Assembly: GCF_000746845.1 (NCBI RefSeq)
Contig: NZ_KN050846.1
Span: 317,394-381,393, forward strand
Length of the DNA stretch: 64,000 nucleotides
Direction of reading: 5' to 3'
From: Altibacter lentus
GTDB lineage: Bacteria; Bacteroidota; Bacteroidia; Flavobacteriales; Flavobacteriaceae
The notes beneath the pieces were generated by a model. It had not been told where the DNA came from, ran no database searches, and worked only from the letters and a program-made list of their open reading frames with translations. This document shows, piece after piece, positions 1-64,000 of the stretch (positions within the stretch are counted from its first letter, which is position 1; every line of letters starts with the position of its first letter). The position numbers and the translations under genes are program-made.

Positions 1-1488
1 TTATCGCAACCAGCTATTGAATGGCAAAAATCTTTAGGTGGTAGTGTTACAGATTTTGCTTCTTCGATTATACAAAGTTCTGATGCGGGTTATATAATTT
101 GCGGAAGAAGCAATTCTACAGATGGAGACGTCACAGGTAATCATGGCGATTATGATTTTTGGATTGTTAAGCTTAATGCTTCGGGAGAATTAGGTTGGCA
201 AAGATCTTTAGGTGGTAGCGATAGAGATATTGCTAATTCTATTATTCAAACTCAAGATAGCGGTTTTATTGTAGGGGGATCTAGTATTTCAAATGATGGA
301 GATGTTACTGGAAATCATGGAGGAACTGATTGTTGGGTTGTCAAATTAGATTCAGCTGGTGTGATAGAATGGCAAAGGACTTTTGGAGGGACTGGTAATG
401 ATGGCGTTAGTGCTATTCAGCAAACCACCGACGGCGGTTATATCGTTTCGGCTGTCAGCGATTCAAACGATGGTGATGTCTCGGGTAATCACGGAAGTGC
501 AGATTATTGGGTTATTAAGCTTAATAATTTAGGAATTATAGAATGGCAAAAATCCTTAGGTGGTTCAAACTATGAAGAAAACCATTCAATAAAGCAAACA
601 TCAGATGATGGTTACATTTTAGCAGGACTCAGTCATTCAAATGACGGAGATGTAACAGGAAACCATGGAAGTAGTGACTATTGGATTGTAAAATTGTCCA
701 CTGGGGGTGATGTTGAATGGCAAAAATCTTTTGGGGGAAGTGATATTGATACTGCTAATTCTATTCAACAAACTTTAGATGGCGGATATGTTGTTGTAGG
801 AATTTCTCAATCAGACGATGGAGATGTAATTGGAAATCAAGGTGGAGCCGATTCTTGGGTAATAAAACTTTCTGATACAGGCGATATTGAATGGCAAAGA
901 TCTTTAGGTGGGTCCCTTTTTGATGCTGGATATAATATACAACAAACACAGGAAGGCGGGTATATGATCGGGGGATATAGTAATTCAAATGACGGTGATG
1001 TTACCGGAAATCATGGAAATGAGGATTATTGGATAGTAAAATTAAATAATTTAGGTAACATAGTTTGGCAGAAATCTTTAGGCGGAAGTAATTTTGATTC
1101 CGCTTACACTACCGATCAGACCTTAGATGGGGATTTTATTGTTGCTGGAAGCAGTGATTCTAACGATGGAGATGTTAGTGGAAATCATGGAGGTAGAGAT
1201 TTTTGGATTGTAAAGCTGTCAACTAATTTAGGAAATATTGATGAAGTGTTTAATAATTTAATTACTCTTTATCCTAATCCAAATAATGGATTATTTACGT
1301 TAGAATTTTTGGAAGAAACAAACGCAACTTCTTTTAATATTACAGATATTCAGGGAAAAGTAGTTTATTCAGAAAATATTAATTCATCGTTACAAATTTT
1401 GATAGATCATAGCTTCAAATCCGGATTGTATTTTATCAATATTATATCGGATCTTTCAAAGAATACAATAAAGTTTATTGTAAAATAA
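1..1488 (+). CDS. T9SS-sorted repeat protein, 5' end outside window
   Basis: The reading frame is open from the first base, so the gene is cut at its 5' end. The first residues (LSQP) look like the end of a signal peptide, so probably only about 20 residues are missing. Seven near-identical repeats of 58 residues follow, each with an IEWQ..LGGS start, a DGGY core, an Asp-rich DGDVxGNHG loop and a DYWIVKL end. Seven such repeats suggest a seven-bladed beta-propeller (inference). The last 75 or so residues, beginning at LYPNPNNG, match the type IX secretion sorting domain (TIGR04183-like), so the protein should be exported and surface-attached or released. The gene is more AT-rich than the genes after 2100, consistent with transfer. 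Its target is unknown. Confidence 0.85.
   Translation, partial: LSQPAIEWQKSLGGSVTDFASSIIQSSDAGYIICGRSNSTDGDVTGNHGDYDFWIVKLNASGELGWQRSLGGSDRDIANSIIQTQDSGFIVGGSSISNDGDVTGNHGGTDCWVVKLDSAGVIEWQRTFGGTGNDGVSAIQQTTDGGYIVSAVSDSNDGDVSGNHGSADYWVIKLNNLGIIEWQKSLGGSNYEENHSIKQTSDDGYILAGLSHSNDGDVTGNHGSSDYWIVKLSTGGDVEWQKSFGGSDIDTANSIQQTLDGGYVVVGISQSDDGDVIGNQGGADSWVIKLSDTGDIEWQRSLGGSLFDAGYNIQQTQEGGYMIGGYSNSNDGDVTGNHGNEDYWIVKLNNLGNIVWQKSLGGSNFDSAYTTDQTLDGDFIVAGSSDSNDGDVSGNHGGRDFWIVKLSTNLGNIDEVFNNLITLYPNPNNGLFTLEFLEETNATSFNITDIQGKVVYSENINSSLQILIDHSFKSGLYFINIISDLSKNTIKFIVK
16..1233 (+). repeat. Seven tandem 174-bp coding repeats
   Basis: The codon for the conserved acidic or glycine position before WQ recurs at 19, 193, 367, 541, 715, 889 and 1063, exactly 174 bp apart. 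The period is a multiple of three and encodes 58 residues. The repeats differ mostly at synonymous and loop positions, so they diverged under protein-level constraint. Confidence 0.9.
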
Positions 1489-1685
1489 GTTCAGTACAAA
1501 ATTTTATTTTCGAGATACAACCAAAAGTTTCAATAATAGGTTTTTTTTCCTTTGCTATTGAAGTTTAAAACACATAATATATATAATTTTGTGAGTCAAA
1601 ATTATGGAATATATACAATACTTTCTTTCATTATTTTTTTATTAATTTTATATTCTCCCCATAAATAATTGAAAACTAAATTTTT

Positions 1686-1902
1686 ATGTTTAATATTAAA
1701 TTAATCTTGGGGTTTTTCTTCATTTCAATAATACCACTATTTGGCCAAGTTAGTTCTTGTCAAGATTTAATTTTTCCTTCCAAAGAATCGTCGTTATATC
1801 AAGGCATTTATTATAGTGACAATGCTTGGGAGAACGGGGAATCAATAACTATATGCTTTTTAGAGGTAGTGGTGTTTTAAATATCTATATTTCTGCTAAA
1901 TT
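1686..1902 (+). pseudogene. Truncated, probably frameshifted secreted protein
   Basis: An ATG at 1686 starts a hydrophobic signal peptide ending near FGQ, followed by a secreted-looking stretch (SSCQDLIFPS). This frame stops at 1880 after 64 residues. A one-base shift near 1845-1850 opens another frame (INNYMLFRGSGVLNIYISAK) that reads like a natural continuation up to the point where comM-like sequence begins. A promoter-like TAATTTTG lies at 1584-1591. I read this as a gene broken by a frameshift and cut off by the junction at about 1900. It could instead be a genuine 64-residue protein. No family was recognised. Confidence 0.4.
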
Positions 1903-2001
1903 GACATCGTCGATTTGGAAGCTTCAGAAAAAATTGCCGGAGATCACATTTCGGAAGCCATCAAATACCGAAGTTTAGACAGAGACGGGTGGTTCGGGTA
2001 A
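1903..2001 (+). pseudogene. comM: 3' terminal remnant of comM/yifB (Mg-chelatase-like ATPase)
   Basis: The 33 codons from 1903 to the TAA at 1999-2001 read DIVDLEASEKIAGDHISEA, then IKYRSLDRDGWFG. This matches the family-typical C-terminus of ComM/YifB (ARTIADLE.SE.I...H..EAI.YRSLDR..W), the tail of the AAA+ ATPase that works as a branch-migration helicase in natural transformation. Just upstream is an in-frame TAA (1897-1899) and then unrelated AT-rich sequence, so the rest of the gene is absent here. Similarity starts at about base 1904-1906. Such a short tail next to foreign-looking DNA is what an insertion into the 3' end of comM would leave. comM is a known island target in Acinetobacter. 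Confidence 0.7.
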
Positions 2002-2105
2002 TGGAGACACTTAGGCCGATTGTAAGGATATTGTTTTAACACTTTTTTAAGAATTGTGTTGCATTGCCATTGTATCTTTAGCACTCTTATAAAAACAATC
2101 AAAAA

Positions 2106-4976
2106 ATGACTTCAAGAAATTCTTTTAAAATGCTGGCAATCTTCCTGTTTGCTATAGCATTTGCAATGACATCCTGTAAAAATGAAAATGCCGATAAGGC
2201 CGAGGAAACCGCGCAACTCTCCATCGATTTTGAAAAATACGAACTGGAGAACGGTTTGGACGTTGTATTGCACCAAGACAAGAGCGACCCCATTGTCTCA
2301 CTAGCCATACAATATGGGGTGGGATCGAACCGTGAAAAAACCGGACGTACCGGGTTCGCACATTTATTTGAGCATATGTTATTCCAAGAATCTGAGAATG
2401 TGGGACAGGATCAGTTCTTTAAGAAGATACAGGATGCCGGGGGAACGTTGAACGGCGGGACCTGGAAGGACGGGACGATCTATTATGAAGTGGTTCCCAA
2501 GAATGCCATGGAAATGATCATGTGGTTGGAAAGTGACCGTATGGGATATTTGATCAATACTGTAACCGAATCTGCTTTCTATAATCAGCAGGAAGTGGTA
2601 CAGAACGAGAAGAGACAGCGTGTGGACAACAACCCTTACGGACATACAAATTGGGTTTTGGACAAGAATCTGTATCCCGAAGGCCATCCTTACAACTGGC
2701 AGGTGATCGGGGAATTGGTCGATCTGCAAAATGCAACTGTAGAAGATGTTCGTGAATTCTATGATCGTTTTTACGGGCCTAACAATGCAACTTTGGTACT
2801 GGCAGGAGATTTTGAAAAAGAGGAAGCCAAGCAAATGATAGAAAAGTATTTTGGTGAGATCAAACGACGTCAAGAAGTTGAGCCATTAAAACCACAACCC
2901 GTTACATTAGAAACGACCAAACGTTTTTATCACGAAGATAATTTTGCCACAGCGCCTCAGTTAAATATGGTTTGGCCTACACCGGAACAATATACCGAAG
3001 ACGCCTATGCACTTGATTTTCTTGCAGAGATCCTTTCGCAAGGCAAGAAGGCACCTTTGTATAAGGTATTGGTGAAACAAAAAGACCTCACCTCACAGAC
3101 CAATGCATATAACAATGCACAGGAATTGGCCGGAGAATTTCATATCCGTATCACCGCGAACAACGGTGTGGACTTGAAGAAAGTAGAAGAAGGAATTTTT
3201 GAAGCCTTTCAATTATTTGAAAAAGAAGGTGTCACCGACCGTGATATTGAGCGTATCAAGGCAGGTCTGGAAACACAATTCTACAATGGTATTTCCAGTG
3301 TGTTGGGTAAATCCTTCCAGTTAGCACAGTACAATGTATTTGCAGGAGATCCCGGTTTTATAGAGCAGGATATCGAGAATATCAAGAAAGTGACAAAAGA
3401 AGATGTCATGAGAGTTTATAACACCTACATTAAAGATAAGCCGTATGTAATGACCAGTTTTGTTCCAAAAGGACAATTGGACCTTATCGCTGCCAATTCT
3501 GAAAAGGCCGCCGTTGTAGAAGAAGAGATCAAAGAGAATGTGACCAAGACAGTAACAGATTCTAATGAAGAGATCGCAAAAACTCCTTCTAAAATAGACC
3601 GATCGGTGGAACCGACTCAAGGAGAAGCTCCGAAGCTGACAATTCCTGATACTTGGACAGCAGAACTTTCTAATGGTATGGATGTCTACGGAATTGAGCA
3701 GAACGAGATCCCAACCGTTAATTTCAGTTTGGTGATAGAAGGCGGTCATTTAATGGACAGTAAAGATAAGAATGGTGTCGCCAACCTAATGACAGATATC
3801 ATGATGGAAGGAACGGCAAACAAAACACCGGAGCAATTGGAAGAAGAGATCGAACTTTTAGGAGCTTCAATTAATATGTATACCACAAACGAATCGATCG
3901 TGATCCGCGGAAATACCTTAACGCGTAATTTCGATAAGACAATGAAGCTTATTGAAGAGATCCTGTTGGAGCCGCGATGGGACGAAGAAGAATTTGGACG
4001 TATTAAGACCAAGACCATCAATGAGATTAAAAGAGCCGATGCCAATCCGAATGTGGTTGCCAATCGGGTTTACGACAAGCTTTTATATGGTGAGGATCAT
4101 ATCTTTAGTTACCCTATAAGCGGAACAGAAGAAGCCGTACAGGCCATCACCATAAACGATTTGAAGGAATTCTATACTAAGAATTTTTCTCCAAGCATCA
4201 GTACCTTTCACGTGGTTGGAAAAATTGATAAGGAGGAAGCTTTGAAGAGCCTAAACGGTCTGGAGGAGCGTTGGAAGGCAAAAGAAGTGACCATTCCGGA
4301 ATATCCTATTGCAAATACACGCGATAAAGCTTCTCTGTATTTTGTAGACATCCCGAATGCAAAACAATCTGTGATCAATATAGGTTACATTGCCTTACCT
4401 AGAACCGACAAGGATTTCTATCCGGCGGAGGTGATGAACTATAAATTGGGAGGATCTTTTTCAGGGAATGTCAATCTTATCCTTCGGGAAGAGAAAGGGT
4501 ACACCTATGGCGCCCGTACCGGTTTTAGCGGAAGTAAGATCCCCGGAACCTTTACGGCTTCTTCCAGTGTTAGAACCAACACTACGGGAGAATCTGTAAA
4601 GATATTCAAAGATGAGATCGCTAAATACAAGGATGGAATTTCGGAAGAAGATCTGGAATTCACTAAGAATGCCTTGATCAAATCCAATGCACGTCGCTTT
4701 GAAACACAATTCTCGTTGCTTGGAATGCTTCAGGAAATGAGCAGCTATGAGCTACCTCCCAACTATATCGAAAATGAAGAAAAAGTGATCAAGAATATGA
4801 CCTTGGAACAACATAAAGAGTTGGCCAATAAATACCTAGATGAGTCCAAAATGGCTTACTTGGTAGTGGGCGACGCTGCAACGCAGTTTGCACAGTTCAA
4901 GAAAATGGGCTTCGATGAAGTAAAGTTGTTGAATAAGGAAGGAGAAGAAGTAAAATTGGAAGATGTTAAGATGTAA
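2106..4976 (+). CDS. M16 family zinc peptidase, lipoprotein
   Basis: This is a 956-residue tandem insulinase/pitrilysin-type peptidase. Residues 1-24 form a lipoprotein signal with lipobox MTSC (Cys24), placing it in the periplasm or at the outer membrane. The N-terminal half carries the inverted zinc motif HxxEH (His86, Glu89, His90: HLFEH), with the downstream acidic helix around QQEVVQNEKR. The second half (from about residue 515) is the usual M16 homologue lacking the zinc motif but with the R/Y region (LREEKGYTYG) that closes on substrate. Likely substrates are short peptides. A TATCTTTA promoter element lies at 2073-2080. The gene is followed by a strong terminator, so it is probably monocistronic. 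Confidence 0.93.
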   Translation: MTSRNSFKMLAIFLFAIAFAMTSCKNENADKAEETAQLSIDFEKYELENGLDVVLHQDKSDPIVSLAIQYGVGSNREKTGRTGFAHLFEHMLFQESENVGQDQFFKKIQDAGGTLNGGTWKDGTIYYEVVPKNAMEMIMWLESDRMGYLINTVTESAFYNQQEVVQNEKRQRVDNNPYGHTNWVLDKNLYPEGHPYNWQVIGELVDLQNATVEDVREFYDRFYGPNNATLVLAGDFEKEEAKQMIEKYFGEIKRRQEVEPLKPQPVTLETTKRFYHEDNFATAPQLNMVWPTPEQYTEDAYALDFLAEILSQGKKAPLYKVLVKQKDLTSQTNAYNNAQELAGEFHIRITANNGVDLKKVEEGIFEAFQLFEKEGVTDRDIERIKAGLETQFYNGISSVLGKSFQLAQYNVFAGDPGFIEQDIENIKKVTKEDVMRVYNTYIKDKPYVMTSFVPKGQLDLIAANSEKAAVVEEEIKENVTKTVTDSNEEIAKTPSKIDRSVEPTQGEAPKLTIPDTWTAELSNGMDVYGIEQNEIPTVNFSLVIEGGHLMDSKDKNGVANLMTDIMMEGTANKTPEQLEEEIELLGASINMYTTNESIVIRGNTLTRNFDKTMKLIEEILLEPRWDEEEFGRIKTKTINEIKRADANPNVVANRVYDKLLYGEDHIFSYPISGTEEAVQAITINDLKEFYTKNFSPSISTFHVVGKIDKEEALKSLNGLEERWKAKEVTIPEYPIANTRDKASLYFVDIPNAKQSVINIGYIALPRTDKDFYPAEVMNYKLGGSFSGNVNLILREEKGYTYGARTGFSGSKIPGTFTASSSVRTNTTGESVKIFKDEIAKYKDGISEEDLEFTKNALIKSNARRFETQFSLLGMLQEMSSYELPPNYIENEEKVIKNMTLEQHKELANKYLDESKMAYLVVGDAATQFAQFKKMGFDEVKLLNKEGEEVKLEDVKM

Positions 4977-5001
4977 GTTTAATTTTTAATAGTTGAAGAA
5001 G

Positions 5002-5029
5002 GGGACGCCATAGGCGTCCCTTTTTTTTT
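5002..5029 (+). terminator. Rho-independent terminator after the M16 peptidase
   Basis: Perfect 8-bp stem GGGACGCC / GGCGTCCC with a 3-base loop, followed by nine T. Confidence 0.93.
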
Positions 5030-5062
5030 GATACCTTTAGCAGAACAAGTGATCTTAAAAGT

Positions 5063-6286
5063 TTGAAACAACGCTTCAACAATATTGGCCCCGGAACCTT
5101 AGTCGCAGCCGCTTTCATTGGCCCCGGAACGGTTACGGTCTGTACTTTGGCCGGTATTCAGTTTGGGTTCACCTTGCTTTGGGCGATGGCACTTTCCATC
5201 ATCGCTACGATCGTACTCCAGGAAATGGCAGCGAGGCTCGGTCTTGTATCGGGCATGGGGCTTGCTGAGAATATAAGAAAGGAAATAAGACATCCTTTTG
5301 CCAAAGGTCTTGCGATACTGCTAATGCTGTCGGCAATTTTACTGGGAAATGCAGCTTACGAGGCGGGGAATATCAGCGGAGGAGTGTTGGGCCTTCAAAC
5401 TATTTTTGAACACAGCATGCTTTCATTTGCAGGTGTGGAGATCAATCTGCTTAGTTTAGGTATAGGTGCATTGGCATTTCTACTGCTCTATATTGGGAAT
5501 TATAAAATAATAGAACGCAGTCTTATAGCTTTAGTACTACTTATGAGCATATCCTTTGTGATCACTGCTGTGCTTACCTTTCCGGATGTTTTCGAAATCC
5601 TGCAAGGGGTTTTTGTTCCTAAGGTTCCGGAAGAGGGTTGGCTCACCATCATCGCGTTGGTAGGCACCACTGTGGTGCCCTACAATCTGTTTCTTCATGC
5701 TTCTCTGGTCAAGGAAAAGTGGAACGGAGTGGGGGAGCTTGCTGCTGCTCGTAAGGATCTTTATATCTCAATCCTTTTGGGAGGGCTCGTATCCATGGCT
5801 ATCATCATTTCGGCAGCGGCAATACAGCAAAGTGAGGTGTCAAATGCCTCAGACCTAGCCAAAAGCTTAGCACCGCTGTTTGGCAGTTTCGCAACGTATT
5901 TTTTAAGTATAGGCTTATTTGCTGCAGGGATCACTTCAGCTATAACGGCTCCCTTAGCGGCAGCCTATGTTGTAAAAGGTTGTTTTGGATGGCAGAACGG
6001 ATTGCGAAGTTCAAAATTTAGAGCAGTTTGGATGAGTGTTCTGGGATTGGGCATCCTCTTTTCATCCTTAGGGATCAAACCTATTGAGATCATTCAGTTT
6101 GCACAGGTAGCTAACGGTATTTTATTACCTGTCATTGCGATATTTTTGTTGTGGGTTGTCAATAGAAATTCGGTAATGGGGATCAATCGCAATACCGTAA
6201 TACAAAATATCCTGGGCGTGCTCATAGTACTTACCAGCATTTTATTGGGATTGAAGAGTCTGGCTAAAGTATTCGAGATAATATGA
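5063..6286 (+). CDS. NRAMP-fold transporter of the pxp operon (YcsG-like)
   Basis: A 407-residue, roughly 11-helix membrane protein of the NRAMP superfamily that starts at TTG. The landmark motifs are altered. The helix-1 DPGN of true metal transporters is GPGTVT (residues 20-25), and the helix-6 MPH is VPY (205-207, within VPYNLFLH). The metal-ligand Asp, Asn and Met are therefore all replaced, and Mn/Fe transport is unlikely. Its stop overlaps the pxpA start by 4 bp, so it is translationally coupled to the 5-oxoproline operon. Bacillus subtilis ycsG lies next to ycsF (pxpA) in the same way. I infer uptake of 5-oxoproline or a related carboxylate. The family assignment is secure; the substrate is not. 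Confidence 0.85.
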   Translation: MKQRFNNIGPGTLVAAAFIGPGTVTVCTLAGIQFGFTLLWAMALSIIATIVLQEMAARLGLVSGMGLAENIRKEIRHPFAKGLAILLMLSAILLGNAAYEAGNISGGVLGLQTIFEHSMLSFAGVEINLLSLGIGALAFLLLYIGNYKIIERSLIALVLLMSISFVITAVLTFPDVFEILQGVFVPKVPEEGWLTIIALVGTTVVPYNLFLHASLVKEKWNGVGELAAARKDLYISILLGGLVSMAIIISAAAIQQSEVSNASDLAKSLAPLFGSFATYFLSIGLFAAGITSAITAPLAAAYVVKGCFGWQNGLRSSKFRAVWMSVLGLGILFSSLGIKPIEIIQFAQVANGILLPVIAIFLLWVVNRNSVMGINRNTVIQNILGVLIVLTSILLGLKSLAKVFEII

Positions 6287-7020
6287 CCAAGAAGCCAATA
6301 GATATTAACGCAGACCTTGGTGAAGGCACCGGAAACGATGAAAACATAATGCCTTTGATCACTTCCTGTAGTATTGCCTGTGGCGGACACTACGGGACAG
6401 ATGTTAGCATGCGGACCGCCGTACAGCTCGCAAAGAAACATCATGTGGGCGTGGGAGCACACCCTTCCTTTCCCGATCGCGATCATTTTGGGCGGAAAGT
6501 ACTAAGTATGACCAAAAGTGAGCTCACCCGGAGCATTTTCGATCAATTGATCCATTTCTATGCTGTTTGCGAAACCGAAGCGGTACCTGTGCATCATATC
6601 AAACTGCACGGTGCTCTTTACAATTATGCAGCAGTGGATGCCCCAACCGCCGATGCCGTAGTGGAGGCTATAGTAGCGACCAAGATACGACCAAAACTAT
6701 ATGTTCCACACCGGTCTATTTTAGCAAAAAAAGCCGAAAACCTACTACCCCTGGTGTTCGAAGCATTTATCGACCGAAGGTATAACGACGACCTATCTCT
6801 GGTAGATCGTTCCAAAAAAGGAGCTCTTATTGAGAGTCCCCAACAAGCTTGGCAGCAGTTGTTAGAGATGTACGCTTCTCAATCGGTTACAAGTATATCC
6901 AGACGTGTTCAGCCCATTATTGCACACACCTATTGCATTCATAGCGATCATGCGGCAGCAGTCCCTATTTTACGGTATATTCATGAAAAGATGCAGCAAC
7001 ATTCCATTCCATTATCATGA
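6283..7020 (+). CDS. pxpA: 5-oxoprolinase subunit PxpA
   Basis: A 245-residue LamB/YcsF family protein. The N-terminus DINADLGEGTGND and the CSIACGGHYG, GVGAHPSFPDR and KLHGALYN motifs are diagnostic of PxpA, the ATP-dependent prokaryotic 5-oxoprolinase subunit that works with PxpBC to open pyroglutamate to glutamate. The ATG overlaps the transporter stop by 4 bp, and the stop overlaps pxpB by 4 bp (ATGA), showing a tightly coupled operon. It is slightly shorter than the usual 250 or so residues but intact. Confidence 0.95.
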   Translation: MTKKPIDINADLGEGTGNDENIMPLITSCSIACGGHYGTDVSMRTAVQLAKKHHVGVGAHPSFPDRDHFGRKVLSMTKSELTRSIFDQLIHFYAVCETEAVPVHHIKLHGALYNYAAVDAPTADAVVEAIVATKIRPKLYVPHRSILAKKAENLLPLVFEAFIDRRYNDDLSLVDRSKKGALIESPQQAWQQLLEMYASQSVTSISRRVQPIIAHTYCIHSDHAAAVPILRYIHEKMQQHSIPLS

Positions 7021-7742
7021 ATATAGCACCCAGCATTCGACCCTTTGGAAAGCACGGGATCCTCATTTCCTTTCCTCCCGAAATTTCTCAGGAGGTGCAT
7101 AGAGAGGTTTTGGCTTGGCGTGACGCAGTGCTTCACTCTTTTTCTGAAAAGATCGTTGATGTTGTGCCAGCCTACCATTCCTTAGCCGTTTTTGTAAACG
7201 ATCATGTCAATGTTGAAACTTTTATAGCCTTGCTGAAGGATCTTTCTGTTTCTGAAACTGAATCCGCTATCACCAATTATTGTATCACCATACCGGTTTG
7301 TTATGATGAAACTTTTGGTCTCGACCTGAAGGAACTTTCCGAAGCAAAAAAAATGACTATGGAGCAGATCATCCAAAAACATACTGCTCCAACATACCAA
7401 GTCTATTTTTTAGGGTTTCTACCGGGTTTTCCGTATTTGGGAGGTCTGGATCCACAGCTGTTCCATCCTCGAAAACCTACCGCCCGCTCGCAGATAGATC
7501 AAGGAGCAGTGGCTATTGGCGGGGGACAAACAGGAATCTACCCTATGGCGTGTCCCGGGGGATGGAACATACTCGGTAAAACACCGTTGGTGATGTTCGA
7601 TCCCAAAAAAGCGATTCCCTCACTTGTGACCCCCGGCGATTATATTAAGTTCCGCAGTATCTCTTTAAAGGAATTTGAAACCATTGCTGCAAAGGTGGCA
7701 AAGCGATCCTATAATATTGAAAAGGAGGTGTATCGTGATTGA
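7017..7742 (+). CDS. pxpB: 5-oxoprolinase subunit PxpB (KipI family)
   Basis: A 241-residue KipI/PxpB protein. The core FLGFLPGFPYLGGLD and the AVAIGGGQTGIYPMACPGGWNILGKT region are the conserved cyclophilin-like signature of this family. With PxpC it forms the partner of PxpA for ATP-dependent 5-oxoproline cleavage in the cytoplasm. In B. subtilis the homologue KipI also inhibits the sporulation kinase KinA. That role is unlikely here, since the operon is metabolic and the lineage does not sporulate. It overlaps both neighbours by a few bases. Confidence 0.94.
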   Translation: MNIAPSIRPFGKHGILISFPPEISQEVHREVLAWRDAVLHSFSEKIVDVVPAYHSLAVFVNDHVNVETFIALLKDLSVSETESAITNYCITIPVCYDETFGLDLKELSEAKKMTMEQIIQKHTAPTYQVYFLGFLPGFPYLGGLDPQLFHPRKPTARSQIDQGAVAIGGGQTGIYPMACPGGWNILGKTPLVMFDPKKAIPSLVTPGDYIKFRSISLKEFETIAAKVAKRSYNIEKEVYRD

Positions 7743-8580
7743 AGTACTTTCGGGAGGGATGTATACGAACATCCAGGATATGGGGCGATTTGGTTATAGG
7801 TCTCAGGGAGTTCCTGTGAGTGGCGCTATGGACCAGTTTTCTGCCGGACTTTCAAACAGACTGCTTGGCAATGCCGAAGGGGATGCCGTGCTGGAGATCA
7901 CCCACATAGGTCCGGTACTTCGATTCACACAATCCACCGTCATTGCAATCACAGGAGCAGGTTTTTCACCTACGTATAATGATGTGGAAATTCCATTGAA
8001 TACCCGTGTTCATGTACGGCCGGGGGGTGTTCTAAAATTTGGATTGCCGGGATATGGTATAAGAGCATACCTGGCAGTGCTTGGAGGTTTTCAATCCGAC
8101 TACATTATGGGCAGTTATAGTTTCTATGAAGGAGTCACTCCAAAGGCATCACTCAGCTCCGGTGATGTGTTGCGTATATCTGAAATCACTTCAGCAAAAG
8201 AAAAAACAACAGCTTCGGTAAAGATAGACCGAACCGTTTTCGAGCGTCGTTATCTGGAGGTTTTAAAAGGGCCGGAGTTCGATCAACTCTCAACTTCCTT
8301 TCAGGAAGCTTTAGTGACTACCTTTGCTACGGTCTCTTCAAAAAGCAATCGTATGGCTTACCTTCTTGAAGGATTCCACGGTCTAACGGCCACAGAGATC
8401 ATTACAGCTCCCGTGCAACCGGGAACCGTTCAATTGATGCCGTCGGGTCATTGTGCGGTACTCATGCGGGATGCACAAACTACAGGGGGCTATGCACGTG
8501 TGCTTCAGCTAACGGAGAGTGCGATAAATACCTTGGCACAAAAACGAGCAGGAGATGAGGTTTGCTTTAAACTCAAATAG
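7735..8580 (+). CDS. pxpC: 5-oxoprolinase subunit PxpC (KipA family)
   Basis: A KipA/PxpC protein of 281 residues from a GTG at 7735. I chose this start because it follows an unusually good Shine-Dalgarno (AAGGAGG at 7722-7728), gives the family-typical N-terminus VIEVLSGGMYTNIQDMGRFG, and overlaps the pxpB stop by 8 bp. A longer in-frame start at 7675 would lie inside pxpB and lacks family similarity. Conserved features are GAMDQFSAGLSNRLLGN, GYGIRAYLAVLGGF and the C-terminal SGHCAVLMRDAQTTGGYARV. It is the last gene of the transporter-pxpABC operon. Confidence 0.94.
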   Translation: MIEVLSGGMYTNIQDMGRFGYRSQGVPVSGAMDQFSAGLSNRLLGNAEGDAVLEITHIGPVLRFTQSTVIAITGAGFSPTYNDVEIPLNTRVHVRPGGVLKFGLPGYGIRAYLAVLGGFQSDYIMGSYSFYEGVTPKASLSSGDVLRISEITSAKEKTTASVKIDRTVFERRYLEVLKGPEFDQLSTSFQEALVTTFATVSSKSNRMAYLLEGFHGLTATEIITAPVQPGTVQLMPSGHCAVLMRDAQTTGGYARVLQLTESAINTLAQKRAGDEVCFKLK

Positions 8581-8878
8581 ATTTCACAAAGTTTTTGAGC
8601 GAACGTAATGACTGATTCACACCGTCGATAAACCGAGTAATTTTTGAATTTTTAGTGCTCATAAAAATGCGGATAGTATATAATCGTCTAATTTACAGGT
8701 ATTACCAATAGGATACAAAAGGCTTTTTCCTCAAAAAGTTGATTGCTGCCGAAAGTTATACCATAGGAAAAACCCTGTTCCAAGGAGCGGTATTTTCCCC
8801 TATTCTTAGATATGTGAGGTGACAACCAAAGATTTTAACTAATTTTAAGATCAATTAACCAACTAAACAAAATCAATT
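8581..8878. other. Intergenic region before the two-component operon
   Basis: 298 bp without a gene. It holds a divided inverted repeat around 8765-8810 (TAGGAAAAACCCT ... GGTATTTTCCCCTA) and a TAATTTTA promoter-like element close to the 8879 start. No terminator with a T-tail was seen for pxpC. The inverted repeat could be an operator for the NarL-type regulator encoded downstream. Confidence 0.4.
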
Positions 8879-9211
8879 ATGGGAAGACCAGCCAAATGCG
8901 TTACCGTTCAAGAAGGAAAAGATCTGCAAAAGAATTACAGAGACACCAAAGGAACTTCAGACTCGTATGAAGTGGTATACAGTCTGGATGAATTACAAGA
9001 GTTCTTGGATTATGTTCGCGAACTTTCTTCGGAACAAAATATAGCAAAACCGGGTATTCGGATATACTATGCAGCATACGACCTGCCGCAACCCAACAAG
9101 GGAACGGTTCTATTGTCTGCGACCGAAGGAACTGCTTCCAGCGCCAATAATAACTACAATATTGATCCGTTGAACAGGGGAGCAGGAGGGTGGCCTCCCA
9201 AAGCTTATTAA
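8879..9211 (+). CDS. Hypothetical 110-residue protein heading a two-component operon
   Basis: A soluble 110-residue protein without signal peptide or membrane segment. It has a polar N-terminal half (KDLQKNYRDTKGTSDSYEVVYSLDELQEFLDYV) and a central strand-rich stretch ending in a Gly/Asn-rich tail (NRGAGGWPPKAY). I do not recognise a named domain. It is followed after a single base by a membrane protein and then by a histidine kinase and response regulator, so it belongs to that operon and may act in the same signalling pathway. Its upstream region carries the only evident promoter of the group. Confidence 0.7.
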   Translation: MGRPAKCVTVQEGKDLQKNYRDTKGTSDSYEVVYSLDELQEFLDYVRELSSEQNIAKPGIRIYYAAYDLPQPNKGTVLLSATEGTASSANNNYNIDPLNRGAGGWPPKAY

Positions 9212-9212
9212 A

Positions 9213-9923
9213 TTGGATTTTACTTATTTCATACAACATACGCTGCCAATATTGCTACTTGAATTGGGAGCAGCAGTTGCCGGAACGTATTATATTCGAA
9301 AAAATGCTCAATTAAAAAGCACTAACTATTTAGTGCTTTTTCTGTGGATCACATTTTTTGTTGAACTGACCGGGTATTACGCAGGAATAGCCCATTTTAC
9401 ACAGTACAAGTATTTTTCTTTTGTGAAAGACACTTTATTTCAAAATAATTATTGGCTTTATAATGGTTATACATTACTGAGTTTTAGTTTTTTTATCTAC
9501 TATTTTCGATCGTTCTTACGTTCTGCTTCATGGCGATTGCTGTTGGCTGGCTTTCTTGGCTTTTTTATTTTTTCATCCATTTTAAGCTTTTTTATAACAG
9601 ACACGTTCTTTACAAGTTACTCACAATTTGTTTCGCTCGTTGGCACTCTTTTGTTATCAATCAGTATTGTATTATTTTATTTTGAATTGTTGCGAAGTGA
9701 TATGTTGCTTCAGTTGAAGCACTTTTTGCCGCTGTACATTTCAGCTGGGGTACTAGTTTTCAATTTATGCGTAACCCCTATTGATATCTTTTCAGAATAT
9801 TTTAAAAACAATACATTTCTCGTGGAATTGAAAGTGTATGTTTATCTTTATGCGAATATTTTCATGTACTGCAGCTTTATAATTGGATTTATTATATGCT
9901 CGAAAAAGAAGAGGTCTTATTAA
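9213..9923 (+). CDS. Hypothetical polytopic membrane protein in the two-component operon
   Basis: 236 residues with about seven hydrophobic segments rich in Phe, Tyr and Leu, and a basic C-terminal tail (CSKKKRSY). The start is TTG at 9213. No ATG or GTG lies near the beginning of the frame, and the TTG comes one base after the upstream stop, so translational coupling is likely. The 3' end overlaps the kinase gene by 28 bp. The layout suggests a separate membrane sensor for the adjacent kinase, which has only one transmembrane helix and no periplasmic domain (inference). No named family was recognised. Confidence 0.7.
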   Translation: MDFTYFIQHTLPILLLELGAAVAGTYYIRKNAQLKSTNYLVLFLWITFFVELTGYYAGIAHFTQYKYFSFVKDTLFQNNYWLYNGYTLLSFSFFIYYFRSFLRSASWRLLLAGFLGFFIFSSILSFFITDTFFTSYSQFVSLVGTLLLSISIVLFYFELLRSDMLLQLKHFLPLYISAGVLVFNLCVTPIDIFSEYFKNNTFLVELKVYVYLYANIFMYCSFIIGFIICSKKKRSY

Positions 9924-10687
9924 TTGGATACTTTATTGCGGTCATTTTCTTTTTGGTCCTTTTTGTGGTACTCTTCTTTATTGCATTTCAGCGTAAGAAG
10001 AACAAGTATTTGCTGGAACGATTTGAAGCAGAAAAGAAATTTCAAACCGAATTGGTCAATGCACAACTCGAGATCCAGGAACAAACCTTAAAAAACATTG
10101 CCTGGGAGCTCCACGATAATGTGGGGCAATTGCTTTCCGTAGCGAATATTCAGCTAAATATGCTTATAAACGCAGCTCCCGCCGAACTGCACCAAAGGAT
10201 CATGGAAACAAAGGAGGTGGTAAAGGAATCTGTAACAGAAGTGCGCTCTCTCTCCAAAAGTCTTAATCAGGATGTGATCCGTAAGAACGGATTGATACAA
10301 TCTTTAGAGGTGGAAATAGCACGGTTTAATCGCCTGAATTTTCTAAAAGCAGCGCTAAAAATAACAGGCAAAGAGGAGGTAATTAAAGGTGAGAACGAAA
10401 TAATTATTTTTAGGATTCTTCAGGAATGTTTCTCAAATGTGATGAAACATGCTAAGGCAACTAAATTATTTGTACATTTAGATTACAAAGTTGATACCCT
10501 TGAAATCACCGTTATTGATGACGGTGTGGGCTTCGATCCTGATAAGAAAAGTGGTAATAGTGGTATGGAAACCATGAAAAGCCGCGCGGAATTACTGGAA
10601 GCTACATTTGTTTTAACTTCCAAACCGGGTCAAGGCTCCCAAATGGTATTGCAATATCCCTATTCCCATGACCAAAAAACAACCTAA
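9896..10687 (+). CDS. Sensor histidine kinase (HisKA_3/NarX type)
   Basis: 263 residues: one transmembrane helix (about 8-31), a coiled-coil linker (35-68), a HisKA_3 dimerisation domain with phospho-acceptor His73 in WELHDNVGQLLS, and an HATPase_c domain with the N-box ECFSNVMKHAKAT and the G-box VIDDGVGFD. It lacks any extracytoplasmic sensor domain, so input probably comes from the preceding membrane protein. It overlaps the upstream gene by 28 bp and the response regulator by 20 bp, so stoichiometric coupled expression is expected. Confidence 0.92.
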   Translation: MLEKEEVLLIGYFIAVIFFLVLFVVLFFIAFQRKKNKYLLERFEAEKKFQTELVNAQLEIQEQTLKNIAWELHDNVGQLLSVANIQLNMLINAAPAELHQRIMETKEVVKESVTEVRSLSKSLNQDVIRKNGLIQSLEVEIARFNRLNFLKAALKITGKEEVIKGENEIIIFRILQECFSNVMKHAKATKLFVHLDYKVDTLEITVIDDGVGFDPDKKSGNSGMETMKSRAELLEATFVLTSKPGQGSQMVLQYPYSHDQKTT

Positions 10688-11321
10688 CTACGTAGCAATT
10701 GTTGATGACCATTTACTATTTGCCGGGTCACTGGAAAAATTAATCGAAACTTTCAATGGATTCGATGTCCTCTATCATGCCAAGAACGGTGCAGACCTTC
10801 AGCAAAAAATTAAAGAAAATGCTCAACTGCCGGATATCATCTTGCTTGATATCAATATGCCTGTTATGGATGGCTTTGAGACCGTGAAATGGCTTACTGA
10901 AAATCATCCTTCCATTAAAGTACTGGCACTTTCCATGGAAGATGATGAAACTGTAATACTAAGGATGCTTCGGAGTGGTGCTAAAGGGTATTTGCTAAAA
11001 GACATTCATCCCGATAAACTGGAAGAGGCCCTAAATGAAGTAATGGAAAAAGGGTATTACCATTCCGAAAAAGTTGCTGAAACATTACTGCACTCTCTTC
11101 GTCCCGATGATTCATCAGTAGATCTGGTCCTGAAAGAAAATGAGATCACCTTCATGCAACTGGCCTGCAGTGAGATGACCTATAAAGAAATTGCAGCGGT
11201 CATGAACTTGAGCCCAAAGACCATCGACGGGTATCGTCAAGAACTGTTCAACAAACTACATATAAAGAATAGGGTAGGGCTGGTGATCTATGGTCTTAAG
11301 AACGAGATCATTTCACTGTGA
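10668..11321 (+). CDS. NarL/LuxR family response regulator
   Basis: 217 residues. The N-terminal receiver domain has the acidic pair Asp13-Asp14 and the phospho-accepting Asp61 (LLDINMPVMDGFE). The C-terminal LuxR-type helix-turn-helix runs from about residue 150 (ENEITFMQLACSEMTYKEIA, then MNLSPKTIDGYR). It is the cognate regulator of the overlapping kinase gene. Its stop abuts the convergent pseudouridine synthase gene with no space. Target sites are unknown. The inverted repeat upstream of the operon is a candidate autoregulatory site. Confidence 0.93.
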   Translation: MTKKQPNYVAIVDDHLLFAGSLEKLIETFNGFDVLYHAKNGADLQQKIKENAQLPDIILLDINMPVMDGFETVKWLTENHPSIKVLALSMEDDETVILRMLRSGAKGYLLKDIHPDKLEEALNEVMEKGYYHSEKVAETLLHSLRPDDSSVDLVLKENEITFMQLACSEMTYKEIAAVMNLSPKTIDGYRQELFNKLHIKNRVGLVIYGLKNEIISL

Positions 11322-11927
11322 TCAGTCACAGGCATTCCATATAGGGTCGTCCGGAGGCGGCGCTACGAAACTAACCTCTTCTTTTTGTACGGGATGCACA
11401 AAATTTAGCTTTCTGGAGTGTAGATGGATGCTGCCGTCCTTATTACTGCGATCGAAACCGTATTTTAGATCTCCTTTGATAGGAGTGCCTATACCCGATA
11501 ACTGACTCCGAATTTGGTGATGTCTGCCCGTTTCGAGATCGATCTCCAACAGATAATAATTTTGAAGCGCTTTTTTCACCTTATAATGAAGCACTGCTTT
11601 CTTACTGTCCGGAACCTTTTTCTCATGCGCATACGATTTGTTCTGCTTTGGATTACGCTTTAAATAATGAGTCAGGGTTCCTTCAGGTTTGGCCGGAATA
11701 TTCTTCACGATCGCCCAGTAGGTTTTTTCTGTTTCTCTTTCTGAAAACAATTTGTTCAATCGCGTTAAAGCCTTCGATGTTCGTGCGAATACAACGATCC
11801 CACTCGTAGGACGATCCAACCGATGCACCACGCCCAGATAGACAGCGCCGGGTTTGTTATATTTTTCGGCGATGTATTCCTTTACCACTTCTGAAAGCGG
11901 CATATCACCCGTTTTATCTCCTTGCAC
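11322..11927 (-). CDS. RluA-family pseudouridine synthase (N-terminus uncertain)
   Basis: Isomerises uridine to pseudouridine in RNA. The catalytic signature HRLDRPTSGIVVFART contains the active-site Asp, and the conserved LETGRHHQIRSQL follows. The given start is GTG at 11927, the first ordinary start codon. However, clear family sequence continues in frame upstream (LQVLYEDNHLIVINKRPGDI) as far as 12074, where a TAA (12075-12077) blocks the frame. An ATG at 12102-12104 in the same frame, overlapping the end of panB, would give nine residues before that TAA. The gene may use an ATT start (about 12057-12059), or it may carry a nonsense mutation. It lies downstream of panB on the same strand. 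Confidence 0.8.
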   Translation of the reverse strand: MQGDKTGDMPLSEVVKEYIAEKYNKPGAVYLGVVHRLDRPTSGIVVFARTSKALTRLNKLFSERETEKTYWAIVKNIPAKPEGTLTHYLKRNPKQNKSYAHEKKVPDSKKAVLHYKVKKALQNYYLLEIDLETGRHHQIRSQLSGIGTPIKGDLKYGFDRSNKDGSIHLHSRKLNFVHPVQKEEVSFVAPPPDDPIWNACD

Positions 11928-12084
11928 GATATCTCCTGGACGTTTATTGATAACGATTAAATGATTGTCTTCATAGAGGACTTGAAGATTTTCCTTGGTG
12001 CTATGTACAGATAATGGTGCGATAATAAATTCTTCTGAATGATTTTTTAGTTCAGGAATACGCTTTGGAAGCTTTTAAAAAAAA

Positions 12085-12903
12085 TTAGTACTGCTCCGAA
12101 TCATTGGGGAAATCACCACTTTTTACATCGTCACTGTACCGCTGAAAGGCACCGGTCATTTCCGAATACAGATCCAAATACCTCCGAAGGAAACGCGGAT
12201 GGAATTCGTGTGTCATCCCGATCATGTCGTGAGTAACCAAAACCTGCCCGTCTACACCGTTTCCGGCACCAATACCAATGATAGGTATGGTTAGACTTTC
12301 GGCGACTTCCTTAGCCAATTTCGCAGGTACTTTTTCCAAGACCACAGCAAAGCATCCGGCCTTTTCCAGCAATAGCGCATCCTCCTTTAGTTTTTCGGCC
12401 TCTTCGTCTTCCTTGGCTCGAACGGTGTACGTTCCAAATTTGTAGATAGACTGCGGGGTAAGACCCAAATGTCCCATCACGGGAATTCCTGCGTTCAAAA
12501 TGCGTTTTATCGATTCTTTAATTTCTTTTCCGCCTTCCAGTTTCACGGCATGTGCACCGCTTTCCTTCATAATTCGTATAGCAGATCGCAGTGCTTCTTT
12601 CGGGTCGCTTTGATAGCTGCCAAAAGGAAGGTCGACCACCACCAGACTTCGTTGTATGGCCCGCACGACCGAAGCCGCATGGTAGATCATTTGATCGAGT
12701 GTGATAGGTAGCGTCGTCTCATGCCCGGCCATTACATTGGAAGCCGAATCCCCTACGAGGATGACATCGATCCCGGCGCTGTCCACGATCTTCGCCATGG
12801 TAAAATCGTAAGCGGTGAGCATGGAGATCTTTTCTCCCTTCTTTTTCATATCCACAAGGGTCTTGGTCGTGATCCGCTTGTATTCTTTTTTGGCTACTGA
12901 CAT
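12085..12903 (-). CDS. panB: 3-methyl-2-oxobutanoate hydroxymethyltransferase
   Basis: The first committed step of pantothenate (CoA) synthesis: hydroxymethylation of 2-oxoisovalerate with 5,10-methylene-THF. The 272-residue protein begins at ATG 12903 ([14 protein letters not shown]). The longer frame to 12951 lacks family similarity. Motifs include [36 protein letters not shown] (metal-binding DS), [19 protein letters not shown] and the C-terminal [17 protein letters not shown]. Length and motifs are normal. It is divergent from the NTF2-like gene, with about 65 bp between them. Confidence 0.96.
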
Positions 12904-12968
12904 ACGTTTTGTAACAAATTGAGCGGTAAAAGTACTAATTTTGAGAATCAATCCTTATACAATCTATT

Positions 12969-13430
12969 ATGAAGTTCGTTGTACTACTCCTTTGTGTTTT
13001 TTCCGTTTCTTTAACTTTTGCGCAGACAGCTTTAACTGAAGCTGAAGCCAAAGAGGTGATCGATGTTTTTTTTGAAGGATTTCACAAAGGGGATACGTTG
13101 AAGATGCGTTCCGTTATGGCGGAAGATATGGTAATGCAAACTGCTTCTTCCGACGCAGAAGGAAATCATAAGATTTCAAATGGAAAAGCATCCGATCTGT
13201 TACTGGCGATCGCCAATCGGCCCGAAACACAACAATGGGACGAGCGGTTGTTGGATTATAAGGTACAGATCGACGGCAATTTAGCCCACGTTTGGACCCC
13301 TTACGAATTTTGGTTCAACGGGCAGTTCAGTCATTGTGGCGCAAATGCCTTTACATTGGCACGAACCAATGCCGGCTGGAAGATCCTGCATTTGATCGAT
13401 TCAAGAAGAAAAACCGATTGCGGACATTAA
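12969..13430 (+). CDS. Secreted NTF2-like (SnoaL/DUF4440-type) protein
   Basis: 153 residues with a Sec signal peptide (1-18, ending FAQ) and a small cone-shaped NTF2-like fold. It has an N-terminal helix pair (EAKEVIDVFFEGFHKGDTLKMRSVMAEDMVM) and strands ending in GWKILHLIDSRRK. The family includes ketosteroid-isomerase-like enzymes and non-catalytic binding proteins, and no catalytic set can be assigned here. A TAATTTTG promoter element lies at 12936-12943. The 3' end overlaps the convergent serine deaminase gene by 4 bp. Confidence 0.8.
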   Translation: MKFVVLLLCVFSVSLTFAQTALTEAEAKEVIDVFFEGFHKGDTLKMRSVMAEDMVMQTASSDAEGNHKISNGKASDLLLAIANRPETQQWDERLLDYKVQIDGNLAHVWTPYEFWFNGQFSHCGANAFTLARTNAGWKILHLIDSRRKTDCGH

Positions 13431-14851
13431 CAGTCGCTTAAGTTCACCTGTACTGCCAAGCCTCCTTCGCTGGTTTCTTTGTATTTACTGGTCATATCTT
13501 TAGCTGTTTCCCACATAGTGGCAATTACCTTGTCCAAAGGTACTTTGGCCTGTGTCGGGTCGCCGTCCAATGCCATTTCACATGCATTGATCGCTTTAAT
13601 GGCACCCATGGCATTACGCTCGATACACGGAATCTGTACCAAACCGGCTATGGGATCACAGGTAAGTCCTAAGTGGTGTTCCATAGCGATCTCGCTGGCC
13701 ATCTGGACTTGTTCGGGGGTTCCTCCCATAAGTTCGGTAAGCGCTCCTGCTGCCATGGCAGAAGAAACACCAATTTCTGCCTGACAACCGCCCATGGCAG
13801 CCGAGATGGTCGCTCCCTTTTTAAAGAGGCTGCCAATCACACCCGCAACCAGCATGAACTTTCGAACATCTTCAAAATTGGCATCATGATTCTCAATGAC
13901 CATATAGTACATCATCACAGCAGGGATCACACCTGCACTGCCGTTGGTAGGTGCCGTAACCACTCTTCCCAATGAAGCATTCACCTCGTTTACCGCCAGT
14001 GCGAAACAGGATACCCATTTTAATATTTGACGGAATTTCACTTCGGTGCCACGGATCGATTCGATCCACTCTTCCGGATTCGTGTACGAAGCATCTCCAA
14101 TAAGGTTCTTGTGCATATCGAATGCCCGCCGCTGTACGTTGAGTCCGCCGGGGAGCTTCCCTTGGGTGTGGCAGCCCACATACATAGAGTCCAACATCAC
14201 CTCCCAGATGGCTTTTAAGCCCTGGTTGATCTCTGCTTCATTTCTAAGAGACAGTTCATTTTCGAGGACGATCTCAGATGTAGACTTATTGTGGGTTCTG
14301 CAGTGAAGCAGTAGATCGGCTGCTGTTTCCACTTGATGTGGGAACTGTGCAAATTTTTCCAGTTTCTTTTTAGCGCGTTTCCGCTCCTTCTGCACGACAA
14401 ATCCTCCTCCGATAGAAAAGTAGGTTTCAGAAGTTTTCTTGCCATTTTTCAGGTTTGCCCTAAAGGTGATCCCGTTGGGATGGAATTCCAAGAATTTCCT
14501 GTTAAAGGAGATGTTTTCCTTCGGAATAAAGGGAATCTCCCGTTCGCCGTTGAGCATTATTTTATTTTCTGAAGTGATAGTACGTATCTCGTCTTCAATA
14601 CGCTCGATAGGAAAGGTAATAGGATCTGCCCCCGAAAGCCCTAACATTACTGCGGTATCGGTGGCATGGCCTTTTCCGGTAAGGGATAGGGAGCCATAGA
14701 GATCGACAGTAACAGTTTCAACCTCCTCAAAATGCCCTTTGGCCTTCAATGCGTCGATCCATCGGCCAGCAGCCCGCCACGGACCGAGGGTATGAGAACT
14801 GGAGGGTCCAACGCCTATTTTTAACATGTCAAAAACACTAATGCTTTCCAT
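13427..14851 (-). CDS. sdaA: L-serine ammonia-lyase (single-chain, Fe-S)
   Basis: Deaminates L-serine to pyruvate and ammonia using a [4Fe-4S] cluster. The 474-residue single-chain form joins the beta domain (N-terminal SISVFDMLKIGVGPSSSHT, substrate/allosteric part) and the alpha domain (from about residue 190; APTNGSAGVIPAVMMYY, GGCQAEIGVSSAMAAGAL, HHLGLTCDPIAGLVQIPCIERN). The cysteines expected to bind the cluster are present in the C-terminal half, including the one in LTCDPI and the one in IPCIERN. It is likely monocistronic: the upstream SRAP gene is divergent and the downstream gene convergent. Confidence 0.94.
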   Translation of the reverse strand: MESISVFDMLKIGVGPSSSHTLGPWRAAGRWIDALKAKGHFEEVETVTVDLYGSLSLTGKGHATDTAVMLGLSGADPITFPIERIEDEIRTITSENKIMLNGEREIPFIPKENISFNRKFLEFHPNGITFRANLKNGKKTSETYFSIGGGFVVQKERKRAKKKLEKFAQFPHQVETAADLLLHCRTHNKSTSEIVLENELSLRNEAEINQGLKAIWEVMLDSMYVGCHTQGKLPGGLNVQRRAFDMHKNLIGDASYTNPEEWIESIRGTEVKFRQILKWVSCFALAVNEVNASLGRVVTAPTNGSAGVIPAVMMYYMVIENHDANFEDVRKFMLVAGVIGSLFKKGATISAAMGGCQAEIGVSSAMAAGALTELMGGTPEQVQMASEIAMEHHLGLTCDPIAGLVQIPCIERNAMGAIKAINACEMALDGDPTQAKVPLDKVIATMWETAKDMTSKYKETSEGGLAVQVNLSDC

Positions 14852-14958
14852 GGGATAAGTTATAGGGCAAATATAAGTTTCTATTTTACAAGTATACGAA
14901 TCATGGCCTTATAAAAAATTAGGTTTATGTTGTATCTTCCGTTTAAATTATTTGACGG

Positions 14959-15735
14959 ATGTGTTATGATATTAAAGCGAGTTTAGAAGCACAGTTGAAC
15001 AGAGCCAGGCGCCGTAACGATCTACAGGCAATTGATGAGATCATGGAGCGATTACTTCCTTTAACCGATCTGCCAATTTATCATTCCTCAGGATTCAGTC
15101 ATCCGGAAATATTAATCTATACCGATCGATCCCCTGATTTTCCGGAGGTAGCCACCTGGGGGTTGATTCCGCATTGGGTAAAGGATATAGAACAATCAAA
15201 GAAATTATGGAATAATACCTTAAATGCGCGGGGAGAAACAATTTTTGACAAACCGTCTTTTCGTACATCTGCCATGTCTAATCGCTGTATCATCTTTGTA
15301 GATGGATTTTATGAGCATCACCATTTCGACGGCAGTACGTATCCCTTCTTTATTTATCATGGTAGCGGGAAACCTTTGCCACTGGCGGGATTGTGGAGTG
15401 AATGGAGTGACCCTGACTCGGGGGGTGTGATATTGACTTTTTCAATCGTTACCACCACAGGAAATACGTTGCTTAGTAGAATTCATAATAATCCCAAATT
15501 GAAAGGTCCTCGAATGCCTGTTATACTATTAGAGGAAGAGGAAGACGATTGGTTGCAGCCTATGGAGGATGAATTGGATAAAAAACGTATTGAAAAACTA
15601 ATTCAGGAATATCCGGAAGACGAGTTAAAAGCGCATTCTGTGACGAGATTACGTGGAAAGGAGTACCCCGGCAATGTATCGGAAATTTCGGAGGAAGTAA
15701 TATATCCCGAGCTCAAGGAGCAGTTCGGTGACTAA
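14959..15735 (+). CDS. SRAP-domain protein (HMCES/YedK-like)
   Basis: Forms a covalent thiazolidine link to abasic sites in single-stranded DNA and shields them. The 258-residue protein starts MCYD, so Met removal exposes catalytic Cys2. Other active-site residues visible are the Asn cluster near 85-89 (LWNNTLNARGE), Glu119 (DGFYEH) and His176 (RIHNNPK). It faces the dinB and dnaE2-like genes (convergent, 9 bp from the dinB stop), a neighbourhood typical of DNA-damage tolerance. I saw no copy of the dnaE2 operator palindrome in its upstream region. Confidence 0.94.
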   Translation: MCYDIKASLEAQLNRARRRNDLQAIDEIMERLLPLTDLPIYHSSGFSHPEILIYTDRSPDFPEVATWGLIPHWVKDIEQSKKLWNNTLNARGETIFDKPSFRTSAMSNRCIIFVDGFYEHHHFDGSTYPFFIYHGSGKPLPLAGLWSEWSDPDSGGVILTFSIVTTTGNTLLSRIHNNPKLKGPRMPVILLEEEEDDWLQPMEDELDKKRIEKLIQEYPEDELKAHSVTRLRGKEYPGNVSEISEEVIYPELKEQFGD

Positions 15736-15744
15736 TGTATCTTT

Positions 15745-16965
15745 TTATTGTCTTCTGTTGGCTAACAATGGAGGTGGCTCTCCTGTAAAAGGATTCCATC
15801 TGCTAATACTTTTTGCCCCCATCCCTGAAGCTTTGATTACTGCGCGATCCCCATAACGCTCTCGCATTTTGTCCATGGCCTGATATAAATTGATGATCTT
15901 TTCATTATCATCAAACAGATCGATCTGTTGCCCCCCGGCCACCAAATGACTAAACCGCACACCCACTAACCGGACGAGCATCCTTCTTTGATATAAATTT
16001 TTATACAATTCCATTACAACCGGAAGGATCTTATGATCGGCAGCGCTATATGGAATATGTTTTTGTTGCGTATAGGTCTGAAAATCGGAGTATCGAATCT
16101 TAAAAGTCACACAGGCTGTTAGTTTATTTGCTCGGCGTAATTGATACACGAGATTTTCGGCCATCGCAGTAATGATACCCTCCAGTTTCCGTATATCGGT
16201 AGTGTCTTTATCGAAAGTGCGTTCGGTTGAGATGGACTTTCGCTCGGTGTATTGTACTACAGGAGAATTGTCGATTCCATTTGCTTTCTTCCAGATTGTT
16301 TCTCCGTTTTTTCCAAAAACACGCGCCATCATTTCTATGGGCATTTCTTGTACTGTTTTTATTTGTTTTATTCCCAGATCACATAGGGAACGATAGGTCA
16401 CTTCTCCCACCATGGGGATTTTGCGTACCGAAAGCGGAGAGAGGAATGGTTTTTCAGTACCGCTAAGAATTTGCATCTCATTATTAGGTTTTGCCTCACC
16501 CGTAGCGATCTTTGAAACCGTTTTGTTGGAAGAAAGCCCGAACGAGATAGGCAATCCGGTCTCTTTAATAATACGGGTTCGTAGTGCTGAAGCTAATTGA
16601 TGACAACCAAAGAATTTATCCATCCCGGTAAGGTCTATATAAAACTCGTCGACCGAAGTTTTCTCGTACAAGGGGACACTTTCTTTAATCACATCGGTTA
16701 CCATGTTTGAAAATTTACTGTAAATACCCGAGTTACCACGAACGATTACCGCTTCAGGACAGAGTTGTCGGGCCAATCGCATAGGCATAGCCGAATGAAT
16801 ACCAAAAGCCCTCGCTTCATAGCTACAGGATGCTACTACACCTCTATCACTGGTGCCTCCAATAAGTACCGGCTTCCCAGTTAATCGGTTATCTAATAAC
16901 CGTTCACACGATACAAAAAAAGTATCTAAGTCCATGTGAACGATATGACGATCTTGACTATTCAT
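15745..16965 (-). CDS. dinB: Y-family DNA polymerase (Pol IV/DinB-like)
   Basis: A translesion polymerase of 406 residues. Catalytic acidic residues are intact: Asp12 and Asp14 in MDLDTFF, and Asp106-Glu107 in SVDEFYID. The steric-gate aromatic follows the first Asp. This separates it from ImuB, which has lost these residues. The little-finger domain runs from about 240. QQIDLF at 346-351 fits the beta-clamp binding motif. It lies 43 bp downstream of the dnaE2-like gene on the same strand with no promoter evident between, so the two are probably one transcript and one mutagenic repair pathway. Confidence 0.93.
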   Translation of the reverse strand: MNSQDRHIVHMDLDTFFVSCERLLDNRLTGKPVLIGGTSDRGVVASCSYEARAFGIHSAMPMRLARQLCPEAVIVRGNSGIYSKFSNMVTDVIKESVPLYEKTSVDEFYIDLTGMDKFFGCHQLASALRTRIIKETGLPISFGLSSNKTVSKIATGEAKPNNEMQILSGTEKPFLSPLSVRKIPMVGEVTYRSLCDLGIKQIKTVQEMPIEMMARVFGKNGETIWKKANGIDNSPVVQYTERKSISTERTFDKDTTDIRKLEGIITAMAENLVYQLRRANKLTACVTFKIRYSDFQTYTQQKHIPYSAADHKILPVVMELYKNLYQRRMLVRLVGVRFSHLVAGGQQIDLFDDNEKIINLYQAMDKMRERYGDRAVIKASGMGAKSISRWNPFTGEPPPLLANRRQ

Positions 16966-17008
16966 TGATCTTAAAGAAATAGATTGTGAGTTTTTTGTAC
17001 GGGACCTC

Positions 17009-20000
17009 TTATACTTTTTGTACTGGGCGAATACGCCTATTAAAATTCTTTACAGAGCTTGATCGCGACTGAATATCACTATATCTAGGATCTTGAATAA
17101 TAGGGTAGCGTACCATTTTTGTGACTTCTATGGATATACAGTCAAATTCTTCCATGACGTTTCCGGTGATTCCATAGATTCCTTTTCCTCGAAAACGATA
17201 GGCTGCTGCCACGGGAGGGAAATGCACCGTATCGATAAAATCTCCATCACGGTCCAGAAAAGTGCCAAAGTACATAGGCTTTCCTTGAGAAGTGGCCGTG
17301 TGCTTTGTGGCTATTAGGTAGCCTTCAATGGTTACGCTCTTTCCTATAAAAGCAGAGAGCTTTTTTGCTCTCATACTACTTCTTGCCGGAGCCAAGAGCA
17401 GATCGAAAGGATTACACAGCGGAAAGCCAAGGAGTTCCATTTCATCAAAGGCATCTTCCATACGTGTGTTGGGTAGCTGTGGAGTGTGAAAGTTCATTTT
17501 TTTAGTTTTAAAAAGGGTTAATTCGGTGTTTTCAAGATTGACTTTGTGAATTTTCATATGAGCTTCCCACAGTAGCTCACGCTTGTTTCTATTGGTAAAA
17601 CGAAAGGCATTTGCTTTTATAAGGATGTTGATCTGCTCTATGGAAATGACCACACGGTCTATAAAATCGTCGAGACTTTCATAATATCCTCTTTGCTGAC
17701 GCTCTGTGAGTATTTTTTTGATGATGTTGATTTCCAGTGCATGCAAAAAACCAAGGCCAAGGAAGATCGTTGTTCCTTGAATGGTCGCTTCAGAGGTACT
17801 GTGATTGATACAGGGTGCTACAATAGTTCCTCCATGCATGCGTGCTTCATGGACATAAAGTTCGGCGGAATAGAATCCTCCTCCGTTATTCAATGTGGCG
17901 ACCATGTATTCCAAGGGGTAATATGCTTTAAGGAAAAGACTTTGATAGCTTTCTACGGCGTATGAGGCCGAATGGCCTTTCGCAAAGGCATATCCTGCAA
18001 AGCTTTCTATTTGCCGCCATACTTCGGCAGTGAGTGTTTCCGATTTTCCCGAAACATGACAATTGTCGAAAAATTGTTGTTTGACCTTTAAAAACTCCTC
18101 TCGTGAACGGAATTTTCCGGACATTCCTCTACGTAACATATCTGCTTCACTAAGCGTGAGACCTCCAAAGTAGTGCGCTACTTTTATTACATCTTCTTGA
18201 TAGACCATCACTCCGTAGGTTTCAGGCATGATATCCAGCATGACAGGATGTGCTTCTTTTCGCTTTTCGGGATAACGATAACGAAGGATGTATTCGCGCA
18301 TCATTCCCGATTTCGCTACGCCGGGCCGAATGACCGAGCTAGCCGCTACCAGTCCCAGATAATTGTCTACCTTTAATTTTCGAAGCAACATTCGCATTGC
18401 CGGGGACTCTACATAAAAGCAACCAATCGCTTTGGCATTTCGCAATAAGTCTTTGATGCGTTCGTCTTCCTTAAACCGTTTGATATCATGAATATCAATG
18501 GGTGGCAGGTTGGGATGGTTGTATTTCACGATGGATACACCATCCTTTATTTTTCCTAAACCACGCTGACTTAAAATATCGAATTTATACAAACCTATAT
18601 CTTCTGCAACTACCATGTCGAACTGTGTAGTAGGAAATCCTTTTGGGGGCATAAATGTGGCAGTATAATAATGGATGGGTTTTTCGGAGATAAGGATACC
18701 CCCTGCGTGGATGCCCAAATAATTAGGAAACCCTTGAATATATTTGCTGTAAGTGATTACCAGTCGTGATAATTTGTCCAATTCCTTATAGGTATATTCT
18801 CCTTTGGAAAGAAGTTCTATCTCTAATGTGGGAAGCCCAAATACTTTTCCCAACTCCCGGACCGAAGCTTTATACTTAAAGGTGTTGTAGACCGTAAGAA
18901 GGGCTGTATTCTTAAATCTACGAAAGATAAAGGCAGTGATGTCATCCCGGTCCTTCCACGAAAAATCGAGATCGAAGTCGGGAGGGTTCTTACGATATAG
19001 ATTAATGAATCTTTCAAAATAAAGGTCGAGTTCTATGGGATCTACATCGGTGATGCGAAGTAAATATGCCACCACACTATTAGCTCCACTTCCGCGGCCT
19101 ACGTAAAAATATTGCTTGCTGCGAGCGTACTTGAGAATCTTCCAATTGATGAGAAAGTAAGAGACAAACTTTTTTTCTTTAATAATGTGTAGTTCTTTTT
19201 CGATACGGTCCAGAATCTTATCTCCGGCGGTTTCGTAACGATAAGGGATTCCCGCATAAGTAAGCTTTTTTAATAGTTTGAAATCAAGGACTTCATTGCC
19301 TGTGTATGTATTTTGATTCTGAGGGATTCCTTTACTAACATCGAAATCGATATGACAGCGATCAAGTAATTTCTTTGCATTTACAATAAGTTCGGGAAAT
19401 TCATGAAACGGTTTCGCTATAGAAGCTTCACAGGCCAGAAGATCTGTTTCTCTTCCCTGTTGTGAAACAGTTAACTTACTAAGTAAAGTATTGTTGTCTA
19501 TTGACCGCAGCAATCGATGTGTATTAAAATCCTTCTTGTCTTTAAAGGATACCGTGTGTAATAGAACCAACTTATGCAATTGTTGTCGCCAGGAGGAAAA
19601 TTTCAACCGATTGAGGTCCGTTTCATGAACTCCCACAAATTCATTCTCATTAAGTTCTCGATGTGAGAAGGAGTTAAATGGATAGATGGTAAAAGTATGT
19701 GGGAGCACAGGAGCTTGCTGCGGAATCTCGTTACCCGGTAACAGGCAATCTGATAGAAACGCGTTGATCTCACGGAAACCTTCATTGTTCTGTGCTAAAA
19801 GAATGAATTGCTGTTGCGCCCCCCGTCTGAAATCAACACCTAGAACAGGACGTATTCCATGCTCGGGTGCTAAACGCACGATGTCTAAACAGGCTGAGGT
19901 GGTATTGATGTCGGTCAATGCAAAACAACCGATTCCCAATTGTTGTGCCTGCTCTAGCAAGTCTTTGGGTTTCAAAGTGCCGTAACGGAGACTGTAGTAG

Positions 20001-20020
20001 GAATGTACATTAATAAACAT
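17009..20020 (-). CDS. DnaE2-like error-prone DNA polymerase III alpha subunit
   Basis: A C-family polymerase of 1003 residues from ATG 20020. The longer frame to 20059 would run through the operator region. An N-terminal PHP domain (FINVHSYYSLRYG) has a degraded metal site (LTDI instead of LTDH), so proofreading is unlikely. The palm has GRGSGANSVVAYLLR, PPDFDLDFSW (two catalytic Asp) and TQFDMVVAED..YKFDILSQRGLG. A helix-hairpin-helix region and an OB fold end the protein. It is shorter than replicative DnaE1 and is paired with dinB and SRAP, as expected for the damage-inducible second DnaE. I infer a role in translesion synthesis. Confidence 0.9.
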   Translation of the reverse strand: MFINVHSYYSLRYGTLKPKDLLEQAQQLGIGCFALTDINTTSACLDIVRLAPEHGIRPVLGVDFRRGAQQQFILLAQNNEGFREINAFLSDCLLPGNEIPQQAPVLPHTFTIYPFNSFSHRELNENEFVGVHETDLNRLKFSSWRQQLHKLVLLHTVSFKDKKDFNTHRLLRSIDNNTLLSKLTVSQQGRETDLLACEASIAKPFHEFPELIVNAKKLLDRCHIDFDVSKGIPQNQNTYTGNEVLDFKLLKKLTYAGIPYRYETAGDKILDRIEKELHIIKEKKFVSYFLINWKILKYARSKQYFYVGRGSGANSVVAYLLRITDVDPIELDLYFERFINLYRKNPPDFDLDFSWKDRDDITAFIFRRFKNTALLTVYNTFKYKASVRELGKVFGLPTLEIELLSKGEYTYKELDKLSRLVITYSKYIQGFPNYLGIHAGGILISEKPIHYYTATFMPPKGFPTTQFDMVVAEDIGLYKFDILSQRGLGKIKDGVSIVKYNHPNLPPIDIHDIKRFKEDERIKDLLRNAKAIGCFYVESPAMRMLLRKLKVDNYLGLVAASSVIRPGVAKSGMMREYILRYRYPEKRKEAHPVMLDIMPETYGVMVYQEDVIKVAHYFGGLTLSEADMLRRGMSGKFRSREEFLKVKQQFFDNCHVSGKSETLTAEVWRQIESFAGYAFAKGHSASYAVESYQSLFLKAYYPLEYMVATLNNGGGFYSAELYVHEARMHGGTIVAPCINHSTSEATIQGTTIFLGLGFLHALEINIIKKILTERQQRGYYESLDDFIDRVVISIEQINILIKANAFRFTNRNKRELLWEAHMKIHKVNLENTELTLFKTKKMNFHTPQLPNTRMEDAFDEMELLGFPLCNPFDLLLAPARSSMRAKKLSAFIGKSVTIEGYLIATKHTATSQGKPMYFGTFLDRDGDFIDTVHFPPVAAAYRFRGKGIYGITGNVMEEFDCISIEVTKMVRYPIIQDPRYSDIQSRSSSVKNFNRRIRPVQKV

Positions 20021-20025
20021 ATGTA

Positions 20026-20069
20026 TTGGATATATTCCAAAATTATGGAAATATTCCAATTCAACAAAA
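20026..20069 (-). promoter_or_regulatory. dnaE2-dinB promoter with two embedded palindromes (candidate SOS-type operator)
   Basis: On the minus strand TTTTG (20069-20065), a 19-bp spacer and TAATTTTG (20045-20038) match the Bacteroidota promoter. One near-palindrome (plus-strand ATGGAAATATTCCAAT, 20045-20060) fills the spacer. A second (TTGGATATATTCCAA, 20026-20040) covers the start region just 5 bp from the dnaE2 ATG. Their centres are about 20 bp apart, two helical turns. Consensus is TTGGAATATWTCCA. The geometry fits a dimeric repressor blocking RNA polymerase. Confidence 0.65.
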
Positions 20070-20148
20070 TGAAGTTGTGAACAATTTTATCTTCCCTATT
20101 CTTTGCAAGAGGGATTGAGGCAGAATACCGCGTATTGCCGAAAGCCCG

Positions 20149-20240
20149 GTCTTCTCTTTGACGTCGCCCCAAAGAGAAGACTTGCCCAAAGAAATATGAC
20201 AGGATGGCAGAACCTCCCCGCTGGCATAATCCTTGTCATA
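20149..20240. other. Two strong stem-loops between dnaE2 and dnaK
   Basis: The first is a perfect 12-bp inverted repeat (GTCTTCTCTTTG at 20149-20160, CAAAGAGAAGAC at 20170-20181) with a 9-base loop. The second pairs TATGACAGGAT (20195-20205) with ATCCTTGTCATA (20229-20240), with one bulged base and further pairing inside. Neither has a T-tail. The second overlaps the likely upstream edge of the dnaK promoter. They could be operators for dnaK, a structured leader, or a small RNA. The sequence is not CIRCE. Confidence 0.5.
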
Positions 20241-20291
20241 CACAGAGCGTAATTAATAATTTGAATTAGTAAAATATATAACTATAACACT

Positions 20292-22202
20292 ATGAGTAAA
20301 ATAATTGGAATCGACTTAGGAACTACCAACTCGTGTGTCGCCGTAATGGAGGGTAGCGAGCCAACTGTAATTCCGAATGCCGAAGGAAAAAGAACCACAC
20401 CTTCTGTAATTGCGTTTGTTGAAGGTGGTGAAATTAAAGTAGGGGATCCCGCTAAACGACAAGCGGTGACCAACCCTAAGAAAACCATTTCTTCCATCAA
20501 ACGATTTATGGGGAATAAGTTTTCTGAATCGAAAGCGGAAGCCGAACGCGCTGCTTTTGATGTGAAAAAAGGAGATAACGATACGCCTCGTGTGGACATC
20601 GACGGACGTCTGTATACACCACAGGAATTGAGTGCCATGATCCTTCAGAAAATGAAGAAAACGGCCGAAGATTATCTGGGACAGGACGTTACAGAAGCGG
20701 TGATCACCGTTCCTGCGTATTTTAACGACAGTCAGCGTCAAGCGACCAAAGAAGCCGGGGAGATCGCCGGATTAAAAGTGCGTCGTATTATCAACGAGCC
20801 TACAGCAGCTGCATTGGCGTACGGATTGGATAAAAAAGGACAAGACCAGAAGATCGTTGTTTTTGACTTTGGTGGTGGTACGCATGACGTATCCATCTTA
20901 GAATTGGGTGACGGTGTCTTTGAAGTATTGTCTACCGATGGTGATACCCACTTGGGAGGTGATGATGTAGACCAAAAGATCATTAATTGGTTGGCAGATG
21001 AATTTCAGAAAGAAGAAGATATGGACCTTCGCAAAGATCCTATGGCGTTACAGCGCTTGAAGGAAGCTGCCGAAAAGGCCAAGATCGAATTGTCTTCCTC
21101 TTCTCAGACTGAGATCAACTTACCTTATGTAACAGCCACCGCCAGCGGACCAAAGCACTTGGTAAAGACCTTGACCCGTTCTAAGTTCGAGCAATTGATC
21201 GACGATTTGGTGAAACGAACCATTAAGCCTTGTGAGTCGGCGTTGAAAGCTGCCGGACTGTCTAAGAGCGATATCGACGAGATCATTCTTGTTGGAGGTT
21301 CTACACGTATTCCTGCCGTACAGGAAGCTGTTGAAAAGTTCTTCGGAAAGGCACCCAGCAAAGGAGTGAATCCTGATGAGGTAGTAGCCGTTGGTGCTGC
21401 GATCCAGGGTGGTGTCTTGACGGGTGATGTGAAAGATGTCTTGCTGCTGGATGTGACACCATTATCTTTAGGTATTGAGACCATGGGTGGTGTGATGACC
21501 AAGTTGATCGAGGCGAACACAACCATTCCTACCAAGAAATCACAGATTTTCTCTACCGCTGCAGACAATCAGCCTAGTGTGGAGATCCATGTATTGCAAG
21601 GAGAGCGTCCTATGGCGGCGGACAATAAAACGATTGGCCGTTTTCACTTAGACGGAATTCCACCGGCGCAACGCGGGGTGCCGCAGATCGAGGTAACCTT
21701 TGATATAGATGCCAATGGTATCATTAAAGTAAGTGCTACCGATAAGGCCACGAACAAGACGCAAGACATCCGAATTGAAGCTTCCAGCGGGTTGACCGAA
21801 GAAGAGATCAAGAAGATGAAAGCTGAAGCCGAAGCAAATGCAGAAAGTGATAAGGCTGCTAAAGAAAAAGTGGATAAGATCAATGAAGCCGATGCGATGA
21901 TCTTCCAAACCGAAAAGCAACTGAAAGAATTTGGCGATAAATTGTCCGATGACAAGAAGAAGCCAATTGAAGATGCATTGGAAGAATTGAAAAAAGCATA
22001 CGAGACTAAAGAGGTTGCAAACATTCAGCCTGCCTTGGATAAGATCAACGAAGCGTGGAAAACAGCTTCCGAAGAGATGTACAAAGCACAAGCCGAAGCC
22101 CAACAAGGCGCTCCAAGAGGAGAGCCACAGGGTGATACGTCCAGCCAGAACGGCAGTGAAAACGCCGATGTGGAAGATGTAGACTTCGAAGAAGTCAAGT
22201 AG
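20292..22202 (+). CDS. dnaK: Molecular chaperone DnaK (Hsp70)
   Basis: A 636-residue Hsp70. The nucleotide-binding domain starts [19 protein letters not shown], contains [36 protein letters not shown] and [13 protein letters not shown], and ends before the linker [19 protein letters not shown]. The substrate-binding domain and helical lid follow, with a Gln/Gly-rich tail and the usual acidic C-terminus ([11 protein letters not shown]). It folds and refolds cytoplasmic proteins with DnaJ and GrpE, neither of which is encoded here. It stands alone and is followed by a strong terminator. The upstream region carries two stem-loops that may regulate it. Confidence 0.98.
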
Positions 22203-22258
22203 CCTTTTTTGAGCGAACTATTCTGCTGCAAAAGCAGGAACTTCACAATGATAAATTG

Positions 22259-22291
22259 AAAAAAATGCCCTGTGAAAGCAGGGCATTTTTT
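22259..22291 (+). terminator. Rho-independent terminator after dnaK
   Basis: Stem AAAAATGCCCTG / CAGGGCATTTTT (12 bp) with a 6-base loop and a T-run; the flanking A-run makes it potentially bidirectional. Confidence 0.92.
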
Positions 22292-22469
22292 ATTGGGTAC
22301 CTTCTTCGGGAAGAAAAGACCATTGTGCCGTAAAATATGAGACACACCCGAAATAAAGGCCTAATAATTTTTGCTATTCTATTCGCACTATGAGATAACA
22401 TATTGAGACTTATTCACAATGGATAATAGAAGAAAAAAGAGGCGATGACGATCTTGAAGCAACATGAAA

Positions 22470-22922
22470 TTATGATTCACATAAGTGTTTTAGAGCTTCC
22501 AGTGCCTTTGGCCAGGTGGTCTCGAAATAGCTCTTCCACTGCTCATTGGCATCCATACTCACTTTAAGGAGGGTGGTCTCCGGTCCTTCCGGGATAAAAG
22601 TGTATTCCTCACGGGCGCCGGCCCATAGTTCAATATCGGGACCGGTAGTGATCTCTTTACCGTCTTGAACAATTCCCAAATGTTCAATACTGATGAATTC
22701 ATGAGGACGTAGTTCCCGTATACGGCTAACCATTCCGCCTTGTCCCTGCTCATCATCTTCACCTAGAAAAAGTATTTTCGTGCCCTCTTTCCAGTTTCCT
22801 TTAAAATAGGAGGTAGGATTAAAGGCTGCCGTCCAATGGCGAAAGCCGGCATCACTTATCATCGTTTTGTACACAATTGCAACAGATGCCTGAATGCGGA
22901 TATTAAAGTGTAATGTTTCCAT
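22470..22922 (-). CDS. SRPBCC (START-like/AHSA1) domain protein
   Basis: About 150 residues from ATG 22922 (METLHFNIRI); an ATG two codons earlier is equally possible. The SRPBCC fold is seen in the N-terminal strand (FNIRIQASVAIVYKTM), the FRHWTAAFNPTSYFKGNWKEG insertion, and the C-terminal helix (QWKSYFETTWPKALEALKHL) that caps the hydrophobic cavity. No signal peptide, so cytoplasmic. Its ligand is unknown. A second SRPBCC gene lies about 13 bp upstream on the same strand, so the two form an operon. Confidence 0.85.
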   Translation of the reverse strand: METLHFNIRIQASVAIVYKTMISDAGFRHWTAAFNPTSYFKGNWKEGTKILFLGEDDEQGQGGMVSRIRELRPHEFISIEHLGIVQDGKEITTGPDIELWAGAREEYTFIPEGPETTLLKVSMDANEQWKSYFETTWPKALEALKHLCES

Positions 22923-22935
22923 GGGCATAGATTTT

Positions 22936-23358
22936 TTAGGAATGGCTCTCTACATAAAATTTAAAGGTATCGAGGATCGCCTGCCAACCTGCACGCTGCA
23001 GGTCTTTTGAGTTTTGATCCTCGGGATCGAAGGTTTCTTCAACCAACACTCCGTCATCTTTTGGCATAAATGTAACACGTACACCTCTCCCGTCATCCAG
23101 GGTATAGGCAATACGCTCCTTTTCTTTGATCTCGGTATACATTCCGGTGAAGTCAAATCCCACACTTCCATCTTTGGCTTCCATACGGTAGTTGAAGTGA
23201 CCTCCCTCTTTAAAATCATTTGTTGCACGCGGCGTATGCCAATCGGGTGATGCCTGATTCCATTTGGTGATATGTTTTGGAGTCACCCAGTACGCCCATA
23301 CGGTCTCCAGCGGCGCATCGACCATTACCGAAACTTTTATGCGATCAGTTTTTTTCAT
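22936..23358 (-). CDS. SRPBCC (AHSA1-like) domain protein
   Basis: About 140 residues from ATG 23358 (MKKTDRIKVSVMVDAPLETV). It has the typical AHSA1/Aha1-C pattern: VDAPLETVWAYWVTPKHITKWNQASPDW, the FNYRMEAKDGSVGFDFTGMYTEI strands, VEETFDPEDQNSKDLQRAGWQAILD and a short terminal helix. It is diverged from its tandem neighbour but has the same fold, suggesting an old duplication. The function is unknown; family members bind small hydrophobic ligands or assist chaperones. The nearby dnaK gene is not in the same operon. Confidence 0.88.
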   Translation of the reverse strand: MKKTDRIKVSVMVDAPLETVWAYWVTPKHITKWNQASPDWHTPRATNDFKEGGHFNYRMEAKDGSVGFDFTGMYTEIKEKERIAYTLDDGRGVRVTFMPKDDGVLVEETFDPEDQNSKDLQRAGWQAILDTFKFYVESHS

Positions 23359-23473
23359 GGGTAGATGTTTCAAAACGTCTTTTTAGAGGATGACGTTCGT
23401 AAGACTAAAAGTATAAAATAAATACATTTCAATGAACTTCCCGGTGGAAAAACTATCCATTACCGCTCTTTAT

Positions 23474-24187
23474 TTACAACGTATCTCTTCTTTTTAAATA
23501 TAGAATTGGTGCCACGAGCTTTGAGTCGAATGGCTTAGTAGAAGCGTCAAATTCCTTTCGTGCATCTTCTCCCATGCGTGCGTAGGCCTGAAATACCAAA
23601 TCGACATAAGCCTTATCGATAATAGCCGTGACGCTATCATTCGAACTATTGAGAATATATTCAGGTTTTGCTTTGTACGCGTAGACTGTTCCATTCTCAA
23701 TAGTGTATTCACGTAATCGATTGCTTACATCTATACGTTCGTACCCCAATTCCATAGCATCGATACGCTCCAGATCCTGGGGAGTTACAAAATATAGTAC
23801 GCCATTAATACTTTGGGAAGCTTCGGGCATGATATTCAAGAAAACGGCTTTATGAATTGGAATTGTATCGCCATCACGTACAAAAAATGGCTGGTATGCC
23901 AAGAGCTCTTTGGGAAGAGCCGGATCATTCGTATCACCTGCAAAGTTCCAAGCTCTTTTAAAGCCCATCAAGTGAATATGATAGACTGAATCGCGGTATT
24001 CATGACCCACAGTTTCTTCTATGGCTTCTTTGGAGGTTAGGGAACCATAACCAATCAATCCCACCTTATTTTCGGGAATATTAATGATGGATTTTTCCGG
24101 AGAGGGTGAACAACCGTTCAAGATGGTATTGCACACGACGAGCAAACCGAACAGGATGCATAAACTTTGGTAGTGTTTTGTTTTCAT
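23474..24187 (-). CDS. Gamma-glutamylcyclotransferase-like lipoprotein
   Basis: 237 residues with a signal and lipobox (LNGC, Cys26), so membrane-anchored and outside the cytoplasm. The GGCT fold is seen in the nucleotide-free loop VGLIGYGSLTS (YGSL motif), LMGFKRAWNFAG, NGVLYFVTPQDLERIDAMELGYERIDV (acidic residue of the expected catalytic position) and VYAYKAKPEY. Cytoplasmic GGCTs release 5-oxoproline from gamma-glutamyl compounds. An exported version is unusual, and the substrate here is not known. Function is inferred from the fold only. Confidence 0.75.
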   Translation of the reverse strand: MKTKHYQSLCILFGLLVVCNTILNGCSPSPEKSIINIPENKVGLIGYGSLTSKEAIEETVGHEYRDSVYHIHLMGFKRAWNFAGDTNDPALPKELLAYQPFFVRDGDTIPIHKAVFLNIMPEASQSINGVLYFVTPQDLERIDAMELGYERIDVSNRLREYTIENGTVYAYKAKPEYILNSSNDSVTAIIDKAYVDLVFQAYARMGEDARKEFDASTKPFDSKLVAPILYLKRRDTL

Positions 24188-24307
24188 GTGTAGAGTTCGC
24201 TGTGCTTATTAATGTACTGCCAAGCAACAGCATAATAAAGATATTCAAAAAAGCAATCGTTAAAACACCATTTGGACGTTTTAGTTTTTAGGTCAATAAC
24301 ATAGCAT

Positions 24308-24862
24308 TCAAAGTGAGATCCATCCTCGAAAACCCCGTCCGGCATAGTAGGATTCGGCGCCGTTGTGATAGAAGAACACCCTGCCAAAGCGACGGTCCCC
24401 AAAGAGAGCACCACCTAAGGCTCGCATGTTTTCCGGGGTTTTAATCCAGCTGGAAGTTTTAGTATCGTAGTCGCCCAGTGTTTGTAAATATAGATACTGA
24501 TCCTCATCAAGGAGTTCGATTCCCATGGTTGCAGCCATATCCACCGCATTTCCCGAGGGTTTGAACTTCTTGCGGGATTCCAGGGCTTCTTGATCGTAGC
24601 ATAGACTGCGACGCTCTTTCGGACTCTCTTTCGAGCAGTCAAAAAATACATAGGTATCTGTTTCAGAAATGTAGTCAACCACATCGGGCTCCCCGCCGGT
24701 GCGTTCCATTTCGTGGAGCGACCATAGTGCTGTGGGAAGAGAAGCCAATTTCGATTGAACATTACTCCACACCAATCCTTGATGGCGCTGTGGATTCTTG
24801 CTGAAACGCTTTTCGAGGGTGCTAAGAAGTATCTCTGTTTGTTCTTTGGAAATCTTTTTCAT
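24308..24862 (-). CDS. DUF4256 domain protein
   Basis: 184 residues, cytoplasmic, matching the DUF4256 family along its whole length: GLVWSNVQSKL, LHEMERTGGEPDVV, YVFFDCSKESPKERRSLCYD, A/G-rich AVDMAATMGIELLDEDQYLYLQ, and the C-terminal GALFGDRRFGRVFFYHNGAESYYAGRGFRG. The family has no established function that I know of. It is single and flanked by AT-rich spacers. Confidence 0.88.
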   Translation of the reverse strand: MKKISKEQTEILLSTLEKRFSKNPQRHQGLVWSNVQSKLASLPTALWSLHEMERTGGEPDVVDYISETDTYVFFDCSKESPKERRSLCYDQEALESRKKFKPSGNAVDMAATMGIELLDEDQYLYLQTLGDYDTKTSSWIKTPENMRALGGALFGDRRFGRVFFYHNGAESYYAGRGFRGWISL

Positions 24863-25137
24863 AAAATGATGCAGTTATTCTGAAATGTTTAAAACACCAT
24901 ATCGTAAGACGTGTTGAGGTAGGTAGATTCAATTATCCAATTCAAATTAACTCACTTAAGGACAGCTTAGAATTGAGCCCAATTGCTTCATTGATGTTTT
25001 AGTAACCTATAACGACTTATTACAGCTGTTTCATAATATGTACAACCAATTCGTCTTAAATATATCACATTAAAGATAAGGTTAAATTCAATTAAAACCG
25101 AATGCCGCCTTTTCGCAATACTTAGGGTACCAACAAA

Positions 25138-26244
25138 TTATCTTTTAATGACCTTCTGTGTTGTGACACCCTTTTCGGTAAATAGTTTTATTACATAGAT
25201 ACCTGATGCAAAATTCGACACGTCCAGAAATGTTACGTTGCCTTCAAGGCGCAACAGATGCTCTCCAAGGGTGGTATAAAGTTCGACTTTAAGTAGCGGC
25301 TGCGTGGTTGATCCTATAAATATTCTCGAATCACTCGGATTGGGATATATTTCAGCAACCAATTCATCCAAGGGGACTCCTAACAATTCACAATTAAAAT
25401 CTTGTTCGACCTTAGACGCAGCAGGAGGGTCTACTAACAGAGTTTCTGTCAATAAAGGGCAGTAGCAGTCATTATCTTCTACATATAATTTGAGCCATGA
25501 CAATGCAATTTTACCCACCGCACCATTTCCGCCATTCGGCGAATTCGCTACGGAGTGATTTCCATTTGCGATTTCGAACAGCAACTTATCGGTGGTACTT
25601 GGCGTCACGTTGTAGTGAATATCTGCGTGTTGCGCGGGAGGGGCTACCGTATCAGCTTCACCACTAAAAATGAGTACCGGACTTTCATGATTCAGTTGAG
25701 GACTTGTAAGATAGGGGCATAAGGCAACAACGCCGGCTATAGAATTGTCTAATACAGCCGCCCTTTGCGCACCTCCGCCACCCATGGACCACCCGCTTAC
25801 AGCAAGTTGTTCAAGGTTTAGAGCACCTTCCAGTGGGGACGAGACCCTTACGTTTTCCTGTCGGATCGTTTCCAGAGCATCCAATAGTGCCAGTGCCCGT
25901 GCCTCCGGAAAATCGAAAGGTGAATTTGTACCTATGATGATAGCGACAATACCGTGTGATGCATAAAAAGGCCCCCATTCCGCTACACTGGAAGGTGCCG
26001 CCGTAAAGCCGGGAACGATCGCAATACTGGCAAAGGGGGGTGTAGCGTTGGTTGGATAATAGACCGTTGCACCGTTATAATCGGGTCCATTGCGTATCCC
26101 GTCGGCTTCGGTAAGTGTGGCAACCTCATAAGGCCCGGGATTTGTAAGGCTTTCGACCGTAATACCATCACATTGTGCAAAAATACTGTTGGTGAAAAGT
26201 GCCGAAGTGATCGTAAACAGTAAGAAAAGGTATAAGTTTTTCAT
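25138..26244 (-). CDS. PETase/cutinase-like polyester hydrolase with T9SS domain
   Basis: 368 residues: signal peptide 1-23 (IFAQ|C), an alpha/beta-hydrolase of the dienelactone-hydrolase/PETase type (about 30-255) and a T9SS sorting domain (about 297-368). Similarity to IsPETase is visible throughout: GPYEVATLTEADG, ATVYYPTNA, IAIVPGFTA, WGPFYASHG, GWSMGGGG and NGNHSVANS. The triad is Ser153, Asp198 and His230, with Phe80 as the oxyanion residue. The extra PETase disulfide is absent (Gly and Val at those sites), while CDCYC-type cysteines sit near 260-285. Described Bacteroidota PET esterases (PET27 of Aequorivita, PET30 of Kaistella) have the same layout. Natural substrates are probably polyesters or lipids. 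Confidence 0.87.
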   Translation of the reverse strand: MKNLYLFLLFTITSALFTNSIFAQCDGITVESLTNPGPYEVATLTEADGIRNGPDYNGATVYYPTNATPPFASIAIVPGFTAAPSSVAEWGPFYASHGIVAIIIGTNSPFDFPEARALALLDALETIRQENVRVSSPLEGALNLEQLAVSGWSMGGGGAQRAAVLDNSIAGVVALCPYLTSPQLNHESPVLIFSGEADTVAPPAQHADIHYNVTPSTTDKLLFEIANGNHSVANSPNGGNGAVGKIALSWLKLYVEDNDCYCPLLTETLLVDPPAASKVEQDFNCELLGVPLDELVAEIYPNPSDSRIFIGSTTQPLLKVELYTTLGEHLLRLEGNVTFLDVSNFASGIYVIKLFTEKGVTTQKVIKR

Positions 26245-26272
26245 AATTCTTGGTTGTAGTCGGTTTATTATG

Positions 26273-26308
26273 AAATAGCAACCACATTTTATCGTGGTTG
26301 CTATTTTT
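26273..26308. terminator. Hairpin terminator below the 26973-28628 / 26437 operon
   Basis: Perfect 13-bp stem (AAATAGCAACCAC / GTGGTTGCTATTT) with an 8-base loop. T-rich on both strands and placed downstream of the minus-strand NTF2-like gene. Confidence 0.8.
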
Positions 26309-26436
26309 GATAAATATATAATTATTCCCGGTTACATGCGCTTTAAATAAATCATGGCTCCAAACGTTAATAAAATAATGTAAATTTTCAACTACATTTT
26401 AATGGTAGTGACCAAGCTCCATAAAGTCGATAATTA

Positions 26437-26973
26437 TTAATGTAACTTCATCAATCGTGCATTGTTAAAGAAATCGGCATTCACGGCCTGTCCGTTAACG
26501 GTGCCGGTATCAAAATCCTGTACGATCATCCAACGACCGTCTAGTAACTTCAGCACGACATGAAACTGACCGTAGTAGGCAGTGGGTTCCTTATCCTTTT
26601 CGGTAAAGAGCACTCGGTAATAGCCTACCTGATATGCATGGCTGCCGGACACTTTCGAACTTTCCAATGCAAAATCGATAAATATACTGCTGTCGGCGGG
26701 TAGGGGTTTCCAATTGTCTATGGATGCCTTGTACTGCATGCCGGTAAGCAGATTTTCATCTGTAATGCGCAGCATATCGTCAGCATGCAGCGCTTTGAAG
26801 GCCTCTGCATCACGTGCTTCGTAAGACGTCTTAAAAGGCTGCCAGACTTGTTGCAAAATGGCATCTTCTGCATTGTTTTCAAAATTCTGAGCCGTAAGAC
26901 TGCTTACCATAAGGCCGCAACATAGCAACAGCAAGGTACGTATCCTATTGATCTTGAATAAGTGCATAATCAT
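26437..26973 (-). CDS. Secreted NTF2-like (DUF4440-type) protein
   Basis: 178 residues with a Sec signal (about 1-29, ending LTAQ) and an NTF2-like fold: helices with QQVWQPFKTSYEARDAEAFKALHADDM, then strands including SGSHAYQVGYYRVLFTEKDKE and the C-terminal GRWMIVQDFDTGTVNG. The ATG overlaps the stop of the upstream secreted hydrolase by one base (TAATG), so translation is coupled. The pairing suggests a related periplasmic task, but no catalytic residues can be named. Confidence 0.82.
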   Translation of the reverse strand: MIMHLFKINRIRTLLLLCCGLMVSSLTAQNFENNAEDAILQQVWQPFKTSYEARDAEAFKALHADDMLRITDENLLTGMQYKASIDNWKPLPADSSIFIDFALESSKVSGSHAYQVGYYRVLFTEKDKEPTAYYGQFHVVLKLLDGRWMIVQDFDTGTVNGQAVNADFFNNARLMKLH

Positions 26974-28628
26974 TAATTGTTTACAAGGAATCGCAGGGTC
27001 TCGCTGCCTGCCGCATCGGTAATCTTCAGCAAGTAACTTCCGGAGGCCAAAGGCAGGTCAAGACGAATGGTGCCGGAAGGGTTCGTGAATGTCTTTATAA
27101 AGAGCTGCTGACCCGTAATCGCAAATACCCGCAGCGTGACGGTACCGCGACCTTCGTCCGGCACTTGTAGTTGGAGCAGTTCCCCAATAGGGTTCTGGGC
27201 CAGAGCATATCTATTCAGGGTGTCCCGTTCTTCGATTCCTAAAAGCTGTCGTATCTCATTCAATGCGAATTGGGCACTGGCGGCTGTTACCATCACGTGT
27301 GATTCATTGGTTTGTGGGATGTAACTGTTTACGAACGGGGAAGTGTGTGTACCACCTATGTCGGGTGCGGCATACCAGTCGTCTTCATTTTCGATCGCTA
27401 AAGCGGAGATCACAGGAATAAAAGAAAACGCATCCTGGTCCAGTGCTGCAATGAAATCGGCGATCACCGGGTTTCCACTTCCGTCACCCAAAGCATTGGA
27501 AATGTTGGAAGTCCCGCCGGGTGAACTATCCACACCATCCGTAAACCCGAAGGCCTGGGCATCTGCCAGAAAGGTGTCTACAGGGATCCCAAAAAAGAAG
27601 GACCGGAAGTCGGTCACATTGTTGGTCATACCTGCTTCTGGAGTAAAATGCAAGAGCACATTGGCAGTAGCACCACCACCCAGGTCCAGGGTCGTATCTA
27701 CTACTTGCATCCCTGCCATTCCTGTGGTGGTCCCTTGCCCGCTACCGTTCACCATCGTGACATTTCGCACGTTCTGTGGAAAGCCCAAAGCATCCAGTTC
27801 TGCCTGAAAGGCATCCCTAAAATCGGGGGCACCTATGGGTAGTAACTTGCTGGGGTCCTGCAGATAATCAGAACCTGCCTGTAAATGTCCTAATAAATGA
27901 TCATATAACATTTCTTTGGCTGCCGGGGAATTAAGGACATTATCCACGATGGCTTGTGCATCCGGGTCACCGGTTTCCTGCGCTAAATAATTAATAAGGT
28001 ATTGCAAACTAATGGGAATGTTCGCGCCGCGGTGTGGCGAGTCGAAGGAAATATAGAGCCGTGTTTCGGCATCGAGACTGTTCTGTTCCATATACGACAA
28101 GGCGTAGCGGGCTATGAGTCCACCCATACTGGGTCCCAGAATCACTAGTTCCTCGTCGCCTACTTTTTGATCGTTGAGCAGATCGATAAGCGCAATCAAG
28201 ACCATGGCATTTCGTTGGATATAATCAGCCCCGCCGTCGATCGCCTTTCCGTCCGTGGTATAGGCCGGAGCATTGAGCACTACAATATCAAAACCCTCAT
28301 TACGCACAATATCGGCGAGGTTCTGTCCGTCGAAATTAAGACTATTGTAGAGACCTGTGATATCTCTGCTATCGCCCGGATCGAAGCCATCGAGTACGAT
28401 AATGGGTTTGTCCAGCGTTCCATCCACCAGATCGAGAAAGATCTCGTATTCTCCCTCACCAAAATACGCTTGGGTCTCATCATAGCCTTGGTAGCCGATG
28501 GTGGCAACAATGGGCGTCACAACACTGCGGTGGACGATGGGAGTGGAGGTGGGTTTTTTCTGAAAATAACTTTGAGATATCGCGCTCAGGGAAACAAACG
28601 AGCAAAAGAGTAAGCAATAGTATTTCAT
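26973..28628 (-). CDS. Secreted lipase-like alpha/beta hydrolase with T9SS domain
   Basis: About 551 residues from ATG 28628 (MKYYCLLFCSF); the frame to 28655 only adds a weak extension. A signal peptide is followed by an alpha/beta hydrolase with nucleophile elbow GPSMGGLIARYAL and the post-elbow strand RLYISFDSPHRGANIP, typical of lipases and PGAP1-like enzymes. A large insertion (about residues 230-430) separates this from the end of the hydrolase, where HVMV near SHVMVTAASAQFALNEI may hold the catalytic His. The C-terminal 75 residues form a T9SS sorting domain. It leads a two-gene operon with the NTF2-like protein. Confidence 0.82.
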   Translation of the reverse strand: MKYYCLLFCSFVSLSAISQSYFQKKPTSTPIVHRSVVTPIVATIGYQGYDETQAYFGEGEYEIFLDLVDGTLDKPIIVLDGFDPGDSRDITGLYNSLNFDGQNLADIVRNEGFDIVVLNAPAYTTDGKAIDGGADYIQRNAMVLIALIDLLNDQKVGDEELVILGPSMGGLIARYALSYMEQNSLDAETRLYISFDSPHRGANIPISLQYLINYLAQETGDPDAQAIVDNVLNSPAAKEMLYDHLLGHLQAGSDYLQDPSKLLPIGAPDFRDAFQAELDALGFPQNVRNVTMVNGSGQGTTTGMAGMQVVDTTLDLGGGATANVLLHFTPEAGMTNNVTDFRSFFFGIPVDTFLADAQAFGFTDGVDSSPGGTSNISNALGDGSGNPVIADFIAALDQDAFSFIPVISALAIENEDDWYAAPDIGGTHTSPFVNSYIPQTNESHVMVTAASAQFALNEIRQLLGIEERDTLNRYALAQNPIGELLQLQVPDEGRGTVTLRVFAITGQQLFIKTFTNPSGTIRLDLPLASGSYLLKITDAAGSETLRFLVNN

Positions 28629-28699
28629 AGAAAAAGTTTGATCTAAATGTACCAATATTTTTTTACATGCAGATTCAATTGAAGGACTGCGAACTGACC

Positions 28700-29377
28700 T
28701 TATTCCATTTTGCTAACGGTATATCCTTCGGAAGAAAACACAGCGGCATCAACATTAGTACTAAGGTTGATGACCTTAAGTTGGACATCGGCTTTTCCTT
28801 TTTTACTTTTCAGAAGGACTTCTAACGGAAACCCTGAAACACCTAACTGATTGAAAAGTTCGATCTCTTTCTTCGACTTTCCTTTTCCTACACTTTGATA
28901 GCTTAGCACTTGTGTCATGGATAATGGGATGTCAATATCGATCCAGACGGTTGCGACGTAGTCGTCATTTTCAGAACGAACTTCACGGGTCTTGCGACCT
29001 TCGATCTCTTTTTCTGATCCGGACGTAGCGAGCGGTAAGGTCTTTGGCGGAGATTTAAGTGCATGAGGCATCCCGGGCCAGTGGGCTTCATCCATGGGTA
29101 GGGTATACCCCAGTTTTTTACCATCCAACAGGAATAAAACAACAATTTCCTCTGTATCATTATCGAAGATCATACGCATATCGGATTCCTTGCCACGCCC
29201 GTGGAGGATCATGGCGATACGCTTGGGGGTGAAGAAATAGGAGACGGTATCGGTACGCACATTCCCATTAGGATACTGCTGCGCAACAACAAGGTCGAAG
29301 CTGCCTGTAAAGACCTGAGCAGTGGCTGTAGACGACAATGCCAGCAATAGAAGAAAATAAAAGACCTGCGTTCTCAT
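28700..29377 (-). CDS. Secreted DUF4412-like protein
   Basis: 225 residues with a signal peptide (1-20, ending ATAQ). Beta-rich throughout: YFFTPKRIAMILHGRGKESDMRMIFDNDTEEIVVLF, then the EKEIEGRKTREVRSENDDYVATVWI stretch typical of DUF4412-type proteins (GWSxY-like conversion of bound product is unproven). It resembles small periplasmic proteins fused or linked to lipid-binding folds. A terminator 83 bp upstream isolates it from the LRR gene. The function is unknown. Confidence 0.65.
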   Translation of the reverse strand: MRTQVFYFLLLLALSSTATAQVFTGSFDLVVAQQYPNGNVRTDTVSYFFTPKRIAMILHGRGKESDMRMIFDNDTEEIVVLFLLDGKKLGYTLPMDEAHWPGMPHALKSPPKTLPLATSGSEKEIEGRKTREVRSENDDYVATVWIDIDIPLSMTQVLSYQSVGKGKSKKEIELFNQLGVSGFPLEVLLKSKKGKADVQLKVINLSTNVDAAVFSSEGYTVSKME

Positions 29378-29459
29378 GAGACGATCATTAACCGGAACTT
29401 ATTGTAAGATAGTAAAATAAACAGAAAGTCGGATTGAAAATCCCTTGTATCACAGGCAT

Positions 29460-29487
29460 AAAAAAAGCGGCTCCCTGGAGGAGCCGC
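29460..29487 (-). terminator. Rho-independent terminator after the LRR gene
   Basis: Stem GCGGCTCC / GGAGCCGC with a 5-base loop; seven T follow on the minus strand (A-run 29460-29466). Confidence 0.88.
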
Positions 29488-29661
29488 TGCATCAGAATAT
29501 AAGACCATTAATTAACCAATATTAATCCTTATATCTAAATGAACTGTAATATCGTGAGCAATATAGGGTTTTTATCGAATACACCTAATTTCTTAACCTA
29601 TATCTAACATCCTTTTTCGTAAAATGTTAAATTAATGAGGGTGTTTGTATTACTTTTCTTA

Positions 29662-30372
29662 CTAATTACCGTCATCCGGGGTTTCAATCGCTATAACCGA
29701 CTGAGCCGGAGGGTTTAATAGGGTTTCTTTTAAATTTAACTTTGAACCTGAGTTCGTCAATAACACTGCAGAAAAATCGGCAGTACTGGTCAACCTATTT
29801 TCGGCTACCATCAATTCCTTCAAACTTCTGTTAACGGCCAACCCTGAAGGAATATTTCCTTCAAGTTTATTATCGAATACATTAAAGATCTCCAGTTCGG
29901 TCAAATTTCCGATTTTTTCAGGAATGCTCCCGGTAAGCGCATTGCTACTTAAATGCAATTGTTTCAACTTAGAGAGCTTTGCGATGGAAGCCGGAATGGT
30001 ACCGGTTAATTTGTTTCCGTTAAAAGCCAATACTTCCAACAGGGATAGATCTCCTATACTTTCGGGTAAGGATCCCGTGATCTTATTGAATGATAATTCT
30101 AAGGTACGCAACATCTCAAGGTCGGCAATTGAGGCCGGAATAATACCTTGAACATTATTGAACAACAAGCTCAAGCTCACTACGTGATCGTTCTCTACGG
30201 TCACTCCCTGCCATTCGTTTACAGGAGTATTCGTATCCCATGATTTGATCCACTGCTCCCCTTGGGTAGCAACATACAGGTCTAACAATGCTTGCTTTTC
30301 TTTGGCCGGTACTTGTGCAAAAAGCGGTACCGTGAGTAACATGAGGCTAAAGTTTCGTAGGAATTTTTTCAT
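29662..30372 (-). CDS. Secreted leucine-rich-repeat protein
   Basis: 236 residues from ATG 30372 (MKKFLRNFSLMLL). The frame extends 115 codons further upstream, but that part is low-complexity non-coding sequence before the signal peptide. After the signal (ending FAQ) there is a cap with the plant-type LRRNT pattern (ALLDLYVATQGEQW, NEWQGVTVENDHVVSL), then about six 24-residue repeats of the form LxxLxLxxNxLTGxIPxxI. Such repeats mediate protein binding. There is no T9SS domain; the tail is short (IETPDDGN). Partner unknown. Confidence 0.85.
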   Translation of the reverse strand: MKKFLRNFSLMLLTVPLFAQVPAKEKQALLDLYVATQGEQWIKSWDTNTPVNEWQGVTVENDHVVSLSLLFNNVQGIIPASIADLEMLRTLELSFNKITGSLPESIGDLSLLEVLAFNGNKLTGTIPASIAKLSKLKQLHLSSNALTGSIPEKIGNLTELEIFNVFDNKLEGNIPSGLAVNRSLKELMVAENRLTSTADFSAVLLTNSGSKLNLKETLLNPPAQSVIAIETPDDGN

Positions 30373-30475
30373 GATTCGGGGGTTGATTATTCTTACATTA
30401 TAAGGTAAATTAATGATATTAAAAGTTATAATGCAAAAAAAATCGATGAAATGCACAAAAATTTTAATAGAGAAC

Positions 30476-31120
30476 CTACTGTAATTTTTTAAGGAAGGGG
30501 GTATGAACCTCGTGTACGCCTTCAAAAACCTCGATCTTGAGTCGGGATCCGAACAAATGGGTGCCTTTAAGCTGTTCTTCTGTTTTTCGTGCTTCGGTAA
30601 TGTATTGATCCTTGGTTCCGTAGAGATATGTAACCGCAGTTGCTTCGGGCAGATATGCAAAGTCTGCCGCAGTAAGTTCTTTTGGGATTCCGCCGGAATG
30701 AAGAACAAGGTGGTCACAGGATACCTTTCGGTTCGCCATCCAACGGGTTACAATAGACACCCCTTGAGAATAACCTAAGAAAATGATGCGGGGTGCTTGG
30801 GTTAATGCATCCTGCTCTGCTTGAGCCACAGCATCGATATACGCAAGTACATTGTGCGTTTCCGGGATCGTTTGTTCGCGCGTAAGCCAGGAGGCGCCCA
30901 CATGTTTAAATTCTTTTCCCATGTAGTACTTTGATGGTGCTTGGGGTGCGACGATATAATTAGACTCGGGATCGAGTGCTTCAAAGTACTTCAGGAAATA
31001 CCTGCTTAGATAGCCCATTCCGTGAAACACAAACCAAACATTTTTGGTTTTTTCTGAAAAAGTATAGCGAGTAGAATAGGTATTGGTGGTTTGAAAAGAA
31101 ACCTGTTTTTCTGAAGACAT
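30476..31120 (-). CDS. Alpha/beta hydrolase (phospholipase/carboxylesterase type)
   Basis: 214 residues from ATG 31120 (MSSEKQVSFQ); the frame to 31186 would overlap the divergent thioesterase gene. Cytoplasmic. Motifs: VWFVFHGMGY (HG oxyanion), IVAPQAPSKYY, the nucleophile elbow IFLGYSQGVSIVTRW (Ser in GYSQG), Asp in LYGTKDQYIT and His in EGVHEV. This order fits carboxylesterase YpfH-like enzymes. The substrate is unknown. It is divergent from the menaquinone-linked gene 31164 with a 43-bp shared promoter region. Confidence 0.85.
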   Translation of the reverse strand: MSSEKQVSFQTTNTYSTRYTFSEKTKNVWFVFHGMGYLSRYFLKYFEALDPESNYIVAPQAPSKYYMGKEFKHVGASWLTREQTIPETHNVLAYIDAVAQAEQDALTQAPRIIFLGYSQGVSIVTRWMANRKVSCDHLVLHSGGIPKELTAADFAYLPEATAVTYLYGTKDQYITEARKTEEQLKGTHLFGSRLKIEVFEGVHEVHTPFLKKLQ

Positions 31121-31163
31121 AGTTGGAGTCGATTTTGTAATTTTACAAAGGTAACGCAAAGCT

Positions 31164-31583
31164 ATGGAGAAAACGAAACAAGACATTTTGGATCAATGTA
31201 ACGATTTGTGCAAGAACAATCTGTTGGAGACCTTGCAGATCGAATTCATCGATGTCACCGAAGATACCATCGTGGCCCGAATGCCGGTCACCCCAAGGGT
31301 TCATCAACCGGATGGCATCCTGCATGGCGGGGCATCCGTGGCGTTGGCCGAAAGTGTTGGCAGTGCCGGCTCCTTTGTTTTTCTGGGGAGCAAGGAAATT
31401 CAAGTGAGAGGTATCGAGATCTCGGCCAATCACGTGAAAAGTGTACGCGACGGATTTGTCTACGCCACGGCCAAGATCCTACACAAGGGAAGGACTACAC
31501 AATTGTGGCAGATTCCTATCACGAATGACAAAAACGAATTGATTTCCATGGTAAAACTAACCACCCTAACTTTACGTACATAA
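31164..31583 (+). CDS. Hotdog-fold acyl-CoA thioesterase (PaaI type; MenI candidate)
   Basis: 139 residues with the PaaI/YbgC-type hotdog signature PRVHQPDGILHGGASVALAESVGSAGS, where the Gln/His and Glu64-like residues form the active site. It sits 5 bp upstream of menF and begins a menF-menD run. In flavobacteria, and in E. coli where MenI is YdiI, hydrolysis of 1,4-dihydroxy-2-naphthoyl-CoA uses an enzyme of this type. I infer the same role here from context. The alternative is a general acyl-CoA thioesterase. Confidence 0.85.
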   Translation: MEKTKQDILDQCNDLCKNNLLETLQIEFIDVTEDTIVARMPVTPRVHQPDGILHGGASVALAESVGSAGSFVFLGSKEIQVRGIEISANHVKSVRDGFVYATAKILHKGRTTQLWQIPITNDKNELISMVKLTTLTLRT

Positions 31584-31588
31584 CATGT

Positions 31589-32656
31589 ATGGAACTAACT
31601 TTACTCGCTAAAAAACTCGAAGAACATTTTCACAAAAAGCTCCCTTTTGTACTCTATGCCTTACCCGACAGTGATAGGGTCATAGCCTGTTTTCAAAGGG
31701 ATGCACAACTGCATCGCACAGAAAATTTTACAGAGAAGAGTTTTATCATGGCTCCGTTCGATTTCAAAGATCAAAATTGTTGTATACCTGCATCGGGATC
31801 CGACAGCTTTGAAGTTGTATTGCCCAAAGAAAAACTCGCATCAATAGAAGTTTCTCTCCGGGATACTGCTCAAGACAAGAACAGGCATGAACAGCTGGTG
31901 GAAAAAGCGCTACAGGCCATACGGAACCATAAGGCGGAAAAGATCGTAGTCTCCCGCAAGAAGGAGGTTTCATTGTCCCGTTTTAGTGCTTCGGAAGTAT
32001 TTCAAAGGCTTTTTATGCTTTATCCGAAGGCGTTCCGGTATTTGTGGTACCATCCTGACACCGATCTCTGGTGTGGGGCCACTCCTGAGATCCTTGTAAA
32101 GACGGAAAAGAATTCCTTTACCACCATGGCATTGGCCGGTACTCAGAAATTTTCAGAAAAAACACCCATCTACTGGAATGAAAAGGAGATCGAAGAACAA
32201 CAGATCGTCACCGATGCCATAACCAACAGCCTTCAGAAGGTAACAGACGTACTTAAAGTTTCTAAGGCTTATACGCATGCGGCCGGGACATTGGCGCATT
32301 TACGCTCGGATGTCACAGGCATTCTCAAGAGTAGAAAAGCTACCTTGCAGACCATCACCAAAGCATTGCATCCTACACCTGCGGTTTGTGGTACTCCAAA
32401 GCAATTTGCAAAGGAGTTTATAAAAGAGTACGAACAGTACGACCGTGAATTCTATACCGGTTTTGCAGGTCCAATTTGCGGGGATGATAAGTGCTCGGTG
32501 TTGTATGTCAATCTGCGCGCCATGAAGATCACAGGTACTACGGCATCCTTGTATGCCGGCGGCGGGATAACCAAAGGTTCGGTGCCATATGCCGAATGGC
32601 AGGAGACCCAATTTAAATTGCAAACCATGTTGCAGGTATTGCAGCCGATGCTTTAA
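31589..32656 (+). CDS. menF: Isochorismate synthase
   Basis: 355 residues of the chorismate-binding enzyme family. The conserved part starts near residue 100 (KALQAIRNHKAEKIVVSRK) and includes FRYLWYHPDTDLWCGATPEILV, TMALAGTQ, HLRSDVTG, LHPTPAVCGTPKQFA, EQYDREFYTGFAGPI and YAGGGITKGS. It converts chorismate to isochorismate, the entry step to menaquinone. The siderophore role (EntC) is unlikely because menD follows at once. The ATG is 5 bp after the thioesterase stop. Confidence 0.94.
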   Translation: MELTLLAKKLEEHFHKKLPFVLYALPDSDRVIACFQRDAQLHRTENFTEKSFIMAPFDFKDQNCCIPASGSDSFEVVLPKEKLASIEVSLRDTAQDKNRHEQLVEKALQAIRNHKAEKIVVSRKKEVSLSRFSASEVFQRLFMLYPKAFRYLWYHPDTDLWCGATPEILVKTEKNSFTTMALAGTQKFSEKTPIYWNEKEIEEQQIVTDAITNSLQKVTDVLKVSKAYTHAAGTLAHLRSDVTGILKSRKATLQTITKALHPTPAVCGTPKQFAKEFIKEYEQYDREFYTGFAGPICGDDKCSVLYVNLRAMKITGTTASLYAGGGITKGSVPYAEWQETQFKLQTMLQVLQPML

Positions 32657-32674
32657 ATATTCTATCCGACTTCG

Positions 32675-32682
32675 TACCTTTG
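32675..32682 (+). promoter_or_regulatory. -7 element of a menD promoter
   Basis: TACCTTTG matches TAnnTTTG, with a weak CTTT 20 bp upstream. Only 6 bp separate it from the menD ATG, so the transcript would be nearly leaderless. The TTG of an alternative start at 32680 lies inside this element and is therefore unlikely. Confidence 0.5.
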
Positions 32683-32688
32683 AGGCCG

Positions 32689-34353
32689 ATGAAATTTTCA
32701 GATAAGCCACTATCTCAAACGGTGACACAATTGTGTCTTGCCAAAGGCATTGATCATATCGTGATCTCTCCGGGTTCTCGCAATGCTCCGCTTACCATTG
32801 GCTTCACAGAACACCCCGGGTTTACCTGCTACAGTATTGTGGACGAACGCTGTGCGGCATTTGTTGCTTTAGGTATGGCACAACAGCTAAAAAGGCCTGT
32901 GGCCGTGGTCTGTACCTCGGGCTCTGCCTTATTGAACTATTATCCAGCAGTTGCCGAAGCTTTTTACAGCGATATCCCGTTAGTGGTCCTTTCGGCCGAC
33001 AGACCCTCGGCACTGCTTGAAATTGGTGACGGACAAACCATTCGGCAAAAAGATGTATTTGCCAATCATATTCTTTACAGTGCTAATTGTGAGGAAGGTG
33101 CCGCTCATCAAATAGCCAATGAGACCCTAATAAATGTCGCTTTAAATACAGCTATCGAGCTGCAAGGTCCTGTCCATATTAATGTTCCTTTTTCTGAACC
33201 ACTTTATCACACTGTAGATGACCTTGTAGTGCGCCCCCAGCATGTGCCGGCACGGAAGCACCATGTTCCGGTCACCGAAGATCTTTCTTTATTTCTGAAG
33301 CATTGGAACAAGGCAGAGCGGAAGATGATTCTCTTAGGTGCGATGCCACCGCATTCTATAGACTCCAAATGGTTTGATGCACTGGTGAATGACCCCGGTG
33401 TGGTCGTCTTTACCGAAGCAACCTCCAATGCGCATCATCCTGCGTTCTTTCCGTCCATCGATCAATTGATCGCACCTTTGGACGCTGAAGGGTTTGATGC
33501 ATTGCGCCCTCAAGTCTTACTTACTTTTGGAGGAATGATAGTCTCCAAGAAAGTAAAGGCCTTTTTGCGCAACTTCAAGCCGGAATTCCATTGGCATGTT
33601 GATACCAAACGGGCCTACGACACCTACTTTAAACTTGATCACCACTTTAAGACTACCGCCAACAGTTTTTTACAGACCTTCTTGCCAAGAGCCCAATCGG
33701 TAAAGAGTACTTATCAATCACATTGGGACATTATACAACAACAAAGGCGGACAAAACATACCGAATACGTGGCTTCAGTCCCGTTTTCAGATTTTAAAGT
33801 ATTTTCTATTGTTTTTCGTCGTCTCCCCAAGGGCATTCATCTGCAATTAAGCAACAGTGCAACCATCCGATATGCCCAATTGTTTGATATTCATCCTTCT
33901 ATCGAGGTCTTTTGCAATAGAGGCACCAGTGGTATTGATGGAAGCACGAGCACGGCGATTGGCGCCGCAATAACTTCAGGAATACCTACCGTCTATATTA
34001 CGGGTGATCTAAGCTTCTTTTACGACAGCAATGCGCTTTGGAATCAATACATTCCGAAGGATTTTAAGATAATAGTGGTAAATAACGGAGGTGGAGGGAT
34101 CTTTAGAATTTTACCGGGCGCTAAGGAAGCCGAGAATTTTGGGACATTCTTTGAGACCAAACATACACTCACAGCCAAGCCTTTATGTGAGCTTTTCGGG
34201 TTTGAGTATACAGCCGTGCGTGATACAGCGGCTTTGGAAGGTGCGCTAGGTAGCTTCTTTACTGCTTCAGAAGGACCTATATTACTGGAAATATTCACGC
34301 CTTCCGAAGTGAACGATACGGTGCTGCTGGATTATTTTAAATACATTAAGTAG
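32689..34353 (+). CDS. menD: SEPHCHC synthase MenD
   Basis: A ThDP-dependent enzyme that joins isochorismate and 2-oxoglutarate in menaquinone synthesis. 554 residues from ATG 32689 (MKFSDKPLSQ). Visible landmarks: VISPGSRNAPLTIGF, DERCAAFVALGMAQ (cofactor-activating Glu in VDER), CTSGSALLNYYPAVAEA, LSADRP, and the ThDP-binding NRGTSGIDGSTSTAIGAAI with GDLSFFYDSNALWN and VVNNGGGGIF. It overlaps the convergent 34346 gene by 8 bp. Confidence 0.96.
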   Translation: MKFSDKPLSQTVTQLCLAKGIDHIVISPGSRNAPLTIGFTEHPGFTCYSIVDERCAAFVALGMAQQLKRPVAVVCTSGSALLNYYPAVAEAFYSDIPLVVLSADRPSALLEIGDGQTIRQKDVFANHILYSANCEEGAAHQIANETLINVALNTAIELQGPVHINVPFSEPLYHTVDDLVVRPQHVPARKHHVPVTEDLSLFLKHWNKAERKMILLGAMPPHSIDSKWFDALVNDPGVVVFTEATSNAHHPAFFPSIDQLIAPLDAEGFDALRPQVLLTFGGMIVSKKVKAFLRNFKPEFHWHVDTKRAYDTYFKLDHHFKTTANSFLQTFLPRAQSVKSTYQSHWDIIQQQRRTKHTEYVASVPFSDFKVFSIVFRRLPKGIHLQLSNSATIRYAQLFDIHPSIEVFCNRGTSGIDGSTSTAIGAAITSGIPTVYITGDLSFFYDSNALWNQYIPKDFKIIVVNNGGGGIFRILPGAKEAENFGTFFETKHTLTAKPLCELFGFEYTAVRDTAALEGALGSFFTASEGPILLEIFTPSEVNDTVLLDYFKYIK

Positions 34354-34768
34354 ACGTGTCTCCGGCAAGGAACGACTGTGCACATTTGTAGGCCGAAGCC
34401 AAATCATCCACTACGGTAAATGGCTTGTTAAAAAAATTAGCTTCCAGTGCCGCATTTTTCTTTCCAATCTCATCGGGGGTAATGATGACCAGACCCTTTA
34501 ATGTTGGAATTTTTTCTAAGTATTTATAGTCATTGGGATTCACCGAATAAGAATTGATGCGGTTCGCTATATACACCCAAGGGCGCGTCCCTAATTTTTG
34601 AAGGCCTTTTATCAAAATGGAGAAACCTGTAATGTAGGATATCGTGACACCTTCATAAGCTTCTACAACCACGATATTATCGTAAAAAAACACCATGCCC
34701 AGATCTGTTTCCAAAACATGGCGTAGTGAAACCGATGCGGGAAAATTGTGGGGAGATGTCGCATTCAT
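34346..34768 (-). CDS. STAS/SpoIIAA-like hypothetical protein
   Basis: 140 residues from ATG 34768 (MNATSPHNFPAS). Cytoplasmic and small, with alternating strands and helices (VEAYEGVTISYITGFSILIKGLQKLG, YIANRINSYSVNPNDYKYLEKIP, GLVIITPDE) that resemble STAS/SEC14-like folds of flavobacterial hypothetical proteins. The phosphorylatable Ser of anti-anti-sigma factors is not evident. It is convergent with menD and divergent from cvfB. Confidence 0.65.
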   Translation of the reverse strand: MNATSPHNFPASVSLRHVLETDLGMVFFYDNIVVVEAYEGVTISYITGFSILIKGLQKLGTRPWVYIANRINSYSVNPNDYKYLEKIPTLKGLVIITPDEIGKKNAALEANFFNKPFTVVDDLASAYKCAQSFLAGDTST

Positions 34769-34839
34769 CGATCGTGAAATTAACAAATAGGATTGAATTT
34801 CGCTTCATTTTTTTGTCCTTTTTATCGCTTCGGAAATTG

Positions 34840-34847
34840 TATCTTTG
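34840..34847 (+). promoter_or_regulatory. -7 element of the cvfB promoter
   Basis: TATCTTTG is a perfect TAnnTTTG and ends 5 bp before the ATG at 34853. Transcription would start at or next to the start codon. Confidence 0.6.
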
Positions 34848-34852
34848 CAGCT

Positions 34853-35713
34853 ATGATTCAACTTGGTGAATATAATACACTTAGCATTCTTCGAGAGACC
34901 GACCCGGGACTGTATTTAGGCGATTCGGAAGGTAATGAAGTGCTTTTACCCCACAAGTACAAACCGGAATCCTTTGAAATTGGGGACGAGTTGCAGGTAT
35001 TTTTATATCTGGATAACGAAGAACGACCCATAGCCACCACTTTAGAACCTTTTGTGACACTGCACAACTTCGGTTATCTGCATTGCAGTGATGTGAACGA
35101 ATATGGAGCTTTTATGGATTGGGGTCTGGAAAAACAATTGTTCGTCCCGTTCAAGGAACAGGCACGCCCCATGAAAGTAGGGAGTTGGTATATTGTTTAC
35201 CTTTATTTGGACGAGGTAACAAACAGGCTTGTAGGATCCAGCAAGACCAATCGTTTTGTGGATAACACCGAAGTAACCGTAGCAAAATTCGATACTGTGG
35301 ATGTACTGGTGACACATCTTACTGAAAAAGGAGCCAATGTGATCGTTAACGGAAAGCACAAGGGATTGATTTATATCGATGATATTTTTGAGGACATACG
35401 CAGTGGTGACAGGCTTACCGCTTATGTAAAAAAAGTGCGTGAGGACAATAAGATAGACGTAGTCCTGCAACCTCCCGGCTACAGAAGTATCGAACCGAAC
35501 GCTAATTTCATCCTGGATGAACTTAAAGCAGCCGGCGGCTTCTTAGCCTTGCATGATAAGACCGACCCCGACACCATAAAAAATGAATTGGGGATGAGCA
35601 AGAAAAGCTTTAAAAAGGCGATAGGAACCCTCTACAAAGATAAACAGATAGAGATCAAGGATGATGGGATCGAACTTATCGATGACTTTGATACGGGAGG
35701 AGAAGAAAACTAA
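34853..35713 (+). CDS. CvfB-type S1 RNA-binding protein
   Basis: 286 residues from ATG 34853 (MIQLGEYNTLSILRETDPG). An upstream in-frame ATG at 34793 would place the promoter inside the gene. The CvfB/YitL layout is present: an N-terminal OB domain (GLYLGDSEGNEVLLPHKY), two S1-like domains (GAFMDWGLEKQLFVPFKEQ, then GANVIVNGKHKGLIYIDDIFEDI) and a C-terminal winged helix (NELGMSKKSFKKAIGTLYKDKQIEI). Family members bind RNA and influence virulence or translation in Gram-positives. The role here is not known. Confidence 0.9.
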   Translation: MIQLGEYNTLSILRETDPGLYLGDSEGNEVLLPHKYKPESFEIGDELQVFLYLDNEERPIATTLEPFVTLHNFGYLHCSDVNEYGAFMDWGLEKQLFVPFKEQARPMKVGSWYIVYLYLDEVTNRLVGSSKTNRFVDNTEVTVAKFDTVDVLVTHLTEKGANVIVNGKHKGLIYIDDIFEDIRSGDRLTAYVKKVREDNKIDVVLQPPGYRSIEPNANFILDELKAAGGFLALHDKTDPDTIKNELGMSKKSFKKAIGTLYKDKQIEIKDDGIELIDDFDTGGEEN

Positions 35714-35812
35714 GACCGGAAGTGGATGCTTTTCTGTTTCGGTGAACTTAGCACAGGTGAAACGCTACGTGAAAAACTTTTAGATCGTAATCTTACTTTT
35801 GGAGTTTAAAAT

Positions 35813-36265
35813 TTAATACCCTCTACCTACACGATAAGGAGCACAGCGTGAACAGATACCCACCGGTGGACAGGGATCTAACAGGTCAAGACCACGCACT
35901 TCTTTATATGCAATATTCTTCACTCCCGAAGCAGCATCAGCCGGATATACACCTTGTCCTCTTACGGTAAAACCAAATTCTTTTTGTAACAGCGGAGCAG
36001 CATCTACCTTACGTTGTACGAAATTTTCGTTCGCTGCAATTGCCGTGATCATGTCTACGGGTTGGCGGTAATTTTCGGTATTCATCTGGAAGGTCTTAAG
36101 CTTGGTGTTGAGGACCGGAGCCTTATCCAGCGTAAAAGACGTAGTAGTAAGTTCCTCTATTTCCGGAAGTGATTCGGCGGTGATCGTGAAATAACGTGTC
36201 TCAAAATCGTATTGCGCACTCGCCAAAAGCGGAAGAAAAAAAAGGAGATAAAGGACGTTTCTCAT
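35813..36265 (-). CDS. Hypothetical secreted protein with Cys-rich tail
   Basis: 150 residues from ATG 36265 (MRNVLYLLFFLPLL) with a signal peptide ending ASAQ. The mature part is mostly beta (YFTITAESLPEIEELTTTSFTLDKAP) and ends in a motif with three close cysteines (CPPVGICSRCAPYRVGRGY), which may form disulfides or bind a metal. It lies 43 bp downstream of a secreted papain-like peptidase on the same strand. A joint operon and a substrate or inhibitor relation is possible, but there is no direct evidence. No family recognised. Confidence 0.65.
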   Translation of the reverse strand: MRNVLYLLFFLPLLASAQYDFETRYFTITAESLPEIEELTTTSFTLDKAPVLNTKLKTFQMNTENYRQPVDMITAIAANENFVQRKVDAAPLLQKEFGFTVRGQGVYPADAASGVKNIAYKEVRGLDLLDPCPPVGICSRCAPYRVGRGY

Positions 36266-36308
36266 GTGAGCAAATGTATCAAAAATGATTCCCAATTATC
36301 AAAAACCA

Positions 36309-37430
36309 CTAAAAGTTTAACTTTTTTGAGGTATTCTTTGGAACAGCATCTTTGTGCACCATAATACTAATGGCCTTTAAGCGCATATAGGCTTCACTAA
36401 AATAGACATAACCACCATTGGCGTTTCGACTTTCGTCCGTGCCCCAGCTATTCTTTACTTTGTAATATTTGGTACCGTTCTGGTCGCGAAGCATACCGGT
36501 GATATGCATTAAATGATCATCGGTCGTGCTGTAGTTCTCAAATTCCTGTTGCCGGAATTCTTGGGTCACAACGGCTTCGGGATAGATCCCTTGCAAGGCT
36601 TTGATATTGTTTTCAGAATCTTTTGGAACAACCGCTACGCCATCCTTCGATGAAAAAGTTCGTTCGCTTACATCACAATCCAACTCCACCGAAAAACCCT
36701 GCTCCAGTGCATGATCTACAATAGAGATCATTTCGTCTAGAGGGACATTGTACATAGAACCATTGCTCCAGTTGTCCGGGATATTCAAGATAAATTCAGA
36801 ATAGAAAGGCGCATGAGCAAAAGAGGTGATGGTCACATAATCGGATGGCTCGAGTGTTGTCATCGTCAAGAAGGTCTTTGGTGTATATTGCTTACCTTCG
36901 TAGGTGAAGGTCTCAGGGTTCTTTCCTAAATAGACATCAAGTACCGAGGCGACGGCTTTTTTCCAAGTAGAACTTAAAGAACGCCCGGGATTCTCCACAT
37001 AGGTTTTGACCATGGCTTCGAGAACCGCAATCAGTTCGGCATGGTTATGATTTTCTTCGGAAGGGAACAAACCACTGTATGCTTCGTTAGGTACTAACCC
37101 GTACATTGCAACCGAATTGATGACATCGTGCGCCAAGCCGCCTTCACTAAATTGCGCTTTGCCTTGTCGCATTACAAAATTCTCTGCCTTTAGCGGATAA
37201 ATGTTACGCACGGTGTACATTTCGGAAAGATCGATCTGCTTCCCTGTGCGCCGCATGATCTCCGATTCTAAAAAGGAAGAGGTCGAAAAGCTCCAGCAGG
37301 TTCCGGTTCGGCCCTGGCTAATCACCGGCGTGGTTTCCAGGTCTATGACTTCGGTAAACTGGTAAGGCGTTTGCGCTGAAAGCGGAAATGAAAGGAAAAA
37401 AATTCCGAAGAAAAAAAATAAAATTCGCAT
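36309..37430 (-). CDS. Secreted C1 (bleomycin hydrolase-type) cysteine peptidase
   Basis: 373 residues from ATG 37430 with a signal peptide (1-20, ending LSAQ). The papain-type catalytic residues are Gln39 and Cys45 (SQGRTGTCWSF), His in DDHLMHITGM and Asn in VKNSWGTDE. The order and spacing resemble PepC/bleomycin hydrolase, which are normally cytoplasmic aminopeptidases; the signal peptide puts this one in the periplasm or outside. It is intact and divergent from menB. Confidence 0.92.
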   Translation of the reverse strand: MRILFFFFGIFFLSFPLSAQTPYQFTEVIDLETTPVISQGRTGTCWSFSTSSFLESEIMRRTGKQIDLSEMYTVRNIYPLKAENFVMRQGKAQFSEGGLAHDVINSVAMYGLVPNEAYSGLFPSEENHNHAELIAVLEAMVKTYVENPGRSLSSTWKKAVASVLDVYLGKNPETFTYEGKQYTPKTFLTMTTLEPSDYVTITSFAHAPFYSEFILNIPDNWSNGSMYNVPLDEMISIVDHALEQGFSVELDCDVSERTFSSKDGVAVVPKDSENNIKALQGIYPEAVVTQEFRQQEFENYSTTDDHLMHITGMLRDQNGTKYYKVKNSWGTDESRNANGGYVYFSEAYMRLKAISIMVHKDAVPKNTSKKLNF

Positions 37431-37485
37431 GGTGTTTCTTTTAGTACTTCCTAAATCTGCCATAGGCAAATGTGTCCAGAAGTCT

Positions 37486-37493
37486 TATCTTTG
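37486..37493 (+). promoter_or_regulatory. -7 element of the menB promoter
   Basis: TATCTTTG, a perfect TAnnTTTG, 17 bp before the menB ATG at 37511. This favours that ATG over the in-frame one at 37472. Confidence 0.6.
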
Positions 37494-37510
37494 ACGTAAA
37501 AATAAGAATT

Positions 37511-38350
37511 ATGCATACACCGAATTGGAAAACGGCGAAAGAATATTCAGATATCACTTATAAAAAATGCGACGGAGTGGCACGTATCGCTTTCAACCGT
37601 CCCGAAGTACGTAATGCGTTTCGCCCCAAGACCACATCTGAACTGTTGGATGCCTTCCACAACGCACAAGAAGATACAAGTATTGGCGTTGTGTTGTTAT
37701 CGGCAGAAGGTCCGTCACCAAAAGACGGTGTCTATAGTTTTTGCAGTGGTGGCGATCAAAAAGCACGAGGTCACCAAGGATATGTTGGGGACGATGGGTA
37801 TCACAGATTGAATATTCTGGACGTACAGCGTTTAATTCGCTTTATGCCCAAAGCGGTGATCTGTGTTGTGCCCGGTTGGGCGGTTGGCGGAGGACACAGC
37901 TTGCATGTAGTGTGCGATCTCACCCTTGCCAGCAAGGAACACGCCATCTTCAAACAAACCGATGCCGATGTGACCAGTTTTGACGGAGGTTACGGAAGCG
38001 CATATCTGGCTAAAATGGTAGGGCAGAAGCGGGCACGGGAGATCTTTTTCCTCGGAAGGGATTACAGCGCACAAGAAGCTTATGAAATGGGGATGGTGAA
38101 TGCCGTGATCCCGCATGAATCTCTAGAGCAGACTGCCTTTGAATGGGCACAGGAAATTTTGGCAAAATCGCCAACGTCCATTAAAATGTTGAAATTCGCC
38201 ATGAACCTTACCGACGACGGAATGGTGGGGCAACAGGTCTTTGCCGGGGAAGCAACACGACTGGCGTACATGACTGATGAGGCCAAAGAAGGCCGGGATG
38301 CATTTCTAGAGAAGCGAAAGCCCAATTTTGATAAAAAATGGTTGCCGTAA
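37511..38350 (+). CDS. menB: 1,4-dihydroxy-2-naphthoyl-CoA synthase
   Basis: 279 residues of the crotonase superfamily, closing the second ring of menaquinone. Start at ATG 37511 (MHTPNWKTAKEYSDI). Conserved: ARIAFNRPEVRNAFRPKT, FCSGGDQKARG (oxyanion), VPGWAVGGGHSLHVVCDLTLAS, ADVTSFDGGYGSAYLA, GLV-equivalent EMGMVNAV and the C-terminal KKWLP. Separated from menD by about 3 kb of unrelated genes, so the menaquinone genes are dispersed. Confidence 0.96.
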   Translation: MHTPNWKTAKEYSDITYKKCDGVARIAFNRPEVRNAFRPKTTSELLDAFHNAQEDTSIGVVLLSAEGPSPKDGVYSFCSGGDQKARGHQGYVGDDGYHRLNILDVQRLIRFMPKAVICVVPGWAVGGGHSLHVVCDLTLASKEHAIFKQTDADVTSFDGGYGSAYLAKMVGQKRAREIFFLGRDYSAQEAYEMGMVNAVIPHESLEQTAFEWAQEILAKSPTSIKMLKFAMNLTDDGMVGQQVFAGEATRLAYMTDEAKEGRDAFLEKRKPNFDKKWLP

Positions 38351-38378
38351 TGTGGCCTACTCGAAATATTAGATACGT

Positions 38379-38407
38379 AAAAAAGCAGGATTCTATGCTG
38401 CTTTTTT
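38379..38407. terminator. Bidirectional terminator between menB and the SDR gene
   Basis: AAAAAAGCAG / CTGCTTTTTT, a 10-bp stem with a 9-base loop, A/T-tailed on both sides and placed between convergent genes. Confidence 0.88.
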
Positions 38408-38430
38408 GATCTATTTGTATATCACATACC

Positions 38431-39069
38431 TTATGACAGCACCTGAAATTCTTCTACAGCTTTTTCGATCTTAGTTTCGCCGGTAAGGATCTCGAATGCC
38501 TGATTTTTTGCGACTTCTGTGTCGAGACTCTTCACAAGTGTTCTCGCAACATCCCATCGTGGGATCTCACCGCGTTCGTTGAGTTTGTGCTCCAACTTGA
38601 TCTTACCGAGTCCTTCGTTGTTTGTTAAAGCCCCCGGACGTACGATCGTAAAAGTGAGTCCGCTTATATCCAAATATTGATCGGCATTGTGTTTTGCCTT
38701 TAGATACTCCTGGATCTCTGAAGCTTCTTCGGGCTTGTCGGCTCCCATGGAGCTTAGCATCACAAATTTCTTTACCCTATCTTTTTTGGCAGCGTCAATA
38801 AGTTTCTTTGCACCCTCCTGATCCACATTGACAACATCCTTACCTCCCGAGCCGGCTGCAAAGATCACCCGGTCAATACCCTGAGTGGTATGGGACACAT
38901 CCCCTGTGAGATCGGCAAGTACGGTAGCTACTTGCTGAGATTCAAAATCCTGTTGCTGTTCCTGTTTCCGAACCATGGCCACAGGTGTGAACTGTTCAGA
39001 ATCCTTTAAGAGGGCTACTATTTTTTTTCCTGTGGTGCCTGTTGCACCGGCTACTAATATCTTTTCCAT
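38431..39069 (-). CDS. NAD(P)-binding atypical SDR (NmrA-like)
   Basis: 212 residues. The N-terminal Rossmann motif is ILVAGATGTTGKKIVALL, followed by ADLTGDVSHTTQGIDRVIFAAGSGG and KKFVMLSSMGAD. The usual YxxxK is represented only by the EYLKAKHNADQYL stretch, as in atypical SDRs. This group includes nucleoside-diphosphate-sugar epimerase-like and redox-sensing proteins. No substrate can be named. It is transcribed towards menB. Confidence 0.85.
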   Translation of the reverse strand: MEKILVAGATGTTGKKIVALLKDSEQFTPVAMVRKQEQQQDFESQQVATVLADLTGDVSHTTQGIDRVIFAAGSGGKDVVNVDQEGAKKLIDAAKKDRVKKFVMLSSMGADKPEEASEIQEYLKAKHNADQYLDISGLTFTIVRPGALTNNEGLGKIKLEHKLNERGEIPRWDVARTLVKSLDTEVAKNQAFEILTGETKIEKAVEEFQVLS

Positions 39070-39185
39070 ACCCTTAAGATACGAACTATCTGTTGGAATG
39101 AATGCTCCCAGCTCCCTGTTTAACTTGGTTTTAGTAGCTTTTTAATGGAAATTAACAGCTTCTCCTGCAATGCGTTCGTTCCTAT

Positions 39186-40856
39186 CTATTTTTGATACGC
39201 ATCGGCATGTACTTTTGCTACTGCACGGCCACTGGGATCATTCATATTCTTAAAGCTCTCATCCCATTCTAAGGCAATTGGACTGCTACACGCTACGCTG
39301 GGAACCGAAGGAACACTTAAGGCAGCTGCATCGCTAGGGAAGTGTTCTTCGAAGATGGACCGGTAGAAGAACTCCTCTTTGCTTGTAGGCGTTTGCAAGG
39401 GGAATCGGTATTGCGCATTCGCCATTTGTTCATCGGTAACTTGCTCATTCACCATTTCCTTCAAGGTATCTATCCAACTGTATCCCACACCATCACTAAA
39501 CTGTTCTTTCTGTCGCCAAGCGACGCTGGCAGGGAGCATGTCTTCAAATGCTTTGCGAAGCACCCATTTTTCCATACGTTCGCCGTTGATCATCTTATCA
39601 TTGGGATTGATTCGCATAGCTACATCCATAAACTCTTTGTCCAAGAATGGCACACGACCTTCGATTCCCCAGGAAGCGAGTGATTTATTGGCCCGCAAAC
39701 AATCGTACATGTGGAGTTTCTCTAACTTTCGCACCGTCTCTTTATGAAATTCTTCAGCATTTGGCGCTTTGTGAAAGTATAAATACCCCCCAAAGATCTC
39801 ATCGCTTCCCTCTCCGGACAGCACCATCTTTATCCCCATGGCTTTAATAGCTCTTGCCATTAGGTACATTGGGGTCGAGGCGCGAATTGTAGTGATGTCG
39901 TAAGTTTCTAAATGATAGATGACATCACGCAATGCGTCGATACCCTCTTGGATGGTAAACTTGATCTCATGGTGGACCGTTTCCAGATGATCGGCGACCT
40001 TTTGGGCTGCGGCAAGATCCGGAGAACCTTCCAGTCCTATCGCAAAAGAATGGAGTTGCGGCCACCAAGCCTTGTCTTGGTCATCACTTTCAATACGTTT
40101 TTCGGCATATTTCTTTGCAATGGCTGATGTTATGGAAGAGTCCAGTCCGCCGGAAAGTAATACGCCATACGGTACGTCACTCATCAATTGACGATGCACC
40201 GCATCTTCCAAGGCTTTCCGAAGTGCCGCAATACTGGTCTCATTATCCTTAACCGCCTCATACGCCATCCAATCCCGTTGGTACCATCGTTTTAGTGTTC
40301 CTTCGTCGCTATCCAGGTAATGTCCGGGAGGGAAAAGTTCGATCTTTGTACAAACCCCTTCCAACGCCTTTAATTCGGATGCGACATAGAAGGTACCGTC
40401 CTTATCCCAACCCATATACAGCGGGATGATACCCATGTGGTCACGCGCCACTAAATATGCATTCCGTTCAACATCGTAGATGGCAAAGCCAAAAATACCG
40501 TTCAGTTCGTCCAGAAAAGTATTCCCTTTTTCTTTATAAAGTGCCAGGATCACTTCGCAGTCGCTTTTTGTTTGAAACTCGTAGCGTCCTTCAAATTGTT
40601 TCCGAAGACTTTGGTGGTTATAGATCTCTCCATTGGCAGCCAGGACAAGATTCCTATCTGGAGAGAACAGGGGCTGTTTCCCCGAAGTAGGATCCACGAT
40701 TGCAAGACGTTCGTGGGCCAGGATCGCTTTTTCGGAATCGAAGATCCCGCTCCAATCGGGACCGCGATGACGAATACATTTGGCCATTTCCAATAGTTGG
40801 GGCCGTAATTTTTCAGAAGGTTGCTTCAGTTCGAAGGCGCATACAATACCACACAT
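39186..40856 (-). CDS. asnB: Asparagine synthase (glutamine-hydrolysing)
   Basis: 556 residues that make asparagine from aspartate, ATP and glutamine. Met removal exposes the catalytic Cys2 of the Ntn glutaminase (MCGIVCAFE), followed by IRHRGPDWSG, AHERLAIVDP and NGEIYNH. The synthetase domain has the ATP P-loop VLLSGGLDSSI, LSGEGSDEIFGGYLYFH and EGRVPFLDKEF. This is the long E. coli AsnB type. A leader ORF with nine Asn codons and a terminator precede it, so its expression is likely controlled by asparaginyl-tRNA charging. Confidence 0.96.
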   Translation of the reverse strand: MCGIVCAFELKQPSEKLRPQLLEMAKCIRHRGPDWSGIFDSEKAILAHERLAIVDPTSGKQPLFSPDRNLVLAANGEIYNHQSLRKQFEGRYEFQTKSDCEVILALYKEKGNTFLDELNGIFGFAIYDVERNAYLVARDHMGIIPLYMGWDKDGTFYVASELKALEGVCTKIELFPPGHYLDSDEGTLKRWYQRDWMAYEAVKDNETSIAALRKALEDAVHRQLMSDVPYGVLLSGGLDSSITSAIAKKYAEKRIESDDQDKAWWPQLHSFAIGLEGSPDLAAAQKVADHLETVHHEIKFTIQEGIDALRDVIYHLETYDITTIRASTPMYLMARAIKAMGIKMVLSGEGSDEIFGGYLYFHKAPNAEEFHKETVRKLEKLHMYDCLRANKSLASWGIEGRVPFLDKEFMDVAMRINPNDKMINGERMEKWVLRKAFEDMLPASVAWRQKEQFSDGVGYSWIDTLKEMVNEQVTDEQMANAQYRFPLQTPTSKEEFFYRSIFEEHFPSDAAALSVPSVPSVACSSPIALEWDESFKNMNDPSGRAVAKVHADAYQK

Positions 40857-40948
40857 AATTTCTATATTTTATTTGGTTAGTTAATATTTCATTCGATACT
40901 TCCTTGCTAAGGAAGTAACTATCTCATTGGACACAGAACATTTAGGCA

Positions 40949-40982
40949 CAAAAAAACCCGTCAGGTTGGAAACTTGACGGGT
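40949..40982 (-). terminator. Intrinsic terminator of the asnB attenuator
   Basis: Arms 40982-40975 (ACCCGTCA) and 40963-40956 (TGACGGGT), with extra pairing below the 3-base loop (GTT / AAC), followed by seven T on the minus strand (A-run 40950-40956). It lies about 90 bp before the asnB ATG. Confidence 0.92.
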
Positions 40983-41007
40983 CTTAAGTATAGGGTACAA
41001 GTTTCTG

Positions 41008-41064
41008 TTACGTCCGGGCGTTATTATTATTATTATTATTATTATTTACTAGGATCAAAAACAT
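41008..41064 (-). CDS. asnB leader peptide (nine consecutive Asn)
   Basis: An 18-codon ORF: MFLILV, then nine Asn (eight AAT and one AAC, the AAC last), then ART and TAA at 41010-41008. It lies between a promoter-like sequence and the terminator upstream of asparagine synthetase. Nine codons for the product of the controlled enzyme are hard to explain by chance. The AAT repeat is a microsatellite and could change length by slippage without changing the frame, which could tune the sensor. Confidence 0.75.
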   Translation of the reverse strand: MFLILVNNNNNNNNNART

Positions 41065-41130
41065 GACTTGTTTCTTTTCGTCTTGAATATCAAATATTAG
41101 ACAATTTTTTCAGCTTTCCAAAAAAAAACA

Positions 41131-41655
41131 TCAATACTTAAAAACCAAGAGTGCTTCAGGGAGCTCTTTTTTAGGGATCGGCCTCCCATCAATGCTGTAG
41201 TAGGCCATTTGAATGTACGCCTGATTTCTCAATTTTACCTGATATATCTGTCGTTTTGGTTCGTAAAGCGTGAATAGCCGGGCGCTTTCAACTTCATAAT
41301 CGTCAAAGGCTTTCCGAACCTGTATCATGATATCGGATGGGATAATTGCGGTTTCCAGAAACTTTGCATCGTAGAACAGCATACCATTGGGTAAGTAGGT
41401 AGCGAAATGAGTGTTGGTACTAAAGCTATCGCCAAATTGTGATATGTAACGCACGGGTGCATCATCGCCGGCAGTGAGTCCGCGATCGATGAACCACTCA
41501 TTTACATAACCATCCGGAAAGTTGGCCTTTTGTGAAGCGAGCACGACTTGAGGTACTTCGGCTTCAGGAATGGGATCATTGTTCAATGGGGTTTCCTGAG
41601 CAATCATAAAACCCGCTATGTAAAGGGAACAAAGGAGTAGCGTAATTTTTTTCAT
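41131..41655 (-). CDS. Secreted PepSY-like protein
   Basis: 174 residues with a Sec signal (1-19, ending MIAQ). The mature part has two repeats of the pattern VPQVVLASQKANFPDGYVNEW ... IMIQVRKAFDDYEVESARLF, which resemble the PepSY-like (BLIP-type) folds common in Bacteroidota. Proposed roles are periplasmic inhibitor or sensor, none shown here. The stop precedes the asnB leader promoter by only a few bases, so that promoter is tucked against this gene's 3' end. The asnB terminator could also end read-through from it. Confidence 0.7.
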   Translation of the reverse strand: MKKITLLLCSLYIAGFMIAQETPLNNDPIPEAEVPQVVLASQKANFPDGYVNEWFIDRGLTAGDDAPVRYISQFGDSFSTNTHFATYLPNGMLFYDAKFLETAIIPSDIMIQVRKAFDDYEVESARLFTLYEPKRQIYQVKLRNQAYIQMAYYSIDGRPIPKKELPEALLVFKY

Positions 41656-41722
41656 AATAGTGATTTCTTAGCTTTTTTTCTTAAGATACACTATTAGGTC
41701 TCAGAATCATAGCACTTTAAGA

Positions 41723-44137
41723 CTACCTTAACTTTGGAAAGTTCTTGGGGTCTGCTTCATGCATTATACGATAGACGGTTTCAAAAATATCTTCTGCTGA
41801 AGGTTTTGAAAAATAATCACCATCGGTTCCATAGGCCGGACGATGTGGTTTCGCAGCCAGGGTTTGCGGTTTGCTATCTAAATATTGGTACCCGTTTTGA
41901 ACATCCACGATTTCGTTCATAATATAGGCCGAAGCGCCACCGGGGACATCTTCGTCTATCACCAATAACCGATTGGTCTTACGGACGCTTTTTACCAGAT
42001 CTTGGTTGAGGTCCAAAGGTAATAGCGACTGCACGTCGATCACTTCGACATCGATCCCGACCTGTTGTAGTTCTTTTGCGGCGTCTTCGACAATACGCAG
42101 CGTGCTTCCGTAGGAAACGAGGGTAATGTCAGATCCTTCCTTTACAGTTTCCACGAGTCCTATAGGCGTTCGAAGCGATCCAAGGTTGTTAGGCATCTTC
42201 TCTTTTAAACGGTAGCCGTTCAAACACTCAACAATAAGTGCCGGTTCATCGGTTTCCAGCAGGGTGTTATAGAATCCTGCCGCCTTTGTCATATTCCTTG
42301 GCACTAAAATATACATCCCTCTAAGTAGGTGGACCAATCCACCCATTTGGGATCCGCTATGCCATATTCCTTCCAGGCGATGGCCCCGTGTACGAACAAT
42401 TAGAGGAGCTTTTTGGCGCCCTTTGGTGCGATAGCGCAGCGTAACAAGGTCATCACTCATGATTTGAAGACAATAGAGAATATAGTCCAGATACTGGATC
42501 TCGGCAATAGGACGTAAGCCTCGCATCGCCATGCCAATTCCTTGACCCAGGATAGTAGCTTCTCGAATTCCGGCGTCACTTACGCGGTATTCGCCATACT
42601 TTTCCTGCATGCCTTCAAGCCCTTGATTTACATCACCTATCTTGCCTGCATCCTCTCCAAATATAAGTACTTCAGGATGCTTCGAGAAGATCGCGTCAAA
42701 ATTATCTCTAAGGATCAATCGACCGTCCACTTCTTCGGCATCATCTGCGTATACCGGCGGTACCTCTTCGATCGTCGTGCCATTCTCTTCTGCTTCGGAA
42801 TAAAGGTCTGAGCTGTATTTAGGCTGAATGGTCTCAAAGTAATTCTCGATCCAGTCCAGTAATTGTCGTTTTTCTGAAGATTCTTCGTTCACCACATATC
42901 GAAGAGCTTTTCGAGTAGCAGCCGCAATGTTTCTGCGGAGGGGTTCCTTATCTGAAGCGAGCTCGTTCTTGATCTTCTCGATGAAGTTCTTATTGGAAGA
43001 GCTTTCTGCCAGATTCGCTAATAAAGTGATCGCTTCTTGTTGTTCTTTCCGTTGCGGTGCTAAGAAGGCTTCCCAGGCTGCTTTCTTTCCATCACGAACT
43101 TCTTTTTTAATGGACTTTTCGATCTCGTCGAGAGAAGCTTCGGTTGCAATATTATTTGCGATCATCCACTCGCGCATCTTTAAGTTGCAATCGTATTCAC
43201 GTTCCCACTGAAGTCGTTCTTCACTTTTATAGCGTTCGTGAGATCCACTGGTGGAGTGCCCTTGAGGTTGTGTAAGTTCAAGTACGTGGATCAATACCGG
43301 TACGTGCTCTTCACGAGCCAGTGCGCTTGCTTTTTGATAGGTTTCTATAAGGACAGGGTAGTCCCATCCTTTTACGCGCATGATCTCATAGCCTTGATCT
43401 TCCTCCGTACGTTGAAATCCTTTAAGGATCTCAGAGATATTCTCTTTAGTGGTTTGGTGTTTCGCATGTACTGAAATTCCATAGGCATCATCCCACACGC
43501 TCATGACCATAGGTACTTGTAATACGCCCGCGGCATTGATGGTTTCCCAAAACAAGCCTTCGCTGGTACTCGCATTTCCAATGGTTCCCCAGGCCACCTC
43601 GTTTCCATTGATGGAAAATGTTGTTTTATTTTTAATACCCTTTACATTACGGAAGATCTTGGATGCCTGTGCCAGACCTAATAGTCGTGGCATTTGTCCC
43701 GCAGTAGGAGAGATGTCGGCGCTGCTATTCTTCTGCGCAGTGAGATTCTTCCACTGGCCTTGGGCGTCCAGACTATGTGTGGCAAAATGACCACCCATTT
43801 GACGACCGGCACTCATAGGATCGGCCTCAAGATCGGTATGCGCATAGAGTCCGGCAAAGAACTGCTGTATGGAAAGTTCTCCAATGGCCATCATAAATGT
43901 TTGATCGCGGTAATACCCGCTTCGCCAATCTCCGTTTTTAAAAGCCTTTGCCCATGCGAGTTGCGGTACTTCCTTACCATCTCCAAAGATCCCGAACTTT
44001 GCCTTTCCCGTGAGGACCTCCCGTCGCCCCAGTAAACTGCATTCCCGACTGGTTACTGCAATTTTGTAGTCGTTCAAGACCTCGGCTTTAAAATCATCAA
44101 AAGAAAGTTCGCTATTCGTCTCCGGATTTGTTTGCAT
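41723..44137 (-). CDS. Fused 2-oxoacid dehydrogenase E1 (alpha-beta)
   Basis: About 804 residues from ATG 44137 (MQTNPETNSELS). The N-terminal part (1 to about 420) is E1-alpha: ThDP-binding AWGTIGNASTSEGLFWETINAA and DDAYGISVHAKHQTTKENI. The C-terminal part (about 470-806) is E1-beta: NFDAIFSKHPEVLIFGEDAGKIGDVNQGLEG, GIREATILGQGIGMAMRGLRPIAEIQY and LVSYGSTLRIVEDA. Such fusions occur in Bacteroidota. It probably decarboxylates branched-chain 2-oxoacids or pyruvate for an E2/E3 complex not encoded here. It is single, far from E2. Confidence 0.9.
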   Translation of the reverse strand: MQTNPETNSELSFDDFKAEVLNDYKIAVTSRECSLLGRREVLTGKAKFGIFGDGKEVPQLAWAKAFKNGDWRSGYYRDQTFMMAIGELSIQQFFAGLYAHTDLEADPMSAGRQMGGHFATHSLDAQGQWKNLTAQKNSSADISPTAGQMPRLLGLAQASKIFRNVKGIKNKTTFSINGNEVAWGTIGNASTSEGLFWETINAAGVLQVPMVMSVWDDAYGISVHAKHQTTKENISEILKGFQRTEEDQGYEIMRVKGWDYPVLIETYQKASALAREEHVPVLIHVLELTQPQGHSTSGSHERYKSEERLQWEREYDCNLKMREWMIANNIATEASLDEIEKSIKKEVRDGKKAAWEAFLAPQRKEQQEAITLLANLAESSSNKNFIEKIKNELASDKEPLRRNIAAATRKALRYVVNEESSEKRQLLDWIENYFETIQPKYSSDLYSEAEENGTTIEEVPPVYADDAEEVDGRLILRDNFDAIFSKHPEVLIFGEDAGKIGDVNQGLEGMQEKYGEYRVSDAGIREATILGQGIGMAMRGLRPIAEIQYLDYILYCLQIMSDDLVTLRYRTKGRQKAPLIVRTRGHRLEGIWHSGSQMGGLVHLLRGMYILVPRNMTKAAGFYNTLLETDEPALIVECLNGYRLKEKMPNNLGSLRTPIGLVETVKEGSDITLVSYGSTLRIVEDAAKELQQVGIDVEVIDVQSLLPLDLNQDLVKSVRKTNRLLVIDEDVPGGASAYIMNEIVDVQNGYQYLDSKPQTLAAKPHRPAYGTDGDYFSKPSAEDIFETVYRIMHEADPKNFPKLR

Positions 44138-44190
44138 CTTCAAAAAATTAGGGATTACAAAAGTAGCGAAAATGAGGCAATTTTGCAGGC

Positions 44191-44415
44191 TTAGGATTTA
44201 GATTTCGGTAATAGCTTCATAATTAGCAATCTCGCCAAGAGAAGAAAGGGGAGACCGTGCATTACTACATCAAACCAATCTGTTAATGTCATACCATTGG
44301 CACCGCCGGCGATCCATTTAATCTTTCCCCACAGGTGTGGTTCGGGAAAGAATGGTGCCAGCCCCAAGGTTAGGCATAAGAGTACAATGATGCGCCAGTC
44401 GTTAAAGAAACTCAT
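44191..44415 (-). CDS. Small two-helix membrane protein
   Basis: 74-76 residues; ATG at 44415 or 44421. Hydrophobic helix 1 (IIVLLCLTLGLAPFF) and helix 2 (VMHGLPFLLLARLLIMKLL) flank a short loop with HLWGKIKWIAGGANGM. Ends in a basic tail (PKSKS). A real, conserved-looking small inner-membrane protein of unknown function. It lies between the E1 fusion and the pseudo-peptidase gene on the same strand. Confidence 0.6.
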   Translation of the reverse strand: MSFFNDWRIIVLLCLTLGLAPFFPEPHLWGKIKWIAGGANGMTLTDWFDVVMHGLPFLLLARLLIMKLLPKSKS

Positions 44416-44461
44416 GAACAAAGATTTTTAGTGTATGCATACGTTTTTCAGAATCCAACCA

Positions 44462-47275
44462 TCAATACCACTCCCTCGTGAAAAGACTTAACAATGTCTT
44501 TATGTCCAGTGTGACGATAAAACGAACTTTTTGATCGTAGTTGGGTAGTCCCGGTTCCCACCCCAAATTAGAATAGAGAGGAAAGTACAGTTCAAAATAA
44601 TCTGCGACTAGGTTCGCTCGAATTCCGGTATCAAAAACTGCATTGGTGCCTCTGCCTTTATTATGGACCAAGCCCACATCTCCATACGCATAGATCCATT
44701 TCCAGATATTCGTGCTGGCATTCACGGTTGTGATCCAACTGTTGGCAAAGGCCGGTTCCAACTGCGACTTAAATCCACCTTCGGCGATTATAAGTTGCTG
44801 ACTGAATAAACCGGAATCTTCGCTTCTTCCGTAATAATTATAATCCAGGAGATAATCGGTAGGTCTGTCCAGCGCAAAGCTGAAGAAATCTTCATCTTCC
44901 CGGGTATCGTTAAAGACAAAGATGCCCGCAAAGAATCGCAGATTCAATTGGCGGTTGTTCAAAAATAATTTTCGGTATTCTAAGGTAGTGGAAATTTTAC
45001 TGAATTTAGCTGAGATCTGATAATCCACAACTCCTCTGAAATAATTGATCAGGTTAGGATTAGAATACACATATTGCAGGTCGAAAACACTATAATTGGG
45101 GTCTTGATCCGGGTCCATAGGATTGTCGTCTCTAAAAATGTTGACACTCCTTAAATTAATGAATTGTTTTTCATTATTCCGCAGGTCCTCATTTCTGAAA
45201 GCAAACGTCATAAAGGGAGTGAACTTTCGGAAAAAGAGGTCTTCGTCGTAGGACAGATAGCTTCCGGCGATCCCGTACCGCATAGCATACAGCGGCTGGT
45301 CCTTAAATTGTTGTGTGTAGATAAGCGAACCACTTCCCAGTAAGGTGTTGGAACGCAATCCAAGCTTCGGTGTGAAATTGTAATGAAAAGCCTTCGGAAG
45401 TACGGTTTTATTATAAAGTTTTGCTCCAAGGATCAAACCATCGTAGAGATTGTAATCGAATTCGGGCATAAAAAACAACTGATTGTACCTCGAGTCACCT
45501 ACATCCTGAAAAAGGCGGAATTGGACCGGACGGTTCAACAGACCTGAGACATTATGGTAATTATTTCGCTGGTTATATTCCGGGATGATCTCCTCGTAAT
45601 TAAGTACTAATTTTCGAATATCCTTGGCAGGAACCATGACCGTTGCGGTAGAGTCGACAGGTAAAAGCCATTGTTTGAAAACGATACTTTCTTTATTGAT
45701 ACCGTATAGCGAAACAGGCATGGAATTATTGCGTAAGTTCTTCACCAAAACCTCTAATGAGTCCCCTCGTTTTCGGACTTTCTTTATCTTAAAATCAATA
45801 GTGGTATGTGTTCCCACATAGTCGTCAAAGAACCAATCGATAGGTAACGTAGTGTTTGCAGTAAGTGTCTCTTTAAACTGCCCGGAGGTTACAGGCTTTA
45901 ATCGATAATTCGCATAGAACTCCTTGATCGCATTATTCAATTGGTCCCTCCCTAAATAGTCGGCTACATAATCCAGTCCGTCACCACCGTAATAGTCACC
46001 TGCAATGTTCTTATTGAACTTTACCAGAGAGTCTTTAGGGGTCGTAAGCGCTTGATTCAAATTATTTCGCGCCATATTGAGATAGAGAAGCGGGTATTGA
46101 TCATTGAATTCCAGCTTCGACGCATGCGACCAGCGGATCACCCAAAAGTTGCTAAGGTTTCCAATGATCTTCATTTTTGGGTAATAGGTTTCCACATAAT
46201 CCATCATTAAATAGATCTGTAGAGCTCCCGTGAGCCAGTAATCATTGCGAGGGTGAAGAGGAAGTGTATTCTCTATATAGTTTCGGGTGATGGCCTTAAG
46301 CTGTTCCATGTCGTATTCGAAACCATCGGGGAACGGACTAATAAAATCGGGAAGCTGATTTAAACCATAAACAGGATTATTCTTATAGTCTGACTCACTG
46401 ATTACCATCTTTTCGAAAGGATATTCACCTAACCTGTTCTCTAAGAAATAAGTGATTCGGTCTATCAATAAGGCTTTTATAGGAGGTGACACTTTCTTAT
46501 CCTCTAGATTTGTGATCACCTCAACACGATCTGTCACCACACTTTTAAAATTCGATTGTTGTTCTAAATGTACGATCGCTTTGACTCGATCTGCACCTTC
46601 GAGTCGTGTTGTTTTCGTTTTTTCGGAAATGGTTTCAGAAACAACTGTAAGATCTGATATCACATGGTAGCGCAGGGGCGTATGGAATGTGATCGTAAAG
46701 TGAGAGGGCAGTAAATACAGGTCGTCCGTATTTTTGTTGCTGTACGCCTGCCATTCACCATTGTACACAGCCGGAGATATATACCAATGCTGTAATCTAT
46801 AGTCATTTTCACGCGTCACACCGTATCTCGTGAACTTATCGCTGGGGATCTTGATCGTATAAAGAAATTTTAATGTTACTTCCTGGTCGGGGAGCAACGG
46901 TTCCGGCAAAGCTACTTTTAAAATATCCACGGCTTCACCACGTTCCCATTCCAGCGGAAGTCCTGTGGCATTGGCAATGCTAAATACTGTCGTGCTGCCG
47001 CGATCTTCTTTTTTTTCAAAATGGAAGGAACTGTCGTAATTTTCGGCAAATCGCTTCGCTAAAGGGGTGGTCTTATTCGAAAAACTATTGGCCCAATCGT
47101 TAAAATAGATGGTCGAAAGTGGCGTGTTGGATGTGTTCCTGAAAGTGACCTGCTGCTTGATATTCACTTCCTTCTTTGCGGGATCCAGGGTAGCATCTAT
47201 AACAATGTCGTGCTGGGCAAACAGGCTCACTGTCCAGCAACAAAAAACAAGTATTAAAAGGCGTTTGAGGATCAA
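44462..47275 (-). CDS. M1-like pseudo-peptidase fused to an outer-membrane barrel
   Basis: 937 residues with signal peptide (1-21, SLFAQ), starting at TTG. The N-terminal half has the M1 aminopeptidase fold: an N-terminal beta domain (DIVIDATLDPAKKEVNIKQQVTFRN) and a catalytic-like helical domain with LGEYPFEKMVI and NDYWLTGALQIYLMMDY where WLxEGxAxY should be. The zinc motif HExxH and the second Glu are missing, so it should be inactive. The second half is a series of amphipathic strands ending in VRFIVTLDIKTLLSLFTREWY, typical of an outer-membrane barrel with a C-terminal aromatic. It overlaps the upstream gene by 4 bp. Confidence 0.75.
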   Translation of the reverse strand: MILKRLLILVFCCWTVSLFAQHDIVIDATLDPAKKEVNIKQQVTFRNTSNTPLSTIYFNDWANSFSNKTTPLAKRFAENYDSSFHFEKKEDRGSTTVFSIANATGLPLEWERGEAVDILKVALPEPLLPDQEVTLKFLYTIKIPSDKFTRYGVTRENDYRLQHWYISPAVYNGEWQAYSNKNTDDLYLLPSHFTITFHTPLRYHVISDLTVVSETISEKTKTTRLEGADRVKAIVHLEQQSNFKSVVTDRVEVITNLEDKKVSPPIKALLIDRITYFLENRLGEYPFEKMVISESDYKNNPVYGLNQLPDFISPFPDGFEYDMEQLKAITRNYIENTLPLHPRNDYWLTGALQIYLMMDYVETYYPKMKIIGNLSNFWVIRWSHASKLEFNDQYPLLYLNMARNNLNQALTTPKDSLVKFNKNIAGDYYGGDGLDYVADYLGRDQLNNAIKEFYANYRLKPVTSGQFKETLTANTTLPIDWFFDDYVGTHTTIDFKIKKVRKRGDSLEVLVKNLRNNSMPVSLYGINKESIVFKQWLLPVDSTATVMVPAKDIRKLVLNYEEIIPEYNQRNNYHNVSGLLNRPVQFRLFQDVGDSRYNQLFFMPEFDYNLYDGLILGAKLYNKTVLPKAFHYNFTPKLGLRSNTLLGSGSLIYTQQFKDQPLYAMRYGIAGSYLSYDEDLFFRKFTPFMTFAFRNEDLRNNEKQFINLRSVNIFRDDNPMDPDQDPNYSVFDLQYVYSNPNLINYFRGVVDYQISAKFSKISTTLEYRKLFLNNRQLNLRFFAGIFVFNDTREDEDFFSFALDRPTDYLLDYNYYGRSEDSGLFSQQLIIAEGGFKSQLEPAFANSWITTVNASTNIWKWIYAYGDVGLVHNKGRGTNAVFDTGIRANLVADYFELYFPLYSNLGWEPGLPNYDQKVRFIVTLDIKTLLSLFTREWY

Positions 47276-48516
47276 GAAGTCTTAAGAAATTTGAGAGGTT
47301 TACTGCCGGGAACCCTGTTTTTTATATAATAGATGCCGTTGGCAAGATGCGCTACCGGTATTGTGATTGCTTCGGAAGCAGCACTGTTCACGGTCATCAA
47401 CCGCTGCCCCAACACGTTATAAATGTCAAAGGTCATTGGCTCCACAAACCCATCTATTTGTACGGAAAGTATTTCCGAAGCAATAGTATGCTCGAGACGG
47501 AAACCGCTTTCAGATGAATGTATGTCTGCCACGCCAAGAACGATCTGTCTGTCGGTTTCCAATTCCATCACCACAGGAAGATGATCGCTCATGCTGAATA
47601 ATGAATTTCGTAATAACTGACCGTACACTCCATCACAAGAGGCGTCGCTAATGTCGTTATTGTAACAGTTCCCGTTATTTCCGAAGGCTTTGTACGTATC
47701 CGGCACATAGCGCAAGGTAGGATCTGAGGTCATATTCTGGGAGATCATTATAAAGTCGAAACGGTCATCCAAGCCGCCACCGGCACCGGCACCGAAAGTT
47801 CCCGAACTTATACGGGTACTCTGGGTATGGATGTCTTGGAAGGCGATGTTATTATTCCAGTCCCCGGGACGATCGATAGGGTCGGCCATGGTGATATTAT
47901 TGGAGGTGTCCAGAAGCTCCTGATAGGCGGGTTCGTTAGCATCATACAAATTAAGGTCTCCGGCGAAGATCACGTATGCATTTGGGTCGATGGTGCTTAA
48001 GTAATCTGTAAAAGCAGTGACCATATCCAAACGCTGTGCTTCATTACTGCTTCCTTGACTGGATTTTAAATGGGTCACGAATATTTCTAAGAATACCGGA
48101 TTGGTGGTTCCGTCTGTGGTGCTAAGTTTTAACCTGTAGTGGTTGATATCACGAATATTGGTAGTGATCACTTCCGAAGATTCCAGTGTAAACATTCCTG
48201 TCCTGAAAAAAAGTAACTGTTGCAAGTTAGAGGAACCCGATTGATTAAGCACGAAGGGTGCGCGCGAATACTGGCCGTCACCGTCATTTAAAGAAATATC
48301 CAAGATTAGATCTGCGCCAACTTCGTTTTCAAGTTCACACACCATAAAGATATCGGGTTCGTAATCGTTCAAGACATTACGAAGTATCTCCGAACGACTT
48401 CCCGGCAAGGCAGAGGGGAACTCCAGTAAATTATAGAACATGGTCTTGATCACTTCCTGGGCAGAAAGTGTAAAACCGAAGAAGATAAAAGCAATATATA
48501 GACCTTTTTTCAGCAT
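47272..48516 (-). CDS. Secreted endonuclease/exonuclease/phosphatase-family protein with T9SS domain
   Basis: 414 residues from ATG 48516; a TTG one codon earlier is possible. A signal peptide is followed by an EEP-fold domain: FMVCELENEVGADLIL (catalytic Glu), VTHLKSSQGSSNEAQR, FAGDLNLYDANEPAYQELL (Asp-Asn) and the terminal SMSDHLPVVMEL (DH). A T9SS-type tail (NVLGQRLMTVNSAASEAI, then YYIKN) ends the protein. Probably an extracellular nuclease or phosphoesterase. It is followed with a 4-bp overlap by the pseudo-M1/barrel gene, so the two are co-translated. Confidence 0.9.
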   Translation of the reverse strand: MLKKGLYIAFIFFGFTLSAQEVIKTMFYNLLEFPSALPGSRSEILRNVLNDYEPDIFMVCELENEVGADLILDISLNDGDGQYSRAPFVLNQSGSSNLQQLLFFRTGMFTLESSEVITTNIRDINHYRLKLSTTDGTTNPVFLEIFVTHLKSSQGSSNEAQRLDMVTAFTDYLSTIDPNAYVIFAGDLNLYDANEPAYQELLDTSNNITMADPIDRPGDWNNNIAFQDIHTQSTRISSGTFGAGAGGGLDDRFDFIMISQNMTSDPTLRYVPDTYKAFGNNGNCYNNDISDASCDGVYGQLLRNSLFSMSDHLPVVMELETDRQIVLGVADIHSSESGFRLEHTIASEILSVQIDGFVEPMTFDIYNVLGQRLMTVNSAASEAITIPVAHLANGIYYIKNRVPGSKPLKFLKTS

Positions 48517-48535
48517 CAATTAGGGGCGTTGTAAA

Positions 48536-49225
48536 TTAGAAATTCGGACTTAAGTTATATTTATCGTAGAAGCTATTGAGGATGTCCAGCACCTCATCTT
48601 CTGTATCCACGACATGAACCAGGTCCATATCTTCCGGGCTAATGTTGTTGTTCATCTCAAGCAGGGTATTTTTGATCCAATCCATGAGACCGCTCCAAAA
48701 TTCGGTGCCGACCAGGATTAGCGGGAACTTGTCGATCTTATGGGTCTGAATGAGGGTGAAGGCTTCAAAGAACTCATCCAATGTGCCAAATCCGCCCGGC
48801 ATGACCACAAAGCCCTGAGAATATTTTACAAACATTACCTTTCGTACAAAGAAATAGTCAAAGTCTATGCTTTTGTCACTATCGATGTACGGATTGTCAT
48901 GTTGCTCGAACGGAAGGGTAATGTTGAGCCCTACCGAAGTTCCGCCCGCCAGGTGTGCACCCTTGTTACCGGCTTCCATGATCCCGGGGCCACCGCCCGT
49001 GATCACACCGTAACCGTTCTCTGTGATTTTTTTAGCAATGCGTTCGGCCAGTTTGTAATATTTATGATTCGGTTTGGTACGTGCAGATCCGAAGATCGAC
49101 ACACAGGGACCAATACGACTCATTTTCTCGTAACCATTCACAAACTCTCCCATGATCTTAAAGATCGCCCAGGAGTCGTTCGTCTTTACTTCGTTCCAGT
49201 TTTTCGGAGTATTCTCGTGTCTCAT
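48536..49225 (-). CDS. LOG family protein (TIGR00730)
   Basis: 229 residues from ATG 49225 (MRHENTPKNWNEV). Rossmann fold with the LOG signature: VSIFGSARTKPNHKYYKLAERIAKKI, GYGVITGGGPGIMEAGNKGAHLAGGTSVG and the PGGFGTLDEFFEAFT motif (PGGxGTxxE), including the catalytic Arg-like and Glu residues. Members hydrolyse nucleoside 5'-monophosphates (cytokinin-activating LOG, AMP nucleosidase/PpnN). Which nucleotide is used here is unknown. It lies 20 bp upstream of the secreted nuclease gene on the same strand. Confidence 0.93.
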   Translation of the reverse strand: MRHENTPKNWNEVKTNDSWAIFKIMGEFVNGYEKMSRIGPCVSIFGSARTKPNHKYYKLAERIAKKITENGYGVITGGGPGIMEAGNKGAHLAGGTSVGLNITLPFEQHDNPYIDSDKSIDFDYFFVRKVMFVKYSQGFVVMPGGFGTLDEFFEAFTLIQTHKIDKFPLILVGTEFWSGLMDWIKNTLLEMNNNISPEDMDLVHVVDTEDEVLDILNSFYDKYNLSPNF

Positions 49226-49317
49226 GAATTCGTTTTCTTTCTTCCGTTGTGAACCGGTCACCGGGTCACATAGTTATAACAATTTGTCATGGGTTTCCCC
49301 TAAACAAGGCTGGGCCG

Positions 49318-52149
49318 CTAATGTAATTCTTTTTTAAGGAAACGTGCGGTATAGCTTTTTTTATCTTTTATCAATTCCTCCGGTGTTCCAAGGGCCATGA
49401 TCTCACCGCCTTTTTTACCTCCTTCGGGACCAATATCTATAATATAATCAACGGTTTTAATGACATCCAGATTGTGTTCAATGATCACTACCGTATTCCC
49501 TTTGTCCACTAATTTGTTCAAGACCAGCAGTAACACCCTAATATCCTCAAAATGCAGACCGGTGGTAGGTTCGTCCAAGATATAGAACGTATTCCCGGTA
49601 TCTCTTTTTGAGAGTTCCGTGGCCAGTTTAATTCGCTGAGCTTCTCCGCCGGAGAGCGTGGTGGATTGTTGACCTAACGTAATATAGCCCAGTCCAACAT
49701 CTTTTATTGTCTTAAGTTTTCGGTAAATCTTCGGGATGGGTTCAAAAAAAGCACATGCCTCATTAATGGTCATTTCCAGCACATCATGAATGGATTTTCC
49801 TTTGTAACGGACCTCCAGAGTTTCTCTGTTAAAACGTTTTCCCTGGCAGGTCTCGCATTCAACATACACATCCGGTAAAAAATTCATCTCGATCACCCGC
49901 AGACCACCACCCTTGCAGGTCTCACAACGTCCGCCGGCGACATTAAAACTAAAACGCCCCGGCTTGTAGCCACGAATCATGGCCTCCGGTACTTTAGCGA
50001 ATAGATTCCTTATTTCTGAAAACACTCCGGTATAGGTTGCAGGATTGGAACGGGGTGTTCTTCCAATAGGTGATTGATTGATATCTATGACCTTATCGAT
50101 ATGTTTAAGTCCGTCGATCTTTTTATAAGGCATGGGCTTCTTCACACCATTAAAGAAGTGTGCGTTGAGAATAGGGTACAGGGTCTCATTGATGAGGGTG
50201 GATTTTCCACTGCCGGAAACACCTGTAACACCAATCATAGTGCCCAACGGAAAGCTCACACTCACATTCTTTAGATTATTTCCCGTCGCTCCGGTAAGAC
50301 TTAGGATCTTTCCGTTGCCTTCTCTCCGTTTCTTCGGAATTTCGATCTCTTTCGTTCCATTTAGGTAATCGGCCGTAAGGGTATGCTGTTTTTTTATTTC
50401 TGAAGGAGTCCCCTCCGAAACGATTTCCCCGCCATGACGACCTGCTGCAGGACCAATATCGATCACATAATCGGCGTGTTCGATCATATCCTTATCATGT
50501 TCTACCACAATGACCGAATTCCCAATGTCCCGAAGCTGGATCAATGAATGGATCAACTTTTCATTGTCCCTTTGGTGTAGACCAATACTTGGTTCATCCA
50601 AAATATATAGCACCCCTACTAACTGAGATCCAATTTGTGTCGCTAGTCGAATACGCTGTGCTTCCCCTCCCGAAAGTGATTTAGAGCTTCGGTCCAGTGC
50701 AAGGTAAGTAAGTCCAACATCCACTAAGAACTGCAAGCGGGAACGCACTTCTTTTATGATCTCTGAAGCGATCTTGCGTTGTGTTTCAGAAAGCTTCGCT
50801 TCTAAGGTTGCGAACCAGGCGGCCAGTTCGACCACGTCCATGTGGGCAAGTTCGGCAATGTTCTTTCCGTTCACCTTAAAATAGAGCGATTCCTTCCGAA
50901 GCCGTGAACCTTCGCATTCCGGACAAGCGATCTTATTCATGTATTCTTTGGCCCATCGCTTCAGGGATTTTGATTCGTTGGCCTCATAGGTGTTTTGAAG
51001 AAAGGTCGCAACACCTTCAAAATCGATCTTATAGTTTCGAGTGATCCCAAGTGTCTTGGACTCGATATCAAATTTTTCATTACCGCCGTAAAAGATCATT
51101 TGTTGTGCGGCTTCGGGGATGCTTTCAAACGGATCACTTAATTTGAAATTGTAGCGTTCTGCGATCAATTCGAGTTGTTTGAACACCCAATTGCTCTTTT
51201 GCGGACCGTGAGGGGCTAAAGCACCTTGTTTTATGGACAGTTGTTTGTTGGGAACGATCTTATCGAGATTCACTTCGTATAATTTACCCAATCCCTTACA
51301 GTTTGGGCACATTCCTTTTGGCGAGTTGAAGGAGAAATTATTGGGTTCGGGGTTGGGGTAAGAGACACCACTCGTGGGACACATGAGCGATCTGCTGAAA
51401 TACCGTACAGCATTTGTCTCGTTATCAAGTACCATGAGTACATCATCCCCATGATACATGGCTGTAACGATCGTTTCGGACAAACGCTTGTCGTTTTCGG
51501 TGTCCTCAGAGATTTTGAGTCGGTCCACTACGATCTCAATATCATGGGTTTTGTAACGGTCGATCTTCATCCCTTTGGTAAGATCCAGTACTTCGCCGTC
51601 CACCCTAACTTTTAAAAATCCCTGCTTCGCGATCTGCTCAAACAATTCTCTGTAATGTCCTTTTCGAGAACGAATCACAGGAGCTAGTACGCTTACCTTC
51701 TTGTCTTTAAATTCTTCAATAATAAGCTGCTTTATCTGTTCGTCGTTGTAGCTTACCATTTTTTCTCCCGTATTATAACTGTAGGCATCGCTGGCACGTG
51801 CATAGAATAGACGAAGAAAATCGTATATCTCTGTAATGGTTCCTACAGTAGAACGAGGACTTTTGCTGGTGGTTTTTTGCTCAATGGCAATTACAGGAGA
51901 CAAACCGTCTATCTTATCCACATCCGGCCGTTCCAGACTGCCTAGGAATTGGCGGGCATACGCCGAAAAGGTCTCTATGTAGCGACGCTGACCTTCTGCG
52001 TAGATCGTATCGAAGGCCAATGAAGATTTTCCGCTGCCCGAAAGCCCTGTTATTACCACCAATTTTTCACGGGGAATGCGAACATCAATGTCTTTTAAAT
52101 TGTGAACTCGTGCCCCGAGAACTTCAATAAAATCTTCATTTTTTATCAT
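49318..52149 (-). CDS. uvrA: Excinuclease ABC subunit A
   Basis: 943 residues from ATG 52149 ([20 protein letters not shown]). Two ABC ATPase halves: [20 protein letters not shown] with ... [17 protein letters not shown], and [15 protein letters not shown] with [17 protein letters not shown]. Zinc fingers are present ([36 protein letters not shown]). UvrA recognises damaged DNA and loads UvrB in nucleotide excision repair. The gene is solitary; uvrB and uvrC are not in the window. Confidence 0.98.
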
Positions 52150-52243
52150 AGTTTGCAAAGGTACTCAATTGATATGAAAATTTAGAAGGCATCCCAGCGT
52201 CAAGGTGTTAATTTTCAGAAGAAATTTTTAAAAAAGGAATGAC

Positions 52244-53257
52244 CTACGAATTCGCTTCTTTGGATAGGAATTGATAGAAGGTTGTCGCAATAAAGAAGAT
52301 AAGACTTATTACAAATGAGTAGCTCGTGATAAGAACTAAGGTAGAAAGGCCGAACAACAAAAAGCATAGGGGCATTAACACGCCAAACAACACCAAGGTG
52401 AGGAAAATACCGTAAAGATATTTTATAAGGTTAGGCATGCTCTTCGTGGAGTTGAACTGAAACTGAAAGAGTTTAGGCAACACTTCCTTGGTCATGTACT
52501 CACCTAATTTAGAGAGGAACACTTCATTGAAGGAAGAGTCTTCAAAAGCTTCGCTATCAATGGTATTGGCCAACTTCATGATCTTTTCTTGGTGTCTTTC
52601 AAAAACAGCATTCAGGTCTAAGGCTTCTTTATAAACTGCATATTTATACCCAAAATAGAACCAAAGCCCCGAACCGCACTTGTGCTCCAGCCATTTGGCA
52701 ACAATATCCTGATTGTAGATTTTTGGATAGTGTATGTTCTCCGGAATGGTTTTATCCTTCGGACTCGTCATTAAAAGCGATTTAAGCTCCAGATAAAGAT
52801 TCTCTGTATCTGCATAATTGTGGTTCTCCTGAAGGAACTCGATAGCGATCTTGGATTTACCTTTGTAGAACTCCTTAACTTCAAAGAAATTGAGACCCGC
52901 AAACTCGTCATCTATATAGTCCCTTAGCCCCGGAAGCCACATTTTTGAGCGGTAGAGTATATCTACGATCGTGCGAAAATGGTGCATCTTTTCGGTCACC
53001 TTGCCCAAATTGTCGATCACATTCGCTCGCGTGTTCTTAAGATTCATGGCGGCTAAAGCCAGATAGACCATGATCACTGCGCTCAAGAATCCGCTAATCG
53101 CTATAAACAGAGAGGAAAGACCGGAAAGCGTTGTTGCAAAATCGGGAGAAGCATTATTCTTTTGCCAAAGAAGAAATAGGAGGGCAATACAAAGAAGCCC
53201 ACTAAATACGAGTGGGATGAGGGCATACAAATCCTTTAAGAAAGATTTATTTCTCAT
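52244..53257 (-). CDS. Hypothetical four-helix membrane protein with cytosolic middle domain
   Basis: 337 residues from ATG 53257 (MRNKSFLKDLYALIP). Two N-terminal helices (about 12-32 and 45-70), a long soluble alpha-helical part (75 to about 270), and two C-terminal helices (about 275-330). No recognised domain. The layout resembles membrane proteins whose central part signals or binds a partner, but there is no evidence for the function. It is divergent from nothing; a 287-bp non-coding stretch follows upstream. Confidence 0.65.
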   Translation of the reverse strand: MRNKSFLKDLYALIPLVFSGLLCIALLFLLWQKNNASPDFATTLSGLSSLFIAISGFLSAVIMVYLALAAMNLKNTRANVIDNLGKVTEKMHHFRTIVDILYRSKMWLPGLRDYIDDEFAGLNFFEVKEFYKGKSKIAIEFLQENHNYADTENLYLELKSLLMTSPKDKTIPENIHYPKIYNQDIVAKWLEHKCGSGLWFYFGYKYAVYKEALDLNAVFERHQEKIMKLANTIDSEAFEDSSFNEVFLSKLGEYMTKEVLPKLFQFQFNSTKSMPNLIKYLYGIFLTLVLFGVLMPLCFLLFGLSTLVLITSYSFVISLIFFIATTFYQFLSKEANS

Positions 53258-53544
53258 AACGGGCCTTCCAGGTGAAAGCAATGAAAAGAAGCGGCGTATC
53301 CCCAACTCATAAAGAAAACCCTACTATTCTTATTAGAGTAGCATCGATTGTTCTTAATAATAGTATATTTGAATGGATTCGTTGAGCTCCCCAAAGGCGA
53401 ATAGTTACCTTAGCTTCACTACTGATAATTCCTACAATTTATAGTTATTATCTCCAAATTTAGCCTTTTTAGACTCAATTTGTAGTAAAAACCCTACATT
53501 TCGATATGTGGTATAACAATTCCGATTAACGGCTAAAAAACCGA
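53258..53544. other. Intergenic region between the membrane protein and ggt
   Basis: About 290 bp without a gene. It contains two short inverted repeats with the core AAAACCCTAC (near 53316-53340 and 53485-53500, the second GTAGTAAAAACCCTAC), which resemble the sequence at about 8770 upstream of the two-component operon. No terminator with a T-tail was found. Confidence 0.35.
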
Positions 53545-55248
53545 TTAGAATCCAACGGCCGTATCATCTCCCCTAAAATCGGCCCCGCCTTCCAAAGTAC
53601 CATCGGGTAAGATCAAAATAGCGTCTACTTTGCCTATGGTTGGGTCTACCTGAGTATTTCTGGGATAGCCTTTTCGTTCCAGGGCATTCACTAGGGAATC
53701 CGAAAATCGCCCCAGCTCATAACGAACGGCATCAGGCAGCCATTGATGGTGGAAGCGAGCCGCATCCACAGCCGTTTGCATGTCCATTTCAAACTCATAG
53801 ACATTTAAGATGGTTTGTGCTACAGATGTAATGATCGTGGCACCTCCCGGGGTTCCAACGACCATATACAGCGCCCCATCCTTTTCGACGATGGTTGGGG
53901 TCATGGCACTTAGCATTCTTTTTTGAGGTTCGATCGCATTGGCAGAACCTCCTATGAGACCATAAATATTAGGCTCTCCCGGCTTTGCGCTAAAATCGTC
54001 CATTTGATTGTTGAGAAAGAAACCCAGTTCGTGGGCGTACAATTTTGAACCGTAAGCAGAGTTTAACGTGGTTGTGACGGCTACGGCATTTCCAAACTGA
54101 TCTACAATGGAATAATGTGTGGTTTCTGTACTTTCATACCCCGAAATAGTCCCATGAGTGAGCGAATTAGACGGTGTGGCAGCTTCAAAGCTGAACGAAT
54201 CCATACGTGCCTTTACATAAGAATCACTTAGAAGTGAATCGATAGGGTTCTTAACAAAATCGGGATCTCCTAAATAGTAACTTCGGTCGGCGTAGGCACG
54301 CCTTTCGGCTTCTACCAACACCTGAATGTAGGGAACAGTGTTATGACCGTATGTTTGAAGCGGATACGGCGCGACCATCTTCAGTATCTGTCCCAGACAC
54401 ACACCACCGCTGGACGGCGGACCCATAGAAATAACCTTTAGGTCCTTATAGTGGAAAGTGAGCGGTTCCCGCCATTCAGCTTCGTAGGCTTCAAGATCTT
54501 CCTTCGTTATAATTCCATTGTTGTCTTGAATAAAGGTGACCAGTTTTTCTGCGGTTTCTCCCAAGTAGAATTCGGCGCGTCCATTTTTAGCGATTCGCTC
54601 CAAAGTGGAAGCAAGTGCGTTATTTTTCAAGGTATCACCGGCAACATATACTTTAGAAAATATTGAAGGGTTTCTATTGACCGAATCGAAAGCGGGACGG
54701 TATTCGTTCAATCGTATGGCTTGCTTTTCGGTGATCACATACCCTTTCCTTGCCAATCGTATCACAGGTTCCAGCAGCACCTCCATAGGTAAGGTACCTA
54801 ACTTTTCTCGAACGGCAAAGATACCGGCCACTGTTCCCGGAACCCCTACAGCGAGGCCACCTGTTTTGCTTTTTTCGGAAATGTATGTACCCGCTGCATC
54901 GAGATACATATCTTTGGATGCTGCCAGAGGTGCTTTTTCCCGGTAATCGAAACTCCCCAATTCGCCATATTGTGTTCTGTAGACCATAAAACCGCCACCG
55001 CCAAGATTTCCTGCATAGGGGTAAGTTACGGCTAAGGCCATTTCTACGGCTACCATCGCATCAAAAGCGTTTCCTCCTTTCTGTAAGATCTCTATACCAA
55101 TCCTGGAGGCTTCTTCCCGTGCCGAAACCACCATGGCGTTCTTGGCGTGGATAGCTTGTTTGGAGGAAACTTCGGCTACCGGCCGGTCTGTTTCTTGCTT
55201 ACAGGAAAGGAATGCAAAGACAATGCTTGCTAAAAGGACAAACCTCAT
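53545..55248 (-). CDS. ggt: Gamma-glutamyltransferase, lipoprotein
   Basis: 567 residues with a lipobox (FLSC, Cys16), so attached to a membrane outside the cytoplasm. The proenzyme cleaves itself before the nucleophile Thr376 in TETTHYSIVDQFGNAVAVTTTLNSAYG. Large-subunit motifs include GGNAFDAMVAVEMAL, GNLGGGGFMVY, DYREKAPLAA and the substrate-binding GPPSSGGV. It removes the gamma-glutamyl group from glutathione or related peptides. The start overlaps the acpH stop by 4 bp (ATGA). Confidence 0.96.
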   Translation of the reverse strand: MRFVLLASIVFAFLSCKQETDRPVAEVSSKQAIHAKNAMVVSAREEASRIGIEILQKGGNAFDAMVAVEMALAVTYPYAGNLGGGGFMVYRTQYGELGSFDYREKAPLAASKDMYLDAAGTYISEKSKTGGLAVGVPGTVAGIFAVREKLGTLPMEVLLEPVIRLARKGYVITEKQAIRLNEYRPAFDSVNRNPSIFSKVYVAGDTLKNNALASTLERIAKNGRAEFYLGETAEKLVTFIQDNNGIITKEDLEAYEAEWREPLTFHYKDLKVISMGPPSSGGVCLGQILKMVAPYPLQTYGHNTVPYIQVLVEAERRAYADRSYYLGDPDFVKNPIDSLLSDSYVKARMDSFSFEAATPSNSLTHGTISGYESTETTHYSIVDQFGNAVAVTTTLNSAYGSKLYAHELGFFLNNQMDDFSAKPGEPNIYGLIGGSANAIEPQKRMLSAMTPTIVEKDGALYMVVGTPGGATIITSVAQTILNVYEFEMDMQTAVDAARFHHQWLPDAVRYELGRFSDSLVNALERKGYPRNTQVDPTIGKVDAILILPDGTLEGGADFRGDDTAVGF

Positions 55249-55829
55249 AGTTCTCTCAGTTTATTTTCAGAATAGAGTATTAGATCATTGAAAAACCGGG
55301 TAAATTCTTCTTCGAATGCATCGTAATGCTGTTCCAGTTCGATAACGGCGAGATTCATTTTAGCTACACGTTTGGTGCGCACATTCATCTGCGACAGGAT
55401 CTTTCCGATGCCGGCGATCGTGGCATAGCTCACCAGCCAGTTGTCTGCGATCATGTAGGGCATCATACGTTGTATTCTGGCGGGAAGTATCGAAAAATTA
55501 TGACGTAATAACGCATAAAAATCTTCCACAAACTTCTCTAACGGAACCTCGTGATAGTTTCCCCAATTCTTAGCTAGAAAATGGTCATATAATATGTCTA
55601 CGATCACCCCGCTGTAATGCCCGTAGTTCTCATGCAATTTTGCGGTACTCTCTCGAACGGTGGGATGGGCATCGGTATAACTGTCGATCGCCCGATGCAG
55701 GAGGATGCCTTTTTGAATGGCGGGAGGATATTTCATGTATCGTTTACCTTTAATGCCGTCGGCAATAAAATTACCAATGACAATCCCTTCGTCATCCCCT
55801 GAAAGATATATATGGGCGAGAAAATTCAT
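55245..55829 (-). CDS. acpH: ACP phosphodiesterase (AcpH)
   Basis: 194 residues from ATG 55829 (MNFLAHIYLSGDDEG). Typical AcpH-type HD-like features: MNFLAHIYLS, GNFIADGIKGKRY, LLHRAIDSYTDAHP and VDILYDHFLAKNW, whose His and Asp residues bind the metal. It removes 4'-phosphopantetheine from acyl carrier protein. It overlaps ggt by 4 bp downstream, an operon without an obvious metabolic link, and is divergent from glmM. Confidence 0.92.
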   Translation of the reverse strand: MNFLAHIYLSGDDEGIVIGNFIADGIKGKRYMKYPPAIQKGILLHRAIDSYTDAHPTVRESTAKLHENYGHYSGVIVDILYDHFLAKNWGNYHEVPLEKFVEDFYALLRHNFSILPARIQRMMPYMIADNWLVSYATIAGIGKILSQMNVRTKRVAKMNLAVIELEQHYDAFEEEFTRFFNDLILYSENKLREL

Positions 55830-55877
55830 TAGGTACAATTTACAAAAACCCCGCTAAGAATTCTGTTTTTAAAAAAG

Positions 55878-55885
55878 TATCTTTG
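55878..55885 (+). promoter_or_regulatory. -7 element of the glmM promoter
   Basis: TATCTTTG, a perfect TAnnTTTG, 16 bp before the glmM ATG; the -33 element is not clear. Confidence 0.5.
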
Positions 55886-55901
55886 CTGAAAAATACGCAC
55901 T

Positions 55902-57290
55902 ATGACATTGATTAAATCCATTTCAGGAATTCGTGGTACTATTGGAGGCACTCCGGGCGACAATCTCACCCCTATCGATGCGGTGAAATACGCATCGGCC
56001 TATGGGTATTGGGTCAAACAACAGCGCAACAAGAGCGACCACCGAATTGTAGTTGGGAGGGACGCTCGTATCTCCGGTGCCATGATTCAGGAATTAGTGA
56101 TGCAAACCTTGGTTGGGCTGGGTATACACGTGATCGATCTGGGTTTGTCAACCACACCAACCGTAGAGATGGCAGTGGCTATGGAGCACGCCGACGGTGG
56201 GATCATTCTAACTGCGAGTCATAATCCAAAACAGTGGAACGCTTTAAAATTGCTCAACAACAAAGGAGAATTCTTAGATGCGGCAGCCGGACAAGAGATC
56301 CTCGATCTGGCCGAAGGGGATGCCATTCGTTTTTCTGAAGTAGATGCGCTGGGCAAGATCACCAGGAATGATGCTTATATCGATCTTCATATCGATGAGA
56401 TCCTTGATCTGCCATTGGTCAATGCCAATGCTATTAAAAAGGCAAAGTTTAAAGTAGTAGTCGACGGTGTTAATTCTACCGGAGGGATCGCCGTACCGCT
56501 GTTGCTTAATGCGTTGGATGTACACCCCGTGAAATTGTATTGTGATCCAACGGGACAGTTTCCTCACAATCCGGAGCCGTTAAAAGAGCATTTAACTGCC
56601 CTCATGGAAAAGGTGGTGGAAGAAAAAGCCGATCTTGGTATCGTTGTAGATCCCGATGTAGACCGACTTGCCTTTGTGGATGAGCACGGTGAGATGTTTG
56701 GGGAAGAATATACGCTGGTGGCCGTCGCCGATTATGTACTGAGGCATACCCCGGGGAATACGGTTTCTAATATGTCGTCGTCCAGAGCGCTACGGGACGT
56801 TACACAAAAACATGGAGGACAGTATACTGCGAGTGCCGTAGGAGAGGTGAATGTCGTTGAAAAGATGAAGGAGACCAAGGCGGTAATAGGCGGAGAAGGA
56901 AATGGGGGTATTATCTATCCCGAATTGCATTATGGCCGCGACAGTCTTGTAGGAATTGCCCTGTTTTTAAGTCATTTGGCAGAAAAACAGCTTTCTGTGA
57001 GTGAGCTTCGGAAGGAGTACACCTCGTATTTTATGAGTAAGAAAAAGATCGAATTGACTCCTCAACTGGATGTCGATGCTATCTTGAAGCAGCTTGCTTC
57101 GAACTATGTTTCCGAAGAGATCAATACCATAGACGGTCTTAAGATCGATTTTGCGACTAACTGGGTACATCTTAGAAAATCCAATACCGAACCCATTATT
57201 CGTATTTATACCGAAGCACAAACCCAAGCCGAGGCCGATGGGCTAGCAGAACGCTTTATTGGCGAAATAAAAGCGCTGGTCAACAACTAG
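55902..57290 (+). CDS. glmM: Phosphoglucosamine mutase
   Basis: 462 residues of the alpha-D-phosphohexomutase family. It starts LIKSISGIRGTIGG, with the catalytic phosphoserine loop LTASHNPKQWNALK, the metal loop DPDVDRLAFVDEHG and the sugar loop GEGNGGIIYPE, and ends with the phosphate-binding RKSNTEPIIRIYTEA. The acceptable alternative is phosphomannomutase. It supplies glucosamine-1-phosphate for UDP-GlcNAc. Single gene, divergent from acpH. Confidence 0.88.
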   Translation: MTLIKSISGIRGTIGGTPGDNLTPIDAVKYASAYGYWVKQQRNKSDHRIVVGRDARISGAMIQELVMQTLVGLGIHVIDLGLSTTPTVEMAVAMEHADGGIILTASHNPKQWNALKLLNNKGEFLDAAAGQEILDLAEGDAIRFSEVDALGKITRNDAYIDLHIDEILDLPLVNANAIKKAKFKVVVDGVNSTGGIAVPLLLNALDVHPVKLYCDPTGQFPHNPEPLKEHLTALMEKVVEEKADLGIVVDPDVDRLAFVDEHGEMFGEEYTLVAVADYVLRHTPGNTVSNMSSSRALRDVTQKHGGQYTASAVGEVNVVEKMKETKAVIGGEGNGGIIYPELHYGRDSLVGIALFLSHLAEKQLSVSELRKEYTSYFMSKKKIELTPQLDVDAILKQLASNYVSEEINTIDGLKIDFATNWVHLRKSNTEPIIRIYTEAQTQAEADGLAERFIGEIKALVNN

Positions 57291-57374
57291 GCTTCGTATG
57301 AAAACGAAGGTTGATATACCGGGAAATAAGAAAACGTGTAGTCGTATTAGGGCGCAAAAAGAGTTACAAGCGTT

Positions 57375-58247
57375 CTACCGGTCGCGATGTTTCCATCGTT
57401 TATGCGACCAGAGGTAGTACTGGGGAGCTTCTGCTATTTGCTTTTCAATTTCAGAAAGGAACATTCGTGTAAGTTCATAATTCTGATAGGAGGAGGGATC
57501 TTCGGCCAAGGGAATAAAAGTTGCTTTGTAATGCCCTCGTTTTATTTTTTCGGTCTTAAGATACAGCGCAACGAAATCCAGTCTTTTTGAGAGTTCTTCC
57601 GTGCCGGTGAACACAGGCACCTTAATGCCCATAAAGGTATCTTTGTGTTTAAAATTTCCCGGACGCGGGGTTTGGTCTGCCACAATGAGGGTTGTGGTCC
57701 TTGCACCTTCTTTCGCCTTTCGGAAAAGGACCTTCACCACCTGTTTGTTGGTAATAATGGTCGCTCCAAATTTACCGCGTATCTTCTTGACCAGGGTATT
57801 AAAGGCCGGATTGTCCAGACTCTTATACACGCCGTATCCTTCATGCGGCATGACCGAACTGATAATAGAGCTCCACTCCCAATTGGCGTAATGACCGCAA
57901 AATACCAGTGTACTGCGTCCTTCCTTAAAATAGCGATCTAAAAGTTCGGGGTTGCTAATTACATACCGTTTTCTCAATTCGGCTTCAGAAATAGAAATGG
58001 TCTTTACAGTCTCTACTATAAGGTCGCAGAGATGCTTGTAAAATTGTTTTTCGATCGTTTTTCTTTCGGCTTCGGTCTTTTCAGAAAGAACAAGGGATAA
58101 ATTTTCGCGAACCGTTTTTTTTCGGTATCCTATAAGATGATATGCCACAAGATACAAGCCGCCTGAAAGGATGTACAATATCCACATAGGAAGGATAGAG
58201 AGCAACCAAAGTAGGGAATACGAAAGAATATAAAGTACGCGTTGCAT
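57375..58247 (-). CDS. Lysophospholipid/lipid A acyltransferase (LpxL/HtrB type)
   Basis: 290 residues from ATG 58247 (MQRVLYILSYSLL), starting with a membrane helix. Has the HX4E acyltransferase motif (GHYANWEW, about residue 120) and the family's RGKFGATII, ADQTPRPGNF, PVFTGTEELSKRLD and C-terminal YYLWSHKRWKHR. It adds a secondary acyl chain to lipid A or a related lipid. The chain length and acceptor are not predictable. Convergent with glmM. Confidence 0.92.
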   Translation of the reverse strand: MQRVLYILSYSLLWLLSILPMWILYILSGGLYLVAYHLIGYRKKTVRENLSLVLSEKTEAERKTIEKQFYKHLCDLIVETVKTISISEAELRKRYVISNPELLDRYFKEGRSTLVFCGHYANWEWSSIISSVMPHEGYGVYKSLDNPAFNTLVKKIRGKFGATIITNKQVVKVLFRKAKEGARTTTLIVADQTPRPGNFKHKDTFMGIKVPVFTGTEELSKRLDFVALYLKTEKIKRGHYKATFIPLAEDPSSYQNYELTRMFLSEIEKQIAEAPQYYLWSHKRWKHRDR

Positions 58248-58313
58248 AGCTATAGTTATCGCAAAACTAACTAAATTTATTGCATTACAAACCACCTATC
58301 AATCTGAAACTTT

Positions 58314-58964
58314 ATGCAAGATATCCATATCGCTACCTTGATCATTATTGCAGCCAATGTTGCCATATCCATCAAGGGGTTTAATGATTTTACGTTTTTT
58401 GAGAAATATAAATTCAACATCGCCGGTATTAGACGTGGAGAACATATTAGAATGCTTACGTCGGGCTTTTTACATGTTGATTTTACACATCTATTGTTCA
58501 ACATGATCACTTTGTATTTTTTCGCAGGCGTAGTGATCGGGGCCGTTGGTGTGACCAAATTTGTGCTAATCTATCTGGCAAGCTTATTGGTAGGTAATCT
58601 ATTGTCGCTGTATTTTCATAAGGACGAATACCATTACAGTGCGGTTGGAGCAAGTGGTGCTGTGACAGGGATCCTGTACGCAGCTATTTTATTCTACCCG
58701 GATATGGGATTGTATTTGTTTTTTATCCCTTTAGCGATCCCTGCGTGGATCTTCGGATTGCTTTATTTGCTATATTCCATCTACGGAATGAAAAGCAGGA
58801 GAGGGAATATAGGGCATGATGCACACTTTGGTGGTGCTATTGCGGGATACGCTCTAACGTTAGCATTTGTACCCACTTTGGTACAAACAAGCCTCTGGAT
58901 AGTGATCGTTTTGGCAGTTCCCATAGCATTGCTCTTTGTATTACACAAACTCGGAAAAATTTAA
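58314..58964 (+). CDS. Rhomboid family intramembrane serine protease
   Basis: 216 residues, about six transmembrane helices. Catalytic Ser114 is in VGASGAVTG (GxSG) and the partner His171 in HDAHFGGAIAGYA; the HVDFTHLLFNM helix is the conserved rhomboid GxxxH-type segment. It cleaves membrane proteins within or near the bilayer. It is followed after 11 bp by a SIMPL-domain gene on the same strand. Confidence 0.93.
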   Translation: MQDIHIATLIIIAANVAISIKGFNDFTFFEKYKFNIAGIRRGEHIRMLTSGFLHVDFTHLLFNMITLYFFAGVVIGAVGVTKFVLIYLASLLVGNLLSLYFHKDEYHYSAVGASGAVTGILYAAILFYPDMGLYLFFIPLAIPAWIFGLLYLLYSIYGMKSRRGNIGHDAHFGGAIAGYALTLAFVPTLVQTSLWIVIVLAVPIALLFVLHKLGKI

Positions 58965-58975
58965 ATACTACTTTT

Positions 58976-59656
58976 ATGAAAAAGATCATCACCTTAGTAC
59001 TATTAACTACAACTATTATGACAACAGCACAAAACACATCTTTGCCTCCTACCGTCGATGTTACCGGAGAAGGGATTGTTCGGGTGGTCCCGGACGAGGT
59101 CACCGTATCTGTACGTGTCGAGAATACAGGGAAAATCGCTCAGGAAGTAAAGAAGGAGAACGACAGGATCGTTAATGAAGTGCTATCCTCTTTAAAGAAG
59201 TTAGGTATACCCGATAAGGACGTGAGAACGCAATACATTAGGTTGAACAAGAATTATGAATACAATACAAAGACCTATAATTATGCGGCAAACCAATCGA
59301 TTGCCGTAACATTACGCGATCTATCTATGTACGAGTCATTAATGAACACACTGCTTTCCAGCGGAATCAACAACATAGATAATATCGCTTTCGATGCGTC
59401 TAACCGTGAGGCACTGGAAACGGAAGCACGTAAAAAGGCTGTATTAAATGCCAAACAAAAAGCGGAAGAATATGCCAGCGTTTTGAATCAAACCATTAGC
59501 AAGGCTGTGAGTATAAGTGAATACCGGATGTCGAATACACCTTCGCCCATGTATAAGACCATGGCTATGGATGCCGAAGCGGGGGGTCAACAGACCATGG
59601 CTCCGGGTGAGATGGAGATCAGGACTACGGTAAATGTAAGTTTTCTGTTAGAATAA
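58976..59656 (+). CDS. Secreted SIMPL domain protein
   Basis: 226 residues with a Sec signal (about 1-20, TTAQ). SIMPL/DUF541 pattern: PTVDVTGEGIVRVVPDEVTVSVRVENTGKIAQEVKKEND, then VLSSLKKLGIPDKDVRTQYIRLNKNYEYN, IAVTLRDLSMYESLMNTLLSSGINNIDNIAFDASNREALETEARKKAVLNAKQKAEEYA. The domain is thought to assemble into rings and is linked to oxidative stress protection in some bacteria (BP26-like). It is co-transcribed with the rhomboid gene. Confidence 0.9.
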   Translation: MKKIITLVLLTTTIMTTAQNTSLPPTVDVTGEGIVRVVPDEVTVSVRVENTGKIAQEVKKENDRIVNEVLSSLKKLGIPDKDVRTQYIRLNKNYEYNTKTYNYAANQSIAVTLRDLSMYESLMNTLLSSGINNIDNIAFDASNREALETEARKKAVLNAKQKAEEYASVLNQTISKAVSISEYRMSNTPSPMYKTMAMDAEAGGQQTMAPGEMEIRTTVNVSFLLE

Positions 59657-59658
59657 CC

Positions 59659-60774
59659 TTATTTGTCGCCCAGCAACGATGCGATCTTTGCTTCCAGTGC
59701 GGGTCCGCGGAGGTTCTTGTCTATGATGACACCGTTCTCGTCCAACAAGAAAGTAGCCGGTATAGACCGTACATTATAGGTACGAGCGATAGGATCGTTC
59801 CAGAACATAAGATTTGAAACATGGTACCAGTCCATGTTGTCATCTTTTATAGCCTGTATCCATCGGTCTTTTTGGCTATCCTTGTCGAGTGACACACTAA
59901 TAATGTTGAGTCCTTTATCGTGATATTTGTTGTAAACGTTCACCACATTAGGGTTCTCCATACGGCATGGTTTGCACCAGGATGCCCAGAAGTCGATGAT
60001 GGTGTATTTTCCTAAGGCTTCGTTTAAAGATAAGGTTTCCCCTGATGGCGTTGGTGCAGAAAATTCCGGAGCCTTAGAACCGATATCGGCCTTTTTGGCA
60101 TTGGCAATCACTGCTTTCAGGTCGCTTGTGACAGGTAATGCTGCGATCTTAGGAGCCAGATTATCTATAAATTCGGAAGCTTCGGCAGCAGAGATCTCTT
60201 TTCGCGTAAGCATTTCAGAAATTAACATAACCGCAAACAACGAATTGCTGTTCTCACGGGCGAACTGTTTCTTGTATTCTCCTTCTTCGGTCACTAAAGC
60301 GGCATTCTCTTGTTGAATGGTTGCAATGGCAACGTTGTCCTGCTCATTTCGCGCTTGTTTAAAACGTTCCATGCTGGACTGCTTTCGTTTGTTAAAGCTT
60401 CGGATCTGTTGTGCAAATGATCGATAGGCCTCGTTTTGTTTCCCTCCGGAGATGTAGGAAGAATTGATGCTGTCTTTGTAGATAGTGGCATTCATATCTT
60501 CATTTTCAGGAAAATAAACGATGGAAGCATTCGTGTTATCTACACGCAGATAGTTTACTGTTATGGCCTCACTTTTTGGGTAACTTGCCGAAAAACTACC
60601 GTTCTCGACGGTAAGGGTATCAATTACCTTAGGTTGGTTGTGATCGACTTCGTACACATAGATCTTTGTACCGTCTGCAAATCCTTCGGCAGTACCCTCT
60701 AAATAAAAGGTGTTCGAGTCTGAAGCACAGGAAATTAATACAAGTGTAACAAGTATTGTTGTAAGTCGTCTCAT
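59659..60774 (-). CDS. TlpA-like thioredoxin lipoprotein with DUF4369
   Basis: 371 residues from ATG 60774 (MRRLTTILVTLVLISC), lipobox ISC. The N-terminal half is the DUF4369 beta domain (FYLEGTAEGFADGTKIYVYEVD). The C-terminal half is a TlpA/ResA-type thioredoxin with the active site WASWCKPCRMENP (WCxxC) and the cis-Pro loop VRSIPATFLLDENG. It reduces disulfides in the periplasm, for instance for c-type cytochrome maturation. Convergent with the SIMPL gene, 2 bp apart. Confidence 0.93.
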   Translation of the reverse strand: MRRLTTILVTLVLISCASDSNTFYLEGTAEGFADGTKIYVYEVDHNQPKVIDTLTVENGSFSASYPKSEAITVNYLRVDNTNASIVYFPENEDMNATIYKDSINSSYISGGKQNEAYRSFAQQIRSFNKRKQSSMERFKQARNEQDNVAIATIQQENAALVTEEGEYKKQFARENSNSLFAVMLISEMLTRKEISAAEASEFIDNLAPKIAALPVTSDLKAVIANAKKADIGSKAPEFSAPTPSGETLSLNEALGKYTIIDFWASWCKPCRMENPNVVNVYNKYHDKGLNIISVSLDKDSQKDRWIQAIKDDNMDWYHVSNLMFWNDPIARTYNVRSIPATFLLDENGVIIDKNLRGPALEAKIASLLGDK

Positions 60775-60903
60775 AATTTTAAGAAAGTTTCGCACAAAAA
60801 TAGCGACAATTTATTCTGAAAAAAAAGCGAATCCTCAAATTATTGTTAATCCAATGAGGTATTGCTCATAATTGTGTAATTTTATACGTTCAACAAATTG
60901 AAG

Positions 60904-63276
60904 ATGAAGGCAAAGCAGGAAGCATTTCCACTACATATTAAGATAAGCTTTAAAAAGCTTTTCGACCATTACCGAAACGTGCTGGACACCGGTTCCAAAT
61001 TTGGAAAGGATCGTGCCCGTGCGGTTTTAAAATTGGAGGAAGAATTTCCTGTCCTTTCTGAAGGTTTTGACGATGAATCCGATCTGCAGGCTTATGCAGA
61101 GCAAATTGATTTCTTACTGGCCGATATCTTTAATGAAGCCTTGACCTTAAACGAAATTAAGGTGGCAACCACCCCCTTTCAAACGATGGTCTTCAAGGCC
61201 ACACAACGGTATAAGAATATTTTGAAGCAAGCCGGTAAAGAATTCACACCGGAGCTTGTTAATTTTGATGAGAAGTATTTCTACATCATGGGCTGCAGCA
61301 TTATACTTAATGCGTATTACGGCTATAAGATTGATTTTAAAAGACCCTTCTACTACAATATACCCGATGCCGGCGGAACCGTTCGCAATTATCGCGTGAT
61401 GTATAATGGTGATTTTATGGATGTGGAAAAGACCGACAAGGCGGTGGAGATCACGCAAGAAGATGTGGACGAGCTCATGGAGAATTTTGAGAATATCGAG
61501 ATCTGGAAGGAAAAATTTCCCGAAGAAGGCTGGATATTCAAAGGCTTTGTGATCGCAAATCTCTTTGACGTAACAACCGATGTTTCCATCTCCGATTTCA
61601 AATCACATTTGCTGCGACACGAATCGGAAACAGGGGATCTGGGCAGGGATATGGAGAGCATATTTAGAACGATCTTTAATCTGAAAGACCTAAAAATGGG
61701 CTTTTCAGACTTTAACGAGGAAGATGGTACCTTCGAACGATTGCTCTATAAGAACGTGAACAGTTATATCCTGGATGATAAGAATAGTGAGGTATGTACC
61801 GATGCACTTTGCGACGCTTCCTTTTACACACTTTTCAAGAAGCATGAACTGTACTGTGTAACCAACACCGAAAAATACCACAAACTTTATCCAAAGAATG
61901 TGCTCTATAAAAAGTTGTTGGAACAAAATATAAAAAGTGCTTTGTTTGCGGCTATCGTGGATGAAGGAAAGGTACTTGGAGTTCTGGAACTTGTGTCACC
62001 TACGGAAAATGGATTGAATACCATTAACGCGAACAAACTAAAGGATGTCATGCCATTTCTCATCGACTCTGTAGTACGCTCCAAAGAGCAGGCAGAGAAT
62101 GAGTTGGAGTTGGTGATCCAGGAAGAATGTACGTCTATTCACAGCAGTGTACACTGGAAATTCAAAAAAGAAGCGAAACGTTATTTGAGCAGCCTGGCAA
62201 AAGGGGAGCCCTCTTATTTCAGGGAAATTGTCTTTAACGATGTGTATCCGCTTTATGGACAAATTGATGTCAAGGGCTCTTCAACAGCACGCAATGAGGC
62301 TACCAAAAAAGATCTGGTGCTTCAGCTTAAACACGTTCAAAAGATCATTCATAAGATCCATGCGATTGAGAACCTTCCTATTTATGAGCATATTGCTTTC
62401 AGAATTAATCAGTATCTGGAAGATCTAAAAGAAGAGCTTCAAGTAGATAGTGAACGGCAGGTGCTTACTTTTCTGCGGAAGGAGATCATTCCATTGTTCA
62501 CACACCTAAGTAAGAAAAGCGAAACACTGAAACTGCTTATACAAAAATACCAGGACCTTGTAGATACCGCTACGGGCTTGATCTACAAGCACCGAAAAGA
62601 TTACGATGACTCCGTAATGCTTATAAACAAGCGCATGGCCTCCATTCTCGATAAAAAACAGATCGAAGCCCAGCAAATGTATCCGCATTACTTTGAGCGT
62701 TTCAAAACCGACGGAGTAGAACACAATCTTTATATTGGCGAAGCCATTACGAAGACCAAGAGTTTCAACAAAGTGTATTTATATAATCTTAGGTTGTGGC
62801 AACTGCAGGTCATGTGCGAAATGGAGAACAATTACTACAAATTGAAAGAACGGTTACCGGTAGCCATGAGTGTGGCGTCTATGATCCTGTCGTTTAATAG
62901 CCCGTTGTCACTTCGGTTCCGTATGGATGAAAAACGATTTGATGTCGACGGAACGTATAATGCGCGTTACGAGGTGGTTAAAAAACGAGTCGACAAAGCA
63001 TTTATTAAAGGTACCGAAGAGCGCATCACGCAGGCAGGGAAGATCACCATTGTATATTCCCAAAAGGAAGATGAAGAGGAATACTTAAAATATATTAGTT
63101 TCCTTCAGCACCAAAAGCAATTGGACACCGATGTAGAGATTCTGGAATTGGAGGATCTACAGGGCGTTACAGGTCTTAAGGCGTTACGCGTTAGTGTACT
63201 GTATGTGAATGAAACAAGCGATCATCAAAAGGAATATTACACCTACGACGACCTCATGTCACAGATCAATTCTTAG
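60904..63276 (+). CDS. Large hypothetical protein with a GAF-like domain
   Basis: 790 residues from ATG 60904 (MKAKQEAFPLH); a TTG two codons upstream is possible. No signal peptide. The central part (about 270-410) resembles a GAF domain (FYTLFKKHELYCVTNTEKYHKLYPKNVLYKKLLEQNIKSALFAAI, then EGKVLGVLELVSPTENGLNTIN). The rest is mostly helical with coiled-coil character, and no kinase or cyclase domain is apparent. The 3' end overlaps the convergent PycTM-type gene by 4 bp. Function unknown. Confidence 0.75.
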   Translation: MKAKQEAFPLHIKISFKKLFDHYRNVLDTGSKFGKDRARAVLKLEEEFPVLSEGFDDESDLQAYAEQIDFLLADIFNEALTLNEIKVATTPFQTMVFKATQRYKNILKQAGKEFTPELVNFDEKYFYIMGCSIILNAYYGYKIDFKRPFYYNIPDAGGTVRNYRVMYNGDFMDVEKTDKAVEITQEDVDELMENFENIEIWKEKFPEEGWIFKGFVIANLFDVTTDVSISDFKSHLLRHESETGDLGRDMESIFRTIFNLKDLKMGFSDFNEEDGTFERLLYKNVNSYILDDKNSEVCTDALCDASFYTLFKKHELYCVTNTEKYHKLYPKNVLYKKLLEQNIKSALFAAIVDEGKVLGVLELVSPTENGLNTINANKLKDVMPFLIDSVVRSKEQAENELELVIQEECTSIHSSVHWKFKKEAKRYLSSLAKGEPSYFREIVFNDVYPLYGQIDVKGSSTARNEATKKDLVLQLKHVQKIIHKIHAIENLPIYEHIAFRINQYLEDLKEELQVDSERQVLTFLRKEIIPLFTHLSKKSETLKLLIQKYQDLVDTATGLIYKHRKDYDDSVMLINKRMASILDKKQIEAQQMYPHYFERFKTDGVEHNLYIGEAITKTKSFNKVYLYNLRLWQLQVMCEMENNYYKLKERLPVAMSVASMILSFNSPLSLRFRMDEKRFDVDGTYNARYEVVKKRVDKAFIKGTEERITQAGKITIVYSQKEDEEEYLKYISFLQHQKQLDTDVEILELEDLQGVTGLKALRVSVLYVNETSDHQKEYYTYDDLMSQINS

Positions 63277-64000
63277 GCATTCGGGTCGACGATCTCTTTT
63301 ACTTCATCAATAGGAATATCTGCTAGTCCGAACGAGACGCCAAATGCAATAATAGAAATGATCGTTCCCACTACAAAGATCGTATAGGTAAGGCGGAGGA
63401 TTCGGTATTTCCTGTCCAGCACTTTACCTAAAAAGTAAAGGTCTTTCGTAAGCGAAGAATAGATATAGTCACGGTCATTCAACAATTCCCCGATAGCCCA
63501 TTGGTATTGATCTAACTCCATCTTGTGGAAATTTCCGAAGAAGGTAAGATTCACACTTTTATTTTCCACATCTTCCTTAGTAAATTCACCTCGGGTTACA
63601 TTGGGTCGCGTTGCGATCACTGCTAGGATCATCGTCACTGCACTGGATATCACAAATACCGCAGTAGGCCAAATAAGATAGGGATTAGTGTCAAATTTTG
63701 AGAAGAGATTCGCCAAGATCACCGAGATGACGATAGCGTTTACAGATAATAAAATGTTGGCCTTTGTATCGGCTATATCACTTAACTTAATGTGATTTCG
63801 AAGTGCTGTACGGTAGAAGGTTTGGATTCCCCTGTCCGGACTCGCATCCTTATATTTCATTTTAAGCTGTGCCTTAAGGTCTTCACGCTTTAAGCGTTTT
63901 TTATCCTTTTTCCTGCCCTTTATAAGGTTGGCAAGGTTGTCCTCCTTTTGTTTTTGCCAATTTCGAAGAGCATAATCACTGTAAAACTGATGCTTTTCTA
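63273..64000 (-). CDS. Pycsar-effector-like (PycTM) membrane protein, N-terminus outside window
   Basis: The frame stays open to the window edge, so the gene is partial and starts beyond 64000. An ATG at 63860 is probably internal, because 46 further in-frame residues upstream of it (EKHQFYSDYALRNWQKQKED, then a Lys-rich linker) match the connector of flavobacterial HD-domain/PycTM fusions. The C-terminal part is the PycTM fold: FYRTALRNHIKLSDIADTKANILLSVNAIVIS, two transmembrane helices, VIATRPNVTRG, and a last helix pair. PycTM domains act as cyclic-nucleotide-triggered membrane effectors in Pycsar antiphage defence. Nothing else of a Pycsar system is seen, so this could be a housekeeping relative. 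Confidence 0.85.
   Translation of the reverse strand, partial: EKHQFYSDYALRNWQKQKEDNLANLIKGRKKDKKRLKREDLKAQLKMKYKDASPDRGIQTFYRTALRNHIKLSDIADTKANILLSVNAIVISVILANLFSKFDTNPYLIWPTAVFVISSAVTMILAVIATRPNVTRGEFTKEDVENKSVNLTFFGNFHKMELDQYQWAIGELLNDRDYIYSSLTKDLYFLGKVLDRKYRILRLTYTIFVVGTIISIIAFGVSFGLADIPIDEVKEIVDPNA

Follow-up and report, generated by a model that had tools for sequence, protein, structure and literature searches.

Putative asparagine-codon attenuation of asnB in Altibacter lentus and related Flavobacteriaceae

Ribosome-mediated attenuation is the classic mechanism of control for tryptophan and histidine. In the Firmicutes, genes for asparagine supply are controlled by T-boxes, which respond to the charging of tRNA-Asn through a choice between terminator and antiterminator. 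Closer to the locus described here, Bacteroid-trp RNA is presumably a Trp leader attenuator, its name pointing to the trp genes. This RNA (RF01692) was described as a candidate cis-regulatory motif of the Bacteroidetes (Weinberg 2010, PMC2864571). Moreover, the main text of PMC9723704 presents strong indications that amino-acid biosynthesis operons of Flavobacterium psychrophilum are preceded by leader-peptide attenuators. A relevant prediction paper, to judge by its citation in PMC4833913, is Lopatovskaya 2010. Our coverage of the literature, which is incomplete, yielded no Asn-specific leader attenuator.

The window, by which we mean the whole stretch of DNA that was analysed, comprises 64,000 nt of Altibacter lentus (NZ_KN050846.1), and all coordinates of the element lie on its minus strand. 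A first-pass annotation of this DNA had described, upstream of asnB, a promoter-like TTTTG-N20-AATATTTG, an 18-codon leader with nine consecutive Asn codons, the string GAAACTTG two bases after the leader stop, its complement CAAGTTTC in the 5′ arm of an intrinsic terminator, and a tail of seven T. Each of these is present, and the features of the locus are as follows.

41119 to 41123, minus strand: -33-like promoter element TTTTG of the Bacteroidota type, putative, from sequence and its 20-nt spacing to the -7-like element
41091 to 41098, minus strand: -7-like promoter element AATATTTG (TAnnTTTG type), with a similar element in homologues
41060 to 41071, minus strand: segment 1, ACAAGT just 5′ of the leader ATG plus UGUU over the start codon, candidate 5′ side of the clamp (complementarity, MFE structure, covariation)
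41008 to 41064, minus strand: leader peptide ORF MFLILVNNNNNNNNNART, 18 codons plus stop, ATG at 41064 to TAA at 41008 (sequence; 46/46 homologues)
41020 to 41046, minus strand: nine consecutive Asn codons (codons 7-15; eight AAT, one AAC), proposed to be regulatory (sequence and homologues)
40998 to 41005, minus strand: region 2, GAAACTTG, antiterminator 5′ arm, pairing with region 3
40969 to 40976, minus strand: region 3, CAAGTTTC, antiterminator 3′ arm, within the terminator 5′ arm and loop (covariation)
40956 to 40982, minus strand: intrinsic terminator hairpin ACCCGTCAAGTTTCCAACCTGACGGGT (-16.7 kcal/mol; covariation)
40950 to 40956, minus strand: terminator U-run of seven T (at least four T in every aligned homologue)
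39186 to 40856, minus strand: asnB, asparagine synthetase B, 556 aa, the putatively controlled gene (NF006949, 944 bits)

The leader stop is followed by CA and then directly by region 2. Six Asn codons in a row are found once in the window and in 0/100 dinucleotide shuffles, whilst the RNA from leader stop to terminator folds at -17.6 kcal/mol (z = -3.8), with 0/200 shuffles equally stable. A generic sigma-70 and terminator scan returned chance-level sites alone and missed the terminator, because its stem is interrupted. The strongest argument against chance is the conservation of the arrangement in 46 distinct elements.

A family search found a single AsnB in the genome of the window and asnS is present, whilst the search for asnA in this genome gave no match; AsnB is the only recognised asparagine synthetase of the A. 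lentus genome. Since AsnB is the sole synthetase found and asnS is present, free asparagine made by AsnB would feed tRNA-Asn, and feedback through tRNA charging therefore makes sense. Between the terminator and asnB lies a near-perfect hairpin, ACTTCCTT-AGC-AAGGAAGT, at 40898-40916. On the other side of the element, the upstream gene (41131-41655) encodes a 174-residue, probably secreted protein that gave no NCBIfam match, and a 2-oxoacid dehydrogenase gene lies beyond it.

Our first set of homologues comprised 107 asnB upstream regions from Flavobacteriaceae. The element is present in 26 of them, and in all 26 carriers an Asn-rich ORF stops just 5′ of CARAAACTTGT or a close variant. A covariance model, R1, was built from the part downstream of the leader and run over 400 genomes of the family. 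Its strong matches lay at asnB wherever inspected; weak matches, of about 50 bits and below, were mostly ordinary terminators, several of them matching both strands, and the E-values, which come from a short calibration, are rough. The divergent elements of two genomes, G131 and G238, are real despite weak R1 scores. After this search the total stood at 46 distinct elements, all upstream of asnB. The first-pass annotation had proposed looking upstream of asnB in relatives for a poly-Asn ORF with covarying stems, and across these 46 elements the outcome is strongly positive.

The 46 leaders are 11-19 aa long with 3-10 Asn each (MNNNNLNNNNYT and MIRFRLNNNNNNNNNNELP being among the extreme cases), and asparagine accounts for 309 of their 701 residues (44%). 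These Asn codons are divided between AAT (227) and AAC (82), with 11 Lys codons (AAA plus AAG) in the same leaders. Asparagine is thus kept through both of its codons and lysine codons are rare; therefore, selection acts on the amino acid and not on an AAT repeat. The first NNN starts at codon 7 in 30/46 leaders. A -7 element of the AT[ACT]TTT[GA] type is found in 36/46 homologues, lying 20-31 nt 5′ of the leader ATG in all but two. Moreover, the gap between terminator and asnB is 18-33 nt in 18/46 elements, which leaves scarcely any space, if any, for a second promoter.

Both hairpins leave a covariation signal. In the alignment of homologues, compensatory changes on both sides back six consensus pairs of the terminator stem, and the homologous terminators average -19.2 kcal/mol, each with a U-run of at least four T. 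The antiterminator AAACTTG:CAAGTTT is paired in 98.4% of cells over 24 sequences, a value that 0/500 shuffles reach and that slid controls fall far short of; the outer pair of this helix is A-U in 13 sequences and G-C in 6. As the antiterminator shares the 5′ arm of the terminator, the two hairpins exclude each other. A permutation test compared cognate with swapped duplex energies in all elements and then in 16 representatives less than 80% alike, and cognate arms were the stronger in both sets. The thinned counts were 0/5000 for the terminator (3:4) and 6/5000 for the antiterminator (2:3), to be read with the caveat that relatedness inflates shuffle tests and that thinning to 16 elements lowers this effect and does not remove it. 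In the A1 alignment the spacer that separates region 2 from region 3 falls into two conserved types, TACCCTATA and TCG(C/A)GATATA, and is perhaps a polymerase pause signal.

In 40/46 elements the last Asn codon has its first base 21 nt from the CTTG core of region 2. Two elements (L032 and L145) have one codon fewer after the Asn run, offset by three extra nucleotides after the stop, and so keep the 21 nt. We modelled the ribosome with a hand-set footprint of 31 nt, 18 nt behind and 13 nt ahead of the first A-site base. Such a ribosome leaves region 2 free when at the Asn run and covers it when at the stop. The modelled probability of the 2:3 pairing in the nascent RNA is 0.92 with the ribosome at the first Asn codon and 0.04 with it at the leader stop, these values resting on equilibrium energies and not on kinetics. 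The attenuation logic put forward in the first-pass annotation, in which region 2 is free at the Asn run and covered at the stop, thus fits the predicted geometry. Aligned homologues bring out a leader, its Asn codons, the terminator and antiterminator pairings, a fixed spacing and a place before asnB.

We propose, with a probability of roughly 0.92, that the element controls asnB by ribosome-mediated transcription attenuation and senses charged tRNA-Asn; the gene would very probably be switched on when asparagine for translation runs short. Here we infer that the leader is translated, that the ribosome stalls and that asparagine supply sets the response, as well as the part played by the clamp. 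Transcription would start about 20 nt 5′ of the leader ATG, and a ribosome would trail RNA polymerase along the 18-codon leader. With ample Asn-tRNA the ribosome would reach the leader stop, where its front edge would mask region 2 (GAAACTTG); region 3 would then pair with segment 4 as the terminator, and transcription would stop 5′ of asnB. After ribosome release, or on an untranslated leader, region 2 would pair with the leader start region (the clamp), again allowing termination. When Asn-tRNA is scarce the ribosome would stall within the Asn run (codons 7-15) and leave region 2 exposed; the latter would pair with region 3 ahead of the synthesis of segment 4, no terminator would form and asnB would be transcribed.

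The clamp is a pairing of the sequence before and over the leader start, ACAAGUnnAUGYUAC, with the complementary GUARCAnAAACUUGU of the stop region and region 2. In the window, segment 1 complements both ACUUGU within region 2 and, at the leader stop, AACA, and the pairing is part of the MFE structure. CAAG falls within the last 14 nt 5′ of the leader start in 28/46 elements, compared with 1/50 control gene starts in the window. It could be argued that terminator and antiterminator suffice and that the start-stop pairing arises incidentally from repeated ACAAGTTT-like sequences or from the needs of translation initiation, and three elements (L011, L032 and L145; -0.5 to -4 kcal/mol) are indeed essentially without a clamp, a fourth (L004) has a weak one, and the inner-clamp pairs taken alone give a modest signal (246/10000 overall, 77/10000 thinned). 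However, whole cognate clamp duplexes average -10.0 kcal/mol against -8.7 kcal/mol when swapped (0/5000 permutations for all elements, 6/5000 thinned), and four elements show region-1 changes that match those of their region 2, namely L009 (AGCUUGU/ACAAGCU), L019 (GAACUUGU/ACAGGUUC), L143 (ACCUU/AAGGU) and L150 (CUUGUGC/GCACAAG). We therefore think a by-product unlikely, if still worth weighing, and regard the start-stop clamp as a probable protector (1:2) helix at an unusual place. We rate it as probable and not as essential because its inner part gives the weaker signal and three elements do without it. The earlier suggestion that the geometry works with no separate protector hairpin therefore needs correcting, although a few elements lack the clamp.

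Two further explanations concern the element as a whole. The hairpin could be the plain terminator of an upstream gene, either 41131-41655 or the 2-oxoacid dehydrogenase gene, with the poly-Asn ORF as a harmless AAT microsatellite: the element does lie just 3′ of a gene on the same strand, slippage easily makes AAT runs, and the length of the run differs among relatives. A microsatellite would nevertheless be hard to reconcile with AAC at 82 of the 309 Asn codons, with leaders in which other residues split the Asn codons (MLRSNNFNTNNSNNGKP, MFLNKNSNYQP), or with an ORF stop at a fixed distance from region 2, whilst the covariation of antiterminator and clamp speaks against a plain terminator. 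Moreover, in the 18 of 46 elements whose terminator ends at most 33 nt from asnB, that gene must therefore be read through the terminator, and we consider this explanation very improbable. The same RNA might instead carry another sensor (a small-molecule riboswitch, a T-box for tRNA-Asn or an RNA-binding protein), the ORF being incidental. No Rfam family reached threshold across the window, however, and a permissive scan of 40850-41200 returned chance-level sRNA matches well below gathering scores; neither the gathering nor the permissive scan of the window matched a T-box riboswitch core or specifier loop, or the Bacteroid-trp RNA covariance model RF01692. Gram-positive asparagine genes use T-boxes, and no role has been assigned to the conserved spacer that follows region 2 (TCGCGATATA or TACCCTATA), which would suit a further sensor; against this, a T-box would need a larger conserved part than the element has, and nothing in the element is as consistent as the Asn codons and their spacing. 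Consequently, we give a sensor other than the translating ribosome very little credence.

Running R1 over 247 genomes of the class returned the genome of the window, one weak match from the same family and nothing else; therefore, the element seems to be confined to Flavobacteriaceae. Most asnB genes of the family are without it, and it is therefore not needed for asnB in general. In G001, a genome of the same genus that is 95% complete, the search for AsnB gave no match. A first-pass AsnB tree, built with FastTree only, contained a clade of 39 (support 98), 38 of them labelled carriers, and the 39th (L006) also carries the element. Two other candidate carriers, L095 and L191, were rejected on inspection. 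The corrected tree, with the deep-branching carriers L205 and L206 added, has two changes of state. On this tree the element is characteristic of a single AsnB clade of Flavobacteriaceae and occurs also in two deep-branching genomes; it may be old in the family with later loss, or may have arisen or moved twice. The two divergent elements (L205 and L206, of G131 and G238), which lie deep in the family AsnB tree, have the leaders MFLNYSNNNNNNYYPRR and MFSYLINNKNNNNYYAMP, and their GCAC/GTGC changes match between region 1 and region 2. The attenuator reading of the first-pass annotation is largely right, but the element is not general to Flavobacteriaceae. In sister lineages such as Maribacter, Flavobacterium and Winogradskyella an operator-like pattern precedes asnB instead, namely gTTttaAatTgtAA, then TGTTTtataattgaAA, then cATaTTTG. 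Some asnB regions without the attenuator (e.g. L013, L042 and L047) have operator-like repeats at the promoter, GTTnnAAATTGTAAC and TGTTTTATAATTGAAA, with a spacing of about 31 bp, which suggests that a DNA-binding regulator controls asnB in regions of this type.

Asn-rich leaders also precede asnA in another family of the same class (f50), where 22 of the 31 loci scanned have one (L193, L197, L210, L213, L215, L217, L218, L220-L231 and L233-L235). In leaders such as MRHFRNNLQNNNSNNLIRDWKAIAPLEN the string GGAAGGC lies inside the ORF and is followed by a strong terminator, AAAGCCTTCC...GGAAGGCTTTTTT. Counted from its first base, the last Asn codon lies 16 nt from GGAAGGC in 17 loci and 15 nt from it in three. 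In one genus this string is read in another frame, and therefore the RNA, not the tail of the peptide, is what is conserved. An Rfam scan of sampled asnA loci from this family matched no family. These leaders share with the asnB element an Asn-rich leader, an antiterminator arm and an intrinsic terminator before the gene; they differ in that the gene is asnA, region 2 lies within the ORF and no sequence similarity is evident. With a second, unrelated attenuator before asnA, Asn specificity would therefore have evolved at least twice. Upstream of asnB in a third family (locus L181 of genome G526, family f17), an MKTQTHNNNRFFALASR leader is followed by textbook 1:2, 2:3 and 3:4 segments and a terminator; this is possibly a third independent Asn attenuator, known from a single example, with order and family searches around G526 covering seven genomes.

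We lean, by somewhat better than even odds, towards a joint claim: that Bacteroidota have repeatedly and independently evolved Asn-codon attenuation to control asparagine synthesis (at asnB in Flavobacteriaceae, at asnA in another family and possibly at asnB in a third), and that the Flavobacteriaceae add a new architecture in which the leader start pairs with both the stop region and the arm of the antiterminator, giving a third, self-closed state that would favour termination and hide the leader start codon once the ribosome has left. Asparagine would thereby join the amino acids sensed by leader translation, and would do so in a phylum whose attenuators have received little study. In two unrelated families 15-17 nt separate the last control codon from the antiterminator arm, a natural test system whose tight spacing lets the effect of ribosome position on an RNA switch be studied. 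Moreover, relatives without the attenuator have an operator-like DNA motif before asnB, pointing to a swap in the mode of control.

To judge by the literature covered, what is new here is the amino acid (Asn), the target genes and the unusual placement of the protector; the mechanism itself is known. With the trp, his, phe, thr, ilv and leu attenuators of Proteobacteria and Actinobacteria the element shares a short leader ORF with repeated codons for the pathway product, a mutually exclusive antiterminator and terminator, a gene downstream and the segments 1:2, 2:3 and 3:4. Unlike these attenuators, it is specific for Asn and has asnB as its single target, its region 2 follows the leader stop and would be masked by a terminating ribosome, and its segment 1 is the leader start region instead of a stretch around the control codons. 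Bacteroid-trp RNA differs in amino acid and gene, and RF01692 has no match in the window. The attenuators of F. psychrophilum belong to the same bacterial family, but the main text of PMC9723704 names no asparagine, asnB or Asn leader, and the Flavobacterium asnB regions that we examined are without the element. Lastly, a T-box binds tRNA directly, with neither translation nor a leader ORF, whereas the asnB element has no T-box match and would read the charging of tRNA-Asn through the ribosome.
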